A DNA stretch of 64,000 bases from Bdellovibrio reynosensis. Lineage in GTDB: Bacteria; Bdellovibrionota; Bdellovibrionia; Bdellovibrionales; Bdellovibrionaceae. Each line of letters opens with the position of its first letter. The first letter of the stretch is position 1. The stretch lies in NCBI RefSeq assembly GCF_022814725.1, contig NZ_CP093442.1, positions 806,001 through 870,000 of the forward strand, read 5' to 3'. The translations under genes and the position numbers were made by a program. Below the pieces are notes generated by a model. It saw only the letters and a program-made list of their open reading frames with translations. It had not been told where the DNA came from and did not search any database. Positions 1 to 64,000 of this stretch are shown here, in pieces.

Positions 1-468
1 GTAGGCTTTGGGACCTTGAGCAAAATCAATATATTTAAAAATATCCTTCGTGCCTTTTTTCTCTTTAGCAACGGCCTGTTTACAAACCACGGCTGCTAAC
101 GAAGTCATAGCGATAATAGAAGGTGAGTTAATAAGTTTGATATCGTTTTGCGGCACAAGTAAGTTACGACGATAATTGATCTCGTTATTTACTTCCGTCA
201 TATTGATATCAGCGCCTGATAGATTCAATAAAGACATCATTGATTCCAAAGTTTGTTTGGCATCCGTGGGTGCGCCTTCAATTGGATTTTCAGACTTTTG
301 TGCCACTGTTCCTGAATCAGTTTGCTCTTCACCGCCACCATCGCCAAACGCCACTGGGTCTGAAGACGCAAAATCAGATTGCTGGGCACAGTTTTGAAAA
401 GAAAGAGTGACGCATAAAAATGAGAATGTAATACCGATGAAGACACCGATTTTTTTAGTCGTGATCAT
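1..468 (-). CDS. Putative lipoprotein, C-terminus beyond the window edge
   Basis: The leftward frame is open from an ATG at 468 to the window edge (156 codons seen), so the 3' end is missing. A GGGGAG ribosome-binding site sits just upstream. The N-terminus has a lysine pair, a hydrophobic core (about residues 7-24) and Cys27 in SFQNC, which suggests export and lipid attachment although the lipobox is not canonical. An Asp/Gly/Glu/Thr-rich low-complexity stretch follows (about 32-70), then a more ordered part. It starts 3 nt after the stop of the haem-motif gene, so the two are almost certainly co-transcribed and may work together in the envelope. I do not recognise the family. Confidence 0.7.
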   Translation of the reverse strand, partial: MITTKKIGVFIGITFSFLCVTLSFQNCAQQSDFASSDPVAFGDGGGEEQTDSGTVAQKSENPIEGAPTDAKQTLESMMSLLNLSGADINMTEVNNEINYRRNLLVPQNDIKLINSPSIIAMTSLAAVVCKQAVAKEKKGTKDIFKYIDFAQGPKAY

Positions 469-471
469 GAA

Positions 472-2343
472 TTACTCCCCATCCTTAATAAGGCCGCACA
501 CTGGATCCAGAGCGATCTCTTGATAAAGACCTTTTAAGTTATAATTCAAAGCTTCGAAACGATCACCCAGGCGAACCAAAGTCGTGTACTGTGTTGATTC
601 AAGTTTCTTCATACAAACGCCTTCATAAACACGTTTTGCCATACACTGACTGAAACGACGCGAATCCGCCAACATGCGGCCGAAATCCTTCGGACCATTA
701 CCGCCATCCTTATTGGGACCACGCCAGCCAAAGAACGTAGCCTTGCTACCCAAAGTCGCATTGTTCACGAAGCTATCGCTTTTAACTACGAAACCGTAAG
801 CGTAACTTCCTTTATTCATTTTCGTCGCAACACCTGTGTCTGAATCAAACACGTTACGTGGGTAAAGCTTTAGTTGTTCTTTCGCTTCGAGGTAGGGACG
901 AATGTAGTTGTTATTCGTTTGGCGATTGCGATTCACTAACTTACCCTGAAGTTTGTCAATATCCGCCTGTGATACACCTTTAGCAGCCATCGATTCACCA
1001 TAGTAAGCGTAAAGAACTGACATATCTTTTTTAGAGTCCAAGTTACACTGTAAGAAACGTTGCTCTTGAACTTCGGCAGTGATTGCCGTGTTACCCAAAT
1101 GGTCTAAGCACGTTTTTACGTAATTTGTTCTGTAAGTTGCATCATTGCGGTTCGTTCTAAAGTCAGCAAGTGCCGCTGCTTTTTTAACGCGATATTCAGC
1201 AATCAAAGACGTCACAATCTTTGGATCGCGGATTTGAATCAAAGCCGCATCTAGTGTGTTTTTAGCGTTAACAGCCGTTTGCCCACGCATAATCAAATAA
1301 TCATAACGAGTTTTATACCAGATCGAGTTTTCTTGGTTAGTCTCTAGGTCTGGAATGATGGAAGCTGTTGTCGGATTCACGACATCCGCAAGGTACTTGT
1401 TATAAGCTGCTGCGATATCATTATCTTTAAAGAAATCACCATGCATCACAGAGTAAACGCCCGTTGCGCCTGAGTTTGTGAAGTTGGCATAATCCATCTT
1501 CGCAAAGGCACCCCGCATACCATCCATTACCGAGTGGCAGCTCTTACAAGAAGTAAGATATTTATTATAATCACCAGCTGGGAAACGTTCAACGTCGCGA
1601 CCTACATATTGGTCAGAAGCGCTTGAATCCGCAGCTTCCGCCATGGAAACACAAAGAAATTGTTTTAATGAAAATTCAACCGCACGACGGTTGGTACCGC
1701 CTCCCAACGCTCTTTCAGCAAAGGTGCGAGTCGAAAGAACACCCGCTGGTTCTGGATTGTTCGCTAAAGTCATTAGCGGATAAGATTTGTCTTTTTGGTT
1801 GTACGGGGTATCCACCGAGCTAACAACCATCTGCTGGCGAGGCTTATGAACCAACGCTTTCGTTAAATCCATGTACGTCGTTTCAGCAGGAACGAAGTGG
1901 CTTTGATTGTAATGACGAGTTCTTAAGTCATCTTGGTTTGTAACGCCATTGAGTTCATAGAAATAATCAGCAGTGAGAATGTCGCGGAAGTCTTTGTTAT
2001 CGCGAACGACACCCACGATAAGTGCTGCAAAATCACTGAAGCCTACCTTCACTGATTCGTCTTTGTTTGAAAGACGCAAAGCCAAGTTTTTAACCTGCAC
2101 GTTAAGGAAATCCGGCAAAGTCGTGACATAGCGAGCCGCCTCAAGCTTTTTACCTTCAGCTAAAAGATCAGCGACCTTTTTTAATTCGGGTTTGCTTGAA
2201 TTGACTTTCACGCCAGTAAGGCGCTCATAAAGTTTCTTAGCGTTACGCATATCTGTTTCAGATGCGGCTTGCGCACTTACACAAGCAAACGCTAAAGAGA
2301 CTACAATCAAGTAAGGGCGTAAACCCAGCTTGTTGCCATTCAT
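472..2343 (-). CDS. Secreted protein with one c-type haem motif (DUF1588-like region)
   Basis: The start at 2343 is preferred over an in-frame one at 2379 because GGGGGAATG precedes it and a clean signal peptide follows (cleavage near AQA-AS). The product is about 623 aa. A CKSCH motif (Cys266, Cys269, His270) fits covalent c-type haem binding. The part before it, with PAGVLSTRTFAE and then RRAVEFSLKQFLC, and the part after it, with a Met-Asp-Gly, resemble the DUF1588-type regions of large exported cytochrome-like proteins; that likeness is from memory. Several later cysteines (QCNLD, QCMAK, GVCMKK) could form disulfides. It should be periplasmic or surface-associated, and its electron-transfer role is an inference. 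It is the first gene of a pair with the lipoprotein downstream. Confidence 0.75.
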   Translation of the reverse strand: MNGNKLGLRPYLIVVSLAFACVSAQAASETDMRNAKKLYERLTGVKVNSSKPELKKVADLLAEGKKLEAARYVTTLPDFLNVQVKNLALRLSNKDESVKVGFSDFAALIVGVVRDNKDFRDILTADYFYELNGVTNQDDLRTRHYNQSHFVPAETTYMDLTKALVHKPRQQMVVSSVDTPYNQKDKSYPLMTLANNPEPAGVLSTRTFAERALGGGTNRRAVEFSLKQFLCVSMAEAADSSASDQYVGRDVERFPAGDYNKYLTSCKSCHSVMDGMRGAFAKMDYANFTNSGATGVYSVMHGDFFKDNDIAAAYNKYLADVVNPTTASIIPDLETNQENSIWYKTRYDYLIMRGQTAVNAKNTLDAALIQIRDPKIVTSLIAEYRVKKAAALADFRTNRNDATYRTNYVKTCLDHLGNTAITAEVQEQRFLQCNLDSKKDMSVLYAYYGESMAAKGVSQADIDKLQGKLVNRNRQTNNNYIRPYLEAKEQLKLYPRNVFDSDTGVATKMNKGSYAYGFVVKSDSFVNNATLGSKATFFGWRGPNKDGGNGPKDFGRMLADSRRFSQCMAKRVYEGVCMKKLESTQYTTLVRLGDRFEALNYNLKGLYQEIALDPVCGLIKDGE

Positions 2344-2622
2344 ATTTTCATTCCCCCAAGTCATTACATTATCGACCAAATCTGGCGTTTATGTGACTGT
2401 CAGAAACCTGACGAAGAGGAATTTTCAAGAGGCAAAATGCGGCTTTTGTTTTTACTTGAGACAGTATTTAAAAGCACTTTTAGCTAAGTAGTTGAAGACT
2501 GGTAAAAACTTGTTTCAAGAAGAGACGAAACACCTTGCAACTAAACGAAAACAAAGTGTTCCGGTTCTGAAAATAAATTGAAAATCAGATGATTTCTGCT
2601 TCAGAGTGAAACAAAAATCCGC

Positions 2623-4029
2623 TTAAGCAAGCGCGTTCATAAGTTTGACATAGATCCCATCGAAGCCACCGTTGCTCATGATAAGAATCACATCTCCCCT
2701 TTTAGCGCGGGATTTAAGAGCAGAAACTATCTGATCAGCGGAATCAAAATCCTCTGCAGTCACTCCACTTTCGCGCAAATCTGCAACAAGCTCATGGGAA
2801 GAAAAACGATTTTCTTCATCAATCTTAGATTGATCAAAAGCTTTTGCCAAAAGGACCTCGTGGGAGCCTTTAAATGCCTCTACGTAATCTTTTTGAAATA
2901 CCTTACGACGAGATGTCGCGCTTCTTGGCTCAAACACAGAAAACACTTTGCGGTTTGGATATTTTTTCTGAATACCTTTCACTGTTTCCCTTACTGCCGT
3001 TGGATGATGGGCGAAATCTTCAATCACCAAAATGCCGTTTGGCTCCCCTAGAATTTCTTGACGGCGTTTGACTCCTTCAAAACTTTCTAAGGCTTTTTTG
3101 ATATTGCTTTCAGAAAATCCCAGACATTTTGAAAGTCCAATAACAGCTGTAGCGTTTAGGATGTTGTAGTCCCCCGTTAATGAAACAAGGTAAGGCCCTA
3201 AAACTTCGCCACCGTGACGAACTTGGAAATTCACACCCTTTTCATCTTGGCTTAGAATTTCAGCTTGGAAGTCACCTTTACCAATACCGTAGCTGTAGGA
3301 ATTCTTACAGCGAGCTAGCTTTCTTAATTCCATCACATTGGCATCATCGGCACAGGCTAATAAAGTTCCGTTTTCAGGAATAAGATGCATAAGCTTAGCA
3401 AAAGAATCTTTCACTGCTTGCAAGTCTTTATAAATATCCGCGTGATCAAATTCAACAGACGTTAAAATAACGTGCTTTGGTTTATAGTGAACAAACTTAG
3501 GAACTTTATCGAAGTAAGCCGTATCATACTCATCACCTTCGATAACAAAATAGTTTCCTTCAGGATTTTTAAAGGACTGAGAAAAGTTTTTCGCAATCCC
3601 GCCAATCAGAAAGCCTGGTTTTACCCCTTGAACTTCCGCCACCCAAGACATCATCGATGTTGTCGTTGTTTTGCCGTGGGTTCCAGAGATCACAACGCTT
3701 TCACGATTCTGGATGATGAACTCACCCATGGCTTTCGGTAGTGAAGTAAATGGAATGCCCAAGCGATTCAACTCTTGCGCTTCTTCGTTGTTTGCAGAAA
3801 TCACGTTCCCCACAATGACGAAGTCTGGTTTTGGATGAAGGTTTTCGGCTTTATAGCCTTTCATGATGTTGATTCCCAAACTTTCAAGTTGAGTCGACAT
3901 CGGTGGATAAGGATTCAAATCACTTCCAGTGATCTTAAATCCACGATCTTTTAGTAAACCCGCTAAAGACGCCATCGCCGTCCCGCAAATTCCCATCAGA
4001 TGAATGTGGCTTCCTGCTTTTAATTCCAT
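2623..4029 (-). CDS. mpl: UDP-N-acetylmuramate:L-Ala-gamma-D-Glu-meso-DAP ligase (murein tripeptide ligase)
   Basis: Mpl reattaches the recycled tripeptide L-Ala-D-Glu-mDAP to UDP-MurNAc in the cytoplasm, which short-cuts peptidoglycan synthesis. The 468-aa length fits. The sequence opens with HLMGICGTAMA and carries the Mpl-type GSD-x-NPYPPMST, which separates it from MurC. The ATP loop GTHGKTTTT lies at about 116-124. EFDHADI, DDFAHHPTA-like (EDFAHHPTA here) and FEPRS follow in the order expected of Mur ligases, and the end reads MSNGGFDGI as in Mpl. It lies 64 nt downstream of a serine hydrolase and an LD-carboxypeptidase gene, so three cell-wall recycling functions are adjacent. Confidence 0.95.
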   Translation of the reverse strand: MELKAGSHIHLMGICGTAMASLAGLLKDRGFKITGSDLNPYPPMSTQLESLGINIMKGYKAENLHPKPDFVIVGNVISANNEEAQELNRLGIPFTSLPKAMGEFIIQNRESVVISGTHGKTTTTSMMSWVAEVQGVKPGFLIGGIAKNFSQSFKNPEGNYFVIEGDEYDTAYFDKVPKFVHYKPKHVILTSVEFDHADIYKDLQAVKDSFAKLMHLIPENGTLLACADDANVMELRKLARCKNSYSYGIGKGDFQAEILSQDEKGVNFQVRHGGEVLGPYLVSLTGDYNILNATAVIGLSKCLGFSESNIKKALESFEGVKRRQEILGEPNGILVIEDFAHHPTAVRETVKGIQKKYPNRKVFSVFEPRSATSRRKVFQKDYVEAFKGSHEVLLAKAFDQSKIDEENRFSSHELVADLRESGVTAEDFDSADQIVSALKSRAKRGDVILIMSNGGFDGIYVKLMNALA

Positions 4030-4093
4030 TTAAAGGTTTCCTTTTACTTTATTGAATGTTTCTTACACTGCTTCAGCCAGGGGCGCCTTCGCC

Positions 4094-5155
4094 TTAAACA
4101 CCGGATCTGCGATAATTTTCGACGATCCAGTTGTGGATTTCAGGGCGTAATTTGCTGAAGGCTTTGTTGTCAGAGCCATAAAGCACGCGATTAGATAGAA
4201 TGATCACGCTTAAATCCATTTTCGGGTCATACCACATCGAAGTCCCCGTGAATCCCGTGTGACCGATCGAATCCAAACTAAAATAAGTTCCGCAGCTTGC
4301 TGAACCTGGAGTTGGCATCATGTATCCCATTGCCCAATCGCCTTTACCTTCTGGCAAAGCACGTTTAGCAAAAAGTTGGGCCGTCTTTTGACGAATCGAA
4401 TATCTTGCAATCCCCATTAAATGAGAACGCAAGTGAAGCGAGAACCAACCCACATCATCGATACTTCCAAAAAGTCCAGCATGGGCAGAAACACCACCTA
4501 GGCTCCACGCATTTAAATCATGGACTTCACCTTGGATCAGCTTTTTACGAACGGGGCACTCTTCTGTCGGAGCATAAAGTCCGGCGCGCGTTGTAAAGGT
4601 GTTGTCAGGGTGAAATTCTAAAGTCGTTCCTAGGTAGAATTTATTTTTAATATCTTCCCAGACTTGCAAAAGCGGCTTATCAAAAAGTTTTTCTAAGATA
4701 AAGCCAAGACACCAAAAGCCCACGTCTGAATAAATAGCCTGATCCTGTTTATCTACTTTTACTTTTTTAAGAATCTCTTTAAGCTGCTCAAATTTCTTTT
4801 CACGAGAAAGCTCTGGCTTGATTTCTTGGTAAATCGGCAACCACCAAGGAACACCAGAACTGTGTGTCAGTAGCTCAGTCACTTTAGTTGTTTCTTCCGG
4901 AAACCACGGAATTAAATCTTTAACTTTCGTTTCAAAATTCCACTTCCCTTGTTCAAACGCCCACAGCATCCCTTGCACCGCAAAGATGACTTTCGTCAGA
5001 CTGGCTAAATCATAATAGGCATAGGTGTTACCCACAGCGACGTCACAGATGATACGACCACCCTGATAGGCACGAACCATCACACCTGGAGTCGTATCAC
5101 GAATATTTTCTTCAAGCTGTTTGATTAGATTTTTTTCTAACACTGAAAATTTCAT
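4094..5155 (-). CDS. Serine hydrolase of the class C beta-lactamase/transpeptidase-like family
   Basis: The 353-aa protein has the active-site series of this family: SLTK with Ser52 and Lys55, YSD at 142-144 in place of the usual Y-x-N, and HTG at 299-301. No signal peptide is present, so it should be cytoplasmic, unlike resistance beta-lactamases or periplasmic penicillin-binding proteins. Its start overlaps the stop of the LD-carboxypeptidase gene by one base (TAATG), which indicates translational coupling. With Mpl next, a role in trimming or hydrolysing recycled muropeptides is plausible, but the substrate cannot be read from the sequence. An esterase or D-amino-acid amidase role is also possible. 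Confidence 0.85.
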   Translation of the reverse strand: MKFSVLEKNLIKQLEENIRDTTPGVMVRAYQGGRIICDVAVGNTYAYYDLASLTKVIFAVQGMLWAFEQGKWNFETKVKDLIPWFPEETTKVTELLTHSSGVPWWLPIYQEIKPELSREKKFEQLKEILKKVKVDKQDQAIYSDVGFWCLGFILEKLFDKPLLQVWEDIKNKFYLGTTLEFHPDNTFTTRAGLYAPTEECPVRKKLIQGEVHDLNAWSLGGVSAHAGLFGSIDDVGWFSLHLRSHLMGIARYSIRQKTAQLFAKRALPEGKGDWAMGYMMPTPGSASCGTYFSLDSIGHTGFTGTSMWYDPKMDLSVIILSNRVLYGSDNKAFSKLRPEIHNWIVENYRRSGV

Positions 5156-6087
5156 TACTTGCGTCCTCCGGTTTCAATAACCAAACGAGCTTTGCCCTTT
5201 TCTAAGGTCAACTCGCAGGAAGTATTAAAGGGTACAGGTCTTTGTACGACGGCGTGTCCTGCTTCTAGACCCTGGTACATGGGAATATTCAAATCCTGGG
5301 CCCAACGTTTAAATACTAAGTTAAAATTATTCTTTTGCGTTGATGGTTCTTCCCCACCAATAAAATCGCCTAAAATTAGCCCCTGACATCTTTTAAACAA
5401 ACCCGCTTGGCGGAACTGTTCAAACATTCTGTCGATGCGATATCCGCGCTCGCCAAGGTCTTCTACGAAGAGCAAAGACTTATCCGTCTTAATTTGCCAT
5501 GGAGTTCCCAAAGTCGACTGCAGAACCGTGAGATTTCCCCCGACAATTTTGGATTGAATCTTCCCCGTCTTTTTTGCGGCGTCATTTAAAGGTTTTAACT
5601 TTTTAAATTCGATTTGGTCTTGTTTGCCAAAAAGAATGTTGTGAAGTTCCTTTTCATATTTCGGCGCTACTAAGTTTCGGCCTAAACGATCTAACAAGGG
5701 CGCATGCAATGTGGACCAACCCCACTCTTGAATAAAGAACGTATGAAGTGAGGTGATATCGCTAATACCGATAACAAGCTTCGGAGCTTTTGGCTTTTTT
5801 AGTTTCGCAAGCATCGGCACAAGACGATTGCTGCCGTAACCACCACGCAAGCACCAGATCACATGGGAATCTTTGGACTCAATAGCGGCCCTTAAAAATC
5901 CAAAACGGTCTTCATCTTCATGGGCATGCAAAAAATGCGGTTTAATAAGTCCCGGCGGAATACGACCTTGTAAATTCCATTTTTTTAGAAAATTTGCAGC
6001 ACCTTCGACTTCATGGGCTTGCGATGGATAACCTGGGGCTACCACATCAATCACATCGCCTTCTTTTAAAAACTTCCAATCAGCCAC
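5155..6087 (-). CDS. ldcA: LD-carboxypeptidase (peptidase family S66)
   Basis: LD-carboxypeptidases remove the terminal D-Ala from muropeptide tetrapeptides in the cytoplasm, producing the tripeptide that Mpl uses. The 310-aa product has no signal peptide and opens with a VAPGYPS strand as in S66 members. The nucleophile elbow is RGGYGS (Ser86), the acidic residue probably lies in LLFVEDLGE, and the histidine in LEAGHAV. The GGNLTVLQSTLGTPW segment is also typical. The start is GTG, overlapping the purB stop by one base (TAGTG), with no strong ribosome-binding site, so translation is probably coupled to purB. Confidence 0.92.
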   Translation of the reverse strand: MADWKFLKEGDVIDVVAPGYPSQAHEVEGAANFLKKWNLQGRIPPGLIKPHFLHAHEDEDRFGFLRAAIESKDSHVIWCLRGGYGSNRLVPMLAKLKKPKAPKLVIGISDITSLHTFFIQEWGWSTLHAPLLDRLGRNLVAPKYEKELHNILFGKQDQIEFKKLKPLNDAAKKTGKIQSKIVGGNLTVLQSTLGTPWQIKTDKSLLFVEDLGERGYRIDRMFEQFRQAGLFKRCQGLILGDFIGGEEPSTQKNNFNLVFKRWAQDLNIPMYQGLEAGHAVVQRPVPFNTSCELTLEKGKARLVIETGGRK

Positions 6088-7373
6088 TATTGCACTCGTT
6101 TGATAATATCTTTAATGGATTTCTTATGTTTTTTGCCGGTGAAGATTTCGTCAATCTCTTTCGGCTTTAAAAGCTTACGCACTTCTGGATCCTGATTTAA
6201 TTTTTCGCGCAAGTGTTCGCCATAACCCAATGAATGACAAAGTCTTTGCACCAAAGCGTAAGCCTCTTCGCGAATCATGCCTTTTTGAATCAACGCAAGT
6301 AAAACATGGGAACTAAAAATCTGACCTTGCGAACTATCGATATTGTCTTGCATGCGCTTTTTATTCACATCCAGACCTTCAAGCAAGATCATCATGCGGT
6401 TGCAGGCATAATCAGCAACAATAAAGGCGTCTGGAAAAACCACCCGTTCCACAGAAGAATGGCTAATGTCACGCTCATGCCATAGGGCCACGTTTTCTAA
6501 CCCCGCAATAGCATAGCTTCTTAACAGGCGAGAAAGCCCTGTGATGTTTTCAGCACTGATTGGATTTTTCTTATGGGGCATTGCCGAAGACCCCTTTTGC
6601 CCCTTGGTGAAGCCCTCTGTCACTTCAGCCACATCACTTCTTTGTAAATGACGAAGTTCAACTGCCAAGCGCTCTAATCCAGTTCCCAGCATTGCCAGAG
6701 CATTTAACATCTCAGCATGTCGATCCCGAGGAATTACTTGAGTCGCAATCGTTTCAATTTTTAGCTTTAATCTTTTTGCGACGGCAGCTTCCACCTTCGG
6801 TGATTGGCTTGAATATGTTCCAACCGCTCCACTGAGTTTACATACGTTCATAGTATCAAGAGCAGCTCTTACACGTTTAGCATTACGTTCTGTTTCAGCT
6901 AAGAAACCCGCCATCTTAAAACCAAATGTCGTAGGCTCTGCGAACATGCCGTGGGTACGACCTGCGCACAAAGTTTCTGCGTGTTTGTTAGCCAATGATT
7001 TTAAAGCTTTTTCTAACCCGGCGATAGAGCGCATTAGCACTTCACCGGCTTCACGCACCTGCAGACTAAACGCCGTATCTAAAACATCTGAAGATGTCAT
7101 GCCGTAGTGAATGTATTTTCCGTGCGGACCGACGTTTTCAGCCAGGTTTGAAACAAAGGCAATGACATCATGCTTAGTCTCTTTTTCGATTTCGCTGATT
7201 CTTTTAACACTGAATCGTGATTTTTGTGCGATGGCCTTTGCTGCCGCTTTAGGAATAATTCCCATTTGAGCTTGCACAGCGGCCACAGCAATTTCCACTT
7301 CCATCATTTTTCCAAAGCGATGGTCTGAATGCCATAAAAGGCCCATTTCCGGGCGAGTGTATCTTTCGATCAC
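6087..7373 (-). CDS. purB: Adenylosuccinate lyase
   Basis: PurB makes fumarate and AICAR from SAICAR, and AMP from adenylosuccinate, in purine synthesis. The 428-aa length and the sequence fit: it opens with RYTRPEMG, carries HYGMTSSDVLDT in the middle, and has the superfamily signature GSSAMPHKKNPI containing the mobile catalytic loop. The start is GTG, and it overlaps the end of the upstream gene by 4 nt (GTGA). Its place between an unknown protein and cell-wall recycling genes looks like a local operon rather than a purine cluster. No other purine gene is in the window. Confidence 0.95.
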   Translation of the reverse strand: MIERYTRPEMGLLWHSDHRFGKMMEVEIAVAAVQAQMGIIPKAAAKAIAQKSRFSVKRISEIEKETKHDVIAFVSNLAENVGPHGKYIHYGMTSSDVLDTAFSLQVREAGEVLMRSIAGLEKALKSLANKHAETLCAGRTHGMFAEPTTFGFKMAGFLAETERNAKRVRAALDTMNVCKLSGAVGTYSSQSPKVEAAVAKRLKLKIETIATQVIPRDRHAEMLNALAMLGTGLERLAVELRHLQRSDVAEVTEGFTKGQKGSSAMPHKKNPISAENITGLSRLLRSYAIAGLENVALWHERDISHSSVERVVFPDAFIVADYACNRMMILLEGLDVNKKRMQDNIDSSQGQIFSSHVLLALIQKGMIREEAYALVQRLCHSLGYGEHLREKLNQDPEVRKLLKPKEIDEIFTGKKHKKSIKDIIKRVQ

Positions 7374-8671
7374 GAAACGTGTTCCTTTCGTTTTTCTTTT
7401 TGCTCTTTAAGAAGCTTTTCTTTCCACCATACAGTGAGTTTATTTAAAATCATTTCATCGCGTTCAAAGTACGCGGTCCACGCATAGTGAGGCCATACTT
7501 CAGGATTGCTCAGGTGCAAGTTTTTATATTGTGCTTGCCCGCGACGAGACCCGTGTTTATCTGAAAACACCGGGAAACGAGTCGCACCCAATTGCGAGTA
7601 AGTATAATAATATTCCTGCGGGAAGCTTAAGACCTGGGGATCCGTTAAAGCCATTCTTTGGCTTAAATAATTCTTCATGCGCTGACTGCGCGAAGTTAAG
7701 TAATCTTTGTTGAATCGCTGCACCGTTGGCAGTCGCATCCACACATCAAACTGATCAGGCAAAGAAGTGCGCTGAAGGACCATCAGATTTTCGTGGGTCC
7801 AAGGCGAATTCATATCCTCAATCACCAACGTATGGGCTGGCAAACGATCGCGCTCAAAACTTTCTTTTAAGCCGACACGGTAACGAACCCAAGACCATTC
7901 AGGTTCAATAGCACCTTCGGGGAAAAAGTATTTTCCTAAACGCTCATTTAAAAAATAAGTCTCTTCACTAGAAAGCATCCACACAATTTGCTCTAGACGG
8001 AACAAACCTTGTTTCTGGCCTGAAAGCTCTAAACCGGTGATGGTCTTTTTTGAACCAAACGACACGTCCATGATTTGCTGGGGACGAATGATATCGACAC
8101 CTTTGGTTTGCAACCACTCTAAAGATTTTTCTAGGCCGTTGCGAGTTGCCTGACGAGTTAAAAAGTTAGAAAAGACCGGCAAAGCCTCACCCGCCTGCGC
8201 CGACCAAGCATTGGCTTGATAAGTGGTCGCAGCAAACTGATGGGCAAGATGAAGCAACCATGACTGATCAAATTCTAAGGAGTCGATATTGCGATAAAGG
8301 GCACGACGGGCTTTCCCACTGACAGCCCCCGCCAGATGTTCTTTCACCTGGGAATCAAGGTTCGCTTTTTCTATTTTAAATTTAGTCAAAGGACCTTTGC
8401 ACTCGAAGGGACCGTCTTTCATCCACAGGGTAAAACCATTCGGAAGTTCTTCAAAAGGGTCATCGGAATACAAACGTTCCAAATGGGATTCAGAAATTTT
8501 TTCGTTACGAAAAAAGCCAAAGGGACCTTCGACATCTTCTGTGGGCCACACACCAAGTTTTGATGAGACATCCACCAACGTCGTTTTGATTCCTTCATTT
8601 GCTAATGCTGCCGCCAACCAATGGCCTCGGCCAAAAGCAGAAATCAAAATCAATGGACTTCCCAACTCCAT
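7370..8671 (-). CDS. Unknown protein with a Rossmann-like N-terminus
   Basis: The 433-aa protein starts with PLILISAFGRGHWLAAALA followed by TTLVDVSSKLG. This is a beta strand, a glycine-containing turn, a helix and an acidic end of the second strand, as in FAD- or NAD-binding Rossmann folds, but the glycine pattern is not a clean GxGxxG. The rest is rich in aromatic residues and has no motif I know. AGGAG precedes the ATG. It is the first gene of the run through purB, ldcA, the serine hydrolase and probably mpl. A flavin-dependent oxidoreductase-like protein is a guess. Confidence 0.65.
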   Translation of the reverse strand: MELGSPLILISAFGRGHWLAAALANEGIKTTLVDVSSKLGVWPTEDVEGPFGFFRNEKISESHLERLYSDDPFEELPNGFTLWMKDGPFECKGPLTKFKIEKANLDSQVKEHLAGAVSGKARRALYRNIDSLEFDQSWLLHLAHQFAATTYQANAWSAQAGEALPVFSNFLTRQATRNGLEKSLEWLQTKGVDIIRPQQIMDVSFGSKKTITGLELSGQKQGLFRLEQIVWMLSSEETYFLNERLGKYFFPEGAIEPEWSWVRYRVGLKESFERDRLPAHTLVIEDMNSPWTHENLMVLQRTSLPDQFDVWMRLPTVQRFNKDYLTSRSQRMKNYLSQRMALTDPQVLSFPQEYYYTYSQLGATRFPVFSDKHGSRRGQAQYKNLHLSNPEVWPHYAWTAYFERDEMILNKLTVWWKEKLLKEQKEKRKEHVS

Positions 8672-8844
8672 GGTTTTTGGGCTCCTTCTTTTTGTTTGAA
8701 AATATCTTCTAAACGGTCTTAATGATTAGAAAATCAGGCTTCCTTAAAGTCAAAGGCGCGCGCTGCATCTAAATATTATCAAATCCCTTTTTCTTGTCCT
8801 TTAGGACGAGGACTCTTAGACTTTAAACCGCTTGGGAGGAACCT

Positions 8845-9414
8845 ATGCGCCACTTCATCTTTTTCATTCTTATTTTTGCTTCAACCCTGGTTTACGGGAA
8901 AGATGCTTCACCCAATGAGAAACCAGAAAATTTCTTTGAGCTTTCCGCAAATTCCCTGACTGGAAAGAAGATCAATTTTTCCACTTATCGGGGAAAAGTG
9001 GTGTTGGTTGTTAACACAGCCTCCCAATGTGGATTCACGCCACAGCTTAAAGGCCTTGAAGAGATGTACAAAAAATACGCATCCCGCGGATTCATCGTCT
9101 TAGGATTTCCATCTAACGACTTTAAGCAAGAAAAAGGCGACAACACCGAGGTTCAAAAGTTTGCCGAAAAAGAATTCGGCGTGACTTTTCCTTTGTTTGA
9201 TAAACTTCCGGTCAGCGGCAAAGACAAACAACCCGTTTATCAATTTCTGACGGAAAAAAAGCCAGGCTTGTTATTCAAGGATGTCAGCTGGAATTTTGAA
9301 AAGTTCCTAGTGAACCGCAAAGGGGAAGTCATTGAACGCTGGAGTTCCATCACCAAGCCTTCTTCTAGCAGTATCATCAATGCCGTCGAAAAAGCCCTTG
9401 AAGAACCCTTGTAG
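8845..9414 (+). CDS. Exported glutathione peroxidase family protein
   Basis: This thioredoxin-fold peroxidase reduces hydroperoxides. The 189-aa protein has a signal peptide (about residues 1-18) and should act in the periplasm. The peroxidatic cysteine is Cys62 in NTASQCGFTPQ. The second family motif, usually FPCNQF, is FPSNDF here, so its cysteine is replaced by serine. The WNFEKFLV motif near the C-terminus completes the site. Only one cysteine is present in the mature part, so reduction must depend on an outside thiol. GGGAGG lies just before the ATG. The gene stands alone, divergent from the unknown gene at 7370-8671. Confidence 0.93.
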   Translation: MRHFIFFILIFASTLVYGKDASPNEKPENFFELSANSLTGKKINFSTYRGKVVLVVNTASQCGFTPQLKGLEEMYKKYASRGFIVLGFPSNDFKQEKGDNTEVQKFAEKEFGVTFPLFDKLPVSGKDKQPVYQFLTEKKPGLLFKDVSWNFEKFLVNRKGEVIERWSSITKPSSSSIINAVEKALEEPL

Positions 9415-9569
9415 GTAAAAGCATTTTAAATTTTTTGTTTCAAGTTGAGACAAACCTTAAGACCTAGCCTGGGTTTTCATACTTTTTTTTGAAGTTTTGC
9501 CCCGATTTATTCGATAATAAATAAAGGGAAGTGGCCTTTTTTGGAGGTGGCTTTCCTAAGGGGGAACTT

Positions 9570-10343
9570 GTGAAAACCGCTATTCATTTCGGCACTGCCG
9601 CACTTGTGCTGCTTTTTGGCCTGACCATTTCTAATCATGCCCAAGCACAGTCGGATCATAAATCATATCTTTTAGCGCAAGTCGATCCCGATGAAGCCTA
9701 TGACCCCTTTACTGACTACAGTGAATTCGATGAAGAATCTGATGAAGAAGCGGATATCAACTTTTTCCGTAACGGTAGATTCTTTACGATCGGTCTTGCT
9801 GGCGGTACCCGCGGTTTTTCAGGAAACATGGCAGATACCTATGAAGCAGCCCCTACCTTCGGAATTTTCTTAAGCTATTTCTTTGATCTTCGTTTAGCGA
9901 TGAGCCTTGGCTTCCAAACAGGTGACCATGCCGTGCGCTTTACGACAAATGATGAAAGTGTTACTTACACTGGGAACGTGTCAATCAGCTCTATTAACTT
10001 TGACTTAAAGTATTACTTGAATACTCAAAACGTAACCCGTGGTCTTGCTGATCTTAATCCTTATATCTTAGGCGGCCTTGGTCAGTTCTATCGCACTTAC
10101 ACTATTGCGGGTCTAGATGGATTCAGCCGTGACTCTGCTATGGGTGTCGACATCGGTGCAGGTTTAGAAATTCCATTGATGCGTAAAAAAGCTTATCTTG
10201 GAATTCAAGGTGCTTACCACTATGTGAACTTTAGCGATGAAAATAAGAACTTCATCCCTTCAGGCGGTGGTACAGAAAAACTTGATAAAAATATAACCGG
10301 GGACTTTTTCTCGTTCCTGGCGATCATCGGAATGAACTTCTAA
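9570..10343 (+). CDS. Outer-membrane beta-barrel protein
   Basis: The start is taken as GTG at 9570, preceded by AAGGGGGAA; an in-frame GTG at 9531 would put extra residues before the signal peptide. The product is 257 aa with a signal peptide ending near AQAQS, an acidic Asp/Glu-rich linker (about residues 35-60), then a series of short amphipathic strands with aromatic ends. The last residues are SFLAIIGMNF, a typical terminal barrel strand ending in Phe. It resembles small OmpW/OmpA-type barrels in general form only. A terminator follows at once, so it is probably monocistronic. Confidence 0.8.
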   Translation: MKTAIHFGTAALVLLFGLTISNHAQAQSDHKSYLLAQVDPDEAYDPFTDYSEFDEESDEEADINFFRNGRFFTIGLAGGTRGFSGNMADTYEAAPTFGIFLSYFFDLRLAMSLGFQTGDHAVRFTTNDESVTYTGNVSISSINFDLKYYLNTQNVTRGLADLNPYILGGLGQFYRTYTIAGLDGFSRDSAMGVDIGAGLEIPLMRKKAYLGIQGAYHYVNFSDENKNFIPSGGGTEKLDKNITGDFFSFLAIIGMNF

Positions 10344-10346
10344 TAG

Positions 10347-10371
10347 AAAAGCCCACGAAAGTGGGCTTTTT
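10347..10371. terminator. Bidirectional intrinsic terminator
   Basis: A stem with left arm AAAGCCCAC, loop GAAA and right arm GTGGGCTTT, flanked by A and T runs, lies between two convergent genes. It can end both the barrel-protein transcript and the long leftward run that finishes with the symporter. Confidence 0.9.
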
Positions 10372-10376
10372 AGTTT

Positions 10377-11741
10377 CTATCTTAATATAGCGCCTATAAT
10401 TTGCAGAATCAGGCCCAACCCGATGACAAAGGGTGCAGCCCACTTCAGGGTGAACAACCAGTGGGGATACATCGTATAACTTACGAACTTATCTTTATCG
10501 ACAAAGTTCAGCTCTTTTTCCTTTTCGGAAGTTCCTAGATTGTAAGCGACCAACATACCTAAGGCGACAATCGGTAGCGCCCAGTTGATCAACAAAGAAT
10601 CCAGAGACTCAATCAAAGATCTTCCCTTCACTTCAAAGTCAGCAAACAACGTACTGGATAACGCAGGAAAGGTGGCAAGAAAAAGGGCGATAATACCCGA
10701 ATACCAACTGGCACTTCCCCGTTCCATCTTCTTTTGCACATCCACCCAGTTAGAAACCACAACTTCTAAAAGTCCGATACTGGCATTCAGCGCCGCCATA
10801 TAAAGGCAGGCAAAGAAAGCCAAACCAAACAAAGCTCCGCCAGGAATGCTGATTAAATAACTAGGTAAAACCTCAAACATCAAAGCCGGATCTGTAAGTG
10901 GAGCATTGGTCGCCTGAAAAGCCACGGGAAAAATCATCACAACAGCGATCAATGAAATGGCCGTATCAACCAAAGTCACACGGAATCCTGCCGTCGGCGG
11001 ATGATCTTCTTCACGCATATAAGAACCAAAGGTCACCATGGTTCCAAAACCTACAGACAAAGTGAAAAACACATGTCCTAGGGCGTGATTAAGGGAAGCT
11101 AAATTAAGCTTTGAAAAATCAGGATAGAATAGGAAACGCAATACTTCAGGGGTTGATGGCAAAGAAAAAGATCTAACAACCAGAACGATAACCAAGGCCG
11201 CAAATAACGGCATGGTATAACTGATCCACTTTTCTAAACCTTCTTGCACACCCTTTACAACTACAACAACGGTGATTAACAAATGCGCGCTGGCTAACAT
11301 AAATTGCAGCCAACCATTCGACATCAAAGAAGCAAGATTGGTTTTCGTGGTAACGACTTCAGGGGTGCTGAATAACGAGACTAAAAATTGAGTTAAAAAG
11401 TGCAGAACCCAACCACTGATCACAGCGTAATAAGAAAGTACAACGATACTTAAGATGACCGCAAAACGCCCGACCCACTTAAAATGTTTGCCGGCTTTTG
11501 TGCTAAGCTGTTGAGTTGCAACGATAACGGACTTGCGGCTGTTCTTACCTAGGATCAATTCAGCAATAAGCATCGGTGCACCGATCGCTAAGGCCATAAA
11601 GACATAAATAAGGATAAAGGCACCACCGCCGTTTTCACCTACCACATAGGGAAAACGCCAAAGATTTCCAAGACCACAGGCAGAGCCAATGGCCAAAAGA
11701 TAAAACCCAAAGCGTGTTCTCCATGAGCCGCGTTTTGCCAT
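10377..11741 (-). CDS. Sodium-dependent transporter, neurotransmitter:sodium symporter (SNF/LeuT) family
   Basis: The 454-aa inner-membrane protein has about 11 hydrophobic segments. The first holds the family signature: RFGFYLLAIGSACGLGNLWRF with the following PYVVGENGGGAF, where the unwound helix binds Na+ and substrate. These carriers import amino acids or related amines with sodium; the substrate cannot be told here. Its ATG overlaps the der stop by one base, so it is the last gene of the desulfurase-to-der run. A free-living predator digesting prey protein would have use for amino-acid uptake, which is inference. Confidence 0.93.
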   Translation of the reverse strand: MAKRGSWRTRFGFYLLAIGSACGLGNLWRFPYVVGENGGGAFILIYVFMALAIGAPMLIAELILGKNSRKSVIVATQQLSTKAGKHFKWVGRFAVILSIVVLSYYAVISGWVLHFLTQFLVSLFSTPEVVTTKTNLASLMSNGWLQFMLASAHLLITVVVVVKGVQEGLEKWISYTMPLFAALVIVLVVRSFSLPSTPEVLRFLFYPDFSKLNLASLNHALGHVFFTLSVGFGTMVTFGSYMREEDHPPTAGFRVTLVDTAISLIAVVMIFPVAFQATNAPLTDPALMFEVLPSYLISIPGGALFGLAFFACLYMAALNASIGLLEVVVSNWVDVQKKMERGSASWYSGIIALFLATFPALSSTLFADFEVKGRSLIESLDSLLINWALPIVALGMLVAYNLGTSEKEKELNFVDKDKFVSYTMYPHWLFTLKWAAPFVIGLGLILQIIGAILR

Positions 11742-13087
11742 TACTCGGATCCGCCCTTACGAGATTTCATACAGAAAATACGTATAGGCACACCGTAAAG
11801 ATCCCAACGATCCTTGATGTTCTTAGTTAAGAAGCGACGGTAAGAATTCGTCACGCCGTCAGGGTGATTCGCAAACGCAATAAATGCAGGCGGACGCTGG
11901 TAAGTTTGAGTCAAGTAATAGAACTTCACGTTCGTTGTTCCCCAAACTGGAGCTGGTGCTTTACGAATCGTCTCAAAAAAGAAGTCATTCAACTCAGAAG
12001 TCGGAACTCTGAATGTTAATTGCTTACCTACTTTTTCAATCATCTCAAAAAGCTCTTCAAGCCCGTAGCCAGTTTTAGCACTCGTAAATACGACGTTCAC
12101 ATCAGTAAAGAAGTGGAAAACTCTTTCCACTTGTTCTCGGAAAGTTTTGCGGTATTCAGGAATTTCTTTTCCACCAAGGTCTGATTTGTTCGCAACTAGG
12201 ATCACACCTTTATGATCTTCAATGATCGCTTGCATGATGCGCGCATCTTGATCCGTAGGGCCTACAGTTCCGTCGACCATCAATAAAACGATATCGGCTC
12301 TGCGAATCGCTTCTTGGGACTTAAATGCAGAGATGATCTCTAGATCATCTTCACGTTTAGCAGACCGACGAAGACCCGCAGTATCTACAAGAGTGTATTT
12401 CGATCCATTATAAATAAATGGGGAATCCACGGCATCAATCGTCGTACCAGCAACATCAGAAACGATCATGCGGTTAGAACCCAAGATCGCATTACAGATA
12501 GAGCTTTTGCCTACGTTCGGCTTACCAACGATAGCGATGTTTAAACCTTCTTTAACTGTTCCTGGATTTTCTGGAATTTGTTTTGTGATCCATTCCAAGA
12601 TATCGCCTACGCCACGACGTTGTTCAAAAGAAGCTGAAATAATATCAACACCGAATTCGTAGAAATCAGCTTTGGCAATTTCTTCTTCCGTTGTTCTATC
12701 AACTTTATTGATAACTAATAAGAATGGCTTACCGGTTTGTTTAGCTACGCGGATGATATCACGATCTTCAGGCACTAGTCCTGCGCGACCATCCATGACA
12801 GCGACGATCAAATCAACAGAGTGCAAGAACTCTGTGACTTGTTCACGAATTAGTTTAGAAAAGATGTCACCGGCTTCAGTGATTCCACCTGTGTCGATCA
12901 AATCAAACTGTTTACCCCAAATATCAACGGGCTCAATCATAATATCACGAGTAACCCCAGCTTGGTTTTTAACCACAGCCTTACGGGACTCAGTGATAAT
13001 ATTAAACAGTGTTGATTTACCTACGTTCGGGCGACCAATGATGGCCACCTTGGGCGCAAACTCCGCTTTACTCAGACTTTGTTGCAT
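11741..13087 (-). CDS. der: Ribosome-assembly GTPase Der (EngA)
   Basis: Der is an essential GTPase with two G domains that helps build the 50S subunit. Both P-loops are visible: GRPNVGKSTLFN near the N-terminus and GKPNVGKSSICN at the start of the second domain. The G3 motifs are DTGG and DTAG, and the G4 motifs NKVD and NKSD. A KH-like C-terminal domain ends the 448-aa protein. Its start overlaps the end of era by 20 nt and has AAGGAG upstream, inside era. The two GTPases are therefore made from one message. Confidence 0.97.
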   Translation of the reverse strand: MQQSLSKAEFAPKVAIIGRPNVGKSTLFNIITESRKAVVKNQAGVTRDIMIEPVDIWGKQFDLIDTGGITEAGDIFSKLIREQVTEFLHSVDLIVAVMDGRAGLVPEDRDIIRVAKQTGKPFLLVINKVDRTTEEEIAKADFYEFGVDIISASFEQRRGVGDILEWITKQIPENPGTVKEGLNIAIVGKPNVGKSSICNAILGSNRMIVSDVAGTTIDAVDSPFIYNGSKYTLVDTAGLRRSAKREDDLEIISAFKSQEAIRRADIVLLMVDGTVGPTDQDARIMQAIIEDHKGVILVANKSDLGGKEIPEYRKTFREQVERVFHFFTDVNVVFTSAKTGYGLEELFEMIEKVGKQLTFRVPTSELNDFFFETIRKAPAPVWGTTNVKFYYLTQTYQRPPAFIAFANHPDGVTNSYRRFLTKNIKDRWDLYGVPIRIFCMKSRKGGSE

Positions 13088-13976
13088 ATCCCAACTCCTT
13101 CATAATTCTCTTGTTCTCAAACCACTCTGGTTTCGCTTGCACTTTTAGATCCAAGAAAACCTTACTATCCATTATTTTTTCAATTTCTTTGCGGGCTTTC
13201 ATGCCGATCTCTTTGATAACCGCAGCACCCTTGCCGATGACAATAGCTTTGTGGCTTTCTCTTGAAACCAAAATCTCTGCATAAATTTTCGGAATCGGAG
13301 ATGCGTTTTCATCAAATTTTATGATACGCACAGCAAGTGAATACGGAACTTCTTGATGAACGCATTCAAAGCACTTTTCGCGGATCACTTCTGCCACCAT
13401 CTCACGAACATTTTCACTAGTGAAAAGCTCGATATCGTATAATGGTGCTGGTGATTCAGGCATCATCGTTAAAAGTTCAATTAAAAGAGCTTCACGCTCT
13501 TCTGAATCTTGCAGGGATTCTTTCACGGAAATCGAAAGCGCCTTGCCACCCTTTTTTTCGATCATGTCCTTAAGGATAAGAACACGATGAGCTTTTTCTT
13601 CGATGTCGGCCTTAGTGATAATACCCATCCAAGGTTTACCGCTTTTAGCGACCATATCGACGATTTGTTCAGCATGCTCTGGCTTTTCTTCATCAACGCT
13701 GACGATCGCTAATAGCGCATCAGAATCAGAGATCACTTCGTTTGCTTCTCTTGCCAAGAAACTATTTAGGCCTTTTTCAGCTTTAATCACACCCGGAGCA
13801 TCTACGAAAACAACTTGCCCCTGATCCGTACTCCAGATACCCAAGATTCTGCGACGAGTGGTTTGTGGTTTTGAAGAGACGATGGAAACTTTCTCATCAA
13901 CCAGATAATTCATCAGCGTACTTTTACCCGCGTTCGGTTGACCGATCAGTCCTAAAAATCCAGCTTTGTATGCCAT
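13068..13976 (-). CDS. era: GTPase Era
   Basis: Era binds 16S rRNA and helps 30S maturation. The 302-aa protein has the P-loop GQPNAGKSTL, the Era-specific SSKPQTTRRRI switch, DAPG, and NKAD-type ITKAD. The C-terminal KH domain shows GKGAAVIKEIG followed by LDLKVQ. It lies directly after rnc, the common rnc-era order. Its ATG is at 13976, overlapping the last base of the rnc stop codon. Confidence 0.97.
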   Translation of the reverse strand: MAYKAGFLGLIGQPNAGKSTLMNYLVDEKVSIVSSKPQTTRRRILGIWSTDQGQVVFVDAPGVIKAEKGLNSFLAREANEVISDSDALLAIVSVDEEKPEHAEQIVDMVAKSGKPWMGIITKADIEEKAHRVLILKDMIEKKGGKALSISVKESLQDSEEREALLIELLTMMPESPAPLYDIELFTSENVREMVAEVIREKCFECVHQEVPYSLAVRIIKFDENASPIPKIYAEILVSRESHKAIVIGKGAAVIKEIGMKARKEIEKIMDSKVFLDLKVQAKPEWFENKRIMKELGYATKSE

Positions 13977-14665
13977 TAGTGAGTCTCCTTATACTTTGTT
14001 TCTAGAGCGTTTTTTGCCGCTGATTGTTCAGCATTCTTTTTACTGCGACCCCGCCCTTGGGCCCACACGTCTTCTTTTACCTTCACACACACTAGGAACT
14101 CGCGGTCATGGGGTGGGCCCTCTTCAGCCAGAACCTCATACTTCGGAGTTTCCTTCAGCGCCTTTTGCACAATTTCTTGAAGACGCGTTTTATAATCCTT
14201 TTCAAAATCCTCATTGCCGCAGACTTTTTCAGTCAAAGCTGCAAACTCGCGACGAATGAATTCCTTCGTCACTTCAAAGCCGCCATCTAAGAACAAGGCT
14301 CCAACGATAGCTTCAAACGAAGAAGCAACTAGACGAGGTTTTAACGCGCCACCCGTTAAGGTTTCGCCTTTACCTAGTTGCATGTACTTATTAAGCTCCA
14401 TGCCGATAGCAAGTTCAGACAGAACCTCTTCATTGACGATGCTGGCTCTTTTTTTAGAAAGACCGCCTTCGGTGTCTGAAGGAAATTTTTCGTACAAGAA
14501 TTCACCAACAACCAGATCAAGAACAGCATCACCTAGAAATTCTAATTTTTCGTTGTGTTCCGTTGGCGATTTTAATTCATTAGCAAAGCTTTTGTGAGTC
14601 AAAGCTCTTTCAAGCAAAGCTGCGTTCTTAAAGTTATAACCTAAACGTTGTTCTAACTGATTCAT
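13976..14665 (-). CDS. rnc: Ribonuclease III
   Basis: RNase III cuts double-stranded RNA in rRNA and mRNA processing. The 229-aa protein has the catalytic signature NEKLEFLGDAVLDLVV, a second acidic site in the conserved helix, and a C-terminal double-stranded RNA-binding domain (about 157-225) ending with the KKNAEQSAAKNAL motif. It overlaps mtaB by 4 nt upstream and adjoins era downstream. Confidence 0.97.
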   Translation of the reverse strand: MNQLEQRLGYNFKNAALLERALTHKSFANELKSPTEHNEKLEFLGDAVLDLVVGEFLYEKFPSDTEGGLSKKRASIVNEEVLSELAIGMELNKYMQLGKGETLTGGALKPRLVASSFEAIVGALFLDGGFEVTKEFIRREFAALTEKVCGNEDFEKDYKTRLQEIVQKALKETPKYEVLAEEGPPHDREFLVCVKVKEDVWAQGRGRSKKNAEQSAAKNALETKYKETH

Positions 14666-16005
14666 GTTAAAACCTCGCCGATCAAGTGACCTTCCATGTG
14701 TTGTTTATTGGAATGATCATAACCCGTGATTTTTAAATCCACTTCTTGTCCAGCCCAGTGATCTAAGAAACTCTCTGCACCCATGATGTCCACAGGCCAG
14801 TAATCATGACTTAGACCTTGACCACCTTTAGCGGCATTTTTAAGAACCAAAACTTTCTTAGTAGAACCGATTTGGGATTGAGCCATTTCTGTGTAGCGGG
14901 AAAGACTTAATTCACGAAGTTTGGCAGCTCTTTCTGCTCTGATGTGCGGATACACCGACACATCTAAGGCTGCCGCGCGCGTTCCTGGTCTTTCACTGTA
15001 AGGAAATACGTGGATTTTTGTCCAAGGAAGTTCCGCAAGGGTATTGTAAGTATCTTGGAATTGTTCTTCAGTTTCTGTTGGGAAACCTACGATCACGTCC
15101 ATCCCCACGAAAGATCCCGGTACTTTTTCTGCGATGGCATTTAAAGACTTACGTACATCTTCTTGAGTGTACTTACGCTTCATATGAAATAGCACATCGG
15201 TATTCGCACTTTGAATGCTCATATGGAAATGCGGGCACAGGCGTGAATCTTTATATAACTCTAGAAGTCTTTCAGAAACTTCCACAGGCTCTAAACTTGA
15301 AAGTCTGAAACGTGGCATTTTAGTTTTTGCTAAAAGTGCTTCGATCAAATCTTCCATCACATATTTTTTGCCAGTGACTTCGTCTTCGTAATCACCAATA
15401 TGCACGCCCGTTAATACAACTTCACGGGAACCTTCTGCATAAAGGTCATTAATTCTTTGCACCAGATCAGCAACAGGAATAGAGCGGCTTTTGCCGCGCG
15501 CATATGGAATAATGCAGTAAGTGCAAAAGCTATTACATCCATCCTGAATTTTCAGGAACGTACGCGTGTGGTGTTTCTCAATACCTCCACCCGCTTCAAG
15601 ATCTTCTTTTTTAAAGATGTTCGACTTAAATACTTTTTCAGTCAGCTCGCCACGGAAATGCTTATTTAACAAATCAGGCAAACTTGATTTATGCGAGTTT
15701 GCGACAACCAGGTCCGCACCCGGAAGATTAGAAAATGAACCTGTATCTACTTGAGCAGCGCATCCCGTAACTACAACCGTACAAAATGGGTCTTTAACTT
15801 TAAGACGACGAATGTATCTTAATGCCTCTTTCGTTGCTTCAGCAGTCACTGCACACGTATTCAAGACGTGAATGCGCGCTGATTTATCACCGTGAATAAC
15901 CGGAGTAAAGCCATTGGCATTCAAGTTCTTTTGTATAAGACCTGCATCGTAGGTGTTTACCTTACAACCAAACGTATGAACTTGATACTTTACAGTGTTA
16001 TCCAT
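14662..16005 (-). CDS. mtaB: tRNA t6A37 methylthiotransferase MtaB
   Basis: MtaB adds a methylthio group to N6-threonylcarbamoyl-A37 in tRNAs reading ANN codons. The 447-aa length and the opening HTFGCKVN fit MtaB rather than MiaB or RimO. The N-terminal cluster cysteines are Cys14, Cys51 and Cys82. The radical-SAM motif is CNSFCTYC (Cys157, Cys161, Cys164), and a TRAM-like C-terminal domain follows. It overlaps mnmA by 16 nt. The neighbouring desulfurase could feed sulfur to this enzyme's clusters as well as to MnmA. Confidence 0.94.
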
Positions 16006-17072
16006 CCGCCCCCCACAAGTTCTTTATCACGGTAAAACACGGCCGCTTGACCTGGAGTCACCGCTCTTTGTGGTTGTTCAAACTTCAAACGGTAACCACT
16101 TTCAGTTTTAAACACTTGTGCGGTTGAACCTTTATGTTGATAGCGAATTTTCACATTCATAACTTCGCCGTCAGCAATATCACCAAGAAGTTTTGGTTCA
16201 ATCACATCCACTTCGTGAGCAAACAAGTGACTTTCATCACCCACCCATACCGTGTTTGTTTCAGCATCAATTTTAATAACAAAAAGCTTTTCATGGTGAT
16301 CCATGCCTAAGCCTTTGCTTTGACCGATAGTGAAGTTGTGAATGCCTTCGTGGGCAGCCATCACGTCACCTTCTGGGTAACGTTTGATTTTACCGCGCTT
16401 AGAATCAAGAACGGTTTTATCCACCTGGCTTTTAATAAAGTTTTGATAGCCTTGGTTACCTACAAAGCAAATACCTTGAGAATCTTTTTTCTTCGCAGTG
16501 ACCAAACCACGGCTTTCAGAATAAGCACGGACTTCCGGCTTTTTCATGTCGCCCACAGGGAATAAAAGTTTTGGTACTAACTCTGGATCAATAGTGAATA
16601 AGAAATACGTTTGGTCTTTCCAATCATCTGTGGATGTATGGATAGAAGCTTTACCTTTTTCATCGTAAACGATTTTAGCATAGTGGCCTGTTGCCAGGTA
16701 ATCACACTCAAGCTCACGCATTTTTTTAACTAAGTGGTCAAATTTTAAATAGGTATTGCAGTTCACACATGGAAGCGGAGTTTGACCTTCAAGATAAGCT
16801 TTTAAAAAAGGATCAATCACGGAAGCTTTAAACTTCGCTTCGCAGTTTATTACATAAAACGGAATACCCAAGCGATCTGCTACACTTCTCGCATCATCCA
16901 CATCGATGCTTGAGCAGCAGGTGCCGTTTCCTTCTTCGATGTCGCAAGTGGAATAGTCCCACACTTGCATAGTCGCACCGATAACTTCATAGCCTTGTTC
17001 GACCAAGAGCGCAGCCGCGGCAGAACTGTCCACGCCTCCGCTCATAGCAACAAGCACACGTCCTTTAGACAT
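15990..17072 (-). CDS. mnmA: tRNA-specific 2-thiouridylase MnmA
   Basis: MnmA puts sulfur on U34 of tRNA Lys, Glu and Gln. The start at 17072 is chosen because GAAGGAG lies about 9 nt upstream and the protein then begins [13 protein letters not shown]; an in-frame start at 17093 would add seven residues. The PP-loop SGGVDSS is at about 11-17. The two catalytic cysteines are in PCVNCN and GICFVG. The ATG overlaps the stop region of the desulfurase gene (ATGTCTAA), and the desulfurase is the known sulfur donor for this reaction. Confidence 0.96.
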
Positions 17073-18270
17073 GGGTTGAATCTCCTTCATCACTTCTTAA
17101 CGATCTTAATCTATTAACAACGGTTTTAAGATTTTCAATAAAACCATCAACCTGTTCTAGCGTCGTGTCCCAACCCAGGCTGACACGCAAACTGTTTTGC
17201 GCCTCTGCCCGACTTAGTCCCATCGCTAATAACACCGGACTTGGTTCAGGATTTCCGCTAGAGCATGCTGCTCCGGTTGAAACCGCGTAACCTTTGATAT
17301 CCAAAGCCATCAACATGGTTTCCCCGTCGACACCATTTAACACCAATGAACTGGTGTTTGGTAAGCGCGCTGACTCCCCAGCTGTGATGGTCACTTCAGA
17401 AATCTCTGTCAAAATTCTTTTTTCCATGTAATCGCGAAGAACTGTGAGCTCTTTTGCCTTATCAGCAATCAAGTTCACACGTTTAGCAACCACACCTAAG
17501 GCACCAATACCCAAAGTGTTTTCAGTTCCACCACGACGATGTCTTTCTTGACCTCCGCCATTGATCAGCGAAGAAAAGTTGGAACCTTTGCGTGAATACA
17601 AAAATCCTGAGCCTTTCACTGAATAAAATTTGTGACCGGAAAAAGAGGCGAAATCCACTTCCAGCTCTTTTAAATTCAACGGCAATTTTCCAAAGGCCTG
17701 AACAGCATCTGTATGAAACAAAGCTCCTTTAGCGTGGGCCATTTTCGCCATTTCTTTAATGGGGAACAAGGTGCCTGTTTCATTATTGGCAAACATCACA
17801 GACACTAAAGCTGTTTCTTCTGATAAATGCTCTTCGAAAAATTTTAAGTCGATTTGACCTTGGCGATTTACCGGAATGAAATCCACGCGTGCACCCAAAG
17901 ACTTCAAGTGATCCATCGCTTTGATAATGCTTGGATGTTCAACGGAAGAACACATGTAGTGAGTACGACGACTTTGTTCTGGTGAAAGAAACGGAGCCGT
18001 TTGATAATATTCAAACAAACCTTTTAGAACTGTGTTGTTCGCTTCACTGCCACCAGAAGTAAAAACGATTTCCAACGGGCTTACACCAACGGCATCAGCG
18101 ACAGCTTTACGTGCATCACGCAGAATATTTTTTGGCATTCTTCCACCCCAGTGAATAGAACTGGGATTGCCCCAAGCCGTTGCCAACTCGGGCAAAGCTT
18201 CAAGGACCTCTTTGCACACAGGGGTCGTGGCATTATGGTCGAAATAGTGGAAGATCTTGGTCTGGGTCAT
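17065..18270 (-). CDS. Cysteine desulfurase (NifS/IscS class)
   Basis: This PLP enzyme takes sulfur from cysteine as a persulfide for tRNA thiolation and Fe-S clusters. The 401-aa protein has YFDHNATTP at the N-terminus, the PLP lysine Lys214 in SGHKFYS, and the active-site Cys336 in [10 protein letters not shown]. No isc scaffold genes are adjacent; mnmA overlaps it, so supplying sulfur to MnmA is the clearest job. It heads the leftward run that ends with the symporter. About 200 nt separate it from the divergent gene at 18469, so the run's promoter should lie there. Confidence 0.95.
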
Positions 18271-18468
18271 AAGTTGGCGAAAGGTAGCACATTTCTTAAG
18301 TATTGAAAACTCTTATGAATATTTGAAGTTTTTGGGTGTCTACTGCGTTAACGAAGGTGGAAAATATTCACTCAAACCTAGACCTCTATAAGGCTCATAT
18401 TGGTTATTTGGCCCCCGAATGCCCGGCTAAGCCTAAGGTTTTCCTTCTATTTTCCGATAAAACCATTA

Positions 18469-19971
18469 ATGAGTAATCCAGTTTGGTTTGAACACTTTAA
18501 AGAGCAACTTCAAGGACTTACCGAATCTTTTGAAAAGAGCGGTTCATCCTTGAGCCTTTTGGCTTTTGCTTTAAAAGGAAAATCTCTCGACTCTGAGAAG
18601 TACCTTTCTTGGGCTATGACTCATTATAAACTACCTAAGCTTCAGTCACGATTTTTTACAGAAACTCCGTTTTCCCAGGAAATGTTCGCGAAGTGGGCGA
18701 CCCATTTTCAATGGTCTGTGGAGTGTCTGCCTGTGGCGGAGTGGGATGGTTCCCTCATCGTAGCTTGTCTTCAACCGCCACAGGATTTCCCTTCTTCGGT
18801 GCCGGCCATTTTCGTATTGGCCGAATTTGAAAGTTTGAATTCCTATGCTGAAAAAGCAGGACTTCATACAGCAGTAACTGCAATTCCAATTACTCTTACT
18901 CCTGCTGTTGCAGCTTCAATGGATGCAAGTGAACTTCCTGAAGGTTTTGATTTATCTGTTGTCACTGTTACGAAGCAGTCTACTGACAGTTTTTCTTTTG
19001 ATGACCTTGGGGTTCAAGAAGAGGTTGCTGTTGCTGATGAAGTGAGTGAAAAATCTGAAGAGGCAATGGATGGTCTATTTGATGGCCCAACACAGATTCG
19101 CCTTGAAGCTTTAAATGCGATTCAAGAAGCTGCTCCAGCTTTAGAACCCGTTGCTGCTGAAACCTCACAAGTTCTTGAAGAAACGGTTCCTGCGGTTCAA
19201 GTTAAGCCAGTTGCCTCAGCGCCAGCTAATGATGACTTAATGCTGATGGATGAGGTGCCAGCACCTGCTCCGAAAGCGAAGCCAGAATTAAAAGTAGCTC
19301 CAAAGCCCGTCGAGGCGCCAGTCATTCCCGCAGCTCCTGTTGCTGCGTCTGAGCCAGTGAAGAAGCCTTCAATGCCTCCTCCACCGCCGCCAAAAACGGA
19401 ATTGCCTCCCGCTTTTGAAGACAGTTTTGGGAATAAACCAATTCCAATGACTCCTCGTCCACAGGCTGTTTCCCAAGCAAAACCGACTATGAATCCAGTG
19501 GCGAACGGAACTTTTGCTTTGGATAAAGTGAAAAAGAAAAATGCCGCTTTATTGACTGAGAAAATCAAAAGCACTTTAAGTGAAATGAAAGCGCATTTTG
19601 AAAAGTCCATGATCCTGACTTTGGATGATCAAGAAACGCAATTAACGGCCTTTGCTTGGGATGAAAACTTTAAAGGTATGAAGGACACTTCAACCCGTTT
19701 TCCTTTAGCAACACCGAGCATTTTTAGCATCGTAGCGAACACACAAAAACCTTATCACGGTTATATTTCTATCAATGAATTGAATGAAAAATTCTTTGAT
19801 GATTGGAATGAAGCTAAGATCCCGGATCACGTGACGATCACACCTATTATTGCTAATGAAAAAATCATCGGCATGATCATGGGCTTTGCCGAAAAGTCTG
19901 CTTACAATAAAACTTCATTAAACCTGGCTGAAAAGCTTTCTGCTGAGTTTCTGAAGGGTTTTGCCGCCTAG
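18469..19971 (+). CDS. Unknown protein with a long Pro/Ala/Glu linker
   Basis: The start at ATG 18469 is preferred; a TTG at 18400 in frame would add an odd 23-residue lead. The product is 500 aa without signal peptide or membrane segment. A globular N-terminal part (about 1-170) is followed by an acidic and then Pro/Ala/Lys-rich linker (about 175-345) containing a run of prolines, and then a folded C-terminal part of about 150 residues which loosely recalls a GAF-like ligand domain. I do not recognise the family. The form, two domains on a flexible tether, fits a cytoplasmic scaffold or signalling protein. Confidence 0.7.
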   Translation: MSNPVWFEHFKEQLQGLTESFEKSGSSLSLLAFALKGKSLDSEKYLSWAMTHYKLPKLQSRFFTETPFSQEMFAKWATHFQWSVECLPVAEWDGSLIVACLQPPQDFPSSVPAIFVLAEFESLNSYAEKAGLHTAVTAIPITLTPAVAASMDASELPEGFDLSVVTVTKQSTDSFSFDDLGVQEEVAVADEVSEKSEEAMDGLFDGPTQIRLEALNAIQEAAPALEPVAAETSQVLEETVPAVQVKPVASAPANDDLMLMDEVPAPAPKAKPELKVAPKPVEAPVIPAAPVAASEPVKKPSMPPPPPPKTELPPAFEDSFGNKPIPMTPRPQAVSQAKPTMNPVANGTFALDKVKKKNAALLTEKIKSTLSEMKAHFEKSMILTLDDQETQLTAFAWDENFKGMKDTSTRFPLATPSIFSIVANTQKPYHGYISINELNEKFFDDWNEAKIPDHVTITPIIANEKIIGMIMGFAEKSAYNKTSLNLAEKLSAEFLKGFAA

Positions 19972-19996
19972 TCTGATCCACCCGGCGTCTACTTTT

Positions 19997-20031
19997 TTGA
20001 CAGCTTTTGTGAATTTCTCCCTATCTATATT
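19997..20031 (+). promoter_or_regulatory. Possible sigma-70 promoter for the nuclease gene
   Basis: An exact TTGACA is at 19997-20002. The best -10 candidates are TATCTA (20022-20027, spacer 19) and TATATT (20026-20031, spacer 23). Spacing is not ideal, so this is tentative. Confidence 0.3.
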
Positions 20032-20090
20032 AAGACTCTAAGCTTTCGATGTTCCATGGTAAATTGCCTTCTGAAAATCGGAGGCAGGCT

Positions 20091-20738
20091 GTGAAACTTT
20101 TTAGCTCGTTGTTGTTTGCTATTGTCCTTTTGCCGTTGGGCGCATTTGCTTTTCAAATTCGTGTTACCGCAGTTCATGACGGCGATACTCTTAACGCTGT
20201 TGGTGTGAATGATGGATTGAAATACAAAGTAAGATTGATGGGTGTGGACACTCCAGAAGTTGATTTCTTTGGTAACACCCAAGGTGAAATCGCTTACCAA
20301 GCCCGTGATTTCTTGCGCTCATTACTTCCAGTTGATTCCATCGTTGAAGTTTCGAATGGCAGCCAAGCTGACAAACACGGCAGAATCCTAGGTCGTTTAG
20401 TTAAAGACGGAGTCGACATCAATAAAGAGATGCTTCGTCAAGGATGGGGTGCAATGTACTTCATCTATCCATTTGATAAACGTTATGTCAGTGATTACAG
20501 CAAAGCTGCAAAAGAAGCTTACGATGCAAAACGCGGCATTTTTGCCTATGAAAATTCAGATGTAGAACTTCCTTATATTTTCCGTTTAACTTCGCGCAAT
20601 CAAGTTGGCAGAAACCAAGTGGGTGATGCGCAATCTAAAAAACTATATGCAGCTGATAACTACGAAAAGGTGCCAGTTTATCGTCGCGTGTTTTTCTCTA
20701 ACACCGACGATGCAAAAATGATGGGTTACGCAAACTAG
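20091..20738 (+). CDS. Secreted thermonuclease-like nuclease (SNase domain)
   Basis: SNase-domain nucleases cut DNA and RNA with a Ca2+-dependent site. The GTG at 20091 is chosen because GGAGG ends 7 nt before it and a signal peptide follows at once (about residues 1-20, AFA-F). The catalytic set is visible: Arg48 in KVRLMG, Glu56 in DTPE and Arg98 in KHGR, matching Arg35, Glu43 and Arg87 of the staphylococcal enzyme. The HDGDTL motif opens the domain. In a predator this could help digest prey nucleic acid, which is inference. A terminator follows 22 nt later. Confidence 0.9.
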   Translation: MKLFSSLLFAIVLLPLGAFAFQIRVTAVHDGDTLNAVGVNDGLKYKVRLMGVDTPEVDFFGNTQGEIAYQARDFLRSLLPVDSIVEVSNGSQADKHGRILGRLVKDGVDINKEMLRQGWGAMYFIYPFDKRYVSDYSKAAKEAYDAKRGIFAYENSDVELPYIFRLTSRNQVGRNQVGDAQSKKLYAADNYEKVPVYRRVFFSNTDDAKMMGYAN

Positions 20739-20760
20739 GTTTGAATAAAATAGTTAGAAT

Positions 20761-20792
20761 AAAAAAGGCAGCTCATGAGCTGCCTTTTTTTT
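20761..20792. terminator. Bidirectional intrinsic terminator
   Basis: A perfect 30-nt palindrome (AAAAAAGGCAGCTCA and its reverse complement) with a T tail lies between the nuclease gene and tsaE, which converge here. It should end both the nuclease message and the eight-gene leftward run. Confidence 0.92.
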
Positions 20793-21237
20793 ATACTAGT
20801 CTTGTGGTGATTTTTCTTTCGGTTTCGCCTAGTTTTTCATATTTTACTTCCAAGCGCTGCCAATTCAAAGGCAGATAATCAAAATCCAGGCGATTGGCCC
20901 ATTCAATGATGATCAAAGAATTCTTCTGCGCAAACAAATCCCAAAAACCAGAGCTTTCCAAATCATCATCATCTTTAAGACGGTACAAATCCAAATGATC
21001 CAAAGTGCGACCTTGGGCATTTTCATAGCGAAGATGAATCGCAAATGACGGCGACTGAACATCGCGCATCCCAAGAATTTCAGCGATAAACTGAACAGAT
21101 GTGGTTTTTCCCGCACCGACATCACCACTCATCAGAAGAATGCAGCGATCATTTATGTGCGGAAGCAGTTCCACCCAAAACTCTTTGAGCTCGCTGAGAT
21201 TGCTCACCGTTCTTTCAGAGTTTAAGGCAAATGGCAT
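20791..21237 (-). CDS. tsaE: tRNA threonylcarbamoyladenosine biosynthesis ATPase TsaE
   Basis: TsaE is the ATPase that drives the TsaB-TsaD complex making t6A37 in tRNA. The 148-aa length fits. The P-loop is GDVGAGKT (38-45), followed by QSPSFAIHLRYE and the LDHLDLYRL motif typical of the family. Its start overlaps the pdxJ stop by one base. The t6A it helps form is the substrate of MtaB, encoded in another run in this window. Confidence 0.95.
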   Translation of the reverse strand: MPFALNSERTVSNLSELKEFWVELLPHINDRCILLMSGDVGAGKTTSVQFIAEILGMRDVQSPSFAIHLRYENAQGRTLDHLDLYRLKDDDDLESSGFWDLFAQKNSLIIIEWANRLDFDYLPLNWQRLEVKYEKLGETERKITTRLV

Positions 21238-21962
21238 TACTTTAAGATCTTTCTCATTTTGCGCACAGAAGCTTCTAAACCGTCTTCTAGCGCATAGCAG
21301 ATCAAAGAGTGGCCAATGTTCACTTCTTGCAAATAAGGCAGCTTGTTGATCATTTTAGAGTGACCATAATCAAGTCCATGACCAGCGTGAACATTCATAC
21401 CTAAATAGTTCGCCCATTCAGCAGCGTCTACTAAACGCTTCCACTCTTTTTCTTTACGAGGTCCCGTAAGATGAACCCATTTGCCAGTGTGGAATTCAAC
21501 AGCATCAGCGCCGATTTCATAAGACGCTTCCACTTGTTCAATGGAAGGCTCAATGAACATGGAAATTTCAATACCAATGCGTTGAAGTTTTTCAACCATC
21601 GGGGCCATTTTCTTAAAACCTTTTTTTACGTCTAAGCCACCTTCAGTTGTCAGCTCCGCACGTTTTTCAGGAACAAAACAAACCCAGTCAGGACGGTACT
21701 TTTTTGCAAAAGCCACCATTTGTGAAGTTGCAGCCATTTCAAGATTTAAAGGCACAGGACATTCTTTAGCTAGAAGCTTTAAATCATGAAGCTGAATATG
21801 ACGACGGTCTTCACGCAAGTGAATCGTGATTTGCTCTGCGCCACCTTTTACGGATTTTTTCACCATATCCAAAACACTTGGATACGGCGTAGTTCCACCT
21901 CTCACCTGGCGAAGAGTCGCCACGTGATCCACATTTACACCCAAACGAATTTTATTTTTCAT
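21237..21962 (-). CDS. pdxJ: Pyridoxine 5'-phosphate synthase PdxJ
   Basis: PdxJ joins 1-deoxyxylulose 5-phosphate and 3-amino-2-oxopropyl phosphate to give pyridoxine phosphate. The 241-aa protein opens with RLGVNVDHVATLRQ and contains HLREDRRHI and HAGHGLDY, all characteristic of this TIM-barrel enzyme. It lies one base after glmM. PdxJ next to a carrier-protein synthase is common elsewhere, but here the neighbours are glmM and tsaE. Confidence 0.96.
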   Translation of the reverse strand: MKNKIRLGVNVDHVATLRQVRGGTTPYPSVLDMVKKSVKGGAEQITIHLREDRRHIQLHDLKLLAKECPVPLNLEMAATSQMVAFAKKYRPDWVCFVPEKRAELTTEGGLDVKKGFKKMAPMVEKLQRIGIEISMFIEPSIEQVEASYEIGADAVEFHTGKWVHLTGPRKEKEWKRLVDAAEWANYLGMNVHAGHGLDYGHSKMINKLPYLQEVNIGHSLICYALEDGLEASVRKMRKILK

Positions 21963-21963
21963 A

Positions 21964-23361
21964 CTATGATAGCTCTTTTTCTAGGAAAGATGCGATTTCT
22001 TCAGCAAACTGATTGATCTGTGTTTTATCCACACCTTCTACTAAAACGCGGATGACCGGTTCGGTACCAGAGAAGCGAACAAACACACGGCCATTCCCCG
22101 CCAATTTCTTTTCGATATTGCGGATCATGTCGTTGTAACCAGGAAGTTCATGAAGGTCCGTGCGACGTTTCACACGGCAGTTAATTAAAATTTGCGGCAT
22201 GTCTTCAAAGACATGGTTGAGTTCACTCATTTTTTTCTTAGTTTGTTTCATCACGGCTAAAACGCTTAAAGCCGCAATACAACCATCACCCGTAGTGGTA
22301 TGGTCTAAGAAAATGATGTGACCTGACTGCTCACCACCCAGGTTGTAACCATTTTTACGCATTTCTTCGACAACGTACTTATCACCAACACCTGTTTTCA
22401 CAAGTTTGATGCCCGCTTCGTTCATACGTTTTTCAAGGCCGAAGTTCGACATTTGCGTCGCTACTAATGTGTCACCTTTAAGCAGTCCACGCTCTTTCAT
22501 GTGCAATGCACAGATAGCAAGAATACGATCGCCGTTAACGATCTCACCTTTTTCATCCACCATGATCACGCGGTCCGCGTCACCATCAAGACTGATACCG
22601 ACGTCAGCGCGATATTGCAAAACAGCTTCAGCAAGTTTTGCTGGATACAAAGCACCCACCTTATCGTTGATGTTCGTTCCATTTGGATCATCACCCAATT
22701 GAATCACTTCAGCACCCAGTTCTTGGAATACGGACGGCGCGACTTTGTAGGAAGCTCCGTTGGCTGTATCTAGAACAATGCGCATTCCATCAAGAGTGTA
22801 TTCAAGGGGGAATGTGCCTTTAACGTAAACGATATAACGACCTTGGGAATCTTCAATACGACGTGTGCGACCAATTTCTTTACTTGCTGGCAAAAACTGA
22901 GTCAGGTCTTCTTCAAGAACCAGGCGCTCAATTTCTTGTTCCATGGCTTCAGAAATTTTAAAACCATCAGAACCGAAAACTTTAATACCGTTATCGTGAA
23001 ATGGATTGTGGGAAGCAGAAATCACGATCCCTGCAGACGCTCTCATCGTGCGAGTCAAATAACCGATACCTGGGGTTGGAAGTGGACCCACCAGTTGCAC
23101 GAAGATACCCATTGAATTCAGTCCGCTGGCAAGAGCTTGTTCGATCATATAACCAGATAAACGAGTGTCTTTACCGATAACCACCTTGCGTGGACCTGAA
23201 GTTGAATGGGCTTCTTTTTGCAAAAGATAACCAATAGCTTGACCGATTTTCACAACAGTTTCTGGAGTCATTGGCCATTGGTTTGCAGTACCACGGATAC
23301 CATCCGTACCAAAAAGTTTTGCAGGCTTTTTATCCAATTTAGTTACCTTCTTGTTTGTCAT
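21964..23361 (-). CDS. glmM: Phosphoglucosamine mutase GlmM
   Basis: GlmM converts glucosamine-6-phosphate to glucosamine-1-phosphate for UDP-GlcNAc, the source of peptidoglycan and LPS sugars. The ATG at 23361 lies inside the end of the YbbR gene with AAAGG upstream; a TTG at 23364 is also in frame. The phosphoserine loop is ISASHNP (Ser117), the metal loop is DGDADR, and the sugar-binding GGEQSGH and RFSGTEPV motifs follow. Length 465 aa is normal. The gene order cdaA-ybbR-glmM matches the c-di-AMP module of Gram-positive bacteria. Confidence 0.96.
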   Translation of the reverse strand: MTNKKVTKLDKKPAKLFGTDGIRGTANQWPMTPETVVKIGQAIGYLLQKEAHSTSGPRKVVIGKDTRLSGYMIEQALASGLNSMGIFVQLVGPLPTPGIGYLTRTMRASAGIVISASHNPFHDNGIKVFGSDGFKISEAMEQEIERLVLEEDLTQFLPASKEIGRTRRIEDSQGRYIVYVKGTFPLEYTLDGMRIVLDTANGASYKVAPSVFQELGAEVIQLGDDPNGTNINDKVGALYPAKLAEAVLQYRADVGISLDGDADRVIMVDEKGEIVNGDRILAICALHMKERGLLKGDTLVATQMSNFGLEKRMNEAGIKLVKTGVGDKYVVEEMRKNGYNLGGEQSGHIIFLDHTTTGDGCIAALSVLAVMKQTKKKMSELNHVFEDMPQILINCRVKRRTDLHELPGYNDMIRNIEKKLAGNGRVFVRFSGTEPVIRVLVEGVDKTQINQFAEEIASFLEKELS

Positions 23362-23761
23362 CAATCTGACCTTTCACGTTCACAATCTCAGCTTGAATTT
23401 GGTTGGGACGAACCCCCAAAATCCTTACGCCGATGGGCACTTCGATTTTATTTAAAGGGATATCAACGTACACAACCCCTTCACCCTTCTGAGAAACATC
23501 CAATGTGATACTCTGAGACAGGGAACTCTCCAAGAACTTTTTTAATGAAGAACGGGGACCTGAAACTTTCACCTTCACATGGTCCGCCGTCTGCGCCACC
23601 ACCTGAGTTCCAGGTGCAGTGATAAGTTCGATATCGATATTTTTACTTAAGACGAAATCACGGCGCCCCAGAATCGTGAGCCACAAAATCAACGAGATGA
23701 ATAAAGCAACAACCTTATAGCTGAAATTTTCAGTTAAGGCATTGGACCAACGACGTCTCAT
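23339..23761 (-). CDS. YbbR-domain protein (CdaR-like regulator of CdaA)
   Basis: The 140-aa protein has a short basic N-terminus, one membrane helix (about 15-31, VALFISLILWLTIL), and then a single extracytoplasmic YbbR-like beta domain. Gram-positive CdaR proteins usually carry three or four such domains, so this is a minimal form. CdaR binds and modulates the membrane diadenylate cyclase CdaA; the gene sits between cdaA (4-nt overlap) and glmM (overlap), which supports that role. The assignment depends on context and topology more than on a firm motif. Confidence 0.82.
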   Translation of the reverse strand: MRRRWSNALTENFSYKVVALFISLILWLTILGRRDFVLSKNIDIELITAPGTQVVAQTADHVKVKVSGPRSSLKKFLESSLSQSITLDVSQKGEGVVYVDIPLNKIEVPIGVRILGVRPNQIQAEIVNVKGQIDDKQEGN

Positions 23762-24570
23762 ACGCCCTCCCCTTGCTGTGAGAAGGCTTTATATTTTAAG
23801 CCAAAGGTTTCATAAAGGGCTTTACGAATATCACCTAGCTCCACTTGGGTAGAAAGGTGCCCCCCTTGTACGATACCGATAGAACGATTTTCTTCAGACA
23901 CCACAAACACCAAGGCGTCTGTTTCTTCCGTTAAACCAATCGCAGCACGGTGACGGGTTCCCAGGTTTTTATCCAAAGCTGGGTTTTTACTTAAGGGCAA
24001 AAAGCAGCCTGCAGAGTGGATCTTACCGTTACGGATAAGAACCGCGCCGTCATGCATAGGACTTTCGGGATGGAAAATCGAAGCTAAAAGTTCAGCAGAA
24101 ACCTTTGATTCCATCTCTGTTCCGAATTCGATGTGATAGTCGATGACGATTTCACGCTCTACCACCACCAAGGCGCCGAAGCCTTTTTGTGCAGTTAAAA
24201 TCACACCCTTAGCAATTTCTTCAATCACTTGGGTTTCTTGGACATTGGATGAATCACTAAAGAACGGATTGCTTCCGATATGAGCCAAAGCTCTGCGAAT
24301 CTCGGCCTGGAACAAGACGACCACGATCACGAATAAGTTTGAAAAGAATTTTTCTAGAATCCAATTAAAGGTAAAAAGCTCTAACCAGATGCTGAGGATA
24401 TAGCCAATGGCTAAAACCCCTAGGCCCGAGAGCATTTGAATGGTGCCGGTGCGTTTGATCAGAATTAAGATCCGGTAGACCACCATCCAAACCAGAAGCA
24501 TATCGATCGCATCTTGAATACGAAGATGCTGAACGATAAAGATCAGGTTGTCGACAAACTGCTGCAACAT
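23758..24570 (-). CDS. cdaA: Membrane diadenylate cyclase CdaA (DisA_N domain)
   Basis: CdaA makes cyclic di-AMP from two ATP. The ATG at 24570 is chosen; an in-frame TTG at 24585 would add five residues. Three hydrophobic segments occupy about residues 20-90, followed by the cyclase domain. Its two diagnostic motifs are visible: HDGA (Asp174-Gly175-Ala176) and TRHRAA (Arg206-His207-Arg208). The 271-aa length is normal. It lies between ftsH and a YbbR protein, with glmM next, so c-di-AMP is probably tied to wall-precursor synthesis here as it is in Firmicutes. Confidence 0.94.
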   Translation of the reverse strand: MLQQFVDNLIFIVQHLRIQDAIDMLLVWMVVYRILILIKRTGTIQMLSGLGVLAIGYILSIWLELFTFNWILEKFFSNLFVIVVVLFQAEIRRALAHIGSNPFFSDSSNVQETQVIEEIAKGVILTAQKGFGALVVVEREIVIDYHIEFGTEMESKVSAELLASIFHPESPMHDGAVLIRNGKIHSAGCFLPLSKNPALDKNLGTRHRAAIGLTEETDALVFVVSEENRSIGIVQGGHLSTQVELGDIRKALYETFGLKYKAFSQQGEGV

Positions 24571-24590
24571 CAAGATGCCCCACAAAGCTG

Positions 24591-24614
24591 AAACCCATTC
24601 CGAAGAATGGGTTT
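24591..24614 (-). promoter_or_regulatory. UUCG-tetraloop hairpin between ftsH and cdaA
   Basis: A perfect 10-bp stem (AAACCCATTC and its complement) encloses TTCG on the transcribed leftward strand, giving the very stable C(UUCG)G tetraloop. No T run follows, so it does not look like a simple terminator. It may stabilise the ftsH 3' end or mark a processing site before cdaA. Confidence 0.65.
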
Positions 24615-24630
24615 ATTCAAAGTCAGATTG

Positions 24631-26568
24631 TTAAATCGTTACTGGCCCGGTATTACCCACCGGATCGCCTGATGAATCTTTCTTAGCGGCGCTGATAACC
24701 CCAACCCCGCCGTCTTTTTTATTAGAGCGGTATTTTTCGATTTCAGAAATCGCAGCTCCGTTCACAAGCATGTCGACTTCATGGCCGTCGATGGTTTCGT
24801 ACTCTAGAAGAGCCAAAGCCAAACGCTCAAGCGCATCTTTATAGTCAGTCAGGATTTTCACAGCCACTGTGTAACCATCATGGATGATTTTTGAAACTTC
24901 CGCATCGATTTCTTCAGCTTTAGATTCAGAATAATCTTTATGAGTGTGACCATATTGCATTCCTAGGAACACAGGGCCTTCACGTTTTTCAAAAGCCAAA
25001 GGACCTAGCTTACTCATACCCCATTGGCAAACCATGTGACGGGCGATTTCAGTCGCACGTTCAATGTCGTTTCCTGCACCAGTCGTAATGTCTTTAAAGA
25101 TCACTTCTTCAGCAGCACGGCCGCCAAATAAGAAGGCGATCATGTTTTCAGCTTTTGTCTTAGACAATGAAACGCTTTCTTTTTCAGGAAGGGTTTGAGT
25201 TACACCCAAAGCCATACCGCGAGGGATGATCGTCACCTTGTGAATTGGATCTAAACCTTCAAGCTTTTTACCAACCAGCGTATGACCCGCTTCATGGTAA
25301 GCCGTTACGCGTTTATCTTCTTCAGAAATGACCATGGATTTTCTTTCAGCTCCCATGATGACTTTGTCTTTCGCTTTTTCAAAGTCTTCCATTTCCAAAT
25401 ATTTTTTATCAGTACGAGCGGCCACAAGAGCTGCTTCGTTCACTAGATTTTCTAAATCCGCACCAGAGAAGCCTGGTGTACCGCGGGCAATCTTAGAAGC
25501 CTCAACGTCAGGTCCCAATGGTGTCTTACGCATATGAACAGACAAGATTTGTTCACGACCTTTAAGGTCTGGTTTATTCACGATCACGCGACGGTCGAAA
25601 CGACCTGGGCGCAATAATGCAGGATCTAATACGTCAGGACGGTTCGTCGCTGCGATCAAGATCACACCTTCAGTAGATTCAAAACCATCCATCTCAACTA
25701 GCAACTGATTCAGAGTTTGTTCACGTTCATCGTGACCACCACCCATACCAGCACCACGGTGACGACCGACAGCATCGATCTCATCGATAAAGATCAAGCA
25801 TGGAGCATTTTTCTTACCTTGTTCAAACAAGTCACGAACGCGGCTTGCACCGACACCCACAAACATTTCAACGAAGTCAGAACCAGAGATTGTAAAGAAT
25901 GGCACACCTGCTTCACCGGCAACGGCGCGAGCAAGCAAGGTTTTACCAGTTCCCGGAGGACCTACTAGCAAAACACCTTTTGGAATACGTCCACCCAGTT
26001 TCGTATATTTTTTTGGATCTTTAAGGAAGTTTACGATTTCTTGAAGATCATCTTTCGCTTCATCAACGCCCGCAACTTCTTTGAAAGTGACACGGTTTTT
26101 GTGTTCAGTTAAAAGGCGCGCACGGCTTTTACCGAAAGACATCGCCTTACCGCCGCCCACTTGCACTTGGCGCATGATGAATAAAAACATACCGACGATT
26201 AAAATCAGCGGCAACCAGTTCACCAGAAGTGATTGGAAGAATCCACCGTTGTCAGCACGCTCATAGTTTGGAGTGATACCGTGGGATTGAAGGAATTTAT
26301 AGCCTTCATCTTGAGTATTACCAACGAACGCAAAGTGAGTTCCGTTATATTTTTTTTCAAATTCTGGTTTTACTTCACCGACGATTTCACTGCTGTCTTG
26401 GCGGAAAGTCACACTAGCCACTTCATTGGCTTTAACAGCTTCAGTGAATTTTGAATAATTCATGTCAGCGATGACTTTTTGGTGCTTGCTCTCATAGGCT
26501 TGGAATAGAAAAACAGCCATAATGATCAAGAAGAACCACAGAGCTAGCGTTTTCTGAGTTGATCGCAT
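24631..26568 (-). CDS. ftsH: ATP-dependent zinc metalloprotease FtsH
   Basis: FtsH is the membrane AAA+ protease that degrades misfolded membrane proteins and some regulators. The 645-aa protein has a first helix at about 8-23, a small periplasmic domain, a second helix at about 116-133, Walker A GPPGTGKT (203-210), Walker B IFIDEID, the second region of homology [17 protein letters not shown], and the zinc motif HEAGH (425-429). It follows tilS by 83 nt, an order found in many bacteria. Confidence 0.98.
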
Positions 26569-26652
26569 TTAAGTTCCTTTCGGTCAGGGTCAAATCACCC
26601 TTCAAGACTAACATGAAAGCTACATCAACACAGAGAGATTTTCTCTCTAAAA

Positions 26653-27603
26653 TCAGGACTGGACCTTGATTTGCTGTGCGTTAACTTCCCAATTGCATTT
26701 TCCTACTTGGAATGTGATCACTTTTTGCGACTTGTCTAGGCGCTTTTGAATTTCTTCGAGTTGAGATTGAGAAAAATCCCGTTTTCCGAGGGCAAAAAGG
26801 TACTGCGCCAACAATCTTTTTTGTTCAGTGGGATTCAATGACAGGTAAAAACCTCGCAAAAGGCCGTGTGTCTTATAATCCTCATTCTGCTGCAGCAAAT
26901 CCCCTTGAGAAGATCCCTCTAACTCTAACGCGATGGTTTCTAAAGATCGTGCTAAGGACGCAGAACTACCTGGTTGTTTTTTTTCAAGCTGAGGCAACCA
27001 TCTAAGGCGCACCCAATTACGCAAAGGGTCCAGATCCTTATTCGTGGGATCTTCTAAACTGCGCACTTTTTCAGCTCGCAGATAATCTTTGAGTTCTGAT
27101 TTTGCAATTTCAAGCAGCGGCCTAAAGATCCCTGCTTTGTATTCATGCATAGCTTGAAGCCCCTGGGCCCCCGTGCCACGAATCAAACGCAAAAGTCGAG
27201 TTTCTAACAGATCTTCGCGATGATGGCCTGTTGCCAAAACCACAAAACCTTCCGTTTGCATCAAATCCTTAAAGGCCTGGTATCGCGCTTCGCGATATTG
27301 AGATTCTGATTTTAGTTTTTTTGCTGAAGCCAGAGGGAAAAACGGCACACCCCATTTCTTGCAAAGTTTTTCGCAAAAAATTTGAGCACGATCACGGTAT
27401 TCTTTATTGGAGTCTTCGCCATGATGAAAGTAAGCCGCACCCAGAAGATTTTTTTTATGAACCTTTGTTAGCGTGCGCAGCAGTGCGACGGAATCTACAC
27501 CGCCAGATAATGCCACAAGGATCTTTTTTTCTTGCAAAGCATGAAGTTTGATCAATTTCCAAACTTGATGGTCCAAATCCTGCTTTTTTAAAACCACCGT
27601 CAA
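26653..27603 (-). CDS. tilS: tRNA(Ile)-lysidine synthetase TilS
   Basis: TilS changes C34 of the CAU-anticodon isoleucine tRNA to lysidine, which switches its reading to AUA. The PP-loop SGGVDS is at 33-38, and GHHREDLLETRLLRLIRGTG-type residues carry the second family signature. At 316 aa it is shorter than the roughly 430-aa E. coli enzyme and seems to lack most of the C-terminal domains, as in compact TilS proteins. It overlaps the aldehyde dehydrogenase gene by 4 nt. Confidence 0.94.
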   Translation of the reverse strand: MTVVLKKQDLDHQVWKLIKLHALQEKKILVALSGGVDSVALLRTLTKVHKKNLLGAAYFHHGEDSNKEYRDRAQIFCEKLCKKWGVPFFPLASAKKLKSESQYREARYQAFKDLMQTEGFVVLATGHHREDLLETRLLRLIRGTGAQGLQAMHEYKAGIFRPLLEIAKSELKDYLRAEKVRSLEDPTNKDLDPLRNWVRLRWLPQLEKKQPGSSASLARSLETIALELEGSSQGDLLQQNEDYKTHGLLRGFYLSLNPTEQKRLLAQYLFALGKRDFSQSQLEEIQKRLDKSQKVITFQVGKCNWEVNAQQIKVQS

Positions 27604-28946
27604 TTCCCTAGGGCCACCGTTTTGATGTTCACAAATTCCATAATTCCAAAGGGCCCTAACTCACGACCATACCCTGATTCTTTAACGCCACCAAAGGGAA
27701 TTCTTGGATCCGATTTGACTTGGTCATTCACAACTACAAATCCTGCATTCAATTCTTTTTCAACGAGATCTTTGCCCTTTTTAACATCCTGAGTAAAGAT
27801 CCCGCCCCCCAAACCAAAGGGTGAGGAATTGGCAATTTCAAGAGCGTGATCGGTGTTTTTTGCGACGATAACTGAAGCCACCGGACCGAAAACCTCCATC
27901 TTGTGAACTTCAGGATGGTCTTTTTCAAAAACTACAACCGTCGGCGGATAGAACGCCCCAGCCCCCTGTGGAGCCGTGCCACCCAGTACAACCTTGCCAC
28001 CCCAGGATTTTAATTTTTCAACCTGTTCGATAATCTGTTTTTGAAAGCGGGAATGAGCCAAAGGCGCAATTTCAGCCGCCTGCATTTCTTTAACGAATTC
28101 TTTGATGTAAGCAGCAGAAACTTTTTCGTCGACAATAAAGCGTTTCCCTGCAACACAACTTTGCCCTGCATTCACAAGACGAGCTTTAGTACTTACTTTC
28201 GCAGCCTTTTCAATATCCGCATCAGCAAGAACCAAGTACGCATCACTGCCACCAAGCTCCAAAACAATCTTTTTCAAATTTTTAGCAGCTTCCAAAGCCA
28301 CAGCCTTACCGCCCGAACTACTGCCAGTGAAAGTCACACCTTTCACTCGAGAATCCGCGATTATTTGCGCCGCCACTTCATGATCGACATGCAAGTTACG
28401 CAAAAGCTGAACTGTAGTTCCAAGCTCAGAAAAGATCTTCCCAATCAATTCCCCAGCCCCGGCAGTCAAATCAGCATGTTTTAAAAGAATCACATTCCCA
28501 GCCATCACCGCCGGCGCAGCAAAGCGAATCACCTGCCACAAAGGAAAATTCCAAGGCATAATACTAAAAATCACACCCAGAGGCTGAAAGCTAACTTCTG
28601 CAGAAGGATAAGTCGATGGAGTAGCCTTTTGATTTTGCAACATACTAGGACCCGATTCCGCATAGTATTCGCAAGTCATAATGCACTTATCAATCTCAGC
28701 TTTAGCCTCAGCCACAAGCTTACCCATCTCTAAATGCATCAACTCAGCAAACTCAGCTTTATGCTTACGAAGCCCGTCCGCTAATTTCTTAAGAACATCA
28801 CTACGCTCAGCAAAAGAAGTCTTACGCCAAACTTTAAAATCATCGTTAGCATCGGCAATAACTTTTTCAGCTTTATCAAAAGAAATATGTTTGTAGGATT
28901 TTAGAACTTCGCCGGTAGCAGGATTAACAGTTGAAAACGACCCCAT
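27600..28946 (-). CDS. NAD(P)-dependent aldehyde dehydrogenase, succinate-semialdehyde type
   Basis: The 448-aa protein is a full aldehyde dehydrogenase. MPWNFPLWQ and FTGSSSGGK line the cofactor site, Glu230 is in LELGGSD, and the catalytic Cys264 is in GQSCVAGKRF. These motifs and the short N-terminus resemble the E. coli Sad/YneI succinate-semialdehyde dehydrogenases, so succinate semialdehyde is the likely substrate; other small aldehydes are possible. GAGGTG precedes the ATG. One of the structured repeats lies directly upstream (28961-29105), so this gene's leader may include or follow that element. Confidence 0.92.
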   Translation of the reverse strand: MGSFSTVNPATGEVLKSYKHISFDKAEKVIADANDDFKVWRKTSFAERSDVLKKLADGLRKHKAEFAELMHLEMGKLVAEAKAEIDKCIMTCEYYAESGPSMLQNQKATPSTYPSAEVSFQPLGVIFSIMPWNFPLWQVIRFAAPAVMAGNVILLKHADLTAGAGELIGKIFSELGTTVQLLRNLHVDHEVAAQIIADSRVKGVTFTGSSSGGKAVALEAAKNLKKIVLELGGSDAYLVLADADIEKAAKVSTKARLVNAGQSCVAGKRFIVDEKVSAAYIKEFVKEMQAAEIAPLAHSRFQKQIIEQVEKLKSWGGKVVLGGTAPQGAGAFYPPTVVVFEKDHPEVHKMEVFGPVASVIVAKNTDHALEIANSSPFGLGGGIFTQDVKKGKDLVEKELNAGFVVVNDQVKSDPRIPFGGVKESGYGRELGPFGIMEFVNIKTVALGN

Positions 28947-28960
28947 AAAAACACCTCACT

Positions 28961-29105
28961 GGTTCTTTGAGGCCGATCAAAAAGATGCATATGCAAGGCG
29001 GAGGATCCTGGCTGCCACGCAGGCGTACCCGTAGGGTACGCCGGAGAGCAAGACAGGACCGCACAACGCAGTCAGATGCGTCTTTTTCATCGGTCTCAAA
29101 GCAAC
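28961..29105. repeat. Structured repeat, copy 1
   Basis: The 84-nt core (28992-29075) matches the reverse complement of a second copy (30255-30338) at 78 of 84 positions by my count. Inside it is a short palindrome, GGCGTACCC-GTA-GGGTACGCC (29022-29042). Outside it are terminal inverted repeats of about 30 nt (28961-28990 and 29076-29105) matching at 25 of 30 positions. The whole can fold into a long cruciform or RNA stem. It fills the gap between a small membrane-protein gene, whose stop codon touches the repeat end, and the aldehyde dehydrogenase. No transposase is nearby; a REP- or MITE-like element is the closest known type. Confidence 0.85.
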
Positions 29106-29335
29106 TATAGCGAGGTAAATACCGAGTGAAAAGAATAAACGAGACCAAGAAGAAACGCAGAAGTCATTGCTCCCCATGCCATCGATTTATAGAACTTGCC
29201 AAGTTGCATAGCTGCTCTTGCATACGGGCGTTCGCTTGCTAGCATTGGAATTGGTGTCACAATTGTTTTGATAAATTGATGACAGCAACCGCAGAAAAGT
29301 ACCACTGAAATGACGCTAAGTATTTCTTGTTCCAT
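29105..29335 (-). CDS. Small membrane protein, unknown
   Basis: The ATG at 29335 gives a 76-aa protein; an in-frame TTG at 29365 would add ten residues. Two hydrophobic segments are visible, one near the N-terminus containing a CGCC cysteine group (LFCGCCHQF) and one near the C-terminus (AWGAMTSAFLLGLVYSF), with a basic linker between them. No strong ribosome-binding site is seen. The stop codon coincides with the outer end of repeat copy 1. It is the last of three small genes between the two inverted repeats. Function unknown. Confidence 0.55.
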   Translation of the reverse strand: MEQEILSVISVVLFCGCCHQFIKTIVTPIPMLASERPYARAAMQLGKFYKSMAWGAMTSAFLLGLVYSFHSVFTSL

Positions 29336-29390
29336 GGTAAATTTATCGGCCAAAAAGCGTCTCAACTTGAGATCGCCCTTAGTCTAGGAT

Positions 29391-29765
29391 TTACGAAGAT
29401 TTTTTATCTTTGTCGGTTGGATCTTTTTTGATGATGTCAATTTCTGCAGTGATTTTGAATTTATGGGTTTCTGCAAATTTCGACGCTTCCTTTACGAAGT
29501 CGATCTTTTGAATAATTGAAACGATCTCTTTAGTAACCTTTTGGGTCATTTCATCTTTGGATTTATTGGCTCCTTGAATCAGCATGTTCAAGGCTTCTTT
29601 AGGAAGTTTTAATTCAGACACATAATTTCGAAGACTTTCTTCCGTAAAAAAAGCGGCACCCATTCCTGCGGTGAAAACTTTTTTCACAGTATCGCCAAGA
29701 AAACCTTTCAGGTCCCCTTGGTTGTTGTCTTTTTCGTCTTTTTTGTGTGAATCATCAGACGCCAT
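29391..29765 (-). CDS. Small cytoplasmic protein, phasin-like in form
   Basis: The 124-aa protein has a very polar Asp/Lys-rich N-terminus, a central helical region including AGMGAAFFTEESLRNYV and several heptad-like helices, and a lysine/aspartate-rich tail (KKDPTDKDKK). This recalls phasin-like or other helical accessory proteins, but I cannot name a family. Its start overlaps the end of the SRPBCC gene by 11 nt, so the two are co-translated and may act on the same hydrophobic ligand or membrane surface. Confidence 0.7.
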   Translation of the reverse strand: MASDDSHKKDEKDNNQGDLKGFLGDTVKKVFTAGMGAAFFTEESLRNYVSELKLPKEALNMLIQGANKSKDEMTQKVTKEIVSIIQKIDFVKEASKFAETHKFKITAEIDIIKKDPTDKDKKSS

Positions 29766-30186
29766 AAAGTTGTTTTACTCTTTTGTGATAGCTGCTGATC
29801 ATATTTGGAAGATTCACGCTGACCAAGGCATTTGCGATAGGACCGGGAACAAACATACTGAAAGTCGCTTCAACGGTGTATGTTGCACGGGTTTTACCGG
29901 CTTCATTTTCTAACTTCCATGAACCCACAGATGTTTTAAAAATATCACCGGATGCAAATTCCCAAGTGATGCTTGTCGGAGCATTTTCCGTCATCCACAG
30001 CGAGTATTTCAAAGACTTGATAACTTGAACATTATATTCAACAAGCTTGCGATTGCCTTCAGTTTTAAGCACCTTGCATTGCTTAACTTCAGCCAAAAAC
30101 TCGTGATATTTTTCGTAGTCTGAAATGATTTTATAGAATTGTTCGGGAGTGCAGTTGAAAACTTCGGTGGTAGATGCTTTTGCCAT
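29755..30186 (-). CDS. SRPBCC (START/polyketide cyclase-like) protein
   Basis: The 143-aa protein has the length and order of a helix-grip domain of the type seen in coenzyme-Q-binding proteins and RatA. It begins with a beta strand (STTEVFNCTPEQFYKII), then DYEKYHEFLAEVKQC, a series of strands including ITWEFASGD and RATYTVEATF, and a long C-terminal helix with LPNMISSYHKRVKQL. Such proteins hold hydrophobic ligands. The gene is the first of three between the inverted repeats. The ligand is unknown. Confidence 0.82.
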   Translation of the reverse strand: MAKASTTEVFNCTPEQFYKIISDYEKYHEFLAEVKQCKVLKTEGNRKLVEYNVQVIKSLKYSLWMTENAPTSITWEFASGDIFKTSVGSWKLENEAGKTRATYTVEATFSMFVPGPIANALVSVNLPNMISSYHKRVKQLYGV

Positions 30187-30237
30187 AAAGTAAGTCTGGC
30201 AACTTGTTTATCATGAGTCAACGCGAGGCTAGACCAC

Positions 30238-30357
30238 GGTCGTCGATAAGCCAGCTGACTGCGTTGTGCGGTTCTGTCTTGCTCTCCGACGTACCCTTCA
30301 GGTACGCCTCCGTGGCAGCCAGAATCCTCCGCCTTGCAGCTGACTACTTCTCGCCAA
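30238..30357. repeat. Structured repeat, copy 2 (inverted relative to copy 1)
   Basis: The core at 30255-30338 is the reverse complement of copy 1 with six differences in 84 positions. It keeps the central palindrome around GGTACGCC. Its flanks also pair with each other (about 30238-30254 with 30339-30357, with mismatches and a bulge), but their sequence differs from the flanks of copy 1. It lies between the zinc-ribbon gene and the SRPBCC gene. The outer stem therefore seems kept as structure rather than as sequence. Confidence 0.8.
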
Positions 30358-30369
30358 CCTTATGTTACG

Positions 30370-30666
30370 TTAGGTTGGCTTTTTAAACAAAGCTTCGGCC
30401 GCTGCAAGAAGAGCTGCTTTTTTATCAACAGCTCCGGTGCCGCCTTTGCGTGGCGTGAAGTAATCACAGAAATTGGCGCGATCTTTTTCGCGTACGACGT
30501 CCGCTGCTGTTTCACGGCATTCATTATAAACTTTGACGTCATAATGTTCGCAGTTTTTGCAAACATGAACATCAGAACGGCAATGAGGACATTCCTCCCG
30601 CCGTCCGATCAGACCGTGGAAGGTCATTTCCTTGTTGCAGTTAAAACAGATCAGCTTCACTTCCAT
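30370..30666 (-). CDS. Small zinc-ribbon protein
   Basis: The 98-aa protein begins with MEVKLICFNCNKEM and has three Cys pairs (CFNC, CPHC, CKNC) plus two later cysteines (ECRE, NFCDYF), enough for at least one and probably two zinc sites. The end is a short alanine- and lysine-rich helix. A role in nucleic-acid or protein binding is possible but not shown. It lies 5 nt after glpX and is probably co-transcribed with it. Confidence 0.8.
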   Translation of the reverse strand: MEVKLICFNCNKEMTFHGLIGRREECPHCRSDVHVCKNCEHYDVKVYNECRETAADVVREKDRANFCDYFTPRKGGTGAVDKKAALLAAAEALFKKPT

Positions 30667-30671
30667 AAAAA

Positions 30672-31640
30672 CTAAACATTCAAACTAGGTTTGCGCGAAA
30701 GATCATGGAAAGCTTCAATAGTACGGATCGTGCCTGTTGCAGAACGCATAACTACAGAGTGAGTTTTTGCAGCGCCATTGGCACCGAAACGAACCCCTTT
30801 TAAAAGTGCGCCATCAGTGACGCCAGTCGCGATAAACATCACGGATCCAGAAGCTAGTTCATCAATGGTAAATTTCTTATCAAGATCTGTTACGCCCATG
30901 CGTTTTGCACGGTCACGTTCTTCTTGGTTTCTGAATTTCAAGCGACCTTGGAAGTCACCGCCCAAACATTGCATGGCTGCTGCGGAGATAACTCCTTCGG
31001 GTGCTCCACCGATACCGATTAACAAATCAATCCCAGAATCCGGCCATGCTGCTGCCACCGCTGCAGACACGTCACCATCACCAATAAGATTAATACGCGC
31101 ACCCGTTTTACGAGCTTCAGCAATCAAAGCTTCGTGTCGAGGACGATTCAAAATCACAACTGTTAAATCGCTCACTGGCTTACGGAGGGCTTCAGCGACC
31201 GCGCGAATGTTTTCAGTAGCTGATTTATCAATATCAATTTTACCTTTAGCTGCAGGACCACAGGCAATTTTATCCATGTAAGTATCCGGCGCATGAAGGA
31301 ATTTTCCTTTTTCAGCCACCGCAATAACAGAAATCGCGCCAGGTCCACCGGTCGCACAGATTGTTGTACCTTCCAAAGGATCCAGAGCAATATCCAAAGC
31401 GGGAGCATCTTTCACGTTGCTGCCCACTTTTTCACCGATGTAAAGCATTGGAGCTTCATCACGCTCCCCTTCGCCGATCACAACGGTTCCGTCCATATGA
31501 ACAACGTCAAAGGCTTTTCTCATGGCATCGACTGCGGCCGCATCGGCTGCTTTTTCATCTCCACGTCCCATCCAACGAGCTGATGCCAAAGAGGCTGCTT
31601 CCGTTACGCGTACAAATTCTAAAGCCAGGTTTCTGTCCAT
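30672..31640 (-). CDS. glpX: Fructose-1,6-bisphosphatase class II
   Basis: GlpX removes the 1-phosphate of fructose-1,6-bisphosphate in gluconeogenesis. The 322-aa protein has the class II features: the opening MDRNLALEFVRVTEAAALA-like helix, GRGDEKAADAAAVD, VIGEGERDEAPML and ALDPLEGTT, which hold the metal ions and phosphate. It overlaps the thioesterase gene by 22 nt. In a predator feeding on amino acids, gluconeogenesis would be needed for sugar supply to the wall and lipopolysaccharide, which is inference. Confidence 0.96.
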   Translation of the reverse strand: MDRNLALEFVRVTEAASLASARWMGRGDEKAADAAAVDAMRKAFDVVHMDGTVVIGEGERDEAPMLYIGEKVGSNVKDAPALDIALDPLEGTTICATGGPGAISVIAVAEKGKFLHAPDTYMDKIACGPAAKGKIDIDKSATENIRAVAEALRKPVSDLTVVILNRPRHEALIAEARKTGARINLIGDGDVSAAVAAAWPDSGIDLLIGIGGAPEGVISAAAMQCLGGDFQGRLKFRNQEERDRAKRMGVTDLDKKFTIDELASGSVMFIATGVTDGALLKGVRFGANGAAKTHSVVMRSATGTIRTIEAFHDLSRKPSLNV

Positions 31641-32029
31641 TGTTCTTTCTCCATTGCGGCCTTCATATTAGCCGGAAGTCTTAGAAGTTTTAAATCAGGT
31701 CCTAGTGGCACATGCACCGTTTTCGCCACAGAACACACTTCGTTGTCACGACCACGCAGACGGTATTGGAACACGATGCGGTTTCCTTCCGTTCTACCTT
31801 GCACGTCGATTTCTAAATCATCACCAAAGAATGTGGGCTTGATATGCTTCACTTGTGTTTCATAAACAGCAAAGTGACTGGCTGACCCCGGCTTTTGATA
31901 TTCCAATAAACCATGGGCATGGGCCCAAGCCACCCGCGCTTCTTCGTAAAAACGAAGATAGTTGCTATGATGGACAATGCCCATCAAATCTGTTTCGTAA
32001 AACTGCACTTTGTGACGATGAATAAACAT
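31619..32029 (-). CDS. Acyl-CoA thioesterase, 4-hydroxybenzoyl-CoA thioesterase/YbgC family
   Basis: The 136-aa hotdog-fold protein begins with HRHKVQFYETDLMGIVHHSNYLRF-type residues. The catalytic Asp lies in YETDLMG, and the helix FYEEARVAWAH follows, as in YbgC. These enzymes hydrolyse short- or medium-chain acyl-CoA or acyl carrier protein esters, and YbgC of E. coli works near phospholipid synthesis. The divergent neighbour is a phosphatidylglycerophosphate synthase-like gene. Confidence 0.9.
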   Translation of the reverse strand: MFIHRHKVQFYETDLMGIVHHSNYLRFYEEARVAWAHAHGLLEYQKPGSASHFAVYETQVKHIKPTFFGDDLEIDVQGRTEGNRIVFQYRLRGRDNEVCSVAKTVHVPLGPDLKLLRLPANMKAAMEKEQWTETWL

Positions 32030-32095
32030 TGATTATTTCTAGCTGCCATTGATAGGTTAGTCTAGTGCTATTCCAAAATGCTATGAGGGCTAAAA

Positions 32096-32671
32096 ATGAC
32101 GACTGAGTTTCAAAAACATCTGCCTATGCGAATCACCATGAGTCGAATTTTTATTGTGCCTGTAATTGTCGCACTGATGTGGCCCAACGACCTTTGGTAT
32201 AACGTGATCGCTGCTGTCGTATTTATTTTTGCCTCTATCACGGATTATTACGATGGATACTACGCACGTAAATACAATGCCGTAAGTAACTTCGGAAAAT
32301 TCATGGATCCGATAGCTGATAAAATTCTAGTGACCAGCGTCCTGACCATGCTTTTGGCCCAAGGCAAAGTCGATGCTTGGATGGTCATCATTATTTTGGC
32401 TAGGGACAATTTTATCAGCGGCATCCGCTCGGTTGCCGCGGCAGATCAAATCGTTATAGCAGCCAAACCAGCCGGTAAGTGGAAGACGGCCATGCAGATG
32501 GTGGCCATCCCCCTTGTAATTATTGGATCCATGGAGCCGTATTTGCCTTATTTGGACAAAATCGCCTACGGTGTCTTGTGGATCAGCGTCATTTTAAGTA
32601 TAACGAGCGGTATCGAATACTACGTTGGCTATCTAAAAAGCAAAAAAGCTCTAGGAAGCCCTATTAACTAA
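32096..32671 (+). CDS. pgsA: CDP-diacylglycerol-glycerol-3-phosphate 3-phosphatidyltransferase
   Basis: PgsA makes phosphatidylglycerophosphate, the first committed step to phosphatidylglycerol and cardiolipin. The 191-aa membrane protein carries the CDP-alcohol phosphotransferase signature D-x2-DG-x2-AR-x8-G-x3-D-x3-D, seen as DYYDGYYAR then GKFMDPIAD. Four or more hydrophobic segments are present. It is divergent from the thioesterase. The specific substrate is assigned by resemblance in the N-terminal part (LPMRITMSRIFIVP); another CDP-alcohol transferase is less likely. Confidence 0.92.
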   Translation: MTTEFQKHLPMRITMSRIFIVPVIVALMWPNDLWYNVIAAVVFIFASITDYYDGYYARKYNAVSNFGKFMDPIADKILVTSVLTMLLAQGKVDAWMVIIILARDNFISGIRSVAAADQIVIAAKPAGKWKTAMQMVAIPLVIIGSMEPYLPYLDKIAYGVLWISVILSITSGIEYYVGYLKSKKALGSPIN

Positions 32672-32679
32672 GGTTTTTT

Positions 32680-32826
32680 ATGCTGTTGCATTTATCTCCA
32701 AGTAATTGGTTTTTCATTTTTCTAGCTCTTTTATTGAGCAGTTATTTGAAAATTGCTTCAGCTAAAAACCAGCATCCACCGTCCTTTGCTGCCACGTCTT
32801 TTCCTTCGTTCGTGGTAACAAAATAA
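32680..32826 (+). CDS. Possible 48-aa exported or membrane peptide
   Basis: A short frame begins with ATG at 32680 after AAGG (gap about 6 nt), 8 nt beyond the pgsA stop. It encodes a hydrophobic helix (residues 11-24) followed by an ASA-like cleavage context and a short Pro/Ser/Phe-rich tail. It would be translated from the pgsA message. The coding evidence is weak because it is so short. Confidence 0.4.
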   Translation: MLLHLSPSNWFFIFLALLLSSYLKIASAKNQHPPSFAATSFPSFVVTK

Positions 32827-32834
32827 ATAAAACT

Positions 32835-34151
32835 TTATTTAAAATCCGCAATTTTTTGACCGAGGCTTAATTCTAAGTTGATCAAAGCTTCGATGGCCCC
32901 CAGCTGCGCATTCACGACACCTGCCTGGGCGCGAAAAAGATCAGCTTCGGCATCTAGGACGTCGCTATTGGTTCTTGCTCCGGCCCTTAAGCCTTCCCGC
33001 GAAAGTCGAGTGCTTTCTTGAGCCTTAGCGATATCGCTGAGACGGGCGTCCACCAACGTACAGAAGTAAACGAACTTTCTTTTCCAAAAATCCAAATCTC
33101 TTTTGGCTTTAAGTTGCGCCATTCGTAAAACTTTTTCGGACTGATATTTCTGTTCAATGCTTTGTTTAGAGCGAGCTATGGAAAGCAATCCATCAAAGAT
33201 ATTCCAGGTCAGGGTCACACCATAATAATAAGCCTCACGATAGTTATCATAGTCATCAAATCCATCCGTGCGATTGTTATAGTATTGATACTGCCCCATT
33301 AAAAAAACCTTTGGCACCCAGTACTTTTCAGCCGCTCGCTCTTGATAATTCAAAGCTTCAACTTTGGCCATCAAGGATTTTAAATCAGACCTCTCAGTGA
33401 TGACGTCAAATTTGATATCGCTTATCAGGTCTTTTTTTAATCGCGGCAGTTCACCTTCAATTTCGCCCACATCTTGATCTGCTCCCAACGCTTCACTGAG
33501 GCGTGCTTTACTAGTTTCAACATTATCGGCGGCATTTAATTCTTCGGATTGAGCTTCACTTAATAAAACTTCGACACGTAAAACATCAATGTTTGTTGAA
33601 GACCCCACTTTACGAAACAGCCGCACATTGCGAAGATGATTATCTAATGCTTTCAAATTTTGTTCAGCCACCGCTTGCATTTCTTTAGCTGCCAGGGCCC
33701 GATAAAATAAAAGAGTGATTTCGCGCTCGACTTGAAACCGAGTCCAATCTAAATCACTTTTTGCTGAGGCTTCTAAGGACCTTCCACTGCGCAGACGGTA
33801 AGTACTACTGAAGCCATCAAACAAAGACCACTGGGCCGTGATATATAAATTTGAGGTCGGTATCACTTGAGGAATCGATACAGGTAATCCGTTCAAGGCC
33901 ACGTCGACAAGTAGGTATTTTTTATCAAACAGATAACTTGCACTGGCTGTTAAAGTTGGCAGAAATCCGGCGTAGGCCTCGGTTTTTTTCCACTCGCTTT
34001 CACGCAAGTAAGATTCGGCCCGTTGGGTTTTAGGAGACGAGCTTAGCCCCTGCTCTAATGCTTCTGAAAGGCGTAAAGGCGAGCCATGAGCATTGTAGGA
34101 CCCGTAAATTACTACAAAAAAAATACTAAAACCCCAGGCCAACCGATTCAT
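32835..34151 (-). CDS. TolC-family outer-membrane efflux protein
   Basis: The 438-aa protein has a signal peptide (about 1-23) and the duplicated coiled-coil and beta architecture of outer-membrane factors. Long helices with ALDNHLRNVRLFRKVG and RLSREGLRAGARTNSDVLDAE carry the repeated family pattern (G-x-x-x-x-DVLD-A). The strands around TASASYLF and KVFLMGQYQYYN form the barrel part. The membrane-fusion and pump partners are not adjacent; the exporter genes at 41710-46102 might use it, as E. coli exporters share TolC. Confidence 0.92.
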   Translation of the reverse strand: MNRLAWGFSIFFVVIYGSYNAHGSPLRLSEALEQGLSSSPKTQRAESYLRESEWKKTEAYAGFLPTLTASASYLFDKKYLLVDVALNGLPVSIPQVIPTSNLYITAQWSLFDGFSSTYRLRSGRSLEASAKSDLDWTRFQVEREITLLFYRALAAKEMQAVAEQNLKALDNHLRNVRLFRKVGSSTNIDVLRVEVLLSEAQSEELNAADNVETSKARLSEALGADQDVGEIEGELPRLKKDLISDIKFDVITERSDLKSLMAKVEALNYQERAAEKYWVPKVFLMGQYQYYNNRTDGFDDYDNYREAYYYGVTLTWNIFDGLLSIARSKQSIEQKYQSEKVLRMAQLKAKRDLDFWKRKFVYFCTLVDARLSDIAKAQESTRLSREGLRAGARTNSDVLDAEADLFRAQAGVVNAQLGAIEALINLELSLGQKIADFK

Positions 34152-34224
34152 AAGAGACTATGGTATCCAGGGCGGCTCAGGTTTTAAAAAGATTAGATAT
34201 AGATTTGCAGATCTACAGGGCGGA

Positions 34225-35082
34225 ATGAGCTGGAACACCATTGCGGAATTTCGCGTGACATCATCTAAAAATCCGGTAAAAACCCGTTCCATGTCAAAAC
34301 ACCACTATCGCGATTATATTTTGAAAGAATTAGAACGCAGACAAAGGAAGAATCCTTCTTATTCTCTTCGTGCTTTTGCTCGCGATCTGGAAGTTCCTTG
34401 CTCTCGCCTTAGTGAAATCATCAATAACAAAGTTGGTCTTTCAGAAAGTCGTGCGGTAAATCTTGCGACGAAACTGAATCTTTCTGCGTCTGAAAGAGAC
34501 TTCTTTGTTGATTTAGCATTAGCAGAACACGCTCGCAGCGCCGTACTTAGAGAAATGGCGCAAAAACGCGTGCAAGTTCGTCAGGAAGCTTTTGAAAAAA
34601 TTGGTGAAGATGAGTTCGCTGTTATTTCTGACTGGCATTACACAGCTATCTTACAGCTTTTACATTTAGATAACTTTGAAACATCCATTGAAAATATCGC
34701 TTCCCGCTTAGGTCTTTCTCTAGACACCGTAGAAAAATCTCTAGATCGCTTAGAGACTTTGAAAATGGTGACTAAGGACGAAAATAAATGGGTTTCGGTT
34801 TCGCAAAAGTATTCTTCAAGTTATGGAGCTTCTTCAGAAGCAGCCCGCAACTTCTATTCACAGATGCAAAATAAAGCCGCTGAGGCTATGGACATCGCCA
34901 ACCGCAAGCGTTGGGACATGGGCTGCACGGTCGTTGCAACTGACAGCTCTAAAGCAAAAGAAATTTCTGAAAAAATCCGCAAGTTCCGCTTAGAAATCAT
35001 GCAAGAGCTTCATTCTTCAAACAACAAAGACACACTATTCGCTCTTTCAACAAGCTTCTTTGAAGTGACGGAAAGAAATTAA
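34225..35082 (+). CDS. TIGR02147-type protein with winged-helix-like part (possible regulator)
   Basis: The family is a set of proteins of about 270 aa found mostly in Bdellovibrio and Fibrobacter. It opens with HYRDYILKELERRQRKNPSY, then a helix-turn-helix-like stretch (SLRAFARDLEVPCSRLSEII) at about 48-67, then a second region with IASRLGLSLDTVEKSLDRLE that looks like a second DNA-binding helix set. ATG at 34225 is used; ATG at 34291, which gives the family-like start, is a good alternative. It is divergent from the TolC-family gene with only 73 nt between them, so it may control that gene. Confidence 0.85.
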   Translation: MSWNTIAEFRVTSSKNPVKTRSMSKHHYRDYILKELERRQRKNPSYSLRAFARDLEVPCSRLSEIINNKVGLSESRAVNLATKLNLSASERDFFVDLALAEHARSAVLREMAQKRVQVRQEAFEKIGEDEFAVISDWHYTAILQLLHLDNFETSIENIASRLGLSLDTVEKSLDRLETLKMVTKDENKWVSVSQKYSSSYGASSEAARNFYSQMQNKAAEAMDIANRKRWDMGCTVVATDSSKAKEISEKIRKFRLEIMQELHSSNNKDTLFALSTSFFEVTERN

Positions 35083-35090
35083 AAGAAAAT

Positions 35091-35118
35091 AAAATCGGCG
35101 GTGCCCGCCGATTTTTTT
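35091..35118. terminator. Bidirectional intrinsic terminator
   Basis: An 11-bp perfect stem, AAAATCGGCGG with its complement and loop TGC, is followed by a T run. It lies between the TIGR02147 gene and the convergent hydrolase gene and overlaps the end of the latter. Confidence 0.92.
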
Positions 35119-35896
35119 ATTTTGACGCTAAAAACCTATCCACCTGATCTAAGACCAATTCCGCTTTTTCTTTATGGGGCACGTGCCCGCAATCTGAAAT
35201 AATTAATTTTTTCGAAGGCCCACCCGACAAGTTGCAAATCATTTCTGGAAATTGGACAGAGCCATATTCGTCCTTATCCCCATGAATAGCCAAGACCGGG
35301 CACTTTACTTTAGGCAAAGCATCTTTAAGACTCCATGATGCAAACTCTGGCGAAAGCCACACATCGGTCCACGCCTTAAAAACCCATTCAGTTTTTTCAC
35401 CATGATATTTTCTAAGTTTATCAAAACTGTGTGGATTAGAAAAAGCCACCTTGGCTTCAGAAATTCCTTTAACGGTTAAATCTTCAACGAAAGCTTGGGC
35501 TGCCTCTGTGATGACTGCTTCACACGGGCCTTGAAATTTTGCGGCACAGGCAATCGCCATCGCTCCACCAACACTATGACCGAATAATACAAATTTATTT
35601 AACGACAGAGCATGAATCAAAGCAGGAAAATAAACTTCAGCTTCTTCATCAACGAACCTTACTGAAGGCAGTCCTATCCGCTCGGACGATCTACCGAACC
35701 CCAAACGGTCATAGGCGATAACAGGTCGTTGCGTTTTTTCTGCGAGATCTTTTGGAAAAGATCTCCACATATCAATACAACCTAAGGAGTCGTGAAAGAG
35801 AAGGATCGGTGAAAGATCAGTGCTGACCGGCAGCCATGTTTTGACATAGATTTTTCCACCGGGAACTAAAATGAACTGTTCAGAATCAGAAATCAT
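35117..35896 (-). CDS. Alpha/beta hydrolase
   Basis: ATG at 35896 gives a 259-aa protein with a normal start for this fold; an in-frame TTG at 35971 would add 25 residues. The oxyanion strand is ILLFHDSLG, the nucleophile is Ser108 in FGHSVGG, and the histidine is in the SDCGHVPHKEK segment near the end. An acidic residue in AIHGDKDEYG completes the triad. No signal peptide is visible with this start. The substrate is unknown; an esterase, lipase or small-molecule hydrolase is possible. Confidence 0.85.
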   Translation of the reverse strand: MISDSEQFILVPGGKIYVKTWLPVSTDLSPILLFHDSLGCIDMWRSFPKDLAEKTQRPVIAYDRLGFGRSSERIGLPSVRFVDEEAEVYFPALIHALSLNKFVLFGHSVGGAMAIACAAKFQGPCEAVITEAAQAFVEDLTVKGISEAKVAFSNPHSFDKLRKYHGEKTEWVFKAWTDVWLSPEFASWSLKDALPKVKCPVLAIHGDKDEYGSVQFPEMICNLSGGPSKKLIISDCGHVPHKEKAELVLDQVDRFLASK

Positions 35897-36026
35897 ATTT
35901 GTATTTTCAAATAACTTCTTCGCGAAGGCAAACGAAGGTTCACATCCGCCTCCGTAAAAAAAGATTAACAACGATCAAGATGACTCCGAACACCGTGTTG
36001 TTATCATTTCCATTATTTGGAGTCCT

Positions 36027-38921
36027 ATGGGTCAACACCGTCCGGATCTACATTCAAATATTCCTCACAGCGGGCGTTACTCTCGTTTGCATTCCTATTC
36101 GGCCCATCCACGAAATGCCAAGATCATTAGAAGAAATAAAGATAGGATCTTGCAAGACTTCATCGAAACCAGCCGTGAAGTTTTACCGGCCGCGGAAGGC
36201 AACTCCACTGTGGCTCTGATCGACTCTTTACCCACTTTGCTAGAAGATATCGCGAAAGCTCTAGAAAGAGACATCACTCCGGAAAGTCCCGAAATCTATC
36301 AAGACGCTAAAAGCCATGGCAAACAAAGAGCAACACTCCAAAACTTCACTTTGGATCAGGTTCTTCACGAGTATTCGATTTTACGCCGAATACTATTTTC
36401 AGTCATAGATGAAGATGGCGGTTTAGATTTTGAAACAATCGCCATGATACTTGATTGCTTGCAAGAAGGTATCGAAGAAGCCGGAAGAGAATTTCTGGTC
36501 GCTTCGAGCAAGGAACACCAGCGGCTGACCGATGAAGTAGAGCTTGAAAAAATCCGCTTTCAAACGGTGATGAGTCAGTTACCTGCCGGAGTTATTTTTG
36601 CAGAAGCACCCACCGGAAGAATCGTTTTTGCCAATGAGATGACCAAAAAAATTTTTGGGCGTGAAATCAATCTTTTAAATTCCCTTGAAGAATATAAACA
36701 AAGGGAAGGCTGGCATTTGGACGGGACTCCCTTGCAAGCCCACGAATGGCCCTTAGCCCGCGCTATTAAAACGGGTGAAGTCGTTGAAGGTGAACTTATC
36801 AAAATCCAACGCCACGATGGCGAGTACCGCATTCTAAGACTGACTGCGAATCCAATCCGCAATGATGCCGGCACCATCGTAGCGGGCGTGGTTATCTGCG
36901 AAGATATGACCGACCAATTGCGCTTTGAAGAGGAACGTAACCGCAGCGAAGAGCAGTTCCGCACCTTGCTAAACAAAGTGCCTGGCATCATCTGGTATAT
37001 GAATAAGAACATCGAGATTGAATACGTCAGTCATCAATTCGAAGAATTCACAGGATTAAGCCCTGAAGTGGCCGCCTTCGGCGATAAGTTCACTAAAGTT
37101 ATTCATCCCGATGATGTAGATAACAGTTTAGATTCCATTTACGATGCTAAAAGAAAAGAAGCTGATATGGGCTTCTATCAAAGAATCAAAAGCCGCAGCG
37201 GCGGCTGGCGATGGGTTTTGTGTCGTGCAAATCCGACCTTTGACGACCAAGGCGTCTTGCAAGGTTGGATTGGTAAATGGACTGACATTCACGAACAAAA
37301 GCTTACGGAAGAGGCTTTAAAGGAAAGCGAATCAAAATTCCGCGAACTAGCAAATGCATTGCCGATGATTATTTGGACGGCTACGCCTGACGGTTATGTC
37401 GATTGGTATAACGACTGGTGGTATAAATATCTAGGGCTTCCTAAAGGCACAAAATGGGATGACTTAGATTTACAGCCCATGCATCCAGAGGATGTAAAAA
37501 AAACCAAAGAGCTTTGGCCGGAATCGTTTAAGCATGGAAAACCCTTCAATACTGAACAGCGCTTTAGAAACGGCGAAACCGGGGAATACCGTTGGCATTT
37601 AGTGCGCGCCGTCCCTGTTCTAGATTCCCAAGGAAATGTTCTTAAGTACGTCGGCGCCAATACGGATATACATATAGAAAAAGAACACCAGGAAGATGCT
37701 CAGTTTCTATTAGAGATAGCCCAAACCTTTACGGAATCTTTGGATATAAATACCTCTCTTCAAACTTTAGCAGAAAAAATAATTTCCAAGGTAGGAACCT
37801 GGTGCACGGCCGAGTTGTTTAATGGCGACAACGTCCTTCACCCTGTGGGCGTAGCTCACAAAGATAGGGATAAGGTAGACGTGGTTCGCCGTATGAGAAA
37901 TGAATATCCCCACACGGAGGGCAATCCTCTTTGCCCTACTGAGGTCGCGCGCAGCGGGAAAGCTCAATACAAAAAAAGTATAACTGAAGATGAATTAAAA
38001 AAAGGCGTTACCGACGAAAAGCTTCATGATTATTTAGAGGAGCTCAATATCAGATCCCTGGTATGCGTGCCGTTGACGTCAGACCATGAAATTATAGGTG
38101 CCATCATGGTCGTTTCAGAGGCTGAAGCCATCTCTGAACACGACAAGACCCTGATTGAAGAAGTGGCGACAAGAGCCAGCGTTTCAATCGAAAAAGCAAA
38201 ACTATATCGAGAACTAGCAGAAAAGAATCAGGAGCTGGATCGTTTCGCCGCCATCGCAGCCCATGACTTAAAATCGCCGTTGATATCGATCACTCAATTT
38301 TCAGAACTTCTTGCTGAAGACTTTGCAAGCAAATTGGGCCCTGAAGGCGAAGAGTATTTAGATTTCATTATTAATGCGGGAAATAGAATGCGCATTCTTA
38401 TTGATCGCCTATTGGAATACGCCAGAGCCGGTACGGAGAAAAAAGATTTTAAAAAAGTCAGCACAGAAGAAGCCGTGGCTACAGTTCGAAAAAATCTTCT
38501 GGCGCAAATTGAAGAAACTGGCACTCGCCTATCTATCGATTCAGAGCTACCGGAAGTGTTTGGGGATGAAATCCAAATCCAACAGCTGTTCCAAAATTTG
38601 ATAGCCAACGCCATGAAATTCCACAAACCCACCCAATCGCCTCAAATCAATATCGAGGTAACGACAAAAGGTGAACACTGGCAGTTCAGCATTCGAGATC
38701 AAGGAATTGGAATGGAGAAAAAACACCTGGAAAGAATTTTTGAAATCTTCAGCCGCGCCCACAAGGGCCAGTATGAAGGAACCGGTATCGGGCTTGCGGT
38801 ATGTAAAAGAATAGTAGAAAACCACGGCGGGCAAATATGGGCCGAATCCGAATTAGGAAAAGGAACTACTTTCCACTTCACAATTCCCAAGATGAACATC
38901 GAAGGAGTTGGAAGTAGATAG
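36027..38921 (+). CDS. Cytoplasmic hybrid-sensor histidine kinase with three PAS domains and one GAF domain
   Basis: The 964-aa protein has no membrane segment. From the N-terminus there is a helical sensor-like domain (about 45-165, RsbRD-like in form), PAS 1 (about 185-300), PAS 2 (about 310-430), PAS 3 (about 435-550), GAF (about 560-720), the HisKA box with His746 in AAHDLKSPL, and the ATPase domain with NLIANAMKF, DQGIGM and GTGIGLAVCKRI. No response-regulator receiver domain follows within the protein or next to it, so the partner is encoded elsewhere. GGAG lies 4-5 nt before the ATG. Ligands are unknown. Confidence 0.93.
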   Translation: MGQHRPDLHSNIPHSGRYSRLHSYSAHPRNAKIIRRNKDRILQDFIETSREVLPAAEGNSTVALIDSLPTLLEDIAKALERDITPESPEIYQDAKSHGKQRATLQNFTLDQVLHEYSILRRILFSVIDEDGGLDFETIAMILDCLQEGIEEAGREFLVASSKEHQRLTDEVELEKIRFQTVMSQLPAGVIFAEAPTGRIVFANEMTKKIFGREINLLNSLEEYKQREGWHLDGTPLQAHEWPLARAIKTGEVVEGELIKIQRHDGEYRILRLTANPIRNDAGTIVAGVVICEDMTDQLRFEEERNRSEEQFRTLLNKVPGIIWYMNKNIEIEYVSHQFEEFTGLSPEVAAFGDKFTKVIHPDDVDNSLDSIYDAKRKEADMGFYQRIKSRSGGWRWVLCRANPTFDDQGVLQGWIGKWTDIHEQKLTEEALKESESKFRELANALPMIIWTATPDGYVDWYNDWWYKYLGLPKGTKWDDLDLQPMHPEDVKKTKELWPESFKHGKPFNTEQRFRNGETGEYRWHLVRAVPVLDSQGNVLKYVGANTDIHIEKEHQEDAQFLLEIAQTFTESLDINTSLQTLAEKIISKVGTWCTAELFNGDNVLHPVGVAHKDRDKVDVVRRMRNEYPHTEGNPLCPTEVARSGKAQYKKSITEDELKKGVTDEKLHDYLEELNIRSLVCVPLTSDHEIIGAIMVVSEAEAISEHDKTLIEEVATRASVSIEKAKLYRELAEKNQELDRFAAIAAHDLKSPLISITQFSELLAEDFASKLGPEGEEYLDFIINAGNRMRILIDRLLEYARAGTEKKDFKKVSTEEAVATVRKNLLAQIEETGTRLSIDSELPEVFGDEIQIQQLFQNLIANAMKFHKPTQSPQINIEVTTKGEHWQFSIRDQGIGMEKKHLERIFEIFSRAHKGQYEGTGIGLAVCKRIVENHGGQIWAESELGKGTTFHFTIPKMNIEGVGSR

Positions 38922-38929
38922 TTCTATAA

Positions 38930-39862
38930 TTATCTTACACCTGTCGCAGGACGCGCTGTTGGAATTGGAACGCGCTCGTTTGAAACAGAATCTTCAGTTT
39001 CTGCATCACCCTCTGAATCAGTCTCTTCGTGTTCATCATCAACATCAACTTCGTCATCACCCGTATCAGGAGTTACGACAACATCCTGCTGAGATTCCAC
39101 TTCTGAAGGCGTATCGAAGTCCTTAGGACGAGGAATTGGGATTGGAATACCATTGGGGAAATCGGGATCTTTTGCAACCGTAGTACGATCACAGGCCGCA
39201 ATTTTATGATGAGTATTTGGAAACAATTGATTCGCCATGAAATCAAAGGCCTTCGGGCACTTTTTCTCTAAAAGGTCAGGATAGACCACGTAAGCTTCAA
39301 AAACTTCAGCAAATTCTTCGTTAAATTTTGAAGCCGCATACCCCGTAATTGCGCAGCGAGTGCGCCCCGTGTAGCCAGCGTATTTTTGATAAATGCCGGA
39401 GTTACCAACTCTGTGCCCTAATTCATGCATCAAACGTCCCACATTGGTGCCCTTAGGCGAACCTTTAGGACGTCGCACGTTGATGGTCGTAGGACCTTGA
39501 TTCCAACTTCCCGAGGCATCGATAAAGTTAAAATTTTGTCGCCACGGACGAGGCAAAGGATCACCCAGTAAGTTTTCAACCTGCGCGACCCCCTTAGCCA
39601 AAGCCGCAACTTCATCCCGGGAAGGATTCCCTAAATATTTAATTCCATTTCGTCTTAAAATTTCAGAAGGATTAGATCCATGCTCAGGAAGACAGGATCC
39701 TTTAGCAGCCACATCATAACGATAAACTGTATAATGACCACCCACCGCTTTTTTGCCATTACCTTTGGCCGCCAAAGCAAGATCAGCCGCAAATATCAAA
39801 GCAGCAATCAAAGACAATTTAAAAACGCTCTTACTATTCACAAGTGCAAATTTCTTTTTCAT
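38930..39862 (-). CDS. Secreted HELGH protein with acidic and Pro-rich tail
   Basis: The 310-aa protein has a signal peptide (about 1-32) and HELGH at 146-150 in LMHELGHRVG, with EEFAEVFEAYV about 40-50 residues later as a possible third zinc ligand. That is the layout of gluzincin-like metallopeptidases, although the family is not one I can name. The C-terminal 80 residues are low complexity: PIPIPRP, then Asp/Glu/Thr/Ser-rich sequence, then VPIPTARP. Its stop lies 8 nt from the end of the kinase gene, convergent, without a visible terminator between them. Confidence 0.78.
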   Translation of the reverse strand: MKKKFALVNSKSVFKLSLIAALIFAADLALAAKGNGKKAVGGHYTVYRYDVAAKGSCLPEHGSNPSEILRRNGIKYLGNPSRDEVAALAKGVAQVENLLGDPLPRPWRQNFNFIDASGSWNQGPTTINVRRPKGSPKGTNVGRLMHELGHRVGNSGIYQKYAGYTGRTRCAITGYAASKFNEEFAEVFEAYVVYPDLLEKKCPKAFDFMANQLFPNTHHKIAACDRTTVAKDPDFPNGIPIPIPRPKDFDTPSEVESQQDVVVTPDTGDDEVDVDDEHEETDSEGDAETEDSVSNERVPIPTARPATGVR

Positions 39863-40145
39863 CTAAGATCTCTCCGTTTGCAGTTCAAGCCAACGAAGCT
39901 GAATAATGCAAGACCCAGTCCCAAAACCAAGTCCCAAAACAAAACGCACTGTCTAATTATTTAGTTCCTCTCAGTAGGAGTTTTTGCCAAAGGCAAAAAC
40001 GACCGTAACTGAACCACTGACCCAAACAAAACGATAGAAAAGGGAGTTTTCAGCCGGCGGCTGAAAAAGACAAAACCAAAGCAAACGAATAAGGCGGGAA
40101 ACTTTAGGTAATACTCCGCCAACGGCGGAGTGCTAACAGCACAAA
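39863..40145. other. Gap holding several short perfect hairpins
   Basis: No gene is visible here. Three hairpins with three-base loops occur: GTTTTTGCC-AAA-GGCAAAAAC (39980-40000), TTTTCAGCC-GGC-GGCTGAAAA (40047-40067) and ACTCCGCC-AAC-GGCGGAGT (40113-40131). The bases near 39921-39946 contain a short tandem repeat built on AGTCCCAAAAC. A terminator (40147-40173) and a further hairpin (40179-40193) follow on the tRNA side. The function is unknown. Confidence 0.7.
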
Positions 40146-40146
40146 T

Positions 40147-40173
40147 AAAAAAACCGCCCTATGGCGGTTTTTT
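40147..40173. terminator. Intrinsic terminator downstream of tRNA-Gly
   Basis: The stem AAAAAACCGCC with loop CTAT and its complement GGCGGTTTTTT is symmetrical, with a T tail on the leftward strand. Reading leftward it lies about 88 nt after the tRNA 3' end and should end that transcript. Confidence 0.85.
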
Positions 40174-40260
40174 ATGCGATCGGCGAAGCCGATTGCTCTA
40201 ACGGAAATTTTCCACCACAAGGGAAGTATTAATACGACTATAACTGGTGGTTGGAAAATT

Positions 40261-40336
40261 TGGAGCGGGAGACGGGGCTCAAACCCGCGACCTATGCCTT
40301 GGCAAGGCATCGCTCTATCAACTGAGCTACTCCCGC
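40261..40336 (-). tRNA. tRNA-Gly (anticodon GCC)
   Basis: Read on the minus strand, the 76-nt sequence begins GCGGGAGTAGCTCAGTTG and ends CTCCCGCTCCA. The 7-bp acceptor stem is perfect, the D loop has the usual AGCTCAG, the anticodon loop reads CTTGCCAA with GCC, and the T arm has GGGTTTGAGCCCC-type pairing. The discriminator base is U73, as is normal for bacterial glycine tRNAs, and the CCA end is encoded in the gene. Downstream on the same strand a long imperfect inverted repeat (40205-40218 with 40246-40260) and a terminator follow. Confidence 0.97.
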
Positions 40337-40374
40337 GCTCGAAGAGAAACCAAAATTACAGTTGCCAGAGGTTT

Positions 40375-40551
40375 ATGTCAACGGTTAAAAATCAAAAAAT
40401 GAAAACTTGGTTGGTTAATCGCATCAAAAAATGGATGTTTTTCGCTCTTATTGGCTGTCTTGCCTATTTTGTGGGCTATAGCTGGGGGCATCGCAACCAA
40501 ACTTCCCGTTTACCGGCCTCCCCACCGGTGATTCAAGCTCCAAAACAATAA
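40375..40551 (+). CDS. Small single-helix membrane protein
   Basis: The ATG at 40375 follows AGAGG and gives 58 aa; a second in-frame ATG lies at 40399. A basic N-terminus (MSTVKNQKMKTWLVNRIKK) precedes one hydrophobic helix (MFFALIGCLAYFVGYSW) and a short polar, proline-rich tail. A type II membrane topology is likely. It is divergent from the tRNA gene. Function unknown. Confidence 0.55.
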   Translation: MSTVKNQKMKTWLVNRIKKWMFFALIGCLAYFVGYSWGHRNQTSRLPASPPVIQAPKQ

Positions 40552-40643
40552 AGTTAAGCTGCCACGGCTAGCATTAACAAAATCAAATTCGTATAAACGC
40601 CCATTTTAGGATACATATCTTAAAAACAACCGGGAGTTTTAAA

Positions 40644-41192
40644 ATGCGCTTTATTCAAGGCATTCTATTTTTATGTGCCTGCCTCTATTCAGCTGCATTT
40701 GCAGTGCCTTTTGGGAATATGAAGGGCGACTATAAAATCCTTTCCTGCGACAATGAAAGCTCAACACCCTCGCCCTGGGATCGCACCCTTTGCGAAAATC
40801 TCCAAGTGACTTTTTATCCAACTGCCACTGGTTCCATGATGTATTTTTCGACAAATCAACCCGGAGCTTGGATTCGTGCCTTCGGATTTCCTAAGGACAC
40901 GGCAAACCATCCCAAGAGCACTTATTACGAACAAGCAGACTATTTTGCCGCCTTCACTAGCAATGCACCTGATGCCGGTGGAGTCACCATCCTTAGAAGA
41001 GTGAGAGATGGACGGTACATTCTTTCCCATCACCAAAAATTTTCTAAATCTAAATACTTTGACAAGTTTGAATTAGAATTAGAAAGAATCACAGATATTC
41101 CGACTCCACCGCCTCCGCCGCCTTCATCTGGCGACGAGGTGGACGAGTCCTGCGACCCTAGTGACGAAAACGGCGGACCTATTCACGATTAA
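40644..41192 (+). CDS. Secreted protein, first of two tandem paralogues
   Basis: The 182-aa protein has a signal peptide (about 1-20) and begins the mature part with FGNMKGDYKILSC. It shares this opening with the next gene: K-G-x-Y-K-I-x-S-C, then a C-x14-C spacing to LCE, an AFGFP/SFGYP motif and a related C-terminal strand (KFELELERI). The tail holds a run of six prolines and an acidic Cys-containing end. GGGAG precedes the ATG. The fold could be a small lipocalin-like barrel, which is a guess. No family is recognised. Confidence 0.78.
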   Translation: MRFIQGILFLCACLYSAAFAVPFGNMKGDYKILSCDNESSTPSPWDRTLCENLQVTFYPTATGSMMYFSTNQPGAWIRAFGFPKDTANHPKSTYYEQADYFAAFTSNAPDAGGVTILRRVRDGRYILSHHQKFSKSKYFDKFELELERITDIPTPPPPPPSSGDEVDESCDPSDENGGPIHD

Positions 41193-41203
41193 AGGAGCTC
41201 ATC

Positions 41204-41713
41204 ATGAAATTTCTATTGGCATTAGCGACTTTGCATTTAGTGGCATTTTCAGCGCAAGCCACTACTTTTTCTGCTTTAAAAGGCACTTACAAGATTCGCT
41301 CCTGTGAAAATCAAAGTTCTTCACCATCCGTTGCCGAGGTAAAGCTTTGTGAATCCACGGCCTTTACGGTTGATGCTCAACCTTATTACACAAGTTTTGC
41401 CTTCTTTAGGCCGACTTATGCGGGCGGCGAACAAGTAAGCTCTTTTGGCTATCCTTCCAAGAATGGTTTAGGCAGTAACGATAAATATGAAGAGACGCAA
41501 TCAGAGTATCTTTATTTTTTTGAATCTAAAAGTGCTAGCAACTTCACGCGCATCCGTAAACTTGACGGCAACATCTACCACCTATCACTTTATTCAAAAT
41601 TCAGTTACACTAAGACAGAAGATCTTTTTGAAATTGAGTTGGAAAAAATATCGGACGAAGTAAAGCCCGTACCGATTCAAAATGACGAAAACGGCTGCGT
41701 GTGCTGCGATTAA
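41204..41713 (+). CDS. Secreted protein, second of two tandem paralogues
   Basis: The 169-aa protein has a signal peptide (about 1-19) and the shared opening FSALKGTYKIRSC, again with C-x14-C to LCE. Overall likeness to the upstream protein is clear in pattern though modest in identity, so the duplication is old or both evolve quickly. It ends in a short Cys-rich tail (CVCCD) where the first protein ends in DESCDPSDENGG. AAAGGAG precedes the ATG, 11 nt after the upstream stop, so they form one operon. Its stop overlaps that of the convergent permease gene. Confidence 0.78.
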   Translation: MKFLLALATLHLVAFSAQATTFSALKGTYKIRSCENQSSSPSVAEVKLCESTAFTVDAQPYYTSFAFFRPTYAGGEQVSSFGYPSKNGLGSNDKYEETQSEYLYFFESKSASNFTRIRKLDGNIYHLSLYSKFSYTKTEDLFEIELEKISDEVKPVPIQNDENGCVCCD

Positions 41714-42786
41714 CCAAGCGTGGTTTTAAATTTTCGCCAACTGGCAGTGATCACAGTCACTGCCATGGCTGAAAGAATTAATAAGTTAAAACTTATCAAC
41801 CTTAGATCCCCGCCTTTTAACATGATATTTCTTAATAGCTCGATAAAATAAGTCAGTGGATTTATTAAAGCAAAAATCCTTAAGGCCCAGGGCATGTTTT
41901 CGATGGGAAACACCAAACCAGATAGCAAGACTGATGGGAAAAGGTATAAAAAGCCGCCCATCATACTTTGTTGCTGGTTGCGCGCGATGGTGGAAATAAA
42001 TAATCCGATTCCGACAGTGCAACACACGAACACAAACGATGAAAGCAACAGCAATAGAACACTGCCGCGCATAGGCATGCCAAAGAAAACCATGGCAATC
42101 AAAACAATCAAAGGAACATTGCTAAGACCTAGAAGTACGAAGGGCACGGTCTTTCCTAAGATGACTTCTTCTGGAGTCACCGGAGCAGAAATTAAAGTTT
42201 CAAATGTGCCCATTTCTTTTTCTTTACTAATGGACATACTGGTTAACAGAACCGTGATCAAACAAACTAATAAGCTCATCACCCCCGGCACTAAAAACAT
42301 CGACGTGCGCAAGGCGGGATTATAAAGAACTCTTAGATCAAACTGTAACGGCGGCGTGAATGGATATTGCGTTGCTACGATGCTTAGTAAATACCTCTCG
42401 ATACTTTGAGCGCGGTTGACGTTCGTGGCATTCACTAATAGCTGAACTTTTCCTTGCTGCTTTCCGAGACTTGCTTCTAACCCACCAACCGGGGCGACCA
42501 GCACAGCATCAGCTTCGCCCTTTTGTATCTGTTCAAAGGGATCTGCTGATATAGTTTTCGCCGGGATAAACCATCCCGAAGCCAGGGCTAGTTGTTCCAT
42601 CTTTTGCAAACTATAGTCTGAAGGACTGCCGACGATACTAAGGCGAATGTTTTTAGCTTCCGTGGAAAGAGCAACTCCGAAAATTGTCAGCTGCACACAA
42701 GGCGCTAGAAAAAGTAAAAAACGCATGCGTGGATCGCGCAGGGTTTGGCGAAATTCTTTTTTTATAAACCCCCAAAGTGTTTTCAC
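41710..42786 (-). CDS. ABC-2 type exporter permease (YbhR-like)
   Basis: The 358-aa protein has one N-terminal membrane helix (about 22-42), a periplasmic part of about 130 residues, and five C-terminal helices, the usual topology of YbhS/YbhR permeases. The motif ISKEKEMGTFETLISAPVTPEE between helices 2 and 3 and FLYLFPSVLLSGLVFPIENMP are family features. It overlaps the second permease gene by 4 nt. With the partner permease, two ATPases and a HlyD-like protein it forms an exporter like YbhGFSR. Confidence 0.93.
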   Translation of the reverse strand: MKTLWGFIKKEFRQTLRDPRMRFLLFLAPCVQLTIFGVALSTEAKNIRLSIVGSPSDYSLQKMEQLALASGWFIPAKTISADPFEQIQKGEADAVLVAPVGGLEASLGKQQGKVQLLVNATNVNRAQSIERYLLSIVATQYPFTPPLQFDLRVLYNPALRTSMFLVPGVMSLLVCLITVLLTSMSISKEKEMGTFETLISAPVTPEEVILGKTVPFVLLGLSNVPLIVLIAMVFFGMPMRGSVLLLLLSSFVFVCCTVGIGLFISTIARNQQQSMMGGFLYLFPSVLLSGLVFPIENMPWALRIFALINPLTYFIELLRNIMLKGGDLRLISFNLLILSAMAVTVITASWRKFKTTLG

Positions 42787-43889
42787 GGCTCAACATCCTT
42801 TTTAAACTTCTTGGTCGCTAGCAAGATCATTAAGATAAACAGAACACAGAGCACTGCGAATGATGGAAGAATTTCTAGGAATGTTGAGCCTTGCAAGAAC
42901 AGCTCGCGGCTGATTTTAATGAACCAACGAGCCGGCAAAAGCATCGTGAAATAATAGAAAAACGTGGGCATATGTTCATTGGGAAAAATAAATCCAGACA
43001 GTAAAATGGTCGGAAGAAGCCCTGATAGCATGGCCATTTGCATGCTCAGTTGCTGTTTTCGCGTGACCACCGAGATCAGAAGACCTTGCGCCAAGTACGT
43101 ACTTAGAAAAATCAAACAAGCTAGAAGATAAACAAAAAAGTTTCCCCGAAATGGAACCTCGAAAACGACCTGAGAAAGTATAAAAACAAAAAACACTGAG
43201 GCAATACCCATCACTGAATAAGGCAAAAGCTTACCTAGGATGATTTCAATCGGTTTCACGGGCGTTGCGAGCAAGAGTTCCATGGAACCATTTTCCCATT
43301 CACGAGCCACGGTCAGTGCCGTCATCAAAATGGATAAGATCGCTATGATTGCAGCTGTCAGCCCCGGAACGACAAACCACTGAGAATTCAATTCGGGATT
43401 AAATAGGAATCTAGTTTTTATCTCGATCGAAAATTGAAAACTGCCGAACTCTTTTTCTAACACCCGCCGGTGCAGTCCCCCAATATAGCCAAGAATGGAA
43501 CCCGCTGAAGAATTATCCGCGCCATCCACTAAAACCTGCACCGAGGCTTGTGAAAACGGGCGAAAATCCTGACTTAAAGTAGGTGGAATAATCAGTGCTG
43601 CATGGGCAAAACCGGCATCGAGATCTTTCTGTGCCAAAGCCGGACTGACAACCGAATAACCCACAAAGTATCCAGAGCTTTTAAAAGTTTCCGCGATAGA
43701 GCGAGATAAAGGGGTTTTGTTTCCGTCGTAAATAGCAAGACTGATGTGGCGCATGTTAAATTCAATCGCATAACCAAAAAACAGAACCATAATCACTGGC
43801 ATCGCCAAAGCTAAGGCCAAAGTGAAGGGATCACGAACGATGTGAAAAACCTCTTTTTTAGCGATGGCTAAAATCGAATGAATTCTCAT
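42783..43889 (-). CDS. ABC-2 type exporter permease (YbhS-like)
   Basis: This 368-aa partner permease has the same plan: a first helix (about 22-42), a large extracytoplasmic part, and five helices after residue 180. It has VAREWENGSMELLLATPVKPIE and LLSGFIFPNEHMP in the matching places. It overlaps both neighbours by 4 nt, so the two permeases are made in balance and probably form a heterodimer. Confidence 0.93.
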   Translation of the reverse strand: MRIHSILAIAKKEVFHIVRDPFTLALALAMPVIMVLFFGYAIEFNMRHISLAIYDGNKTPLSRSIAETFKSSGYFVGYSVVSPALAQKDLDAGFAHAALIIPPTLSQDFRPFSQASVQVLVDGADNSSAGSILGYIGGLHRRVLEKEFGSFQFSIEIKTRFLFNPELNSQWFVVPGLTAAIIAILSILMTALTVAREWENGSMELLLATPVKPIEIILGKLLPYSVMGIASVFFVFILSQVVFEVPFRGNFFVYLLACLIFLSTYLAQGLLISVVTRKQQLSMQMAMLSGLLPTILLSGFIFPNEHMPTFFYYFTMLLPARWFIKISRELFLQGSTFLEILPSFAVLCVLFILMILLATKKFKKDVEP

Positions 43890-44626
43890 CGCCCTTCTAC
43901 CTGCTGGATGAAGACTTCTTCTAAGGTGACTTTGTGGGGATCTTTATCCGGAAAACTGTGACGCTTTAAGTTTTCAGGTGAATCCAGCGCGATCAATTCT
44001 CCAGAGCGCATTAAAGCTATACGCTCACATTGTTCTGCTTCGTCCATATAGTGAGTTGTCACAAAAACTGTCTTACCTTCTTTAGCCAACACTCGAATCA
44101 AAGACCAAAAGCGCTGGCGATAGGCTGGACTGACGCCGGCGGTGGGTTCATCTAAAAAAACGATGTTGGGATTATGCAGGACGGATGCTATTAAGCTGAC
44201 TTGCTGTTTGATTCCGCCAGGCAGATTTTTTACTAAGGAATTTTCATCACCTTTAAATCTAATAAATTCCAAGAGCTTTTCTTTTTGCAATCGAAGCTTT
44301 TCTTCATCCAGCTTGCGCAAGGCGCCGGTAAATTCCAGATTTTCTTTAACGGTAAGATCATCATACAAAGTAAATTTCTGAGACATATAGCCAACGCAGT
44401 TTTTTACTTTGGCGGCATCTTTAAGAACATCAAAACCGCAAACCTGAGCCTGACCTTCGGTGGGTAGCAATAGACCGCAGAGCACGCGAATAGTTGTGGT
44501 TTTACCAGCGCCGTTAGCGCCCAGAAAACCAAAGATCTCACCTTGTCCTACTGAAAAGGAAATTTTATTCACCGCAAAGTAGTCGCCAAACTTTACACTT
44601 AAAGATGCGACATCAACAACGTTCAT
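43886..44626 (-). CDS. ABC exporter ATP-binding protein (second of two)
   Basis: The 246-aa protein has Walker A GANGAGKTTT, the Q-loop region GYMSQKFTLYDDLT, an unusual signature loop PGGIKQQ in place of LSGGQ, Walker B VFLDEPTAGVSP, and the switch His in VTTHYMDEAEQC. It corresponds to the second half of the fused E. coli YbhF ATPase. It overlaps both neighbouring genes by 4 nt. Confidence 0.93.
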   Translation of the reverse strand: MNVVDVASLSVKFGDYFAVNKISFSVGQGEIFGFLGANGAGKTTTIRVLCGLLLPTEGQAQVCGFDVLKDAAKVKNCVGYMSQKFTLYDDLTVKENLEFTGALRKLDEEKLRLQKEKLLEFIRFKGDENSLVKNLPGGIKQQVSLIASVLHNPNIVFLDEPTAGVSPAYRQRFWSLIRVLAKEGKTVFVTTHYMDEAEQCERIALMRSGELIALDSPENLKRHSFPDKDPHKVTLEEVFIQQVEGR

Positions 44627-45360
44627 AAACTATCCACGGTATCATCGTACTGCAAAAAAACTTGATCGAAACTTTCACAGTTCTTGGAAGCTAAAATTTC
44701 TAGGGGATTTCCTTCAATCAAAGTTTTTCCATCAAAAAGCAAATGCACTGTTTGGCATTTCAAAGCTTCGTCCATATATGAGGTCGTTACTATAATTAAA
44801 ATTTCTTCGTTCTCTCTTAACTCATAAAGAAGCTTCCAGAAATCGCGACGGCTCAGTGGATCGACACCGTTTGTTGGTTCATCAAGTAATAAGACCGAGG
44901 GCGCTGACAACAACGCACAGATCAAGCCCAGCTTCTTATACATGCCCCCCGAAAGCTGCGAGGCAAGTCGATCCGTAACATCTTCCAGGCGAGCCATGGC
45001 CAAAAGTTTTTTCCGACGTGCAAAATACTGTTCATCAGTTAATTGATATAGCGTCTTAAAAAATTCCAAATGCTCGTGGATGCTTAATTCCGGATAAAGA
45101 CTTTGTGTCTGAGGCATATAAGCAATGCCTTCGCGCATGTTAGAAAAATCAACCAGGCGATTTTGTTCTTGGTAATAGATTTCGCCAGCATCGGAATTTA
45201 AAAGGCCTATAATCAGTCTTAACAACGTCGTCTTGCCTGCTCCCTCAGGGCCAATAATGCCGTGGATTTCGTGGGCCTTGAATGACATATTTAAATTGCT
45301 TAAAGCCTGATTCGGTCCCATTTTTTTAGAAATGTTTTTTGCATCAATAGAAATCAGCAT
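44623..45360 (-). CDS. ABC exporter ATP-binding protein (first of two)
   Basis: The 245-aa protein has Walker A GPEGAGKTTL, AYMPQTQSLYPELS in the Q-loop region, the signature LSGGMYKK, and Walker B LLLDEPTNGVDP. The switch position reads VTTSYMDEAL with Ser in place of the usual His, so its site may be degenerate, leaving the other ATPase as the full one. It matches the first half of YbhF, which is fused in E. coli and split here. Confidence 0.93.
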   Translation of the reverse strand: MLISIDAKNISKKMGPNQALSNLNMSFKAHEIHGIIGPEGAGKTTLLRLIIGLLNSDAGEIYYQEQNRLVDFSNMREGIAYMPQTQSLYPELSIHEHLEFFKTLYQLTDEQYFARRKKLLAMARLEDVTDRLASQLSGGMYKKLGLICALLSAPSVLLLDEPTNGVDPLSRRDFWKLLYELRENEEILIIVTTSYMDEALKCQTVHLLFDGKTLIEGNPLEILASKNCESFDQVFLQYDDTVDSL

Positions 45361-45364
45361 TCAA

Positions 45365-46102
45365 TTATTCCTTAGTCGCGGCCCACTCTAAAGTCATACC
45401 GGGTTTTAATAATGTTTCGTTGTTAGCGAACTGCACTTTCACACCATAGACTAAGCGCGTTCGCTCTTCGCGAGTTTGCACATTCTTAGGAGTGAATTCA
45501 GCTTCAGGATTGATATACGAAATGGTCCCAGCAAACTCTTTTTCATCCATTTCCGGAAGGCGAGCTGAAATATTCTGACCAGGCTTTAAGTTGACGATTT
45601 CATCGTGGGGCAGATAAAAAAAAGCGTAAACGTTCTGCAGATCACCGATGGTTAAAAGTTTAGCGCCCGGTGAAACCATTTCCCCAGGTTCAAAATAGGT
45701 CGTAATGACAGTGCCCTTTAAGGGGGATGCTATATCACACCAACTGAGCTTCAACTCTGTATCAAGCATTTTATTATTCACCTGATCGTAGGCTTCTTGG
45801 GCAATACTCCCGCCCTTATATAACTTTCTTGTTCGATCATAGGAACTTTTGATAAGATCATAGGCGATGCGCACATCTTCGCAGGCAAGGCTTAATAACT
45901 TCTGCCCTTCTTTCACCGTCTCGCCTTCTTTTACTTCGAAGGTTTTGATGACCGATGGCACGCGTGCAGGAATATCAACTCTGGTAATTTCAACAGTTCC
46001 AGCATAGGAAAATTCTTTTTTAAAGAAAAACAGCTTCACGAGATAAGCAAGCAGCAGAAGAACTAAAACCACAGCGATGGGAAGAAGCTTCTTTTTAGGC
46101 AT
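45365..46102 (-). CDS. HlyD-family membrane-fusion protein (YbhG-like)
   Basis: The 245-aa protein has one N-terminal membrane helix (about 7-26), a biotinyl-lipoyl-like strand pair (VKEGETVKEGQKLLSL), a short coiled-coil region (about 75-115), the second half of the lipoyl domain (TYFEPGEMVSPGAKLLTI), and a beta-barrel part. At 245 aa it is shorter than the roughly 330-aa YbhG, mainly in the coiled coil. It is the first gene of the exporter operon and should link the permeases to an outer-membrane channel. Confidence 0.92.
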   Translation of the reverse strand: MPKKKLLPIAVVLVLLLLAYLVKLFFFKKEFSYAGTVEITRVDIPARVPSVIKTFEVKEGETVKEGQKLLSLACEDVRIAYDLIKSSYDRTRKLYKGGSIAQEAYDQVNNKMLDTELKLSWCDIASPLKGTVITTYFEPGEMVSPGAKLLTIGDLQNVYAFFYLPHDEIVNLKPGQNISARLPEMDEKEFAGTISYINPEAEFTPKNVQTREERTRLVYGVKVQFANNETLLKPGMTLEWAATKE

Positions 46103-46164
46103 AGGTCCTAGCTTAGCTTAAGACCCTCAGAAAACCGATTTTTGCGATCAGGCCATTTTAAAAA

Positions 46165-46203
46165 ACAAAAAACCGGAACCCTTTTAGGAATTCCGGTTTT
46201 TTA
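46165..46203. terminator. Intrinsic terminator after the HEFGH-protein gene
   Basis: The stem has AAAAAACCGGAA on the left, about a 12-nt loop, and TTCCGGTTTTTT on the right, with a T tail on the plus strand and on the leftward strand. Reading leftward it ends the gene at 46229-47113 before the exporter operon. Confidence 0.85.
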
Positions 46204-46228
46204 TTGTATTCAAAACTTGAAGCCGGAA

Positions 46229-47113
46229 TTACTTCGCAGCAAACCAGCAGCGTGGACGAACGCCGATAGAATCGCGAGGCGCATAGCAAGAACCTGCTTT
46301 ATAGTCATCTTTGTTCACAGGATCAGTTTCGCTGACTGTGCAAAGCATGCCAGCAAAGTAAGTGTCCAAACGACATTGTGTCTCTGGATGCGCATCGTTC
46401 GTGCGAGTGACAGTTCTTTTATCTGGAGTACCAAAGTTTGGAGCTGTTGTTTCTTTACGAAGAGCTTGGAAAAGATTCGCTACAGATTGACCAGCCAAAG
46501 ATGTTCTTAGGCAGATCAAACGATCTTGTTCATTGGGCCATTGAGCCGTACAAGCCGCATCAGCCACAGGATCCAAATCAAGATCTTTTAAGATCGCTGC
46601 ATTGTCATCTTCAGCAAAGAAACGACGAAGACACTTTAAAGAAGCAAAGTAATCGGACCCACCTTCATTAGTAGCCCAGCTACCCCACATGCTTGCGGAT
46701 TTCGGAGCGCCCCCATTGTGGTGACCGAACTCATGGCAGGCAACCAATGCAAAACCTTCAACATTCGTCGCTGGATGACGTGCCAAACCACCGTACATGT
46801 TCAGAATCTGTGTGTTACCACTGCGTTGAGCAGAAGCATTCACAGTGCCATCAGACCAAAGACGGTTGATTCTTAATTTATCGCCCAATCTTTCAACATC
46901 TGCTTTGTACAGACGCTCTAAGCGGTCCAACACATCGTTGAATTGTTTTTCTGTGATACCGCCAGTAGAAAATAAGCCCACCGGAATATTTAGATTATTT
47001 TCAGGTACAAAACCAGCGCACATTGTTTTTGAATCAGAGACTTTATGCGTGAATCCCAATGTAGCTACTAACGCAATCCCTGCAAGAACGCGACTTAATG
47101 TCGACTTTGTCAT
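46229..47113 (-). CDS. Secreted HEFGH metallopeptidase-like protein
   Basis: The 294-aa protein has a signal peptide (about 1-24) and HEFGHH at 127-132 in LVACHEFGHHNGG. About 20 residues later is ATNEGGSDYFASLKCL, where the Glu may be the third zinc ligand as in gluzincins. Several cysteines (about eight in the mature chain) suggest disulfides in the periplasm or outside. AGAGGGGG lies before the ATG. I do not know the family. A terminator follows, so it is likely monocistronic. Confidence 0.82.
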   Translation of the reverse strand: MTKSTLSRVLAGIALVATLGFTHKVSDSKTMCAGFVPENNLNIPVGLFSTGGITEKQFNDVLDRLERLYKADVERLGDKLRINRLWSDGTVNASAQRSGNTQILNMYGGLARHPATNVEGFALVACHEFGHHNGGAPKSASMWGSWATNEGGSDYFASLKCLRRFFAEDDNAAILKDLDLDPVADAACTAQWPNEQDRLICLRTSLAGQSVANLFQALRKETTAPNFGTPDKRTVTRTNDAHPETQCRLDTYFAGMLCTVSETDPVNKDDYKAGSCYAPRDSIGVRPRCWFAAK

Positions 47114-47298
47114 GACTACCCCCTCTTGTGGTCTAGACTGAAAAAAATCCTATCAACAGGACGCAAACAAACTCAAACAAATTAGACTTGAAATGGGACA
47201 GTGCGACTTTCAGCAAAAGTGAACCATTTTACAAACTAAAGCGACGCGTCTAAAAGGTCGATAAAGGCTCCAGCTCTGGCTCTAACAAGGATTTTTTC

Positions 47299-48942
47299 AT
47301 GACAAAATGGATGCGCGGTCTACGCGGGAAACTCATGCTTTCTGCCATAATTCCCATCGTAGCTCTTTCAGCTGTGACTTTAATTTCCATTCGTTCCGCT
47401 TCAAAATTGGGAGATAAATTAGAAACTGCCTACGCAGATATCATTCCAAATATGGAAGCGTTAAGCACGATCGGTATGCAAAGAGCCCGCGTTGGTTATT
47501 TCATTTGGGCTGCTCTTGCAAATAAGGAAGATTTTGAATCGCGCAAAAAATTTATCAAAAGAGCGACGGATGCTTATGCCGAATTGAAAAAAGGTATTGA
47601 GATCTATGAAGCAACCGGGCTCGATAAAGAGCAAGAAGCAATCTACGCTAAAGCCAAAGATTTGAAGCCAGCCTTCTTCGCGATGACCGATGAAATTTTG
47701 GTTGGACTAGAGAAAAACAATGCAGAGGCCGACGCAAAAATTCACAAATGGATGAACGGCGGAGAATGGCACGTCATGGCCATCGACATTCAAGCCGCTA
47801 TCACGGGAAATATGAAACTGGATCACGACCGCTCGGTTGTAAATAACAAAGAGCAAAAAGAAGAAAGAGCCTTTGAAGCTCAATTACTTATTTTGCTTGC
47901 AGGACTTTGCGGCTTCCTGGTGTTTGGTATTTTAACTTGGATCGCTGCTGTTATTAGTAAAACAGTCAGCTCTATTGGCAGTGATTTATCTGAAGCTGGA
48001 ACTCAAGTGGCTTCAGCCATCACTCAACTAAGCTCTGCAGGTCAAAGCCTTTCTGAAAACTCAACCGATACGGCGGCATCACTGGAAGAAACAGTGGCAT
48101 CCTTGGAAGAAATGTCTTCAATGGTGAAGATGAATTCAGATAACGCAAAACAAGCTGCAGCCCTATCTCAATCTTCAAAAGAAGTGGCTGAAAAAGGTCA
48201 GCAATCCATCGATCAATTGATTCACAACATGCAGGATATTTCTAAATCTTCAAAACAGATTGAAGAAATCATTTCTGTGATCGACGATATCGCCTTCCAA
48301 ACAAACTTATTGGCATTAAATGCCTCTGTGGAAGCGGCCCGCGCCGGTGAACACGGTAAGGGATTTGCGGTCGTCGCGGAGGCGGTTCGTGCGCTTGCCC
48401 AACGCTCTGCATCTGCTGCCAAAGACATCAATACTTTGATTGTGGCAAGTGTTGAAAAGATCGAACGTGGCGCTAAAACAGCAGACACTTCCGGTGAAGC
48501 CCTAGCGAACATCGTAAGCTCAGTTAAAAAAGTAGCCGACTTAAATAATGAAATTTCTGCAGCCAGTTTAGAGCAAACTACGGGAATTTCTCAGATTAGC
48601 AAAGCCATGAATCAATTAGATCAAGGCGCACAAAGTAACGCAGCTTCCTCTGAGGAAGTGGCGGCTTCTGCTGAAGAAATCAACAGCCAGACGCAGATGA
48701 TGCAAAAAATGGTGGAAAAACTAAATCAAATGGTCGAAGGCTCGGCTGCACGCCGTGCGGAGTCATCTGGTCCAAAGAAAGCAGCTAAGAAAAAAACAGC
48801 GCCTGTACCTGCGGCGGTTAAATCAGCAGAACTTGCGCAAGTAAAACCAATGCCAACTAAAAAACCGGCAGCGGCGGCTGAAATCATTCCTTTTGATGAT
48901 GATCTTGCTCCTCGCAAAGTTGGGACTACGGACGGCTTTTAA
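47299..48942 (+). CDS. Methyl-accepting chemotaxis protein
   Basis: The 547-aa protein has a first membrane helix (about 11-29), a periplasmic domain of about 165 residues with a four-helix-bundle look, a second helix (about 198-218), and a long cytoplasmic signalling domain. The hairpin tip is visible as IDDIAFQTNLLALNASVEAARAG-type residues around 330-355, the site that binds CheA and CheW. Glu/Gln-rich stretches that could be methylated flank it. A Lys/Ala/Pro-rich tail ends the protein. AAGGA lies 7 nt before the ATG. The ligand is unknown. Confidence 0.96.
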   Translation: MTKWMRGLRGKLMLSAIIPIVALSAVTLISIRSASKLGDKLETAYADIIPNMEALSTIGMQRARVGYFIWAALANKEDFESRKKFIKRATDAYAELKKGIEIYEATGLDKEQEAIYAKAKDLKPAFFAMTDEILVGLEKNNAEADAKIHKWMNGGEWHVMAIDIQAAITGNMKLDHDRSVVNNKEQKEERAFEAQLLILLAGLCGFLVFGILTWIAAVISKTVSSIGSDLSEAGTQVASAITQLSSAGQSLSENSTDTAASLEETVASLEEMSSMVKMNSDNAKQAAALSQSSKEVAEKGQQSIDQLIHNMQDISKSSKQIEEIISVIDDIAFQTNLLALNASVEAARAGEHGKGFAVVAEAVRALAQRSASAAKDINTLIVASVEKIERGAKTADTSGEALANIVSSVKKVADLNNEISAASLEQTTGISQISKAMNQLDQGAQSNAASSEEVAASAEEINSQTQMMQKMVEKLNQMVEGSAARRAESSGPKKAAKKKTAPVPAAVKSAELAQVKPMPTKKPAAAAEIIPFDDDLAPRKVGTTDGF

Positions 48943-48983
48943 TACGTTGCCCCAATAAAGTCCTTGGGCTAGGATTAAACGGC

Positions 48984-50123
48984 ATGAAAATACCGTTTAA
49001 TATCCCGCCCAAGAGTCAGAACGAAGAGAAGTACATCATTCAAGCCATCGCCAACAAAAAACTTAGCGGCGAAGGCAGCTTCAACAAAAAGTGCTCTGAG
49101 TGGATTAATAAAAATCTTCCGACTTTGATGACTGTGATCACACCTTCTTGCACCTCCGCTTTAGAAATGGCGATGGTGCTTGCAGATATCGGTCCTGGCG
49201 ACGAAGTCATCTTACCTTCATTTACATTTACTTCCACGGCCAATGTGGTCGCCCTCTACGGCGCTATCCCGGTGTTCGTTGATGTCGATCCGCGCACCAT
49301 GAATATTGATCCTGCTTGCATTGAAAAAGCCATCAACCCCCGCACTAAAGTTATCATGCCTGTGCACTATGCGGGTGTTGGTTGTGAGATGGATAAAATC
49401 ATGGACCTCGCAAACAAACATAACATCTGGGTTGTTGAAGACGCAGCACAAGGAATGTTTGCTTCCTATAAAGGAAAAGCCTTGGGAGCTTGGGGACACA
49501 TGGCGGCTTTTAGCTATCATGAAACAAAAAACATCGTGTGTGGTGAAGGTGGTGCATTAACCATCAACGATCCTCGTCTAGTGAAGCGTGCCGAAATCGT
49601 GCGCGACAAAGGAACTAACCGTCAGGAATTTTTAAATGGCCAAGTTGATAAATACACTTGGCAGGACAAAGGTTCGTCCTACTTGCTTTCTGAACTTTCA
49701 GCGGCGTTTCTTTTATCGCAACTTGAAGAAGGCGAAATTATCACTAGCAAACGCATGACTATCTGGAATCAATATCACCAGGGTCTAGCGGCCTTAGAAA
49801 AAGCAGGTCGCCTGCAACGCATGGTTGTTCCTGAGGGAGCAAAGGCGAATGCTCATATTTATTATATCTTGCTGAATTCAGCTGATGAACGTGCGAAACT
49901 TTGGAGCTTTTTAAAAGAAGCTGGCATTCAATCCACGACACACTATGTGCCACTGCACTCTGCCCCTGCGGGGGTCAAATATGGTCGCGTGGAAGGGTCT
50001 ATGAAAGTAACTGATGACCATGCCAATCGTTTGCTGCGCTTGCCGATGTTTGCTGATTTAAGCAGTGCTGATGCGTCTTTCGTTTTAGAAAAGATCCAGG
50101 AGTTTTTTAAGGGGACACCATGA
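48984..50123 (+). CDS. wecE: dTDP-4-amino-4,6-dideoxygalactose transaminase (WecE-like)
   Basis: This PLP aminotransferase converts dTDP-4-keto-6-deoxyglucose and glutamate to dTDP-4-amino-4,6-dideoxygalactose. The 379-aa protein follows E. coli WecE closely in pattern, for example IPFNIPP, TPSCTSALEMA, MPVHYAGVGCEMD and EDAAQGMFASYKG. The PLP lysine is in SYHETKNIVCGEGG. It overlaps rmlA by 4 nt (ATGA). The next two genes make its substrate, which supports the specific assignment. The other DegT-family aminotransferases are a less likely alternative. Confidence 0.92.
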   Translation: MKIPFNIPPKSQNEEKYIIQAIANKKLSGEGSFNKKCSEWINKNLPTLMTVITPSCTSALEMAMVLADIGPGDEVILPSFTFTSTANVVALYGAIPVFVDVDPRTMNIDPACIEKAINPRTKVIMPVHYAGVGCEMDKIMDLANKHNIWVVEDAAQGMFASYKGKALGAWGHMAAFSYHETKNIVCGEGGALTINDPRLVKRAEIVRDKGTNRQEFLNGQVDKYTWQDKGSSYLLSELSAAFLLSQLEEGEIITSKRMTIWNQYHQGLAALEKAGRLQRMVVPEGAKANAHIYYILLNSADERAKLWSFLKEAGIQSTTHYVPLHSAPAGVKYGRVEGSMKVTDDHANRLLRLPMFADLSSADASFVLEKIQEFFKGTP

Positions 50124-51007
50124 AAGGTATTATTTTAGCTGGCGGAGCGGGCTCTCGCCTGTATCCAATGACTCGGGTTATGACTAAACAACTTCAATCA
50201 GTGTATGATAAACCGCTGATTTACTACCCTTTAAGTATTTTGATGTTGGGTGGGATTAAAGATATTTTACTTATCACCACGCCCGATGATCAGCCGCTAT
50301 TTAAAAAACTTTTAGGCGATGGATCCCAGTTCGGGATTCACCTTACTTATAAAATTCAAGAAAAACCGAATGGTTTGCCTGAGGCTTTTGTTCTGGGTGA
50401 AGACTTCATCGGGGATGACCACGTCTGCTTGATCTTGGGGGACAATCTTTTCTATGGAGATTTGGATTTCTTTAGAAAAGCGATCGAATCGCAAAAGAAT
50501 AAAGAAAACAGTCTGCACGGTCGCGTATTCGCTTACTATGTTGCCGATCCTTCTGCTTACGGCGTAGTCGAATTTGATAAAGAAACAAAAAAAGTAAAAT
50601 CCATTGAAGAAAAGCCAGCAAAACCAAAATCAAACTATGCGGTTCCTGGTCTTTACCTTTTTGATAATACAGTTGCTAAACGCGCAAAGAGCCTAAAACC
50701 CTCCCCGCGTGGCGAAACTGAAATCGTGGATTTGATTTTATCTTACCACCACGAAGACAAATTGGGTGTGGAGATGATGTATCGTGGTCTTGCTTGGCTT
50801 GATACTGGAACACCGAGATCTTTGCTTGATGCAGCGGCCTTTATTGGTGCCATCGAAGAAAGACAAGGCTTGAAGGTCGCGTGTCTTGAAGAGGTTGCTT
50901 ACCGTATGAAGTTTATCAATTTAGAGCAGTTACAACAAATTACGGCGAGCCTGCCAAAGTGTTCGTACCGCTCTTACCTAGAAAAAATTATTTCTGAGGA
51001 ACTTTAG
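50120..51007 (+). CDS. rmlA: Glucose-1-phosphate thymidylyltransferase
   Basis: RmlA joins glucose-1-phosphate and dTTP to dTDP-glucose. The 295-aa protein has the nucleotide-binding start ILAGGAGSRLYPMT, the KQLQSVYDKPLIYYP motif, LGDNLFYG for the catalytic metal site, and DTGTPRSLLDAA near the end, all typical. It lies between wecE (4-nt overlap) and rmlB (2-nt gap). Such enzymes are allosterically inhibited by the pathway's end product, which may apply here. Confidence 0.96.
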   Translation: MKGIILAGGAGSRLYPMTRVMTKQLQSVYDKPLIYYPLSILMLGGIKDILLITTPDDQPLFKKLLGDGSQFGIHLTYKIQEKPNGLPEAFVLGEDFIGDDHVCLILGDNLFYGDLDFFRKAIESQKNKENSLHGRVFAYYVADPSAYGVVEFDKETKKVKSIEEKPAKPKSNYAVPGLYLFDNTVAKRAKSLKPSPRGETEIVDLILSYHHEDKLGVEMMYRGLAWLDTGTPRSLLDAAAFIGAIEERQGLKVACLEEVAYRMKFINLEQLQQITASLPKCSYRSYLEKIISEEL

Positions 51008-51009
51008 AA

Positions 51010-51996
51010 ATGAAGAAGTGTGTTTTATTAACTGGCTGTGCTGGTTTTATCGGATCCAACTTTGTTAAGACCATCGCCTGCCGTGACGATGTGAAGGCTC
51101 AATATGACTTTGTTATCGTCGATGCTTTGACCTATGCGGGCCGCTTAAGCAATATCCAAAAAGAGCTTGATGCAAATCCGCATTTAACTTTTGTTAAAGA
51201 AGACATCCGTGACGCTCACAAAATGGATCAGCTTTTTAAGAAATATCAGTTTTATGGTGTCATTAACTTCGCAGCAGAAAGCCATGTCGATCGCTCTATT
51301 GAAAGTCCCAACATCTTTGTTGAAACCAACGTGCTTGGCACATTGAACCTGCTTAAAGAAAGCCTGGCGCAGTTTGAAAAAACTGGCAGCTTCAGATATT
51401 TGCAAGTCAGCACAGATGAAGTTTACGGAACTTTGCAGTTAGACGACCCCGCGTTCACTGAAGATACACCTATTGCTCCAAACAGTCCTTACAGCGCTTC
51501 GAAGGCCAGTGCGGATTTGTTATGCCGTTCCTTCTTTGAAACATTCAAATTGCCAGTGACGATCACCCGTTGCTCTAACAACTATGGTCCTTTGCAAGTG
51601 GAAGAAAAATTCATTCCTTTGATGATCAAACGTGCTTTAGCTAACGAAAAACTTCCGATCTATGGCACGGGCATGAACATCCGTGACTGGATTTATGTTG
51701 ATGATCACAACGAAGGCGTGTGGAAAGTGTTCACAGCAGGCAAAAACGGCGAAGTATATAACTTGGGTGGAAATTCAGAACGACAAAACTTAGATGTGGC
51801 AAAAATGATTCTGAAACATTTAGGTAAACCAGAATCTTTATTAAGCTTCGTCCAAGATCGCAAAGGACATGATTTCCGTTATGCGATCAACTATTCCAAA
51901 GCACAAAAAGAACTGAACTGGCAGCCAACAGTTCGCTTTGAAGAAGAAGGACTAGAACGCACAATCAATTACTATAAGAATCTATGGGCGAAATAA
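51010..51996 (+). CDS. rmlB: dTDP-glucose 4,6-dehydratase
   Basis: RmlB converts dTDP-glucose to dTDP-4-keto-6-deoxyglucose, using NAD+ as internal redox carrier. The 328-aa extended short-chain dehydrogenase has TGCAGFIGSNF at the cofactor site, NFAAESHVDRSI, the catalytic STDEVYG and YSASKASAD (Tyr and Lys), and NNYGPLQ. It is 2 nt after rmlA and overlaps the glycosyltransferase by 13 nt. No rmlC or rmlD is present, so L-rhamnose is not the product made here. Confidence 0.96.
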   Translation: MKKCVLLTGCAGFIGSNFVKTIACRDDVKAQYDFVIVDALTYAGRLSNIQKELDANPHLTFVKEDIRDAHKMDQLFKKYQFYGVINFAAESHVDRSIESPNIFVETNVLGTLNLLKESLAQFEKTGSFRYLQVSTDEVYGTLQLDDPAFTEDTPIAPNSPYSASKASADLLCRSFFETFKLPVTITRCSNNYGPLQVEEKFIPLMIKRALANEKLPIYGTGMNIRDWIYVDDHNEGVWKVFTAGKNGEVYNLGGNSERQNLDVAKMILKHLGKPESLLSFVQDRKGHDFRYAINYSKAQKELNWQPTVRFEEEGLERTINYYKNLWAK

Positions 51997-53135
51997 AAGT
52001 ACTTCATTGCATCCACTCCGTCAGCTGGGGTGGACTTGAAATTTACACTGCAGAACTTGTACAAAAGTTAGCTGAAATGGGCGTTAAACAAATGGTTTTA
52101 TGCTCCGCTGAATCTCGCGTCAGTGAGCAACTTCGTTTGGGCGGCGTGGAAGTAATTTCTGTCACTTCTGATAAGATCTCTAAACTTTCGGAAGCAAGAT
52201 TAATTAGAAAATTGATTAAGCGTCACGGCTTCACTCACCTACACTCCCACACTCGCTGGGATATGTGGGCTTGCGCCTTGGCTTTATTTGGGCGTAAAGA
52301 CATTAAACACGTTTACAATCTTTATATGAATGCGCCTCCGAAACAGGACATGGTGCACCGCTGGTTGTTTTCAAAAGTCGATGTTCTGTGCAGTTCTTCA
52401 GAAAATATTCTGCAAGATGTGAAAAAGAACTTTCCTATTGCACCAGAAAAAATTCGTCTGGTTCGATACGGAAGAAAAACTGAAATTTACAAACCAAACC
52501 CCAGCGCACGCAAAGCCTTGCGCGAAGAAATGGCTGTCAGACCCAATCAAATCGTTTTCGGAACTTTGTGCCGAATTGACCCAGGCAAAGGTGTCCGCGA
52601 GTTGGTGCAAGCGCTAGAGTACTTAAATGATCAAGAGCTTTCACGTATGCAGCTATGGGTGGTGGGTGATCCTACTATCTTAGGTAAAAACTCTGACGGC
52701 AGTACCGCTTTTGAAGGACCTTCTAAAGAGCTGAACGATTGGATTCAAGATAAAACTGAAAATCCACGATACACACAACATCTGATTCGTATTCCTTTTC
52801 AAAAAGAATACATTTCCTACATTGATGCTTTGGATGTGTTTGTACTTGCGTCTTACAACGAAACTTATTCGTTAAGCGTTTTAGATTCGATGATGATGGG
52901 TAAACCTGTCATAGGTACCAATGCCGGGGGCACCTCTGAACAAGTGGGCCACAACGAGCGCGGTTTATTGGTCGAGCCCGAGGATGCAAAATCCATCGCC
53001 GAAGCCATTCGCCATTATTTAAAACATCCCGAAGTCATTGGTTTACAAGGCAAAAAAGCACAGGAATGGGCGCTGATGAATCATAACTGGGAAAAAACTC
53101 AAGCGACCTATTTGGACCTGTATAAATCCCTTTAA
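51984..53135 (+). CDS. Glycosyltransferase, GT4-like (GT-B fold)
   Basis: The 383-aa protein has the GT-B layout: an N-terminal domain with HSVSWGGLEIYTAELV, in which the GG-x-E helix is typical of GT4, and a C-terminal nucleotide-sugar domain with FGTLCRIDPGKG and the E-x7-E motif around NETYSLSVLDSMMMGKP-type residues (SYNETYSLSVLDSM). It overlaps rmlB by 13 nt, so it probably uses the dTDP-sugar the operon makes. The acceptor is unknown. A signal or membrane segment is absent, so it works at the inner face of the membrane. Confidence 0.92.
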   Translation: MGEIKVLHCIHSVSWGGLEIYTAELVQKLAEMGVKQMVLCSAESRVSEQLRLGGVEVISVTSDKISKLSEARLIRKLIKRHGFTHLHSHTRWDMWACALALFGRKDIKHVYNLYMNAPPKQDMVHRWLFSKVDVLCSSSENILQDVKKNFPIAPEKIRLVRYGRKTEIYKPNPSARKALREEMAVRPNQIVFGTLCRIDPGKGVRELVQALEYLNDQELSRMQLWVVGDPTILGKNSDGSTAFEGPSKELNDWIQDKTENPRYTQHLIRIPFQKEYISYIDALDVFVLASYNETYSLSVLDSMMMGKPVIGTNAGGTSEQVGHNERGLLVEPEDAKSIAEAIRHYLKHPEVIGLQGKKAQEWALMNHNWEKTQATYLDLYKSL

Positions 53136-53155
53136 AACAAGATTTGAAATCAAAA

Positions 53156-53187
53156 AAAGAATGGGGCTTTAAAGCCCCATTCTTTAT
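53156..53187. terminator. Bidirectional intrinsic terminator
   Basis: A perfect 30-nt palindrome (AAAGAATGGGGCTTT and its complement) with A and T flanks separates the sugar operon from feoB, whose 3' end it overlaps. Confidence 0.92.
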
Positions 53188-55103
53188 GGAACCCCTAGGA
53201 ATCTAAGCCCCTGTACTACCACAACCACTAAAACATAGGCAGCAAGGTTGAAGGCCACAAGTTGCGTGATTGCAAATTTCCAGGAACCACTTTCACGGAT
53301 CTGCACACCCACTGTCGACATGCATTGAAGAGCAATCAGGAAAAAGATCATTAACCCGATCACAGAACTTACAGTAAAGATCTTTTCGCCCTGTGAATTC
53401 ACGGCCGTTCCCATTTGAGTCAATAATGATTGCTGTTGGGATTCTTCATCTGCATCCGTGATGTTAAAAGTGACTGCTAAAGAAGAAACGAAAACTTCAC
53501 GAGCGGCAAAAGCCGAGATCAAACCAACGCCGACACGCCAGTCCACACCCATGGGTGCCACGACCGGTTCAATCACCTTGCCCAATTGTCCCACATAACT
53601 ATCAGACAATTTTTGGTAAGGATCTTGAGCTTTATAATTAGGGAATGTCGAACCCACCCAAATCACCACGGCAAAAGCAAAAATCACAGGGCCCGCGCGC
53701 TTAATGTAAGAATACGTACGGGTCCATGACTGACGTAACAACACACGCAACTTAGGACGACGGTAAATCGGCAGCTCCATCATAAAGAAAGAATTTTCTT
53801 TACGTGGAATGAAACGACTGACAATCCCTGCCGCCAAAGCCCCTAGAAGGACCGAGCCAAGATAAAGCGCTGCTAACGAAGCCCCGGCCTTCCAGGCCGA
53901 ATCGCCATGGAATAAAAAGGCGATACATAAAGCATAGACTGGCAGACGCGCAGAACAACTCATCAAAGGCACAATGAACGAAGTGATCAAACGATCCTTC
54001 GTTGAAGGAATATTTCGAGTTGCTATGATCGCTGGAACTGCACAAGCAAATCCGGATAGCAAAGGCACAAAGGATCGGCCACTCATACCTAAAGCACTGA
54101 ACGGACGGTCAATCAAAGTCGCAGCCCGAGCCAGGTACCCTGTACTTTCTAAAAGTCCAATACCAAAAAATAAAATAAAAATTTGCGGTACGAATACCAT
54201 GAAGGCTGCAAAACTAGTCACGACTCCATTGGCTAAGAAATCGGTCCACAAAGCATCCGGAGCCAACGCTACAACAGCTTCATTGGCTGTCGTGAACCAT
54301 CCATCGATCAAATCCATGAACGGAGTCGCAAGCCAATAAACACTAGAAAAAAGCGCGCTCATAATGCCGACAAATAAAACGATGCCAAAAATAGGATGTA
54401 ACAAAACGCGATCCAATTTTTCTGTCGTCGAAACAATCTTGTTTAATTTTTCCTGGGCTTTTTCGGTGAACTGATTCAAAGCCTTCTCTGCGATTTTTTC
54501 GCTTTCTTGAAGTTTAGTTTCTTGAATCTCAAACGGCCATACTTTTGGACGAATAGGTTCTTTCACCCACTGAAGTTTTTTAGCTTCAGCGACGATTTCT
54601 TTTAACCCGCCGGCAAGCAATCCATCAAATGGCAACACCGGACACGCCAGAGTTTGACTTAAGTAACCCATATCAATTTCTACACCTTCGCGGCGCAAAA
54701 GATCCGACATGGTTATGACAACCATCATTGGGAAACCAGTCTCACGAAGCTGCATCACCAACGGAAGATGACGAGAAATTTGAGTACCGTCGACAACGAC
54801 GATAACACCATCCACTTTTTCTAAATTGGGATTTTCATAAAGAGCACGTAACGTCACCCACTCGTCGGCGCTTTTTGGGTGCAGGCTGTAAGTGCCCGGC
54901 GTGTCCATGACTTGAACTGAATCATCACCTAAATGTGGCGCCAATTTACCTAAAGAAAATTCAACGGTGGCACCAGGGTAATTCACTGTTTTAAAGCGCG
55001 AGCCAGTAAGCCAATTGTACAAAGTTGTCTTACCAGAATTAGGTGCACCAATCAGCGCGATGGCTTTGCCATCAACAGTTAGGCTTGTTTCACTTGAGCG
55101 CAT
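53184..55103 (-). CDS. feoB: Ferrous iron transport protein B
   Basis: FeoB moves Fe2+ across the inner membrane under control of its G domain. The 639-aa protein has the P-loop GAPNSGKTT (19-27), the G3 DTPGTYSL, and then the membrane part with about eight to ten helices, including FVPLLSGFACAVPAI and MSCSARLPVYAL, the paired Gate motifs. It is shorter than the 773-aa E. coli protein, mainly in the cytoplasmic linker. It overlaps feoA by 25 nt. GAGGAAGC precedes the ATG inside feoA. Confidence 0.96.
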   Translation of the reverse strand: MRSSETSLTVDGKAIALIGAPNSGKTTLYNWLTGSRFKTVNYPGATVEFSLGKLAPHLGDDSVQVMDTPGTYSLHPKSADEWVTLRALYENPNLEKVDGVIVVVDGTQISRHLPLVMQLRETGFPMMVVITMSDLLRREGVEIDMGYLSQTLACPVLPFDGLLAGGLKEIVAEAKKLQWVKEPIRPKVWPFEIQETKLQESEKIAEKALNQFTEKAQEKLNKIVSTTEKLDRVLLHPIFGIVLFVGIMSALFSSVYWLATPFMDLIDGWFTTANEAVVALAPDALWTDFLANGVVTSFAAFMVFVPQIFILFFGIGLLESTGYLARAATLIDRPFSALGMSGRSFVPLLSGFACAVPAIIATRNIPSTKDRLITSFIVPLMSCSARLPVYALCIAFLFHGDSAWKAGASLAALYLGSVLLGALAAGIVSRFIPRKENSFFMMELPIYRRPKLRVLLRQSWTRTYSYIKRAGPVIFAFAVVIWVGSTFPNYKAQDPYQKLSDSYVGQLGKVIEPVVAPMGVDWRVGVGLISAFAAREVFVSSLAVTFNITDADEESQQQSLLTQMGTAVNSQGEKIFTVSSVIGLMIFFLIALQCMSTVGVQIRESGSWKFAITQLVAFNLAAYVLVVVVVQGLRFLGVP

Positions 55104-55309
55104 AAAGCTTCCTCGTTTCGGAGAGCCAGAAAACTATTTTTGAAACGGATTAACAAGGGACCACCAAATGGGGCACGACCAAGAATTGTTAAGGTGATAC
55201 CAATACGCAGACCCATTTCAATCAAACGCTCACGAAGTGCTGGATCACCGGAAAAACCGACAATTTCAAGCGAATGACCAGGTTTAATTTTTGAATCTAG
55301 TAAGTTCAT
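55079..55309 (-). CDS. feoA: Ferrous iron transport protein A
   Basis: FeoA is the small SH3-like cytoplasmic partner of FeoB. ATG at 55309 follows AGAGG and gives 76 aa; an in-frame start at 55327 is less likely. GFSGDPALRERLIEMGLRIG is the family core, and RAPFGGPLLIRFKNSFLALR completes the beta barrel. It overlaps feoB by 25 nt. No Fur-box match is clear in the upstream 240 nt. Confidence 0.93.
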   Translation of the reverse strand: MNLLDSKIKPGHSLEIVGFSGDPALRERLIEMGLRIGITLTILGRAPFGGPLLIRFKNSFLALRNEEALCAQVKQA

Positions 55310-55555
55310 GAAACCTCTTGAAAACATTAACCTTCTTGTTAAAGGGACGGCGCAGGAAAAGCCAACCCTTTACCCCCTCCAGGACCAATTGAAAACAAAC
55401 TGAGAACGCCTAGAATACCCTTTAAAAATCGTACATCCTTTCATATTGGGGGGCTTAAATCTGAAACCCTTTGTAGGCCCTGCTTAATACTCTTCGAAAG
55501 TCCTGATTTCTGTCCTTCAGCTTAAGTTAAACCCGACTGGACCGATCTAAGTCTT

Positions 55556-56599
55556 ATGGATTTAAGTAAAGCTATTATTTACGGCATCATGCTACTTTCT
55601 TCGACCTCAATGGCCTCCGAGATCGTCTATTCCACGGGCTTCTGTGAGCCCTCGGAAATGACCGTCACAATCAAGAATAAGACCCCAGAAATGCAACGGG
55701 CTTGGAGCCAAGTACGAATCGATGATGAAATCCAAGAGCAGCACTTCGACCTTGCAGGCGGAGCGCAAATCCAAATTCCCGGGGACCGATTTCTTAGTGG
55801 CAAACAGGGCTTCGCTTTTAAAACTTGGGATAAGAAAAGTCTTTCAATAACTGCCAGTTGCGCGGGGTCTTTAAATTACCCGTTAACGGATACGACCTCG
55901 CCAGAAGTGACTCACTATCTTCCAAGCGGAATCACAACTGTGAAATTGCAACTGATGAATCTTTTCCTTAAAGCCCAAACTGTAAAACTGCGTGGTTATG
56001 GAAAATTTGGAAATCTTTTAGAACAAAAAGAAATCACCATCGAGAAGTATTATGATACATCGGCGTTGAAATGGAACTTTTCTGAAGAAGTCCTGCGCCT
56101 TGAAATTATCGGCGAGCAAAGACTTCATTCGCTTTTAGTTTTCGAAGAAAAGAACTTAGAAAAAATCAGCCCGGCTCTTCCTAAAATTGTTTCCTTCAGC
56201 CCGGCCGCAGATAAAAACTATTTTATGGTTTCAACGAAAGGACCGAACCCCGAAGAATCTTTTGTCATTGCGTTGAGCGATTTACAACAAGTCGCTACGG
56301 CCCGAGAACAAATTCAGAATAAACAATTAGAAAAAATAATCGTGGCACGCATTGAATTGGGCCACGGTGGGTATAACAGAGCTCTTTCAGCGAAGGACAA
56401 ATCCCCCTATTCATGGTCGGTTTATCACGTGGATGCGTTTGCTGACTTTGCGCACATTGATTGTGACGGCAGCCCTGATTTAACAGAAGAGCGTCTGCCA
56501 CAAAAACTGAGTGAAGGTGGCGGCCGTATTTGTTTTTGGCGTTATAGAATTATTAAAGAGCTATCCGCTGAAGAGGTCGCTTTCGGAAAGGTGCGCTAG
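55556..56599 (+). CDS. Exported protein, unknown
   Basis: The 347-aa protein has a signal peptide (about 1-20, ending SMAS). The mature chain is rich in beta strands, with possible immunoglobulin- or jelly-roll-like repeats around VTVTIKNKTPEMQ-type residues and PSGITTVKLQLMNLF. Cysteines are few (GFCEPSE, SCAGSL, DCDGS, RICFWR). I recognise no family. It starts 229 nt from feoA's divergent end, which holds nothing identifiable, and its stop overlaps that of the convergent PTPS-family gene by 4 nt. Confidence 0.72.
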   Translation: MDLSKAIIYGIMLLSSTSMASEIVYSTGFCEPSEMTVTIKNKTPEMQRAWSQVRIDDEIQEQHFDLAGGAQIQIPGDRFLSGKQGFAFKTWDKKSLSITASCAGSLNYPLTDTTSPEVTHYLPSGITTVKLQLMNLFLKAQTVKLRGYGKFGNLLEQKEITIEKYYDTSALKWNFSEEVLRLEIIGEQRLHSLLVFEEKNLEKISPALPKIVSFSPAADKNYFMVSTKGPNPEESFVIALSDLQQVATAREQIQNKQLEKIIVARIELGHGGYNRALSAKDKSPYSWSVYHVDAFADFAHIDCDGSPDLTEERLPQKLSEGGGRICFWRYRIIKELSAEEVAFGKVR

Positions 56600-57084
56600 A
56601 AGGGTGCTACTGTCGAAGCGCCCTGCCCGCGGGTTTCTTCGACATACACTTTCACTTTAGCGACGCCGTACTGTTTGAATTCACCATAGAAGTCTTCTGC
56701 TAAAAGACGCGAAAGCTGTTCCACACTGGTGTTTGAAACCGGCAACAACAAGACTTCACTTAAAGGAAAAACATAAAAACGATCCCTGAAGGTCACTTCT
56801 AGAGATTTATCCGTTTGATTGAATTTCATGTCAGGATGTTCCTTGGGAAGCAGAACTATTTCGTCCCATTGGTCCAAGCGCCGTTTGATATATTTTTTAA
56901 AAACATTAAAGTCCATGAAGTAACCATCCCCGTGCAGCTCCTTATCTGTCGGAGCTTTAATGTCCACACGCACCTGATAATTATGACCGTGCAAGCGTTC
57001 GGCATGCTTTTCGTCGAAAATCAAAAAGTGAGCGGCTGAAAATTTGAAATTTTGCTTTGCTAAATGCAAGGTGGTCGTGGACAT
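56596..57084 (-). CDS. 6-pyruvoyltetrahydropterin synthase/QueD-family protein lacking the usual cysteine
   Basis: The 162-aa protein has the PTPS fold markers: FSAAHFLIF with the first zinc His, then ERLHGHNYQV with the other two. In QueD enzymes a catalytic Cys stands four residues before the first His of HGH, but here that place is Ala (HAERLHGH), with a Glu next to it. The catalytic Asp/His pair is less clear. It may be a non-QueD PTPS variant such as those that supply hydroxymethylpterin for folate. GAGG lies before the ATG. A divergent true QueD gene starts 30 nt away. Confidence 0.85.
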   Translation of the reverse strand: MSTTTLHLAKQNFKFSAAHFLIFDEKHAERLHGHNYQVRVDIKAPTDKELHGDGYFMDFNVFKKYIKRRLDQWDEIVLLPKEHPDMKFNQTDKSLEVTFRDRFYVFPLSEVLLLPVSNTSVEQLSRLLAEDFYGEFKQYGVAKVKVYVEETRGQGASTVAPF

Positions 57085-57113
57085 AGTTACCTCAAAGTGG
57101 TTATATCTTTAGC

Positions 57114-57491
57114 ATGAAATTCGAACTGAAGCAGCATTTTCAAATTGAGTCAGCCCGATTCCTTCCAAATTTACCGAAAGAGCACCCCTGCAGCCGTATG
57201 CATGGTCACAGCTTTAAGATCATCCTTACCCTCGTGGGGAATCTTGATCCACAATTGGGCTGGGTGATTGATTACAATGACATTCAAGCTAAAATGAAGC
57301 CGCTCATTGAGCAGCTTGACCATCGCGTACTAAATGAAGTCGATGGACTTCCCAATCCGACTTCTGAGCTTTTAGCAAAGTGGATCTTTGATCGTGTCGT
57401 GCTGACCTTACCAGAAGTCATCAGAGTCACGGTTCTAGAAACTCCTTTCACAGAGTGTTCTTATCCCGCTCACATGTTAGCAGGCATATAG
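57114..57491 (+). CDS. queD: 6-carboxytetrahydropterin synthase QueD
   Basis: QueD makes 6-carboxytetrahydropterin from dihydroneopterin triphosphate in the first committed step of queuosine synthesis. The 125-aa protein has the full set: HFQIESARF with a substrate or zinc ligand, HPCSRMHGHSF with the catalytic Cys and two zinc His, GWVIDYNDI, and LDHRVLN with the Asp-His pair. ETPFTECSYP closes the site. It is divergent from its paralogue. Other queuosine genes are not in the window. Confidence 0.92.
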   Translation: MKFELKQHFQIESARFLPNLPKEHPCSRMHGHSFKIILTLVGNLDPQLGWVIDYNDIQAKMKPLIEQLDHRVLNEVDGLPNPTSELLAKWIFDRVVLTLPEVIRVTVLETPFTECSYPAHMLAGI

Positions 57492-57583
57492 TAAGCCTTT
57501 CCCTTGTTTGCTATCATGTTCCCTAAGCAATCCTAGTTTTTGATCATGACAATGCTATTTTTAAGCCTTCCTAGAGAGGGCTT

Positions 57584-58555
57584 ATGCATTGGCTTTTGGT
57601 TCTCTTCTTTACTTTTTCATTCAGTCCCAGTTTCGCTTCTGAATTAGAACTGATTTTTTATAAAGCTCCCCGTCCCTTGGATTGGTCAACACCAGGTTCT
57701 TTGGTTCGTTCAACTTTAAAAAACTCTTTTGCGCGAATCGAAGGTAGAAAATATCCCCACCCCATTTCCCATGTAAATGTTCGTTTAAAATGTGATGAAG
57801 ACGAGCAGCATTTTGTCGGCATGACTTCCGATAAATCAACCGGTTCTTACTTAAAAGATTTCCTATTAAAAGGCATTTCGCTTGATACTTTTTTGATCAA
57901 CGTCAAAGGTCAATTCATTGAAAAAGAAAAAGCTCTGCAGTGGCTTCCGTACTTAAAACAAAAAGGCTATGTGCGAACGTTAAAGATTCTGCTAAATCCA
58001 GGGCAGTGCTTGCGCGCACAACGCTATTTGAAAATCTATAAAGAGCTAGGACAAGAAAAAATCTATGGAGGTCTTCGTTCCCACCCACTGCGCGGCGAAG
58101 GCGCAGGTTGTGCTGCTTTTGCGGTGAGCTTTCTACAAGTCTTAAATCTTTTTCCTGAAGAACTTAATCAGGCGTGGCGACGAAAATTAAACGTGCCTTT
58201 AGAACTCTTGTCCTTTCAATCTCACCGCGCCAGCATCGGGTTTATAGGGTATTTGCGAGGCAAGGATCGTCCTTGGGCCTATCCTTCTGAAGAACAAATT
58301 CAAATGCAGTTTTGGGATCCAGAATTAATGTACAATTGGGTCGCAAAGAAAACGACGAAAATGACTTTAAAGTGGGATGTTAGACAGTATCGAGCAAGTG
58401 AGGAACCACTCTTTTCCCATTCACGAAAGACCATGGAAACAACGGTGCAATATCATTTGCAGAATTTGGGACGAAGACTTAGCCGGGAAGAAATATTAAA
58501 CACTTCTTCCCGTACTTGTCGTTTATTTAGATTTTGCCGGTCAAAGGCGCATTAA
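57584..58555 (+). CDS. Exported protein with a possible permuted papain-like (NlpC/P60-type) site
   Basis: The 323-aa protein has a signal peptide (about 1-19). His63 in HPISHVNVRLKC stands on a strand, and Cys176 in GEGAGCAAFAVSFL starts a helix. A His before a Cys in this form is the order of circularly permuted NlpC/P60-like hydrolases. The match is by pattern only, and the family is not confirmed. RSHPLRGEGAGC would form the loop before the Cys. GAGAGG lies just before the ATG. Its end overlaps the convergent psd gene by 29 nt. A wall peptidase or amide hydrolase is possible. Confidence 0.72.
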   Translation: MHWLLVLFFTFSFSPSFASELELIFYKAPRPLDWSTPGSLVRSTLKNSFARIEGRKYPHPISHVNVRLKCDEDEQHFVGMTSDKSTGSYLKDFLLKGISLDTFLINVKGQFIEKEKALQWLPYLKQKGYVRTLKILLNPGQCLRAQRYLKIYKELGQEKIYGGLRSHPLRGEGAGCAAFAVSFLQVLNLFPEELNQAWRRKLNVPLELLSFQSHRASIGFIGYLRGKDRPWAYPSEEQIQMQFWDPELMYNWVAKKTTKMTLKWDVRQYRASEEPLFSHSRKTMETTVQYHLQNLGRRLSREEILNTSSRTCRLFRFCRSKAH

Positions 58556-59360
58556 CTCTGACAACAGGGCCTAGATCCATCTTGCCTTCATACTTCTGAC
58601 GGAAAGCTGGTGGATATAACATCACAACCGTAGAGCCCATACGGAACATTCCCAGCTCCGCCCCTTTGTGGGTCAGAATTTCTGGCGTGTATTTTTTGTG
58701 TTGGAAGATATGCGGGCCTTTTTGATTTCCTTTAATGGATTCATCAAAGCTAAGGCAGATATATCCCACGTTCGTGGCACCTACAAACATCACGCCTACA
58801 GGGCCAAGCTCCGTTTGAATTTCAATCAAAACGCGCTCGTTCACCGTGAAAAGATCTTTAATGTTTGTAGTACTCCACTCATTCACTGGCCATAACTGAC
58901 CCGGCATATAGCGAACATCGGTAATTTCGCCATCGACTGGTGAATGCACACGGTGGTAGTCGGTGGGGCAAAGATAGTAAGTCATAAACATACCACCAGC
59001 CCATTTTTTTTCAGCCTCAGGATCTTGGGTAAAACCCTTAAGGCTGTAGGTGATCCCTTTAGCTTGAATCAAAGTTCCGCCATCAATTGCGGCACATTGG
59101 GTGATCTTGCTGTCAGCTGGGTGAACGGCAAAGCCTTCACCGATCGGGCGAATGCCTGATTTTAGGCGGCGAACGAAGAAATCCCCGATAGAAGTGTATT
59201 CGTTATAAGACTTTTCAGCCTCATCCAAATTGATATTATACATATTCGCAAAGGACTTAATGGATAGGTTGGTCCACCATTTAGGACCTTCCCAATGCAT
59301 GAGATGCCCCATCCAGCGACTTAGACGACGTTTCGGAAGAATTCTTGTTATTGCTGACAT
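58527..59360 (-). CDS. psd: Phosphatidylserine decarboxylase proenzyme
   Basis: Psd makes phosphatidylethanolamine at the inner membrane. ATG at 59360 gives 277 aa; an in-frame GTG at 59396 is less likely. The self-cleavage site is MGST near the C-terminus (Gly242-Ser243), where the serine becomes the pyruvoyl group; most family members read LGST. The Asp/His parts of the site are in HPADSKI and the DYHRVHSPVDG segment. The beta and alpha chains would be about 242 and 35 residues. It is convergent with the gene at 57584. Confidence 0.94.
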   Translation of the reverse strand: MSAITRILPKRRLSRWMGHLMHWEGPKWWTNLSIKSFANMYNINLDEAEKSYNEYTSIGDFFVRRLKSGIRPIGEGFAVHPADSKITQCAAIDGGTLIQAKGITYSLKGFTQDPEAEKKWAGGMFMTYYLCPTDYHRVHSPVDGEITDVRYMPGQLWPVNEWSTTNIKDLFTVNERVLIEIQTELGPVGVMFVGATNVGYICLSFDESIKGNQKGPHIFQHKKYTPEILTHKGAELGMFRMGSTVVMLYPPAFRQKYEGKMDLGPVVRVNAPLTGKI

Positions 59361-59465
59361 AGAAATCTTTATAACGCTACTTCCGGGCTTTGTCACCCCT
59401 CCCGCCCTAAGGTATTATCGCATAAAACTCATTTGGCGTTTAAAAATGCCCGGAGGCCATAGTTC

Positions 59466-61013
59466 ATGTCGAAGATATTCCAAAATATCGAAATCCCTAT
59501 TGATCAAGATCTTGAAGAAAAGTTGCAATGGCTGATGCCGGAACATGGCCCCTATAGAATCCTCCGTCAAAGCGTGGATGCGCGACGTTCTCACTCACCT
59601 CACTTCGTTTATTCTGTCGAAGTTGCTGAAAAAGGTGAGACTTTAAATATTCCCGAGTTCGATTTAGAAAAAATTAATAAACCTCAAGACCGCCCCCTTA
59701 TCGTCGGCACTGGACCGGCTGGCTTGTTTGCCGCCTTGCGCTTTGTTGAACGTGGCGTGCCTTGCGTTCTTTTTGAACGTGGATCCGATAGCGGAGAGCG
59801 GATAAAAGGCATCAATCAATTCTGGCGTTATGGAAAATTAGACACGCGCAACAACGTTTGTTTCGGTGAGGGTGGCGCGGGCTTATATTCTGATGGAAAA
59901 TTAATCACTCGTATCAAGTCACCGCACATTCCTTATGTGATGAACCGTTTAGTACAATTCGGCGCACCAGCGGAAATTCAGTGGCTATCAAATCCCCATG
60001 TGGGATCGGACCGTATTCGTCGCGTGATCCCTAAGATGCGAGAGTTTTTAAAAGCCAATGGTTGTGAAATTCATTTCAATACCCAAGTGACTGAAATTCT
60101 TTTTGAAGGAAAACAAGTTGCGGGAGTCCGTACTGAGCACGGCACTGAATTTAAATCTCCACATGTGGTCTTAGCGACAGGTCACTCTGCCACCGACATG
60201 ATTGAACATCTTCATGAAGCAGGAGTTCACCTTGATGGTAAGTCTTTCGCCATGGGTCTTCGAGTCGAGCACTCGCAAGCTGCCATTAATAAAATCCAAT
60301 ATCGTCAGTTTTCAGAGCATCCTAAATTAGGTGCTGCGAACTATAAACTTGCTCATCACAACAATGACACTGGTATCGGCGTTTATTCTTTCTGTATGTG
60401 CCCGGGTGGTTATGTGCTTTCTTCAGGCACGGAGGCCGACGGTATCGTTGTTAACGGAATGAGTAACTACAATCGTAACTCTCCGTTTGCGAATGCGGCT
60501 ATCGTCGTCAGCATTGATCACGGCAAGAACTTTGGTAAAGACACCTTCGGTGGAATGAAGCTGCGTCGCGAGTTAGAGACCCGAGCTTATCAAGCCATCG
60601 TGAAACAAGGTGGAAGCCGGGAGTTACCGGCACAAAACCTAATGGACTTCCTTTACGGCACTAATTCAAAGACCGGCCCAAGGGCTTTGCGTGCGGGATC
60701 TTCCCCATCTGGTGCTTTAAACGTGCGATTGGATGAGTTATTACCAAAAGAAATGCGTAACCGCATTCGCGAAGGATTTGAAAACTTTCAAAGAAGCATG
60801 AAAGGGTTTTTGACTGAAGACGCCCAAGTTTACGGGGTTGAATCAAGAACCAGTTGCCCTGTTCGAGTGACTCGCAATGAAGAATCTTTGCAAAGTATTT
60901 CCCATGCAGGACTTTATCCCGCTGGGGAAGGTGCGGGGTATGCGGGTGGGATCACCTCGGCTGCTTGTGATGGCATTCGCATCGCCGAAAAAATTATTGA
61001 ACTGATTAAATAG
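59466..61013 (+). CDS. FAD-dependent dehydrogenase of the COG2509 family
   Basis: The 515-aa protein has an N-terminal ferredoxin-like part (about 1-75), the FAD site VGTGPAGLFAALRF (GTGPAG at 81-86), the second conserved part NNVCFGEGGAGLYSDGKL, and the C-terminal FAD motif YPAGEGAGYAGGI. These are the marks of a large uncharacterised flavoprotein family. No substrate is known. It stands alone and is divergent from psd. Confidence 0.92.
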   Translation: MSKIFQNIEIPIDQDLEEKLQWLMPEHGPYRILRQSVDARRSHSPHFVYSVEVAEKGETLNIPEFDLEKINKPQDRPLIVGTGPAGLFAALRFVERGVPCVLFERGSDSGERIKGINQFWRYGKLDTRNNVCFGEGGAGLYSDGKLITRIKSPHIPYVMNRLVQFGAPAEIQWLSNPHVGSDRIRRVIPKMREFLKANGCEIHFNTQVTEILFEGKQVAGVRTEHGTEFKSPHVVLATGHSATDMIEHLHEAGVHLDGKSFAMGLRVEHSQAAINKIQYRQFSEHPKLGAANYKLAHHNNDTGIGVYSFCMCPGGYVLSSGTEADGIVVNGMSNYNRNSPFANAAIVVSIDHGKNFGKDTFGGMKLRRELETRAYQAIVKQGGSRELPAQNLMDFLYGTNSKTGPRALRAGSSPSGALNVRLDELLPKEMRNRIREGFENFQRSMKGFLTEDAQVYGVESRTSCPVRVTRNEESLQSISHAGLYPAGEGAGYAGGITSAACDGIRIAEKIIELIK

Positions 61014-61177
61014 TCCGGACGTGTCCGATTTTTTGACAAACGAAAAAATTGTACACGATCCGTTGCTCATAGAATTACAAAGCTTAAATCAAGCAAATAG
61101 AATTTGCTTTAGTACCCTCAATTTGAGAAATCGTTCTTCCTTTAAAAAAACAAAACAAAATATAAAAAAGGAAAACT

Positions 61178-61483
61178 ATGAAAACTCTTTTTTCATTGAT
61201 GGTTGCTGCACTTATCAGCTTTTCTTCTTCAGCGTTCGCGATTACTGAACAAGAAGGCGCTGCCCTTGCGGAGTGCACTGTTCTTTTAACTGCATTGTCT
61301 GCTGGCGATGACTTCAAACAAATCGTTTTGCACGCTCAAGAAGACGCTGCCAACTTCATTATGTCTGAAGGTAAGGACGCTAAGTCAGCTCAGTTGAAAA
61401 AGGCCTTCGATTTAGTTCGTTCAAGCAATCCTAACTTGAAAGTATCTGATCTTGAATTAGCTCAGGCGATTTTGGATCTGTAA
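61178..61483 (+). CDS. Small secreted protein
   Basis: The 101-aa protein has a signal peptide (about 1-21, ending AFA). The mature part is helical and nearly all polar (ITEQEGAALAECTVLL, then DFKQIVLHAQEDAANFI), with one cysteine, and ends LELAQAILDL. AAGGAAAAC precedes the ATG. It lies 15 nt before the HEATH/DUF4105 gene, so the two are probably co-transcribed and may be used together outside the cell. I do not know the family. Confidence 0.75.
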   Translation: MKTLFSLMVAALISFSSSAFAITEQEGAALAECTVLLTALSAGDDFKQIVLHAQEDAANFIMSEGKDAKSAQLKKAFDLVRSSNPNLKVSDLELAQAILDL

Positions 61484-61498
61484 TTTTCTAGGGCCGTC

Positions 61499-63322
61499 AT
61501 GAAAACTAAAAATCACTTCAAAAAATTATTTTTCTTGGCGGTCTTATTACTGGCGCCCGCAGTCACGATAGCCAGTCCTGTTTTCAAACTTCCAAACAGT
61601 CCAAAGACCAAACATCTAAATGACAGTTTAAAATCGATTTTTTCCCAGGCAGAAACATTATTGCCGGCAGAAGTTAAAAACGTTTTACCAAAACCCATTT
61701 TAGTTCGCTTCGAGCGATTCCACGACGATAGCTTTGTTGGAAAAGCGGAAGACCATAATTCATTAATTTTGAACGAAAAACTGATTCCTGAAATTTTAAA
61801 AGGCGAAACTAATTCTACTGTTACCGGACGTCGCCATGGAAATATGTATCGCGAAATTCTTGCCACTATCTTGCACGAAGCGACTCATCTTTACGAAAGA
61901 AATCTAAAACACCCCCCTTCAGAAAATCGCTATTTTCTAGCTTTAGCTGGTTGGCCGCCAAAATTAACTACAGGCACCCCAAAGAATTTTAATGGATACA
62001 CCGTTCGATCCGTTGATCTTTATGAATTAAAAAATCCAAGGGAAATGCTTGCTGTTAATATGGAGTATTTTCTATTAGATTCCGAATTTAAATGCAGAAA
62101 GCCATCGCTTTACCGTTTTCTAAAGGATTATTTTAAACATATTCCGTTTGAAAATCCGGCATGTACGACCCACTTCACTTTTATGAATTCCATTTCCCGT
62201 GAAGATGTGCCGTTTATTTCCATAGATCCAAAACTAGTTTATCAAATTCACTATTTGATGGCAGGTCCGGGTAAAAAAACTATGAGCCGCTGGGGCCATA
62301 CCTTCTTAAGAATCGTAACCTGTGATCCAGAACGGAAAGCCGTAGGACCTGAGTGTCTTAATGATGTTGCTCATCACGTGGTTTTTTCATTTCGTGGATT
62401 TGTCGATGATTTCGTCGTGGATCAACTTAAAGGGATTAATGGCAGCTATCCATCTCGCCTCTTTGTTTTGTCCATGGGTCAAATCATCACAGAATACAAT
62501 AAAACTGAAATGCGGGACCTACGCAGTTATCCCATGCAGCTTTCAGAAACTAAAAAGCTTAGATTACTTGAAAAGATTTTTGAAACCCATTGGACCTACG
62601 ATGGCAAGTACAAGTTCTTTTCAAGCAACTGTGCCATTGAAACTTTAAATCTTCTTAAAGGTGCCCTTCCAGATACCGATCTTATCAAAGCACGCGCGTT
62701 GACACCCAACGGAGTTTTAAAGGATTTAGCTAAGGCAGGTTTTATTCAATATACCGGTGATTTTTCAAGACGAGAATTGATCGAACGCGGTCTGCTATTT
62801 GAATCCTATGCCCAACGTTTAAATCAGGCCTTGGATATTGCAGGAATGAGCCGTATCGTAGGGTACGATGATTATCTGAAATTAAAAACTTCCTACCTTA
62901 ACAGGTATTTTCCTGCGGACCTTTCGCGCAAAAAAGCAGCTGCCTTTTATATCCTAGAATCAGCACGACAAAGAAAATACAGAAGTCGGCTGTATAATGT
63001 CGCTGTAAAGTCAGCAATGCAGGCAAAATCTGAAGGAAGAAAAAGTAGACTTGGCGACACTCCCACAAAGAATCTAGATTTAGCACGCTACTTTGCGTCC
63101 CCAGGGGCATCCCTTAATCAGAGGGGTTACGGAATTCCATCCCTTGAAGAACTTCAGAATTCAGCTTCAGATGTTTTAGATAAAAGCAGTTCAGGAAAGT
63201 TCTCTGAAACGGCCTTGAAAGAAAGCGCTAAGAACACAGAGTTTTCGTTTTTGGCTGAAGAACTGACTTTAATAGAAAATAATTTAGCATTTTTAAAAGA
63301 ACGAATGAAAAGCTCTAAATAG
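61499..63322 (+). CDS. Exported two-domain protein: HEATH metallopeptidase-like part and DUF4105-like part
   Basis: The 607-aa protein has a signal peptide (about 1-26). The first domain holds HEATH at 126-130 in TILHEATHLYERN, and about 50 residues later NPREMLAVNMEYF, a possible third ligand. The second domain begins near 240 and has RWGHTFLRI (His267) and SSNCAIETLNLL (Cys378), the His and Cys of DUF4105-type permuted papain-like domains. A helical tail of about 180 residues follows. Both parts point to an enzyme outside the inner membrane. The likeness to DUF4105 is by motif. Confidence 0.82.
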   Translation: MKTKNHFKKLFFLAVLLLAPAVTIASPVFKLPNSPKTKHLNDSLKSIFSQAETLLPAEVKNVLPKPILVRFERFHDDSFVGKAEDHNSLILNEKLIPEILKGETNSTVTGRRHGNMYREILATILHEATHLYERNLKHPPSENRYFLALAGWPPKLTTGTPKNFNGYTVRSVDLYELKNPREMLAVNMEYFLLDSEFKCRKPSLYRFLKDYFKHIPFENPACTTHFTFMNSISREDVPFISIDPKLVYQIHYLMAGPGKKTMSRWGHTFLRIVTCDPERKAVGPECLNDVAHHVVFSFRGFVDDFVVDQLKGINGSYPSRLFVLSMGQIITEYNKTEMRDLRSYPMQLSETKKLRLLEKIFETHWTYDGKYKFFSSNCAIETLNLLKGALPDTDLIKARALTPNGVLKDLAKAGFIQYTGDFSRRELIERGLLFESYAQRLNQALDIAGMSRIVGYDDYLKLKTSYLNRYFPADLSRKKAAAFYILESARQRKYRSRLYNVAVKSAMQAKSEGRKSRLGDTPTKNLDLARYFASPGASLNQRGYGIPSLEELQNSASDVLDKSSSGKFSETALKESAKNTEFSFLAEELTLIENNLAFLKERMKSSK

Positions 63323-63353
63323 GAAAACGAGCCCCCATGAAGGGCTCGTTTTT
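63323..63353. terminator. Intrinsic terminator
   Basis: The stem AAAACGAGCCC with its complement GGGCTCGTTTT and a T tail follows directly after the HEATH/DUF4105 stop codon and also faces the convergent gene at 63403. Confidence 0.9.
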
Positions 63354-63402
63354 AAGCTTAATCGTCCCTCGACGTTCCCAGCAAAGCTCGATGCTGGTTA
63401 GC

Positions 63403-64000
63403 TTAAAGAAGACTTTCCAATTCAGATTCAGTTACTACTGGGATTGCACCGTCAACGATCGGAGTATAATCCCAACCATCATCTTCAGAAGAGTTTTCTT
63501 CTGGATCAGTCACTAGTTCTTCACCGCCCGTGTTATCACCACCAGTTGAAGTGTCACTGCCTTCATCTGAGCCAGTTTCTGTGTCCGAACCGTCATCTGA
63601 AGGAGTGCATGATCCAGTTTCACAACCAGGATTTGCTTGGTTGTCATCACCATCGCCAGAACCATCATCTGATTCTTCGTCATCTACTACGATGGGTGCT
63701 TTGTAAGCTGACTTCAACTTAAGCACTGGTTTTAACAAGCAACCACCGTTACCTTGAACAACCACTGATTTATGGGCATCAAAGTCCACAAGAATGTTGT
63801 ACTGGTGACCTGCTTCGAAAGCGATCTTATTAGTTAAGATGATTTTCACACCGGTTTTTTGAGCACTTGGAGTCTTAAGCTCACAGACTTCATCATTCGT
63901 CTTAACTGCATAGTGACCTTCAGATTTTAAAACCAAACGAATCTGCTGAATTTGAATGCCTTCGGGCGCTTCAATATCTTGCAATGGCATAGTCACACCA
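63403..64000 (-). CDS. DUF4382-like protein with acidic low-complexity tail, N-terminus beyond the window edge
   Basis: The leftward frame stays open to the last base, so the start is outside the window and only about 198 residues are seen. The first part has IRLVLKSEGHYAVKT, then PSAQKTGVKI, then VDFDAHKSVVVQGNGG and LLKPVLKL, in the order of the DUF4382 domain. The tail of about 90 residues is rich in Asp, Glu, Ser, Thr and Gly, with a GCETGSC pair, and ends SELESLL. Similar acidic tails occur in other exported proteins here, so it should also be an envelope protein, though its signal peptide cannot be seen. Confidence 0.75.
   Translation of the reverse strand, partial: GVTMPLQDIEAPEGIQIQQIRLVLKSEGHYAVKTNDEVCELKTPSAQKTGVKIILTNKIAFEAGHQYNILVDFDAHKSVVVQGNGGCLLKPVLKLKSAYKAPIVVDDEESDDGSGDGDDNQANPGCETGSCTPSDDGSDTETGSDEGSDTSTGGDNTGGEELVTDPEENSSEDDGWDYTPIVDGAIPVVTESELESLL

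Follow-up and report, generated by a model that had tools for sequence, protein, structure and literature searches.

Two inverted, structured repeats lie on either side of three genes in Bdellovibrio reynosensis, and this locus raises the question of whether the repeats and the genes form one unit or whether the repeats came to the place separately. The locus is part of a 64,000-nt stretch of the chromosome (contig NZ_CP093442.1, positions 806,001 to 870,000; hereafter the window), and coordinates of the locus are given as positions in this window. The original prediction described two 84-nt cores, at 28992-29075 (+ strand) and 30255-30338 (- strand), as reverse complements at 78 of 84 positions, and our recount gave the same value. 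The first core comprises the conserved internal loops and the variable inner stem described below. A repeat finder lengthened the cores to 87-nt arms (28992-29078 and 30252-30338), which are 92% complementary.

Each core is the inner part of a longer hairpin element. Copy 1 occupies 28971-29095 on the + strand and scores 135.4 bits with covariance model R1, covering the full model (1-125). Its ends are of type I (TCAAAA...TTTTCA), given for this copy as 'GATCAAAA...TTTTCATC', its outer helix is 11 bp, and the pairing of its outer arms continues outward to about 28965-29101. Copy 2 occupies 30238-30359 on the - strand, scores 117.5 bits and has ends of type II ('GGTTGGCGAGAAG...CTTATCGACGACC'); 3 nt are missing from its 3' arm relative to other copies. 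The central palindrome and the mutually pairing outer arms that had been predicted were found in the two copies, and the outer arms are indeed unlike in sequence, with end type I in one copy and type II in the other. When the element strand was folded as single-stranded DNA, copy 1 gave -34.7 kcal/mol (z -5.85) and copy 2 gave -25.6 kcal/mol (z -3.2). None of 200 dinucleotide shuffles folded as well in either case, and the arm pairing is far above that of shuffled sequence.

The core recurs about 78 times in the B. reynosensis genome. A blastn-type search detected at least 40 copies, and model R1, which was built from 28 B. reynosensis copies and has a length of 125 nt, detected 78 copies at E<=1e-4 in the 3.58-Mb genome. 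Most of these are full length, most measure 120-125 nt, and they are mostly intergenic. Across the order Bdellovibrionales, matches at E<=1e-4 were obtained in 41 of 141 genomes, including 21 of the 24 genomes tested from the genus Bdellovibrio. The copy number within the genus ranges from 0 (G003, G004 and G014) to 78 (B. reynosensis), with 45 copies in G013. A genome from another family of the order (G138) has 24 R1 matches, and a separate expansion may exist there. No Rfam family was found at gathering thresholds in the window, the copies tested gave sub-threshold matches only, and a known structured RNA family was rejected because no match exceeded the gathering score. Our literature search on REP, MITE or intergenic repeats of Bdellovibrio found nothing relevant. 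Chance or a local palindrome is ruled out by the approximately 78 copies, the folds that surpass shuffled sequence and the covariation.

From 5' to 3', the element is composed of the outer helix, the end type, loop A, a variable inner stem, loop B and a terminal hairpin. The ends are either type I or type II (GGCGAGAAG...CTTATCG), and the outer helix is closed by an A...G mismatch, with A in 55 and G in 46 of 63 copies. Internal loop A (CAAGGCGGAGG / CACAACGCAGTC) and internal loop B (ACGSAGGCG / CGTCGGAGAG) are conserved, and loop B resembles loop A flipped. The arms are inverted repeats, but the outer sequence varies between copies. A GTAG foot showed no consensus among the 63 copies; the 5' foot is variable and ends in A in 55 of them. 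In 28 genomic copies, 96.9% of the stem cells were paired, compared with 80.1% in shuffles, and the covariation score of 0.509 exceeded those of the shuffles (0.193) and of the slid structure (no more than 0.109). RNAalifold gave 37 pairs, 24 of which have compensatory changes on both sides. These pairing and covariation values strongly support the selection for structure that had been suggested from the two copies alone.

The two strands of the element are not equivalent. In 58 of 59 full copies, the element strand formed the more stable fold of the two, and the mean fold energies over the 59 copies were -60.2 versus -47.7 kcal/mol as RNA and -30.9 versus -24.6 kcal/mol as DNA. The alifold energy was -41.7 for the element strand and -16.5 for the complement. 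The stems hold 199 G·T and 12 A·C pairs on the element strand, a count that is biased because the pairs were chosen on this strand, and the energy comparison is the fairer test. Only one strand of the element is under selection for the hairpin fold.

The three enclosed genes all lie on the - strand: a small membrane-protein gene (29105-29365), whose stop codon is separated from the 3' end of copy 1 by about 10 nt, a phasin-like gene (29391-29765) and an SRPBCC/polyketide-cyclase gene (29755-30186). The SRPBCC assignment was confirmed by PF03364. The other two open reading frames had no Pfam match, and phasin-like is the name given with the original prediction. We compared 24 Bdellovibrionales loci with an SRPBCC gene for gene order and for the presence of the element. 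The order GlpX, small Cys-rich protein, SRPBCC, phasin-like, membrane protein, AldDH and TilS lies on one strand and is kept wherever the genes were found, and this seven-gene order is most complete in Bdellovibrio, where it is entire in several cases. Neither copy of the hairpin element was found in the flanks of the orthologous SRPBCC loci (0 of 24). In the alignment with the element removed, the site of copy 2 is empty in relatives; the spacer that holds copy 1 is too diverged in relatives for a good alignment. A clear target-site duplication was not apparent at the two empty sites, where the relatives are diverged. Because relatives keep the gene order without either copy and the genomic copies are dispersed singly, copies 1 and 2 are, as judged from this comparison, later and separate insertions beside an ancestral operon. 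The membrane, phasin-like and SRPBCC genes are accordingly ancestral neighbours and neither cargo nor an inverting block.

The orientation of the copies was analyzed relative to replication. A DnaA_N search to place oriC gave no match, so the replichores were set by GC skew and by the published dif of B. bacteriovorus HD100, at 1,940,732 (PMC2731167). In B. reynosensis, 70 of 77 copies are oriented by replichore: 43 of 48 copies between about 0.70 and 2.55 Mb, the arm of negative GC skew, are on the + strand, and 27 of 29 elsewhere are on the - strand (Fisher p=1.5e-13). These boundaries look like the origin and terminus because, across the fetched loci, the sign of the GC skew switches near the positions where the copy orientation does. 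Copy 1 obeys the replichore rule, and copy 2 has the minority orientation for its replichore as one of the 7 exceptions among the 77 copies. Between convergent gene pairs, where transcription is symmetric, 29 of 29 copies conform (p=2e-8), and gene direction was therefore rejected as the cause of the orientation. In the genome taken as HD100 (G006), 15 of 15 copies among the matches listed switch strand at the dif. Strand blocks without exceptions among the matches listed were also present in G023, G013, G012, G022, G005, G016 and G002, the last of which we take to be Tiberius; G021 and G007 have too few copies among the matches listed for strand blocks to be judged. Assuming normal GC skew, we infer that the element strand is the C-rich strand, that is, the leading-strand template with nascent-lagging sense.

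The insertion sites have a preferred position relative to genes. In B. reynosensis, 51 copies have a gene converging on the 3' end of the element, and the gene mostly ends within about 17 nt of it; in other species, 13 of 16 converging gene ends are located at -8 to +6 nt (script coordinates). The readable stop codons of the converging genes are TAA or TAG in 22 of 22 cases and never TGA, which makes up 18% of the stops in the window (P ~0.013 for its absence among 22). On the 5' side, the distances to neighbouring genes are broad. The proximity to stop codons reflects either target choice or survival, and a sequence target (C/T)TA beyond stop codons received weak support from the non-converging copies.

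Several other features were observed in and around individual copies. Many copies have an AC/GA-rich 5' flank (ACCGAGAACCAA), and at L198, CCGAGAA/AGAACC short tandem repeats that resemble this flank extend over a long stretch between the Y1 transposase gene and the element. Three copies in the B. reynosensis genome (G000:C1:650560, 1699957 and 2524773; L026, L122 and L025) carry a second hairpin (...AAAAATGCC..GGCATTTTTGCGCGAAGCCCGAAGGG...GGGCAGGAGCCC...) inside the same 3' internal loop, after which the host element resumes, an arrangement of nested repeats with a preferred target. Two copies (G000:C1:949655 and 1756007; L100 and L101) have an identical element and 3' flank with a different 5' flank, which suggests recombination at the element or the duplication of a larger segment. 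About 350 nt downstream of one copy is a c-di-GMP-I riboswitch (RF01051, 59 bits; L032:1969-2051, + strand).

It had also been stated that no transposase is nearby; this is true of the window, but in other species Y1 transposase genes have the element at their 3' end. Y1_Tnp genes are found throughout the genus Bdellovibrio. The R1 search of the fetched Y1 loci placed the element directly downstream of, and on the same strand as, eight Y1 genes (L195, L198, L204, L210, L216, L218, L221 and L245), with two tandem copies behind the gene of L195, and at a ninth Y1 gene (L138) the corresponding position holds a diverged hairpin whose loop motifs are similar. The chance of such adjacency is at most about 4e-6, even with 20-fold intergenic enrichment. 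All the element-linked Y1 genes belong to one tree clade (8 of 37 versus 0 of 46 in the rest, p=0.001), and genomes with this clade have more copies of the element (Mann-Whitney p=0.018). The clade is short, with many members of about 183-190 aa, and has H-x-H and Y motifs. It is above the Pfam Y1_Tnp cut-off but does not reach the NCBIfam cut-offs for transposases of the IS200 and REP types, including REP_Tyr_transpos, and it matches the IS608 and ISDra2 TnpA structures by profile. Repeated 'GACCGATACCCC' motifs, perhaps another repeat family, occur downstream of short-clade Y1 genes at L193, L216 and L198.

A Y1 gene of the short clade was not found in B. reynosensis (78 copies), in G013 (45 copies) or in some other genomes with copies. 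The sole Y1 gene of B. reynosensis (L031:1135-1809, - strand) lies between flagellin genes and is possibly domesticated. This gene was rejected as the mobiliser because it belongs to another clade, has no adjoining element and has among its close tree relatives one from the element-free G003. The link with Y1 genes is well supported as an association, and a Y1 transposase remains a candidate as the mobiliser in B. reynosensis.

The element was compared with known systems. REP sequences and their TnpA_REP/RAYT transposases, the 'REPtrons' of E. coli, Pseudomonas and Stenotrophomonas, are also dispersed extragenic imperfect palindromes of high copy number, with conserved mismatches and with cognate elements beside Y1 (HUH) genes of one clade. 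REP sequences are recognised on one strand, and the Bdellovibrio element folds on one strand, to which a transposase is proposed to bind and which it would cut. However, classical REP sequences are 21-65 nt with a GTAG (or GTRG) foot, whereas the Bdellovibrio element is about 125 nt, has the A...G mismatch in place of this foot, and contains conserved double internal loops with variable stems. The Bdellovibrio Y1 clade differs from RAYTs in being short, falling below the REP_Tyr_transpos cut-off and being absent from the copy-richest genome. REPINs consist of two inverted GTAG REPs around a spacer and are thought to be moved in trans by RAYT via single-stranded DNA with a 5' tail (Bertels and Rainey 2011, PMC3116915). 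The Bdellovibrio element is likewise a non-autonomous unit of hairpin scale, but its conserved parts are two similar flipped internal loops and not GTAG REP units.

As in Bdellovibrio, the Y1 genes of class 3 and subclass 2.6 TnpA_Y1 are flanked by GTAG-less secondary structures that also occur at other places in the genome (Quentin et al. 2018, PMC6006769). In class 3, however, the foot is CnGA and the motif is Y----Q, whereas the Bdellovibrio motif is Y---N or Y---D; subclass 2.6 is mostly from Bacteroidetes, and Bdellovibrio is unnamed in the main text of that paper. The IS200/IS605 family (IS608 and ISDra2) shares the transposase fold family and the replication-linked orientation, but its members are autonomous LE-gene-RE units, which the Bdellovibrio element is not. 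In addition, IS608-type elements use the lagging-strand template (PMC6006769), whereas the folded strand in Bdellovibrio corresponds to the leading-strand template, which a simple IS200/IS605 mechanism does not explain. MITEs of the DD(E/D) type have terminal inverted repeats and a target-site duplication; the arms of the Bdellovibrio element are inverted, but their outer sequence varies.

We consider it probable, at about 0.6, that copies 1 and 2 arose by independent insertion of a mobile hairpin of about 125 nt, which is non-autonomous, REP/REPIN-like and spread across the genus, and which probably moves as single-stranded DNA. The folded strand would be recognised in this form by a Y1 transposase that acts in trans, and the hairpin would be joined into the chromosome at replication forks. 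Entry would most likely occur by pairing with, or joining opposite, the gapped lagging-strand template, in the manner of Okazaki-like single-stranded DNA, because the folded strand nearly always has the nascent-lagging sense. Insertions would persist where they are harmless, chiefly right after the TAA or TAG stop of a converging gene. The cognate mobiliser of B. reynosensis was probably lost, since a cognate Y1 gene is not recognisable in this copy-rich genome. The copy-rich B. reynosensis and G013 without a short-clade Y1 gene and the absence of GTAG feet argue against this explanation. A related reading, which we find possible but rather doubtful, is that the hairpin has a new flipped-loop architecture and spreads as folded single-stranded DNA via lagging-strand gaps, with help from the short Y1 clade in certain species and from another or a host-encoded activity elsewhere.

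Active movement of the element was not observed, and its polarity could arise from the loss of wrongly oriented copies and not from insertion. In this case, insertion would occur either way, and copies whose more stable hairpin strand lies on the lagging-strand template would be deleted or cleaved at replication; hairpin-mediated deletion is known to be worse on this template. The element strand is the more stable one as DNA and is kept off the lagging-strand template, and survival bias fits the strand data as well as insertion bias does; nevertheless, we regard it as unlikely, since the polarity is absolute among the matches listed in several genomes, yet the stability gap is only about 20%, and both strands of copy 1 fold well. 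A transcribed structured RNA, such as a 3'-UTR element, terminator or sRNA that multiplied by duplication and was retained for a function at the ends of genes, would account for the one-strand fold with conserved G-U pairs and for the location between gene ends, close to stop codons. It is improbable, given that the orientation tracks replication even in convergent pairs, that the element can be sense or antisense to its neighbours, and that the copies are species-specific at the tested locus and have no Rfam match. The near-perfect replichore polarity could also be that of a KOPS-like chromosome-architecture signal selected for its reading direction towards the terminus, but the range of 0 to 78 copies among congeners, with three genomes of the genus having none, the orientation exceptions and a 125-nt covarying hairpin that far exceeds the needs of a short polar motif make this very improbable. 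Replication-linked orientation is known for retroelements, and together with the long structured element it would fit an element copied via an RNA intermediate by a retron or group II-like reverse transcriptase; we give this little credence, as PF00078 had no match in the copy-rich B. reynosensis, G013 or G017. The original prediction that the inverted pair could flip or mobilise the three-gene block was rejected and retains next to no probability: the copies are inverted and 92% alike, so recombination is possible in principle, but relatives without either copy show no difference in the order or orientation of the genes, and the approximately 76 other copies are dispersed and not paired around genes.

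The spread of REP-like repeats is still inferred and not watched. In this element family, including the HD100-sized B. bacteriovorus genome, the polarity records the direction of replication nearly without exception, fold stability and the numbers of G·T versus A·C pairs reveal the active strand, and a transposase clade can be named as a candidate. The presence of such elements as inverted copies is no evidence for invertible gene cassettes. The models of insertion bias and survival bias become directly testable in a culturable predator.
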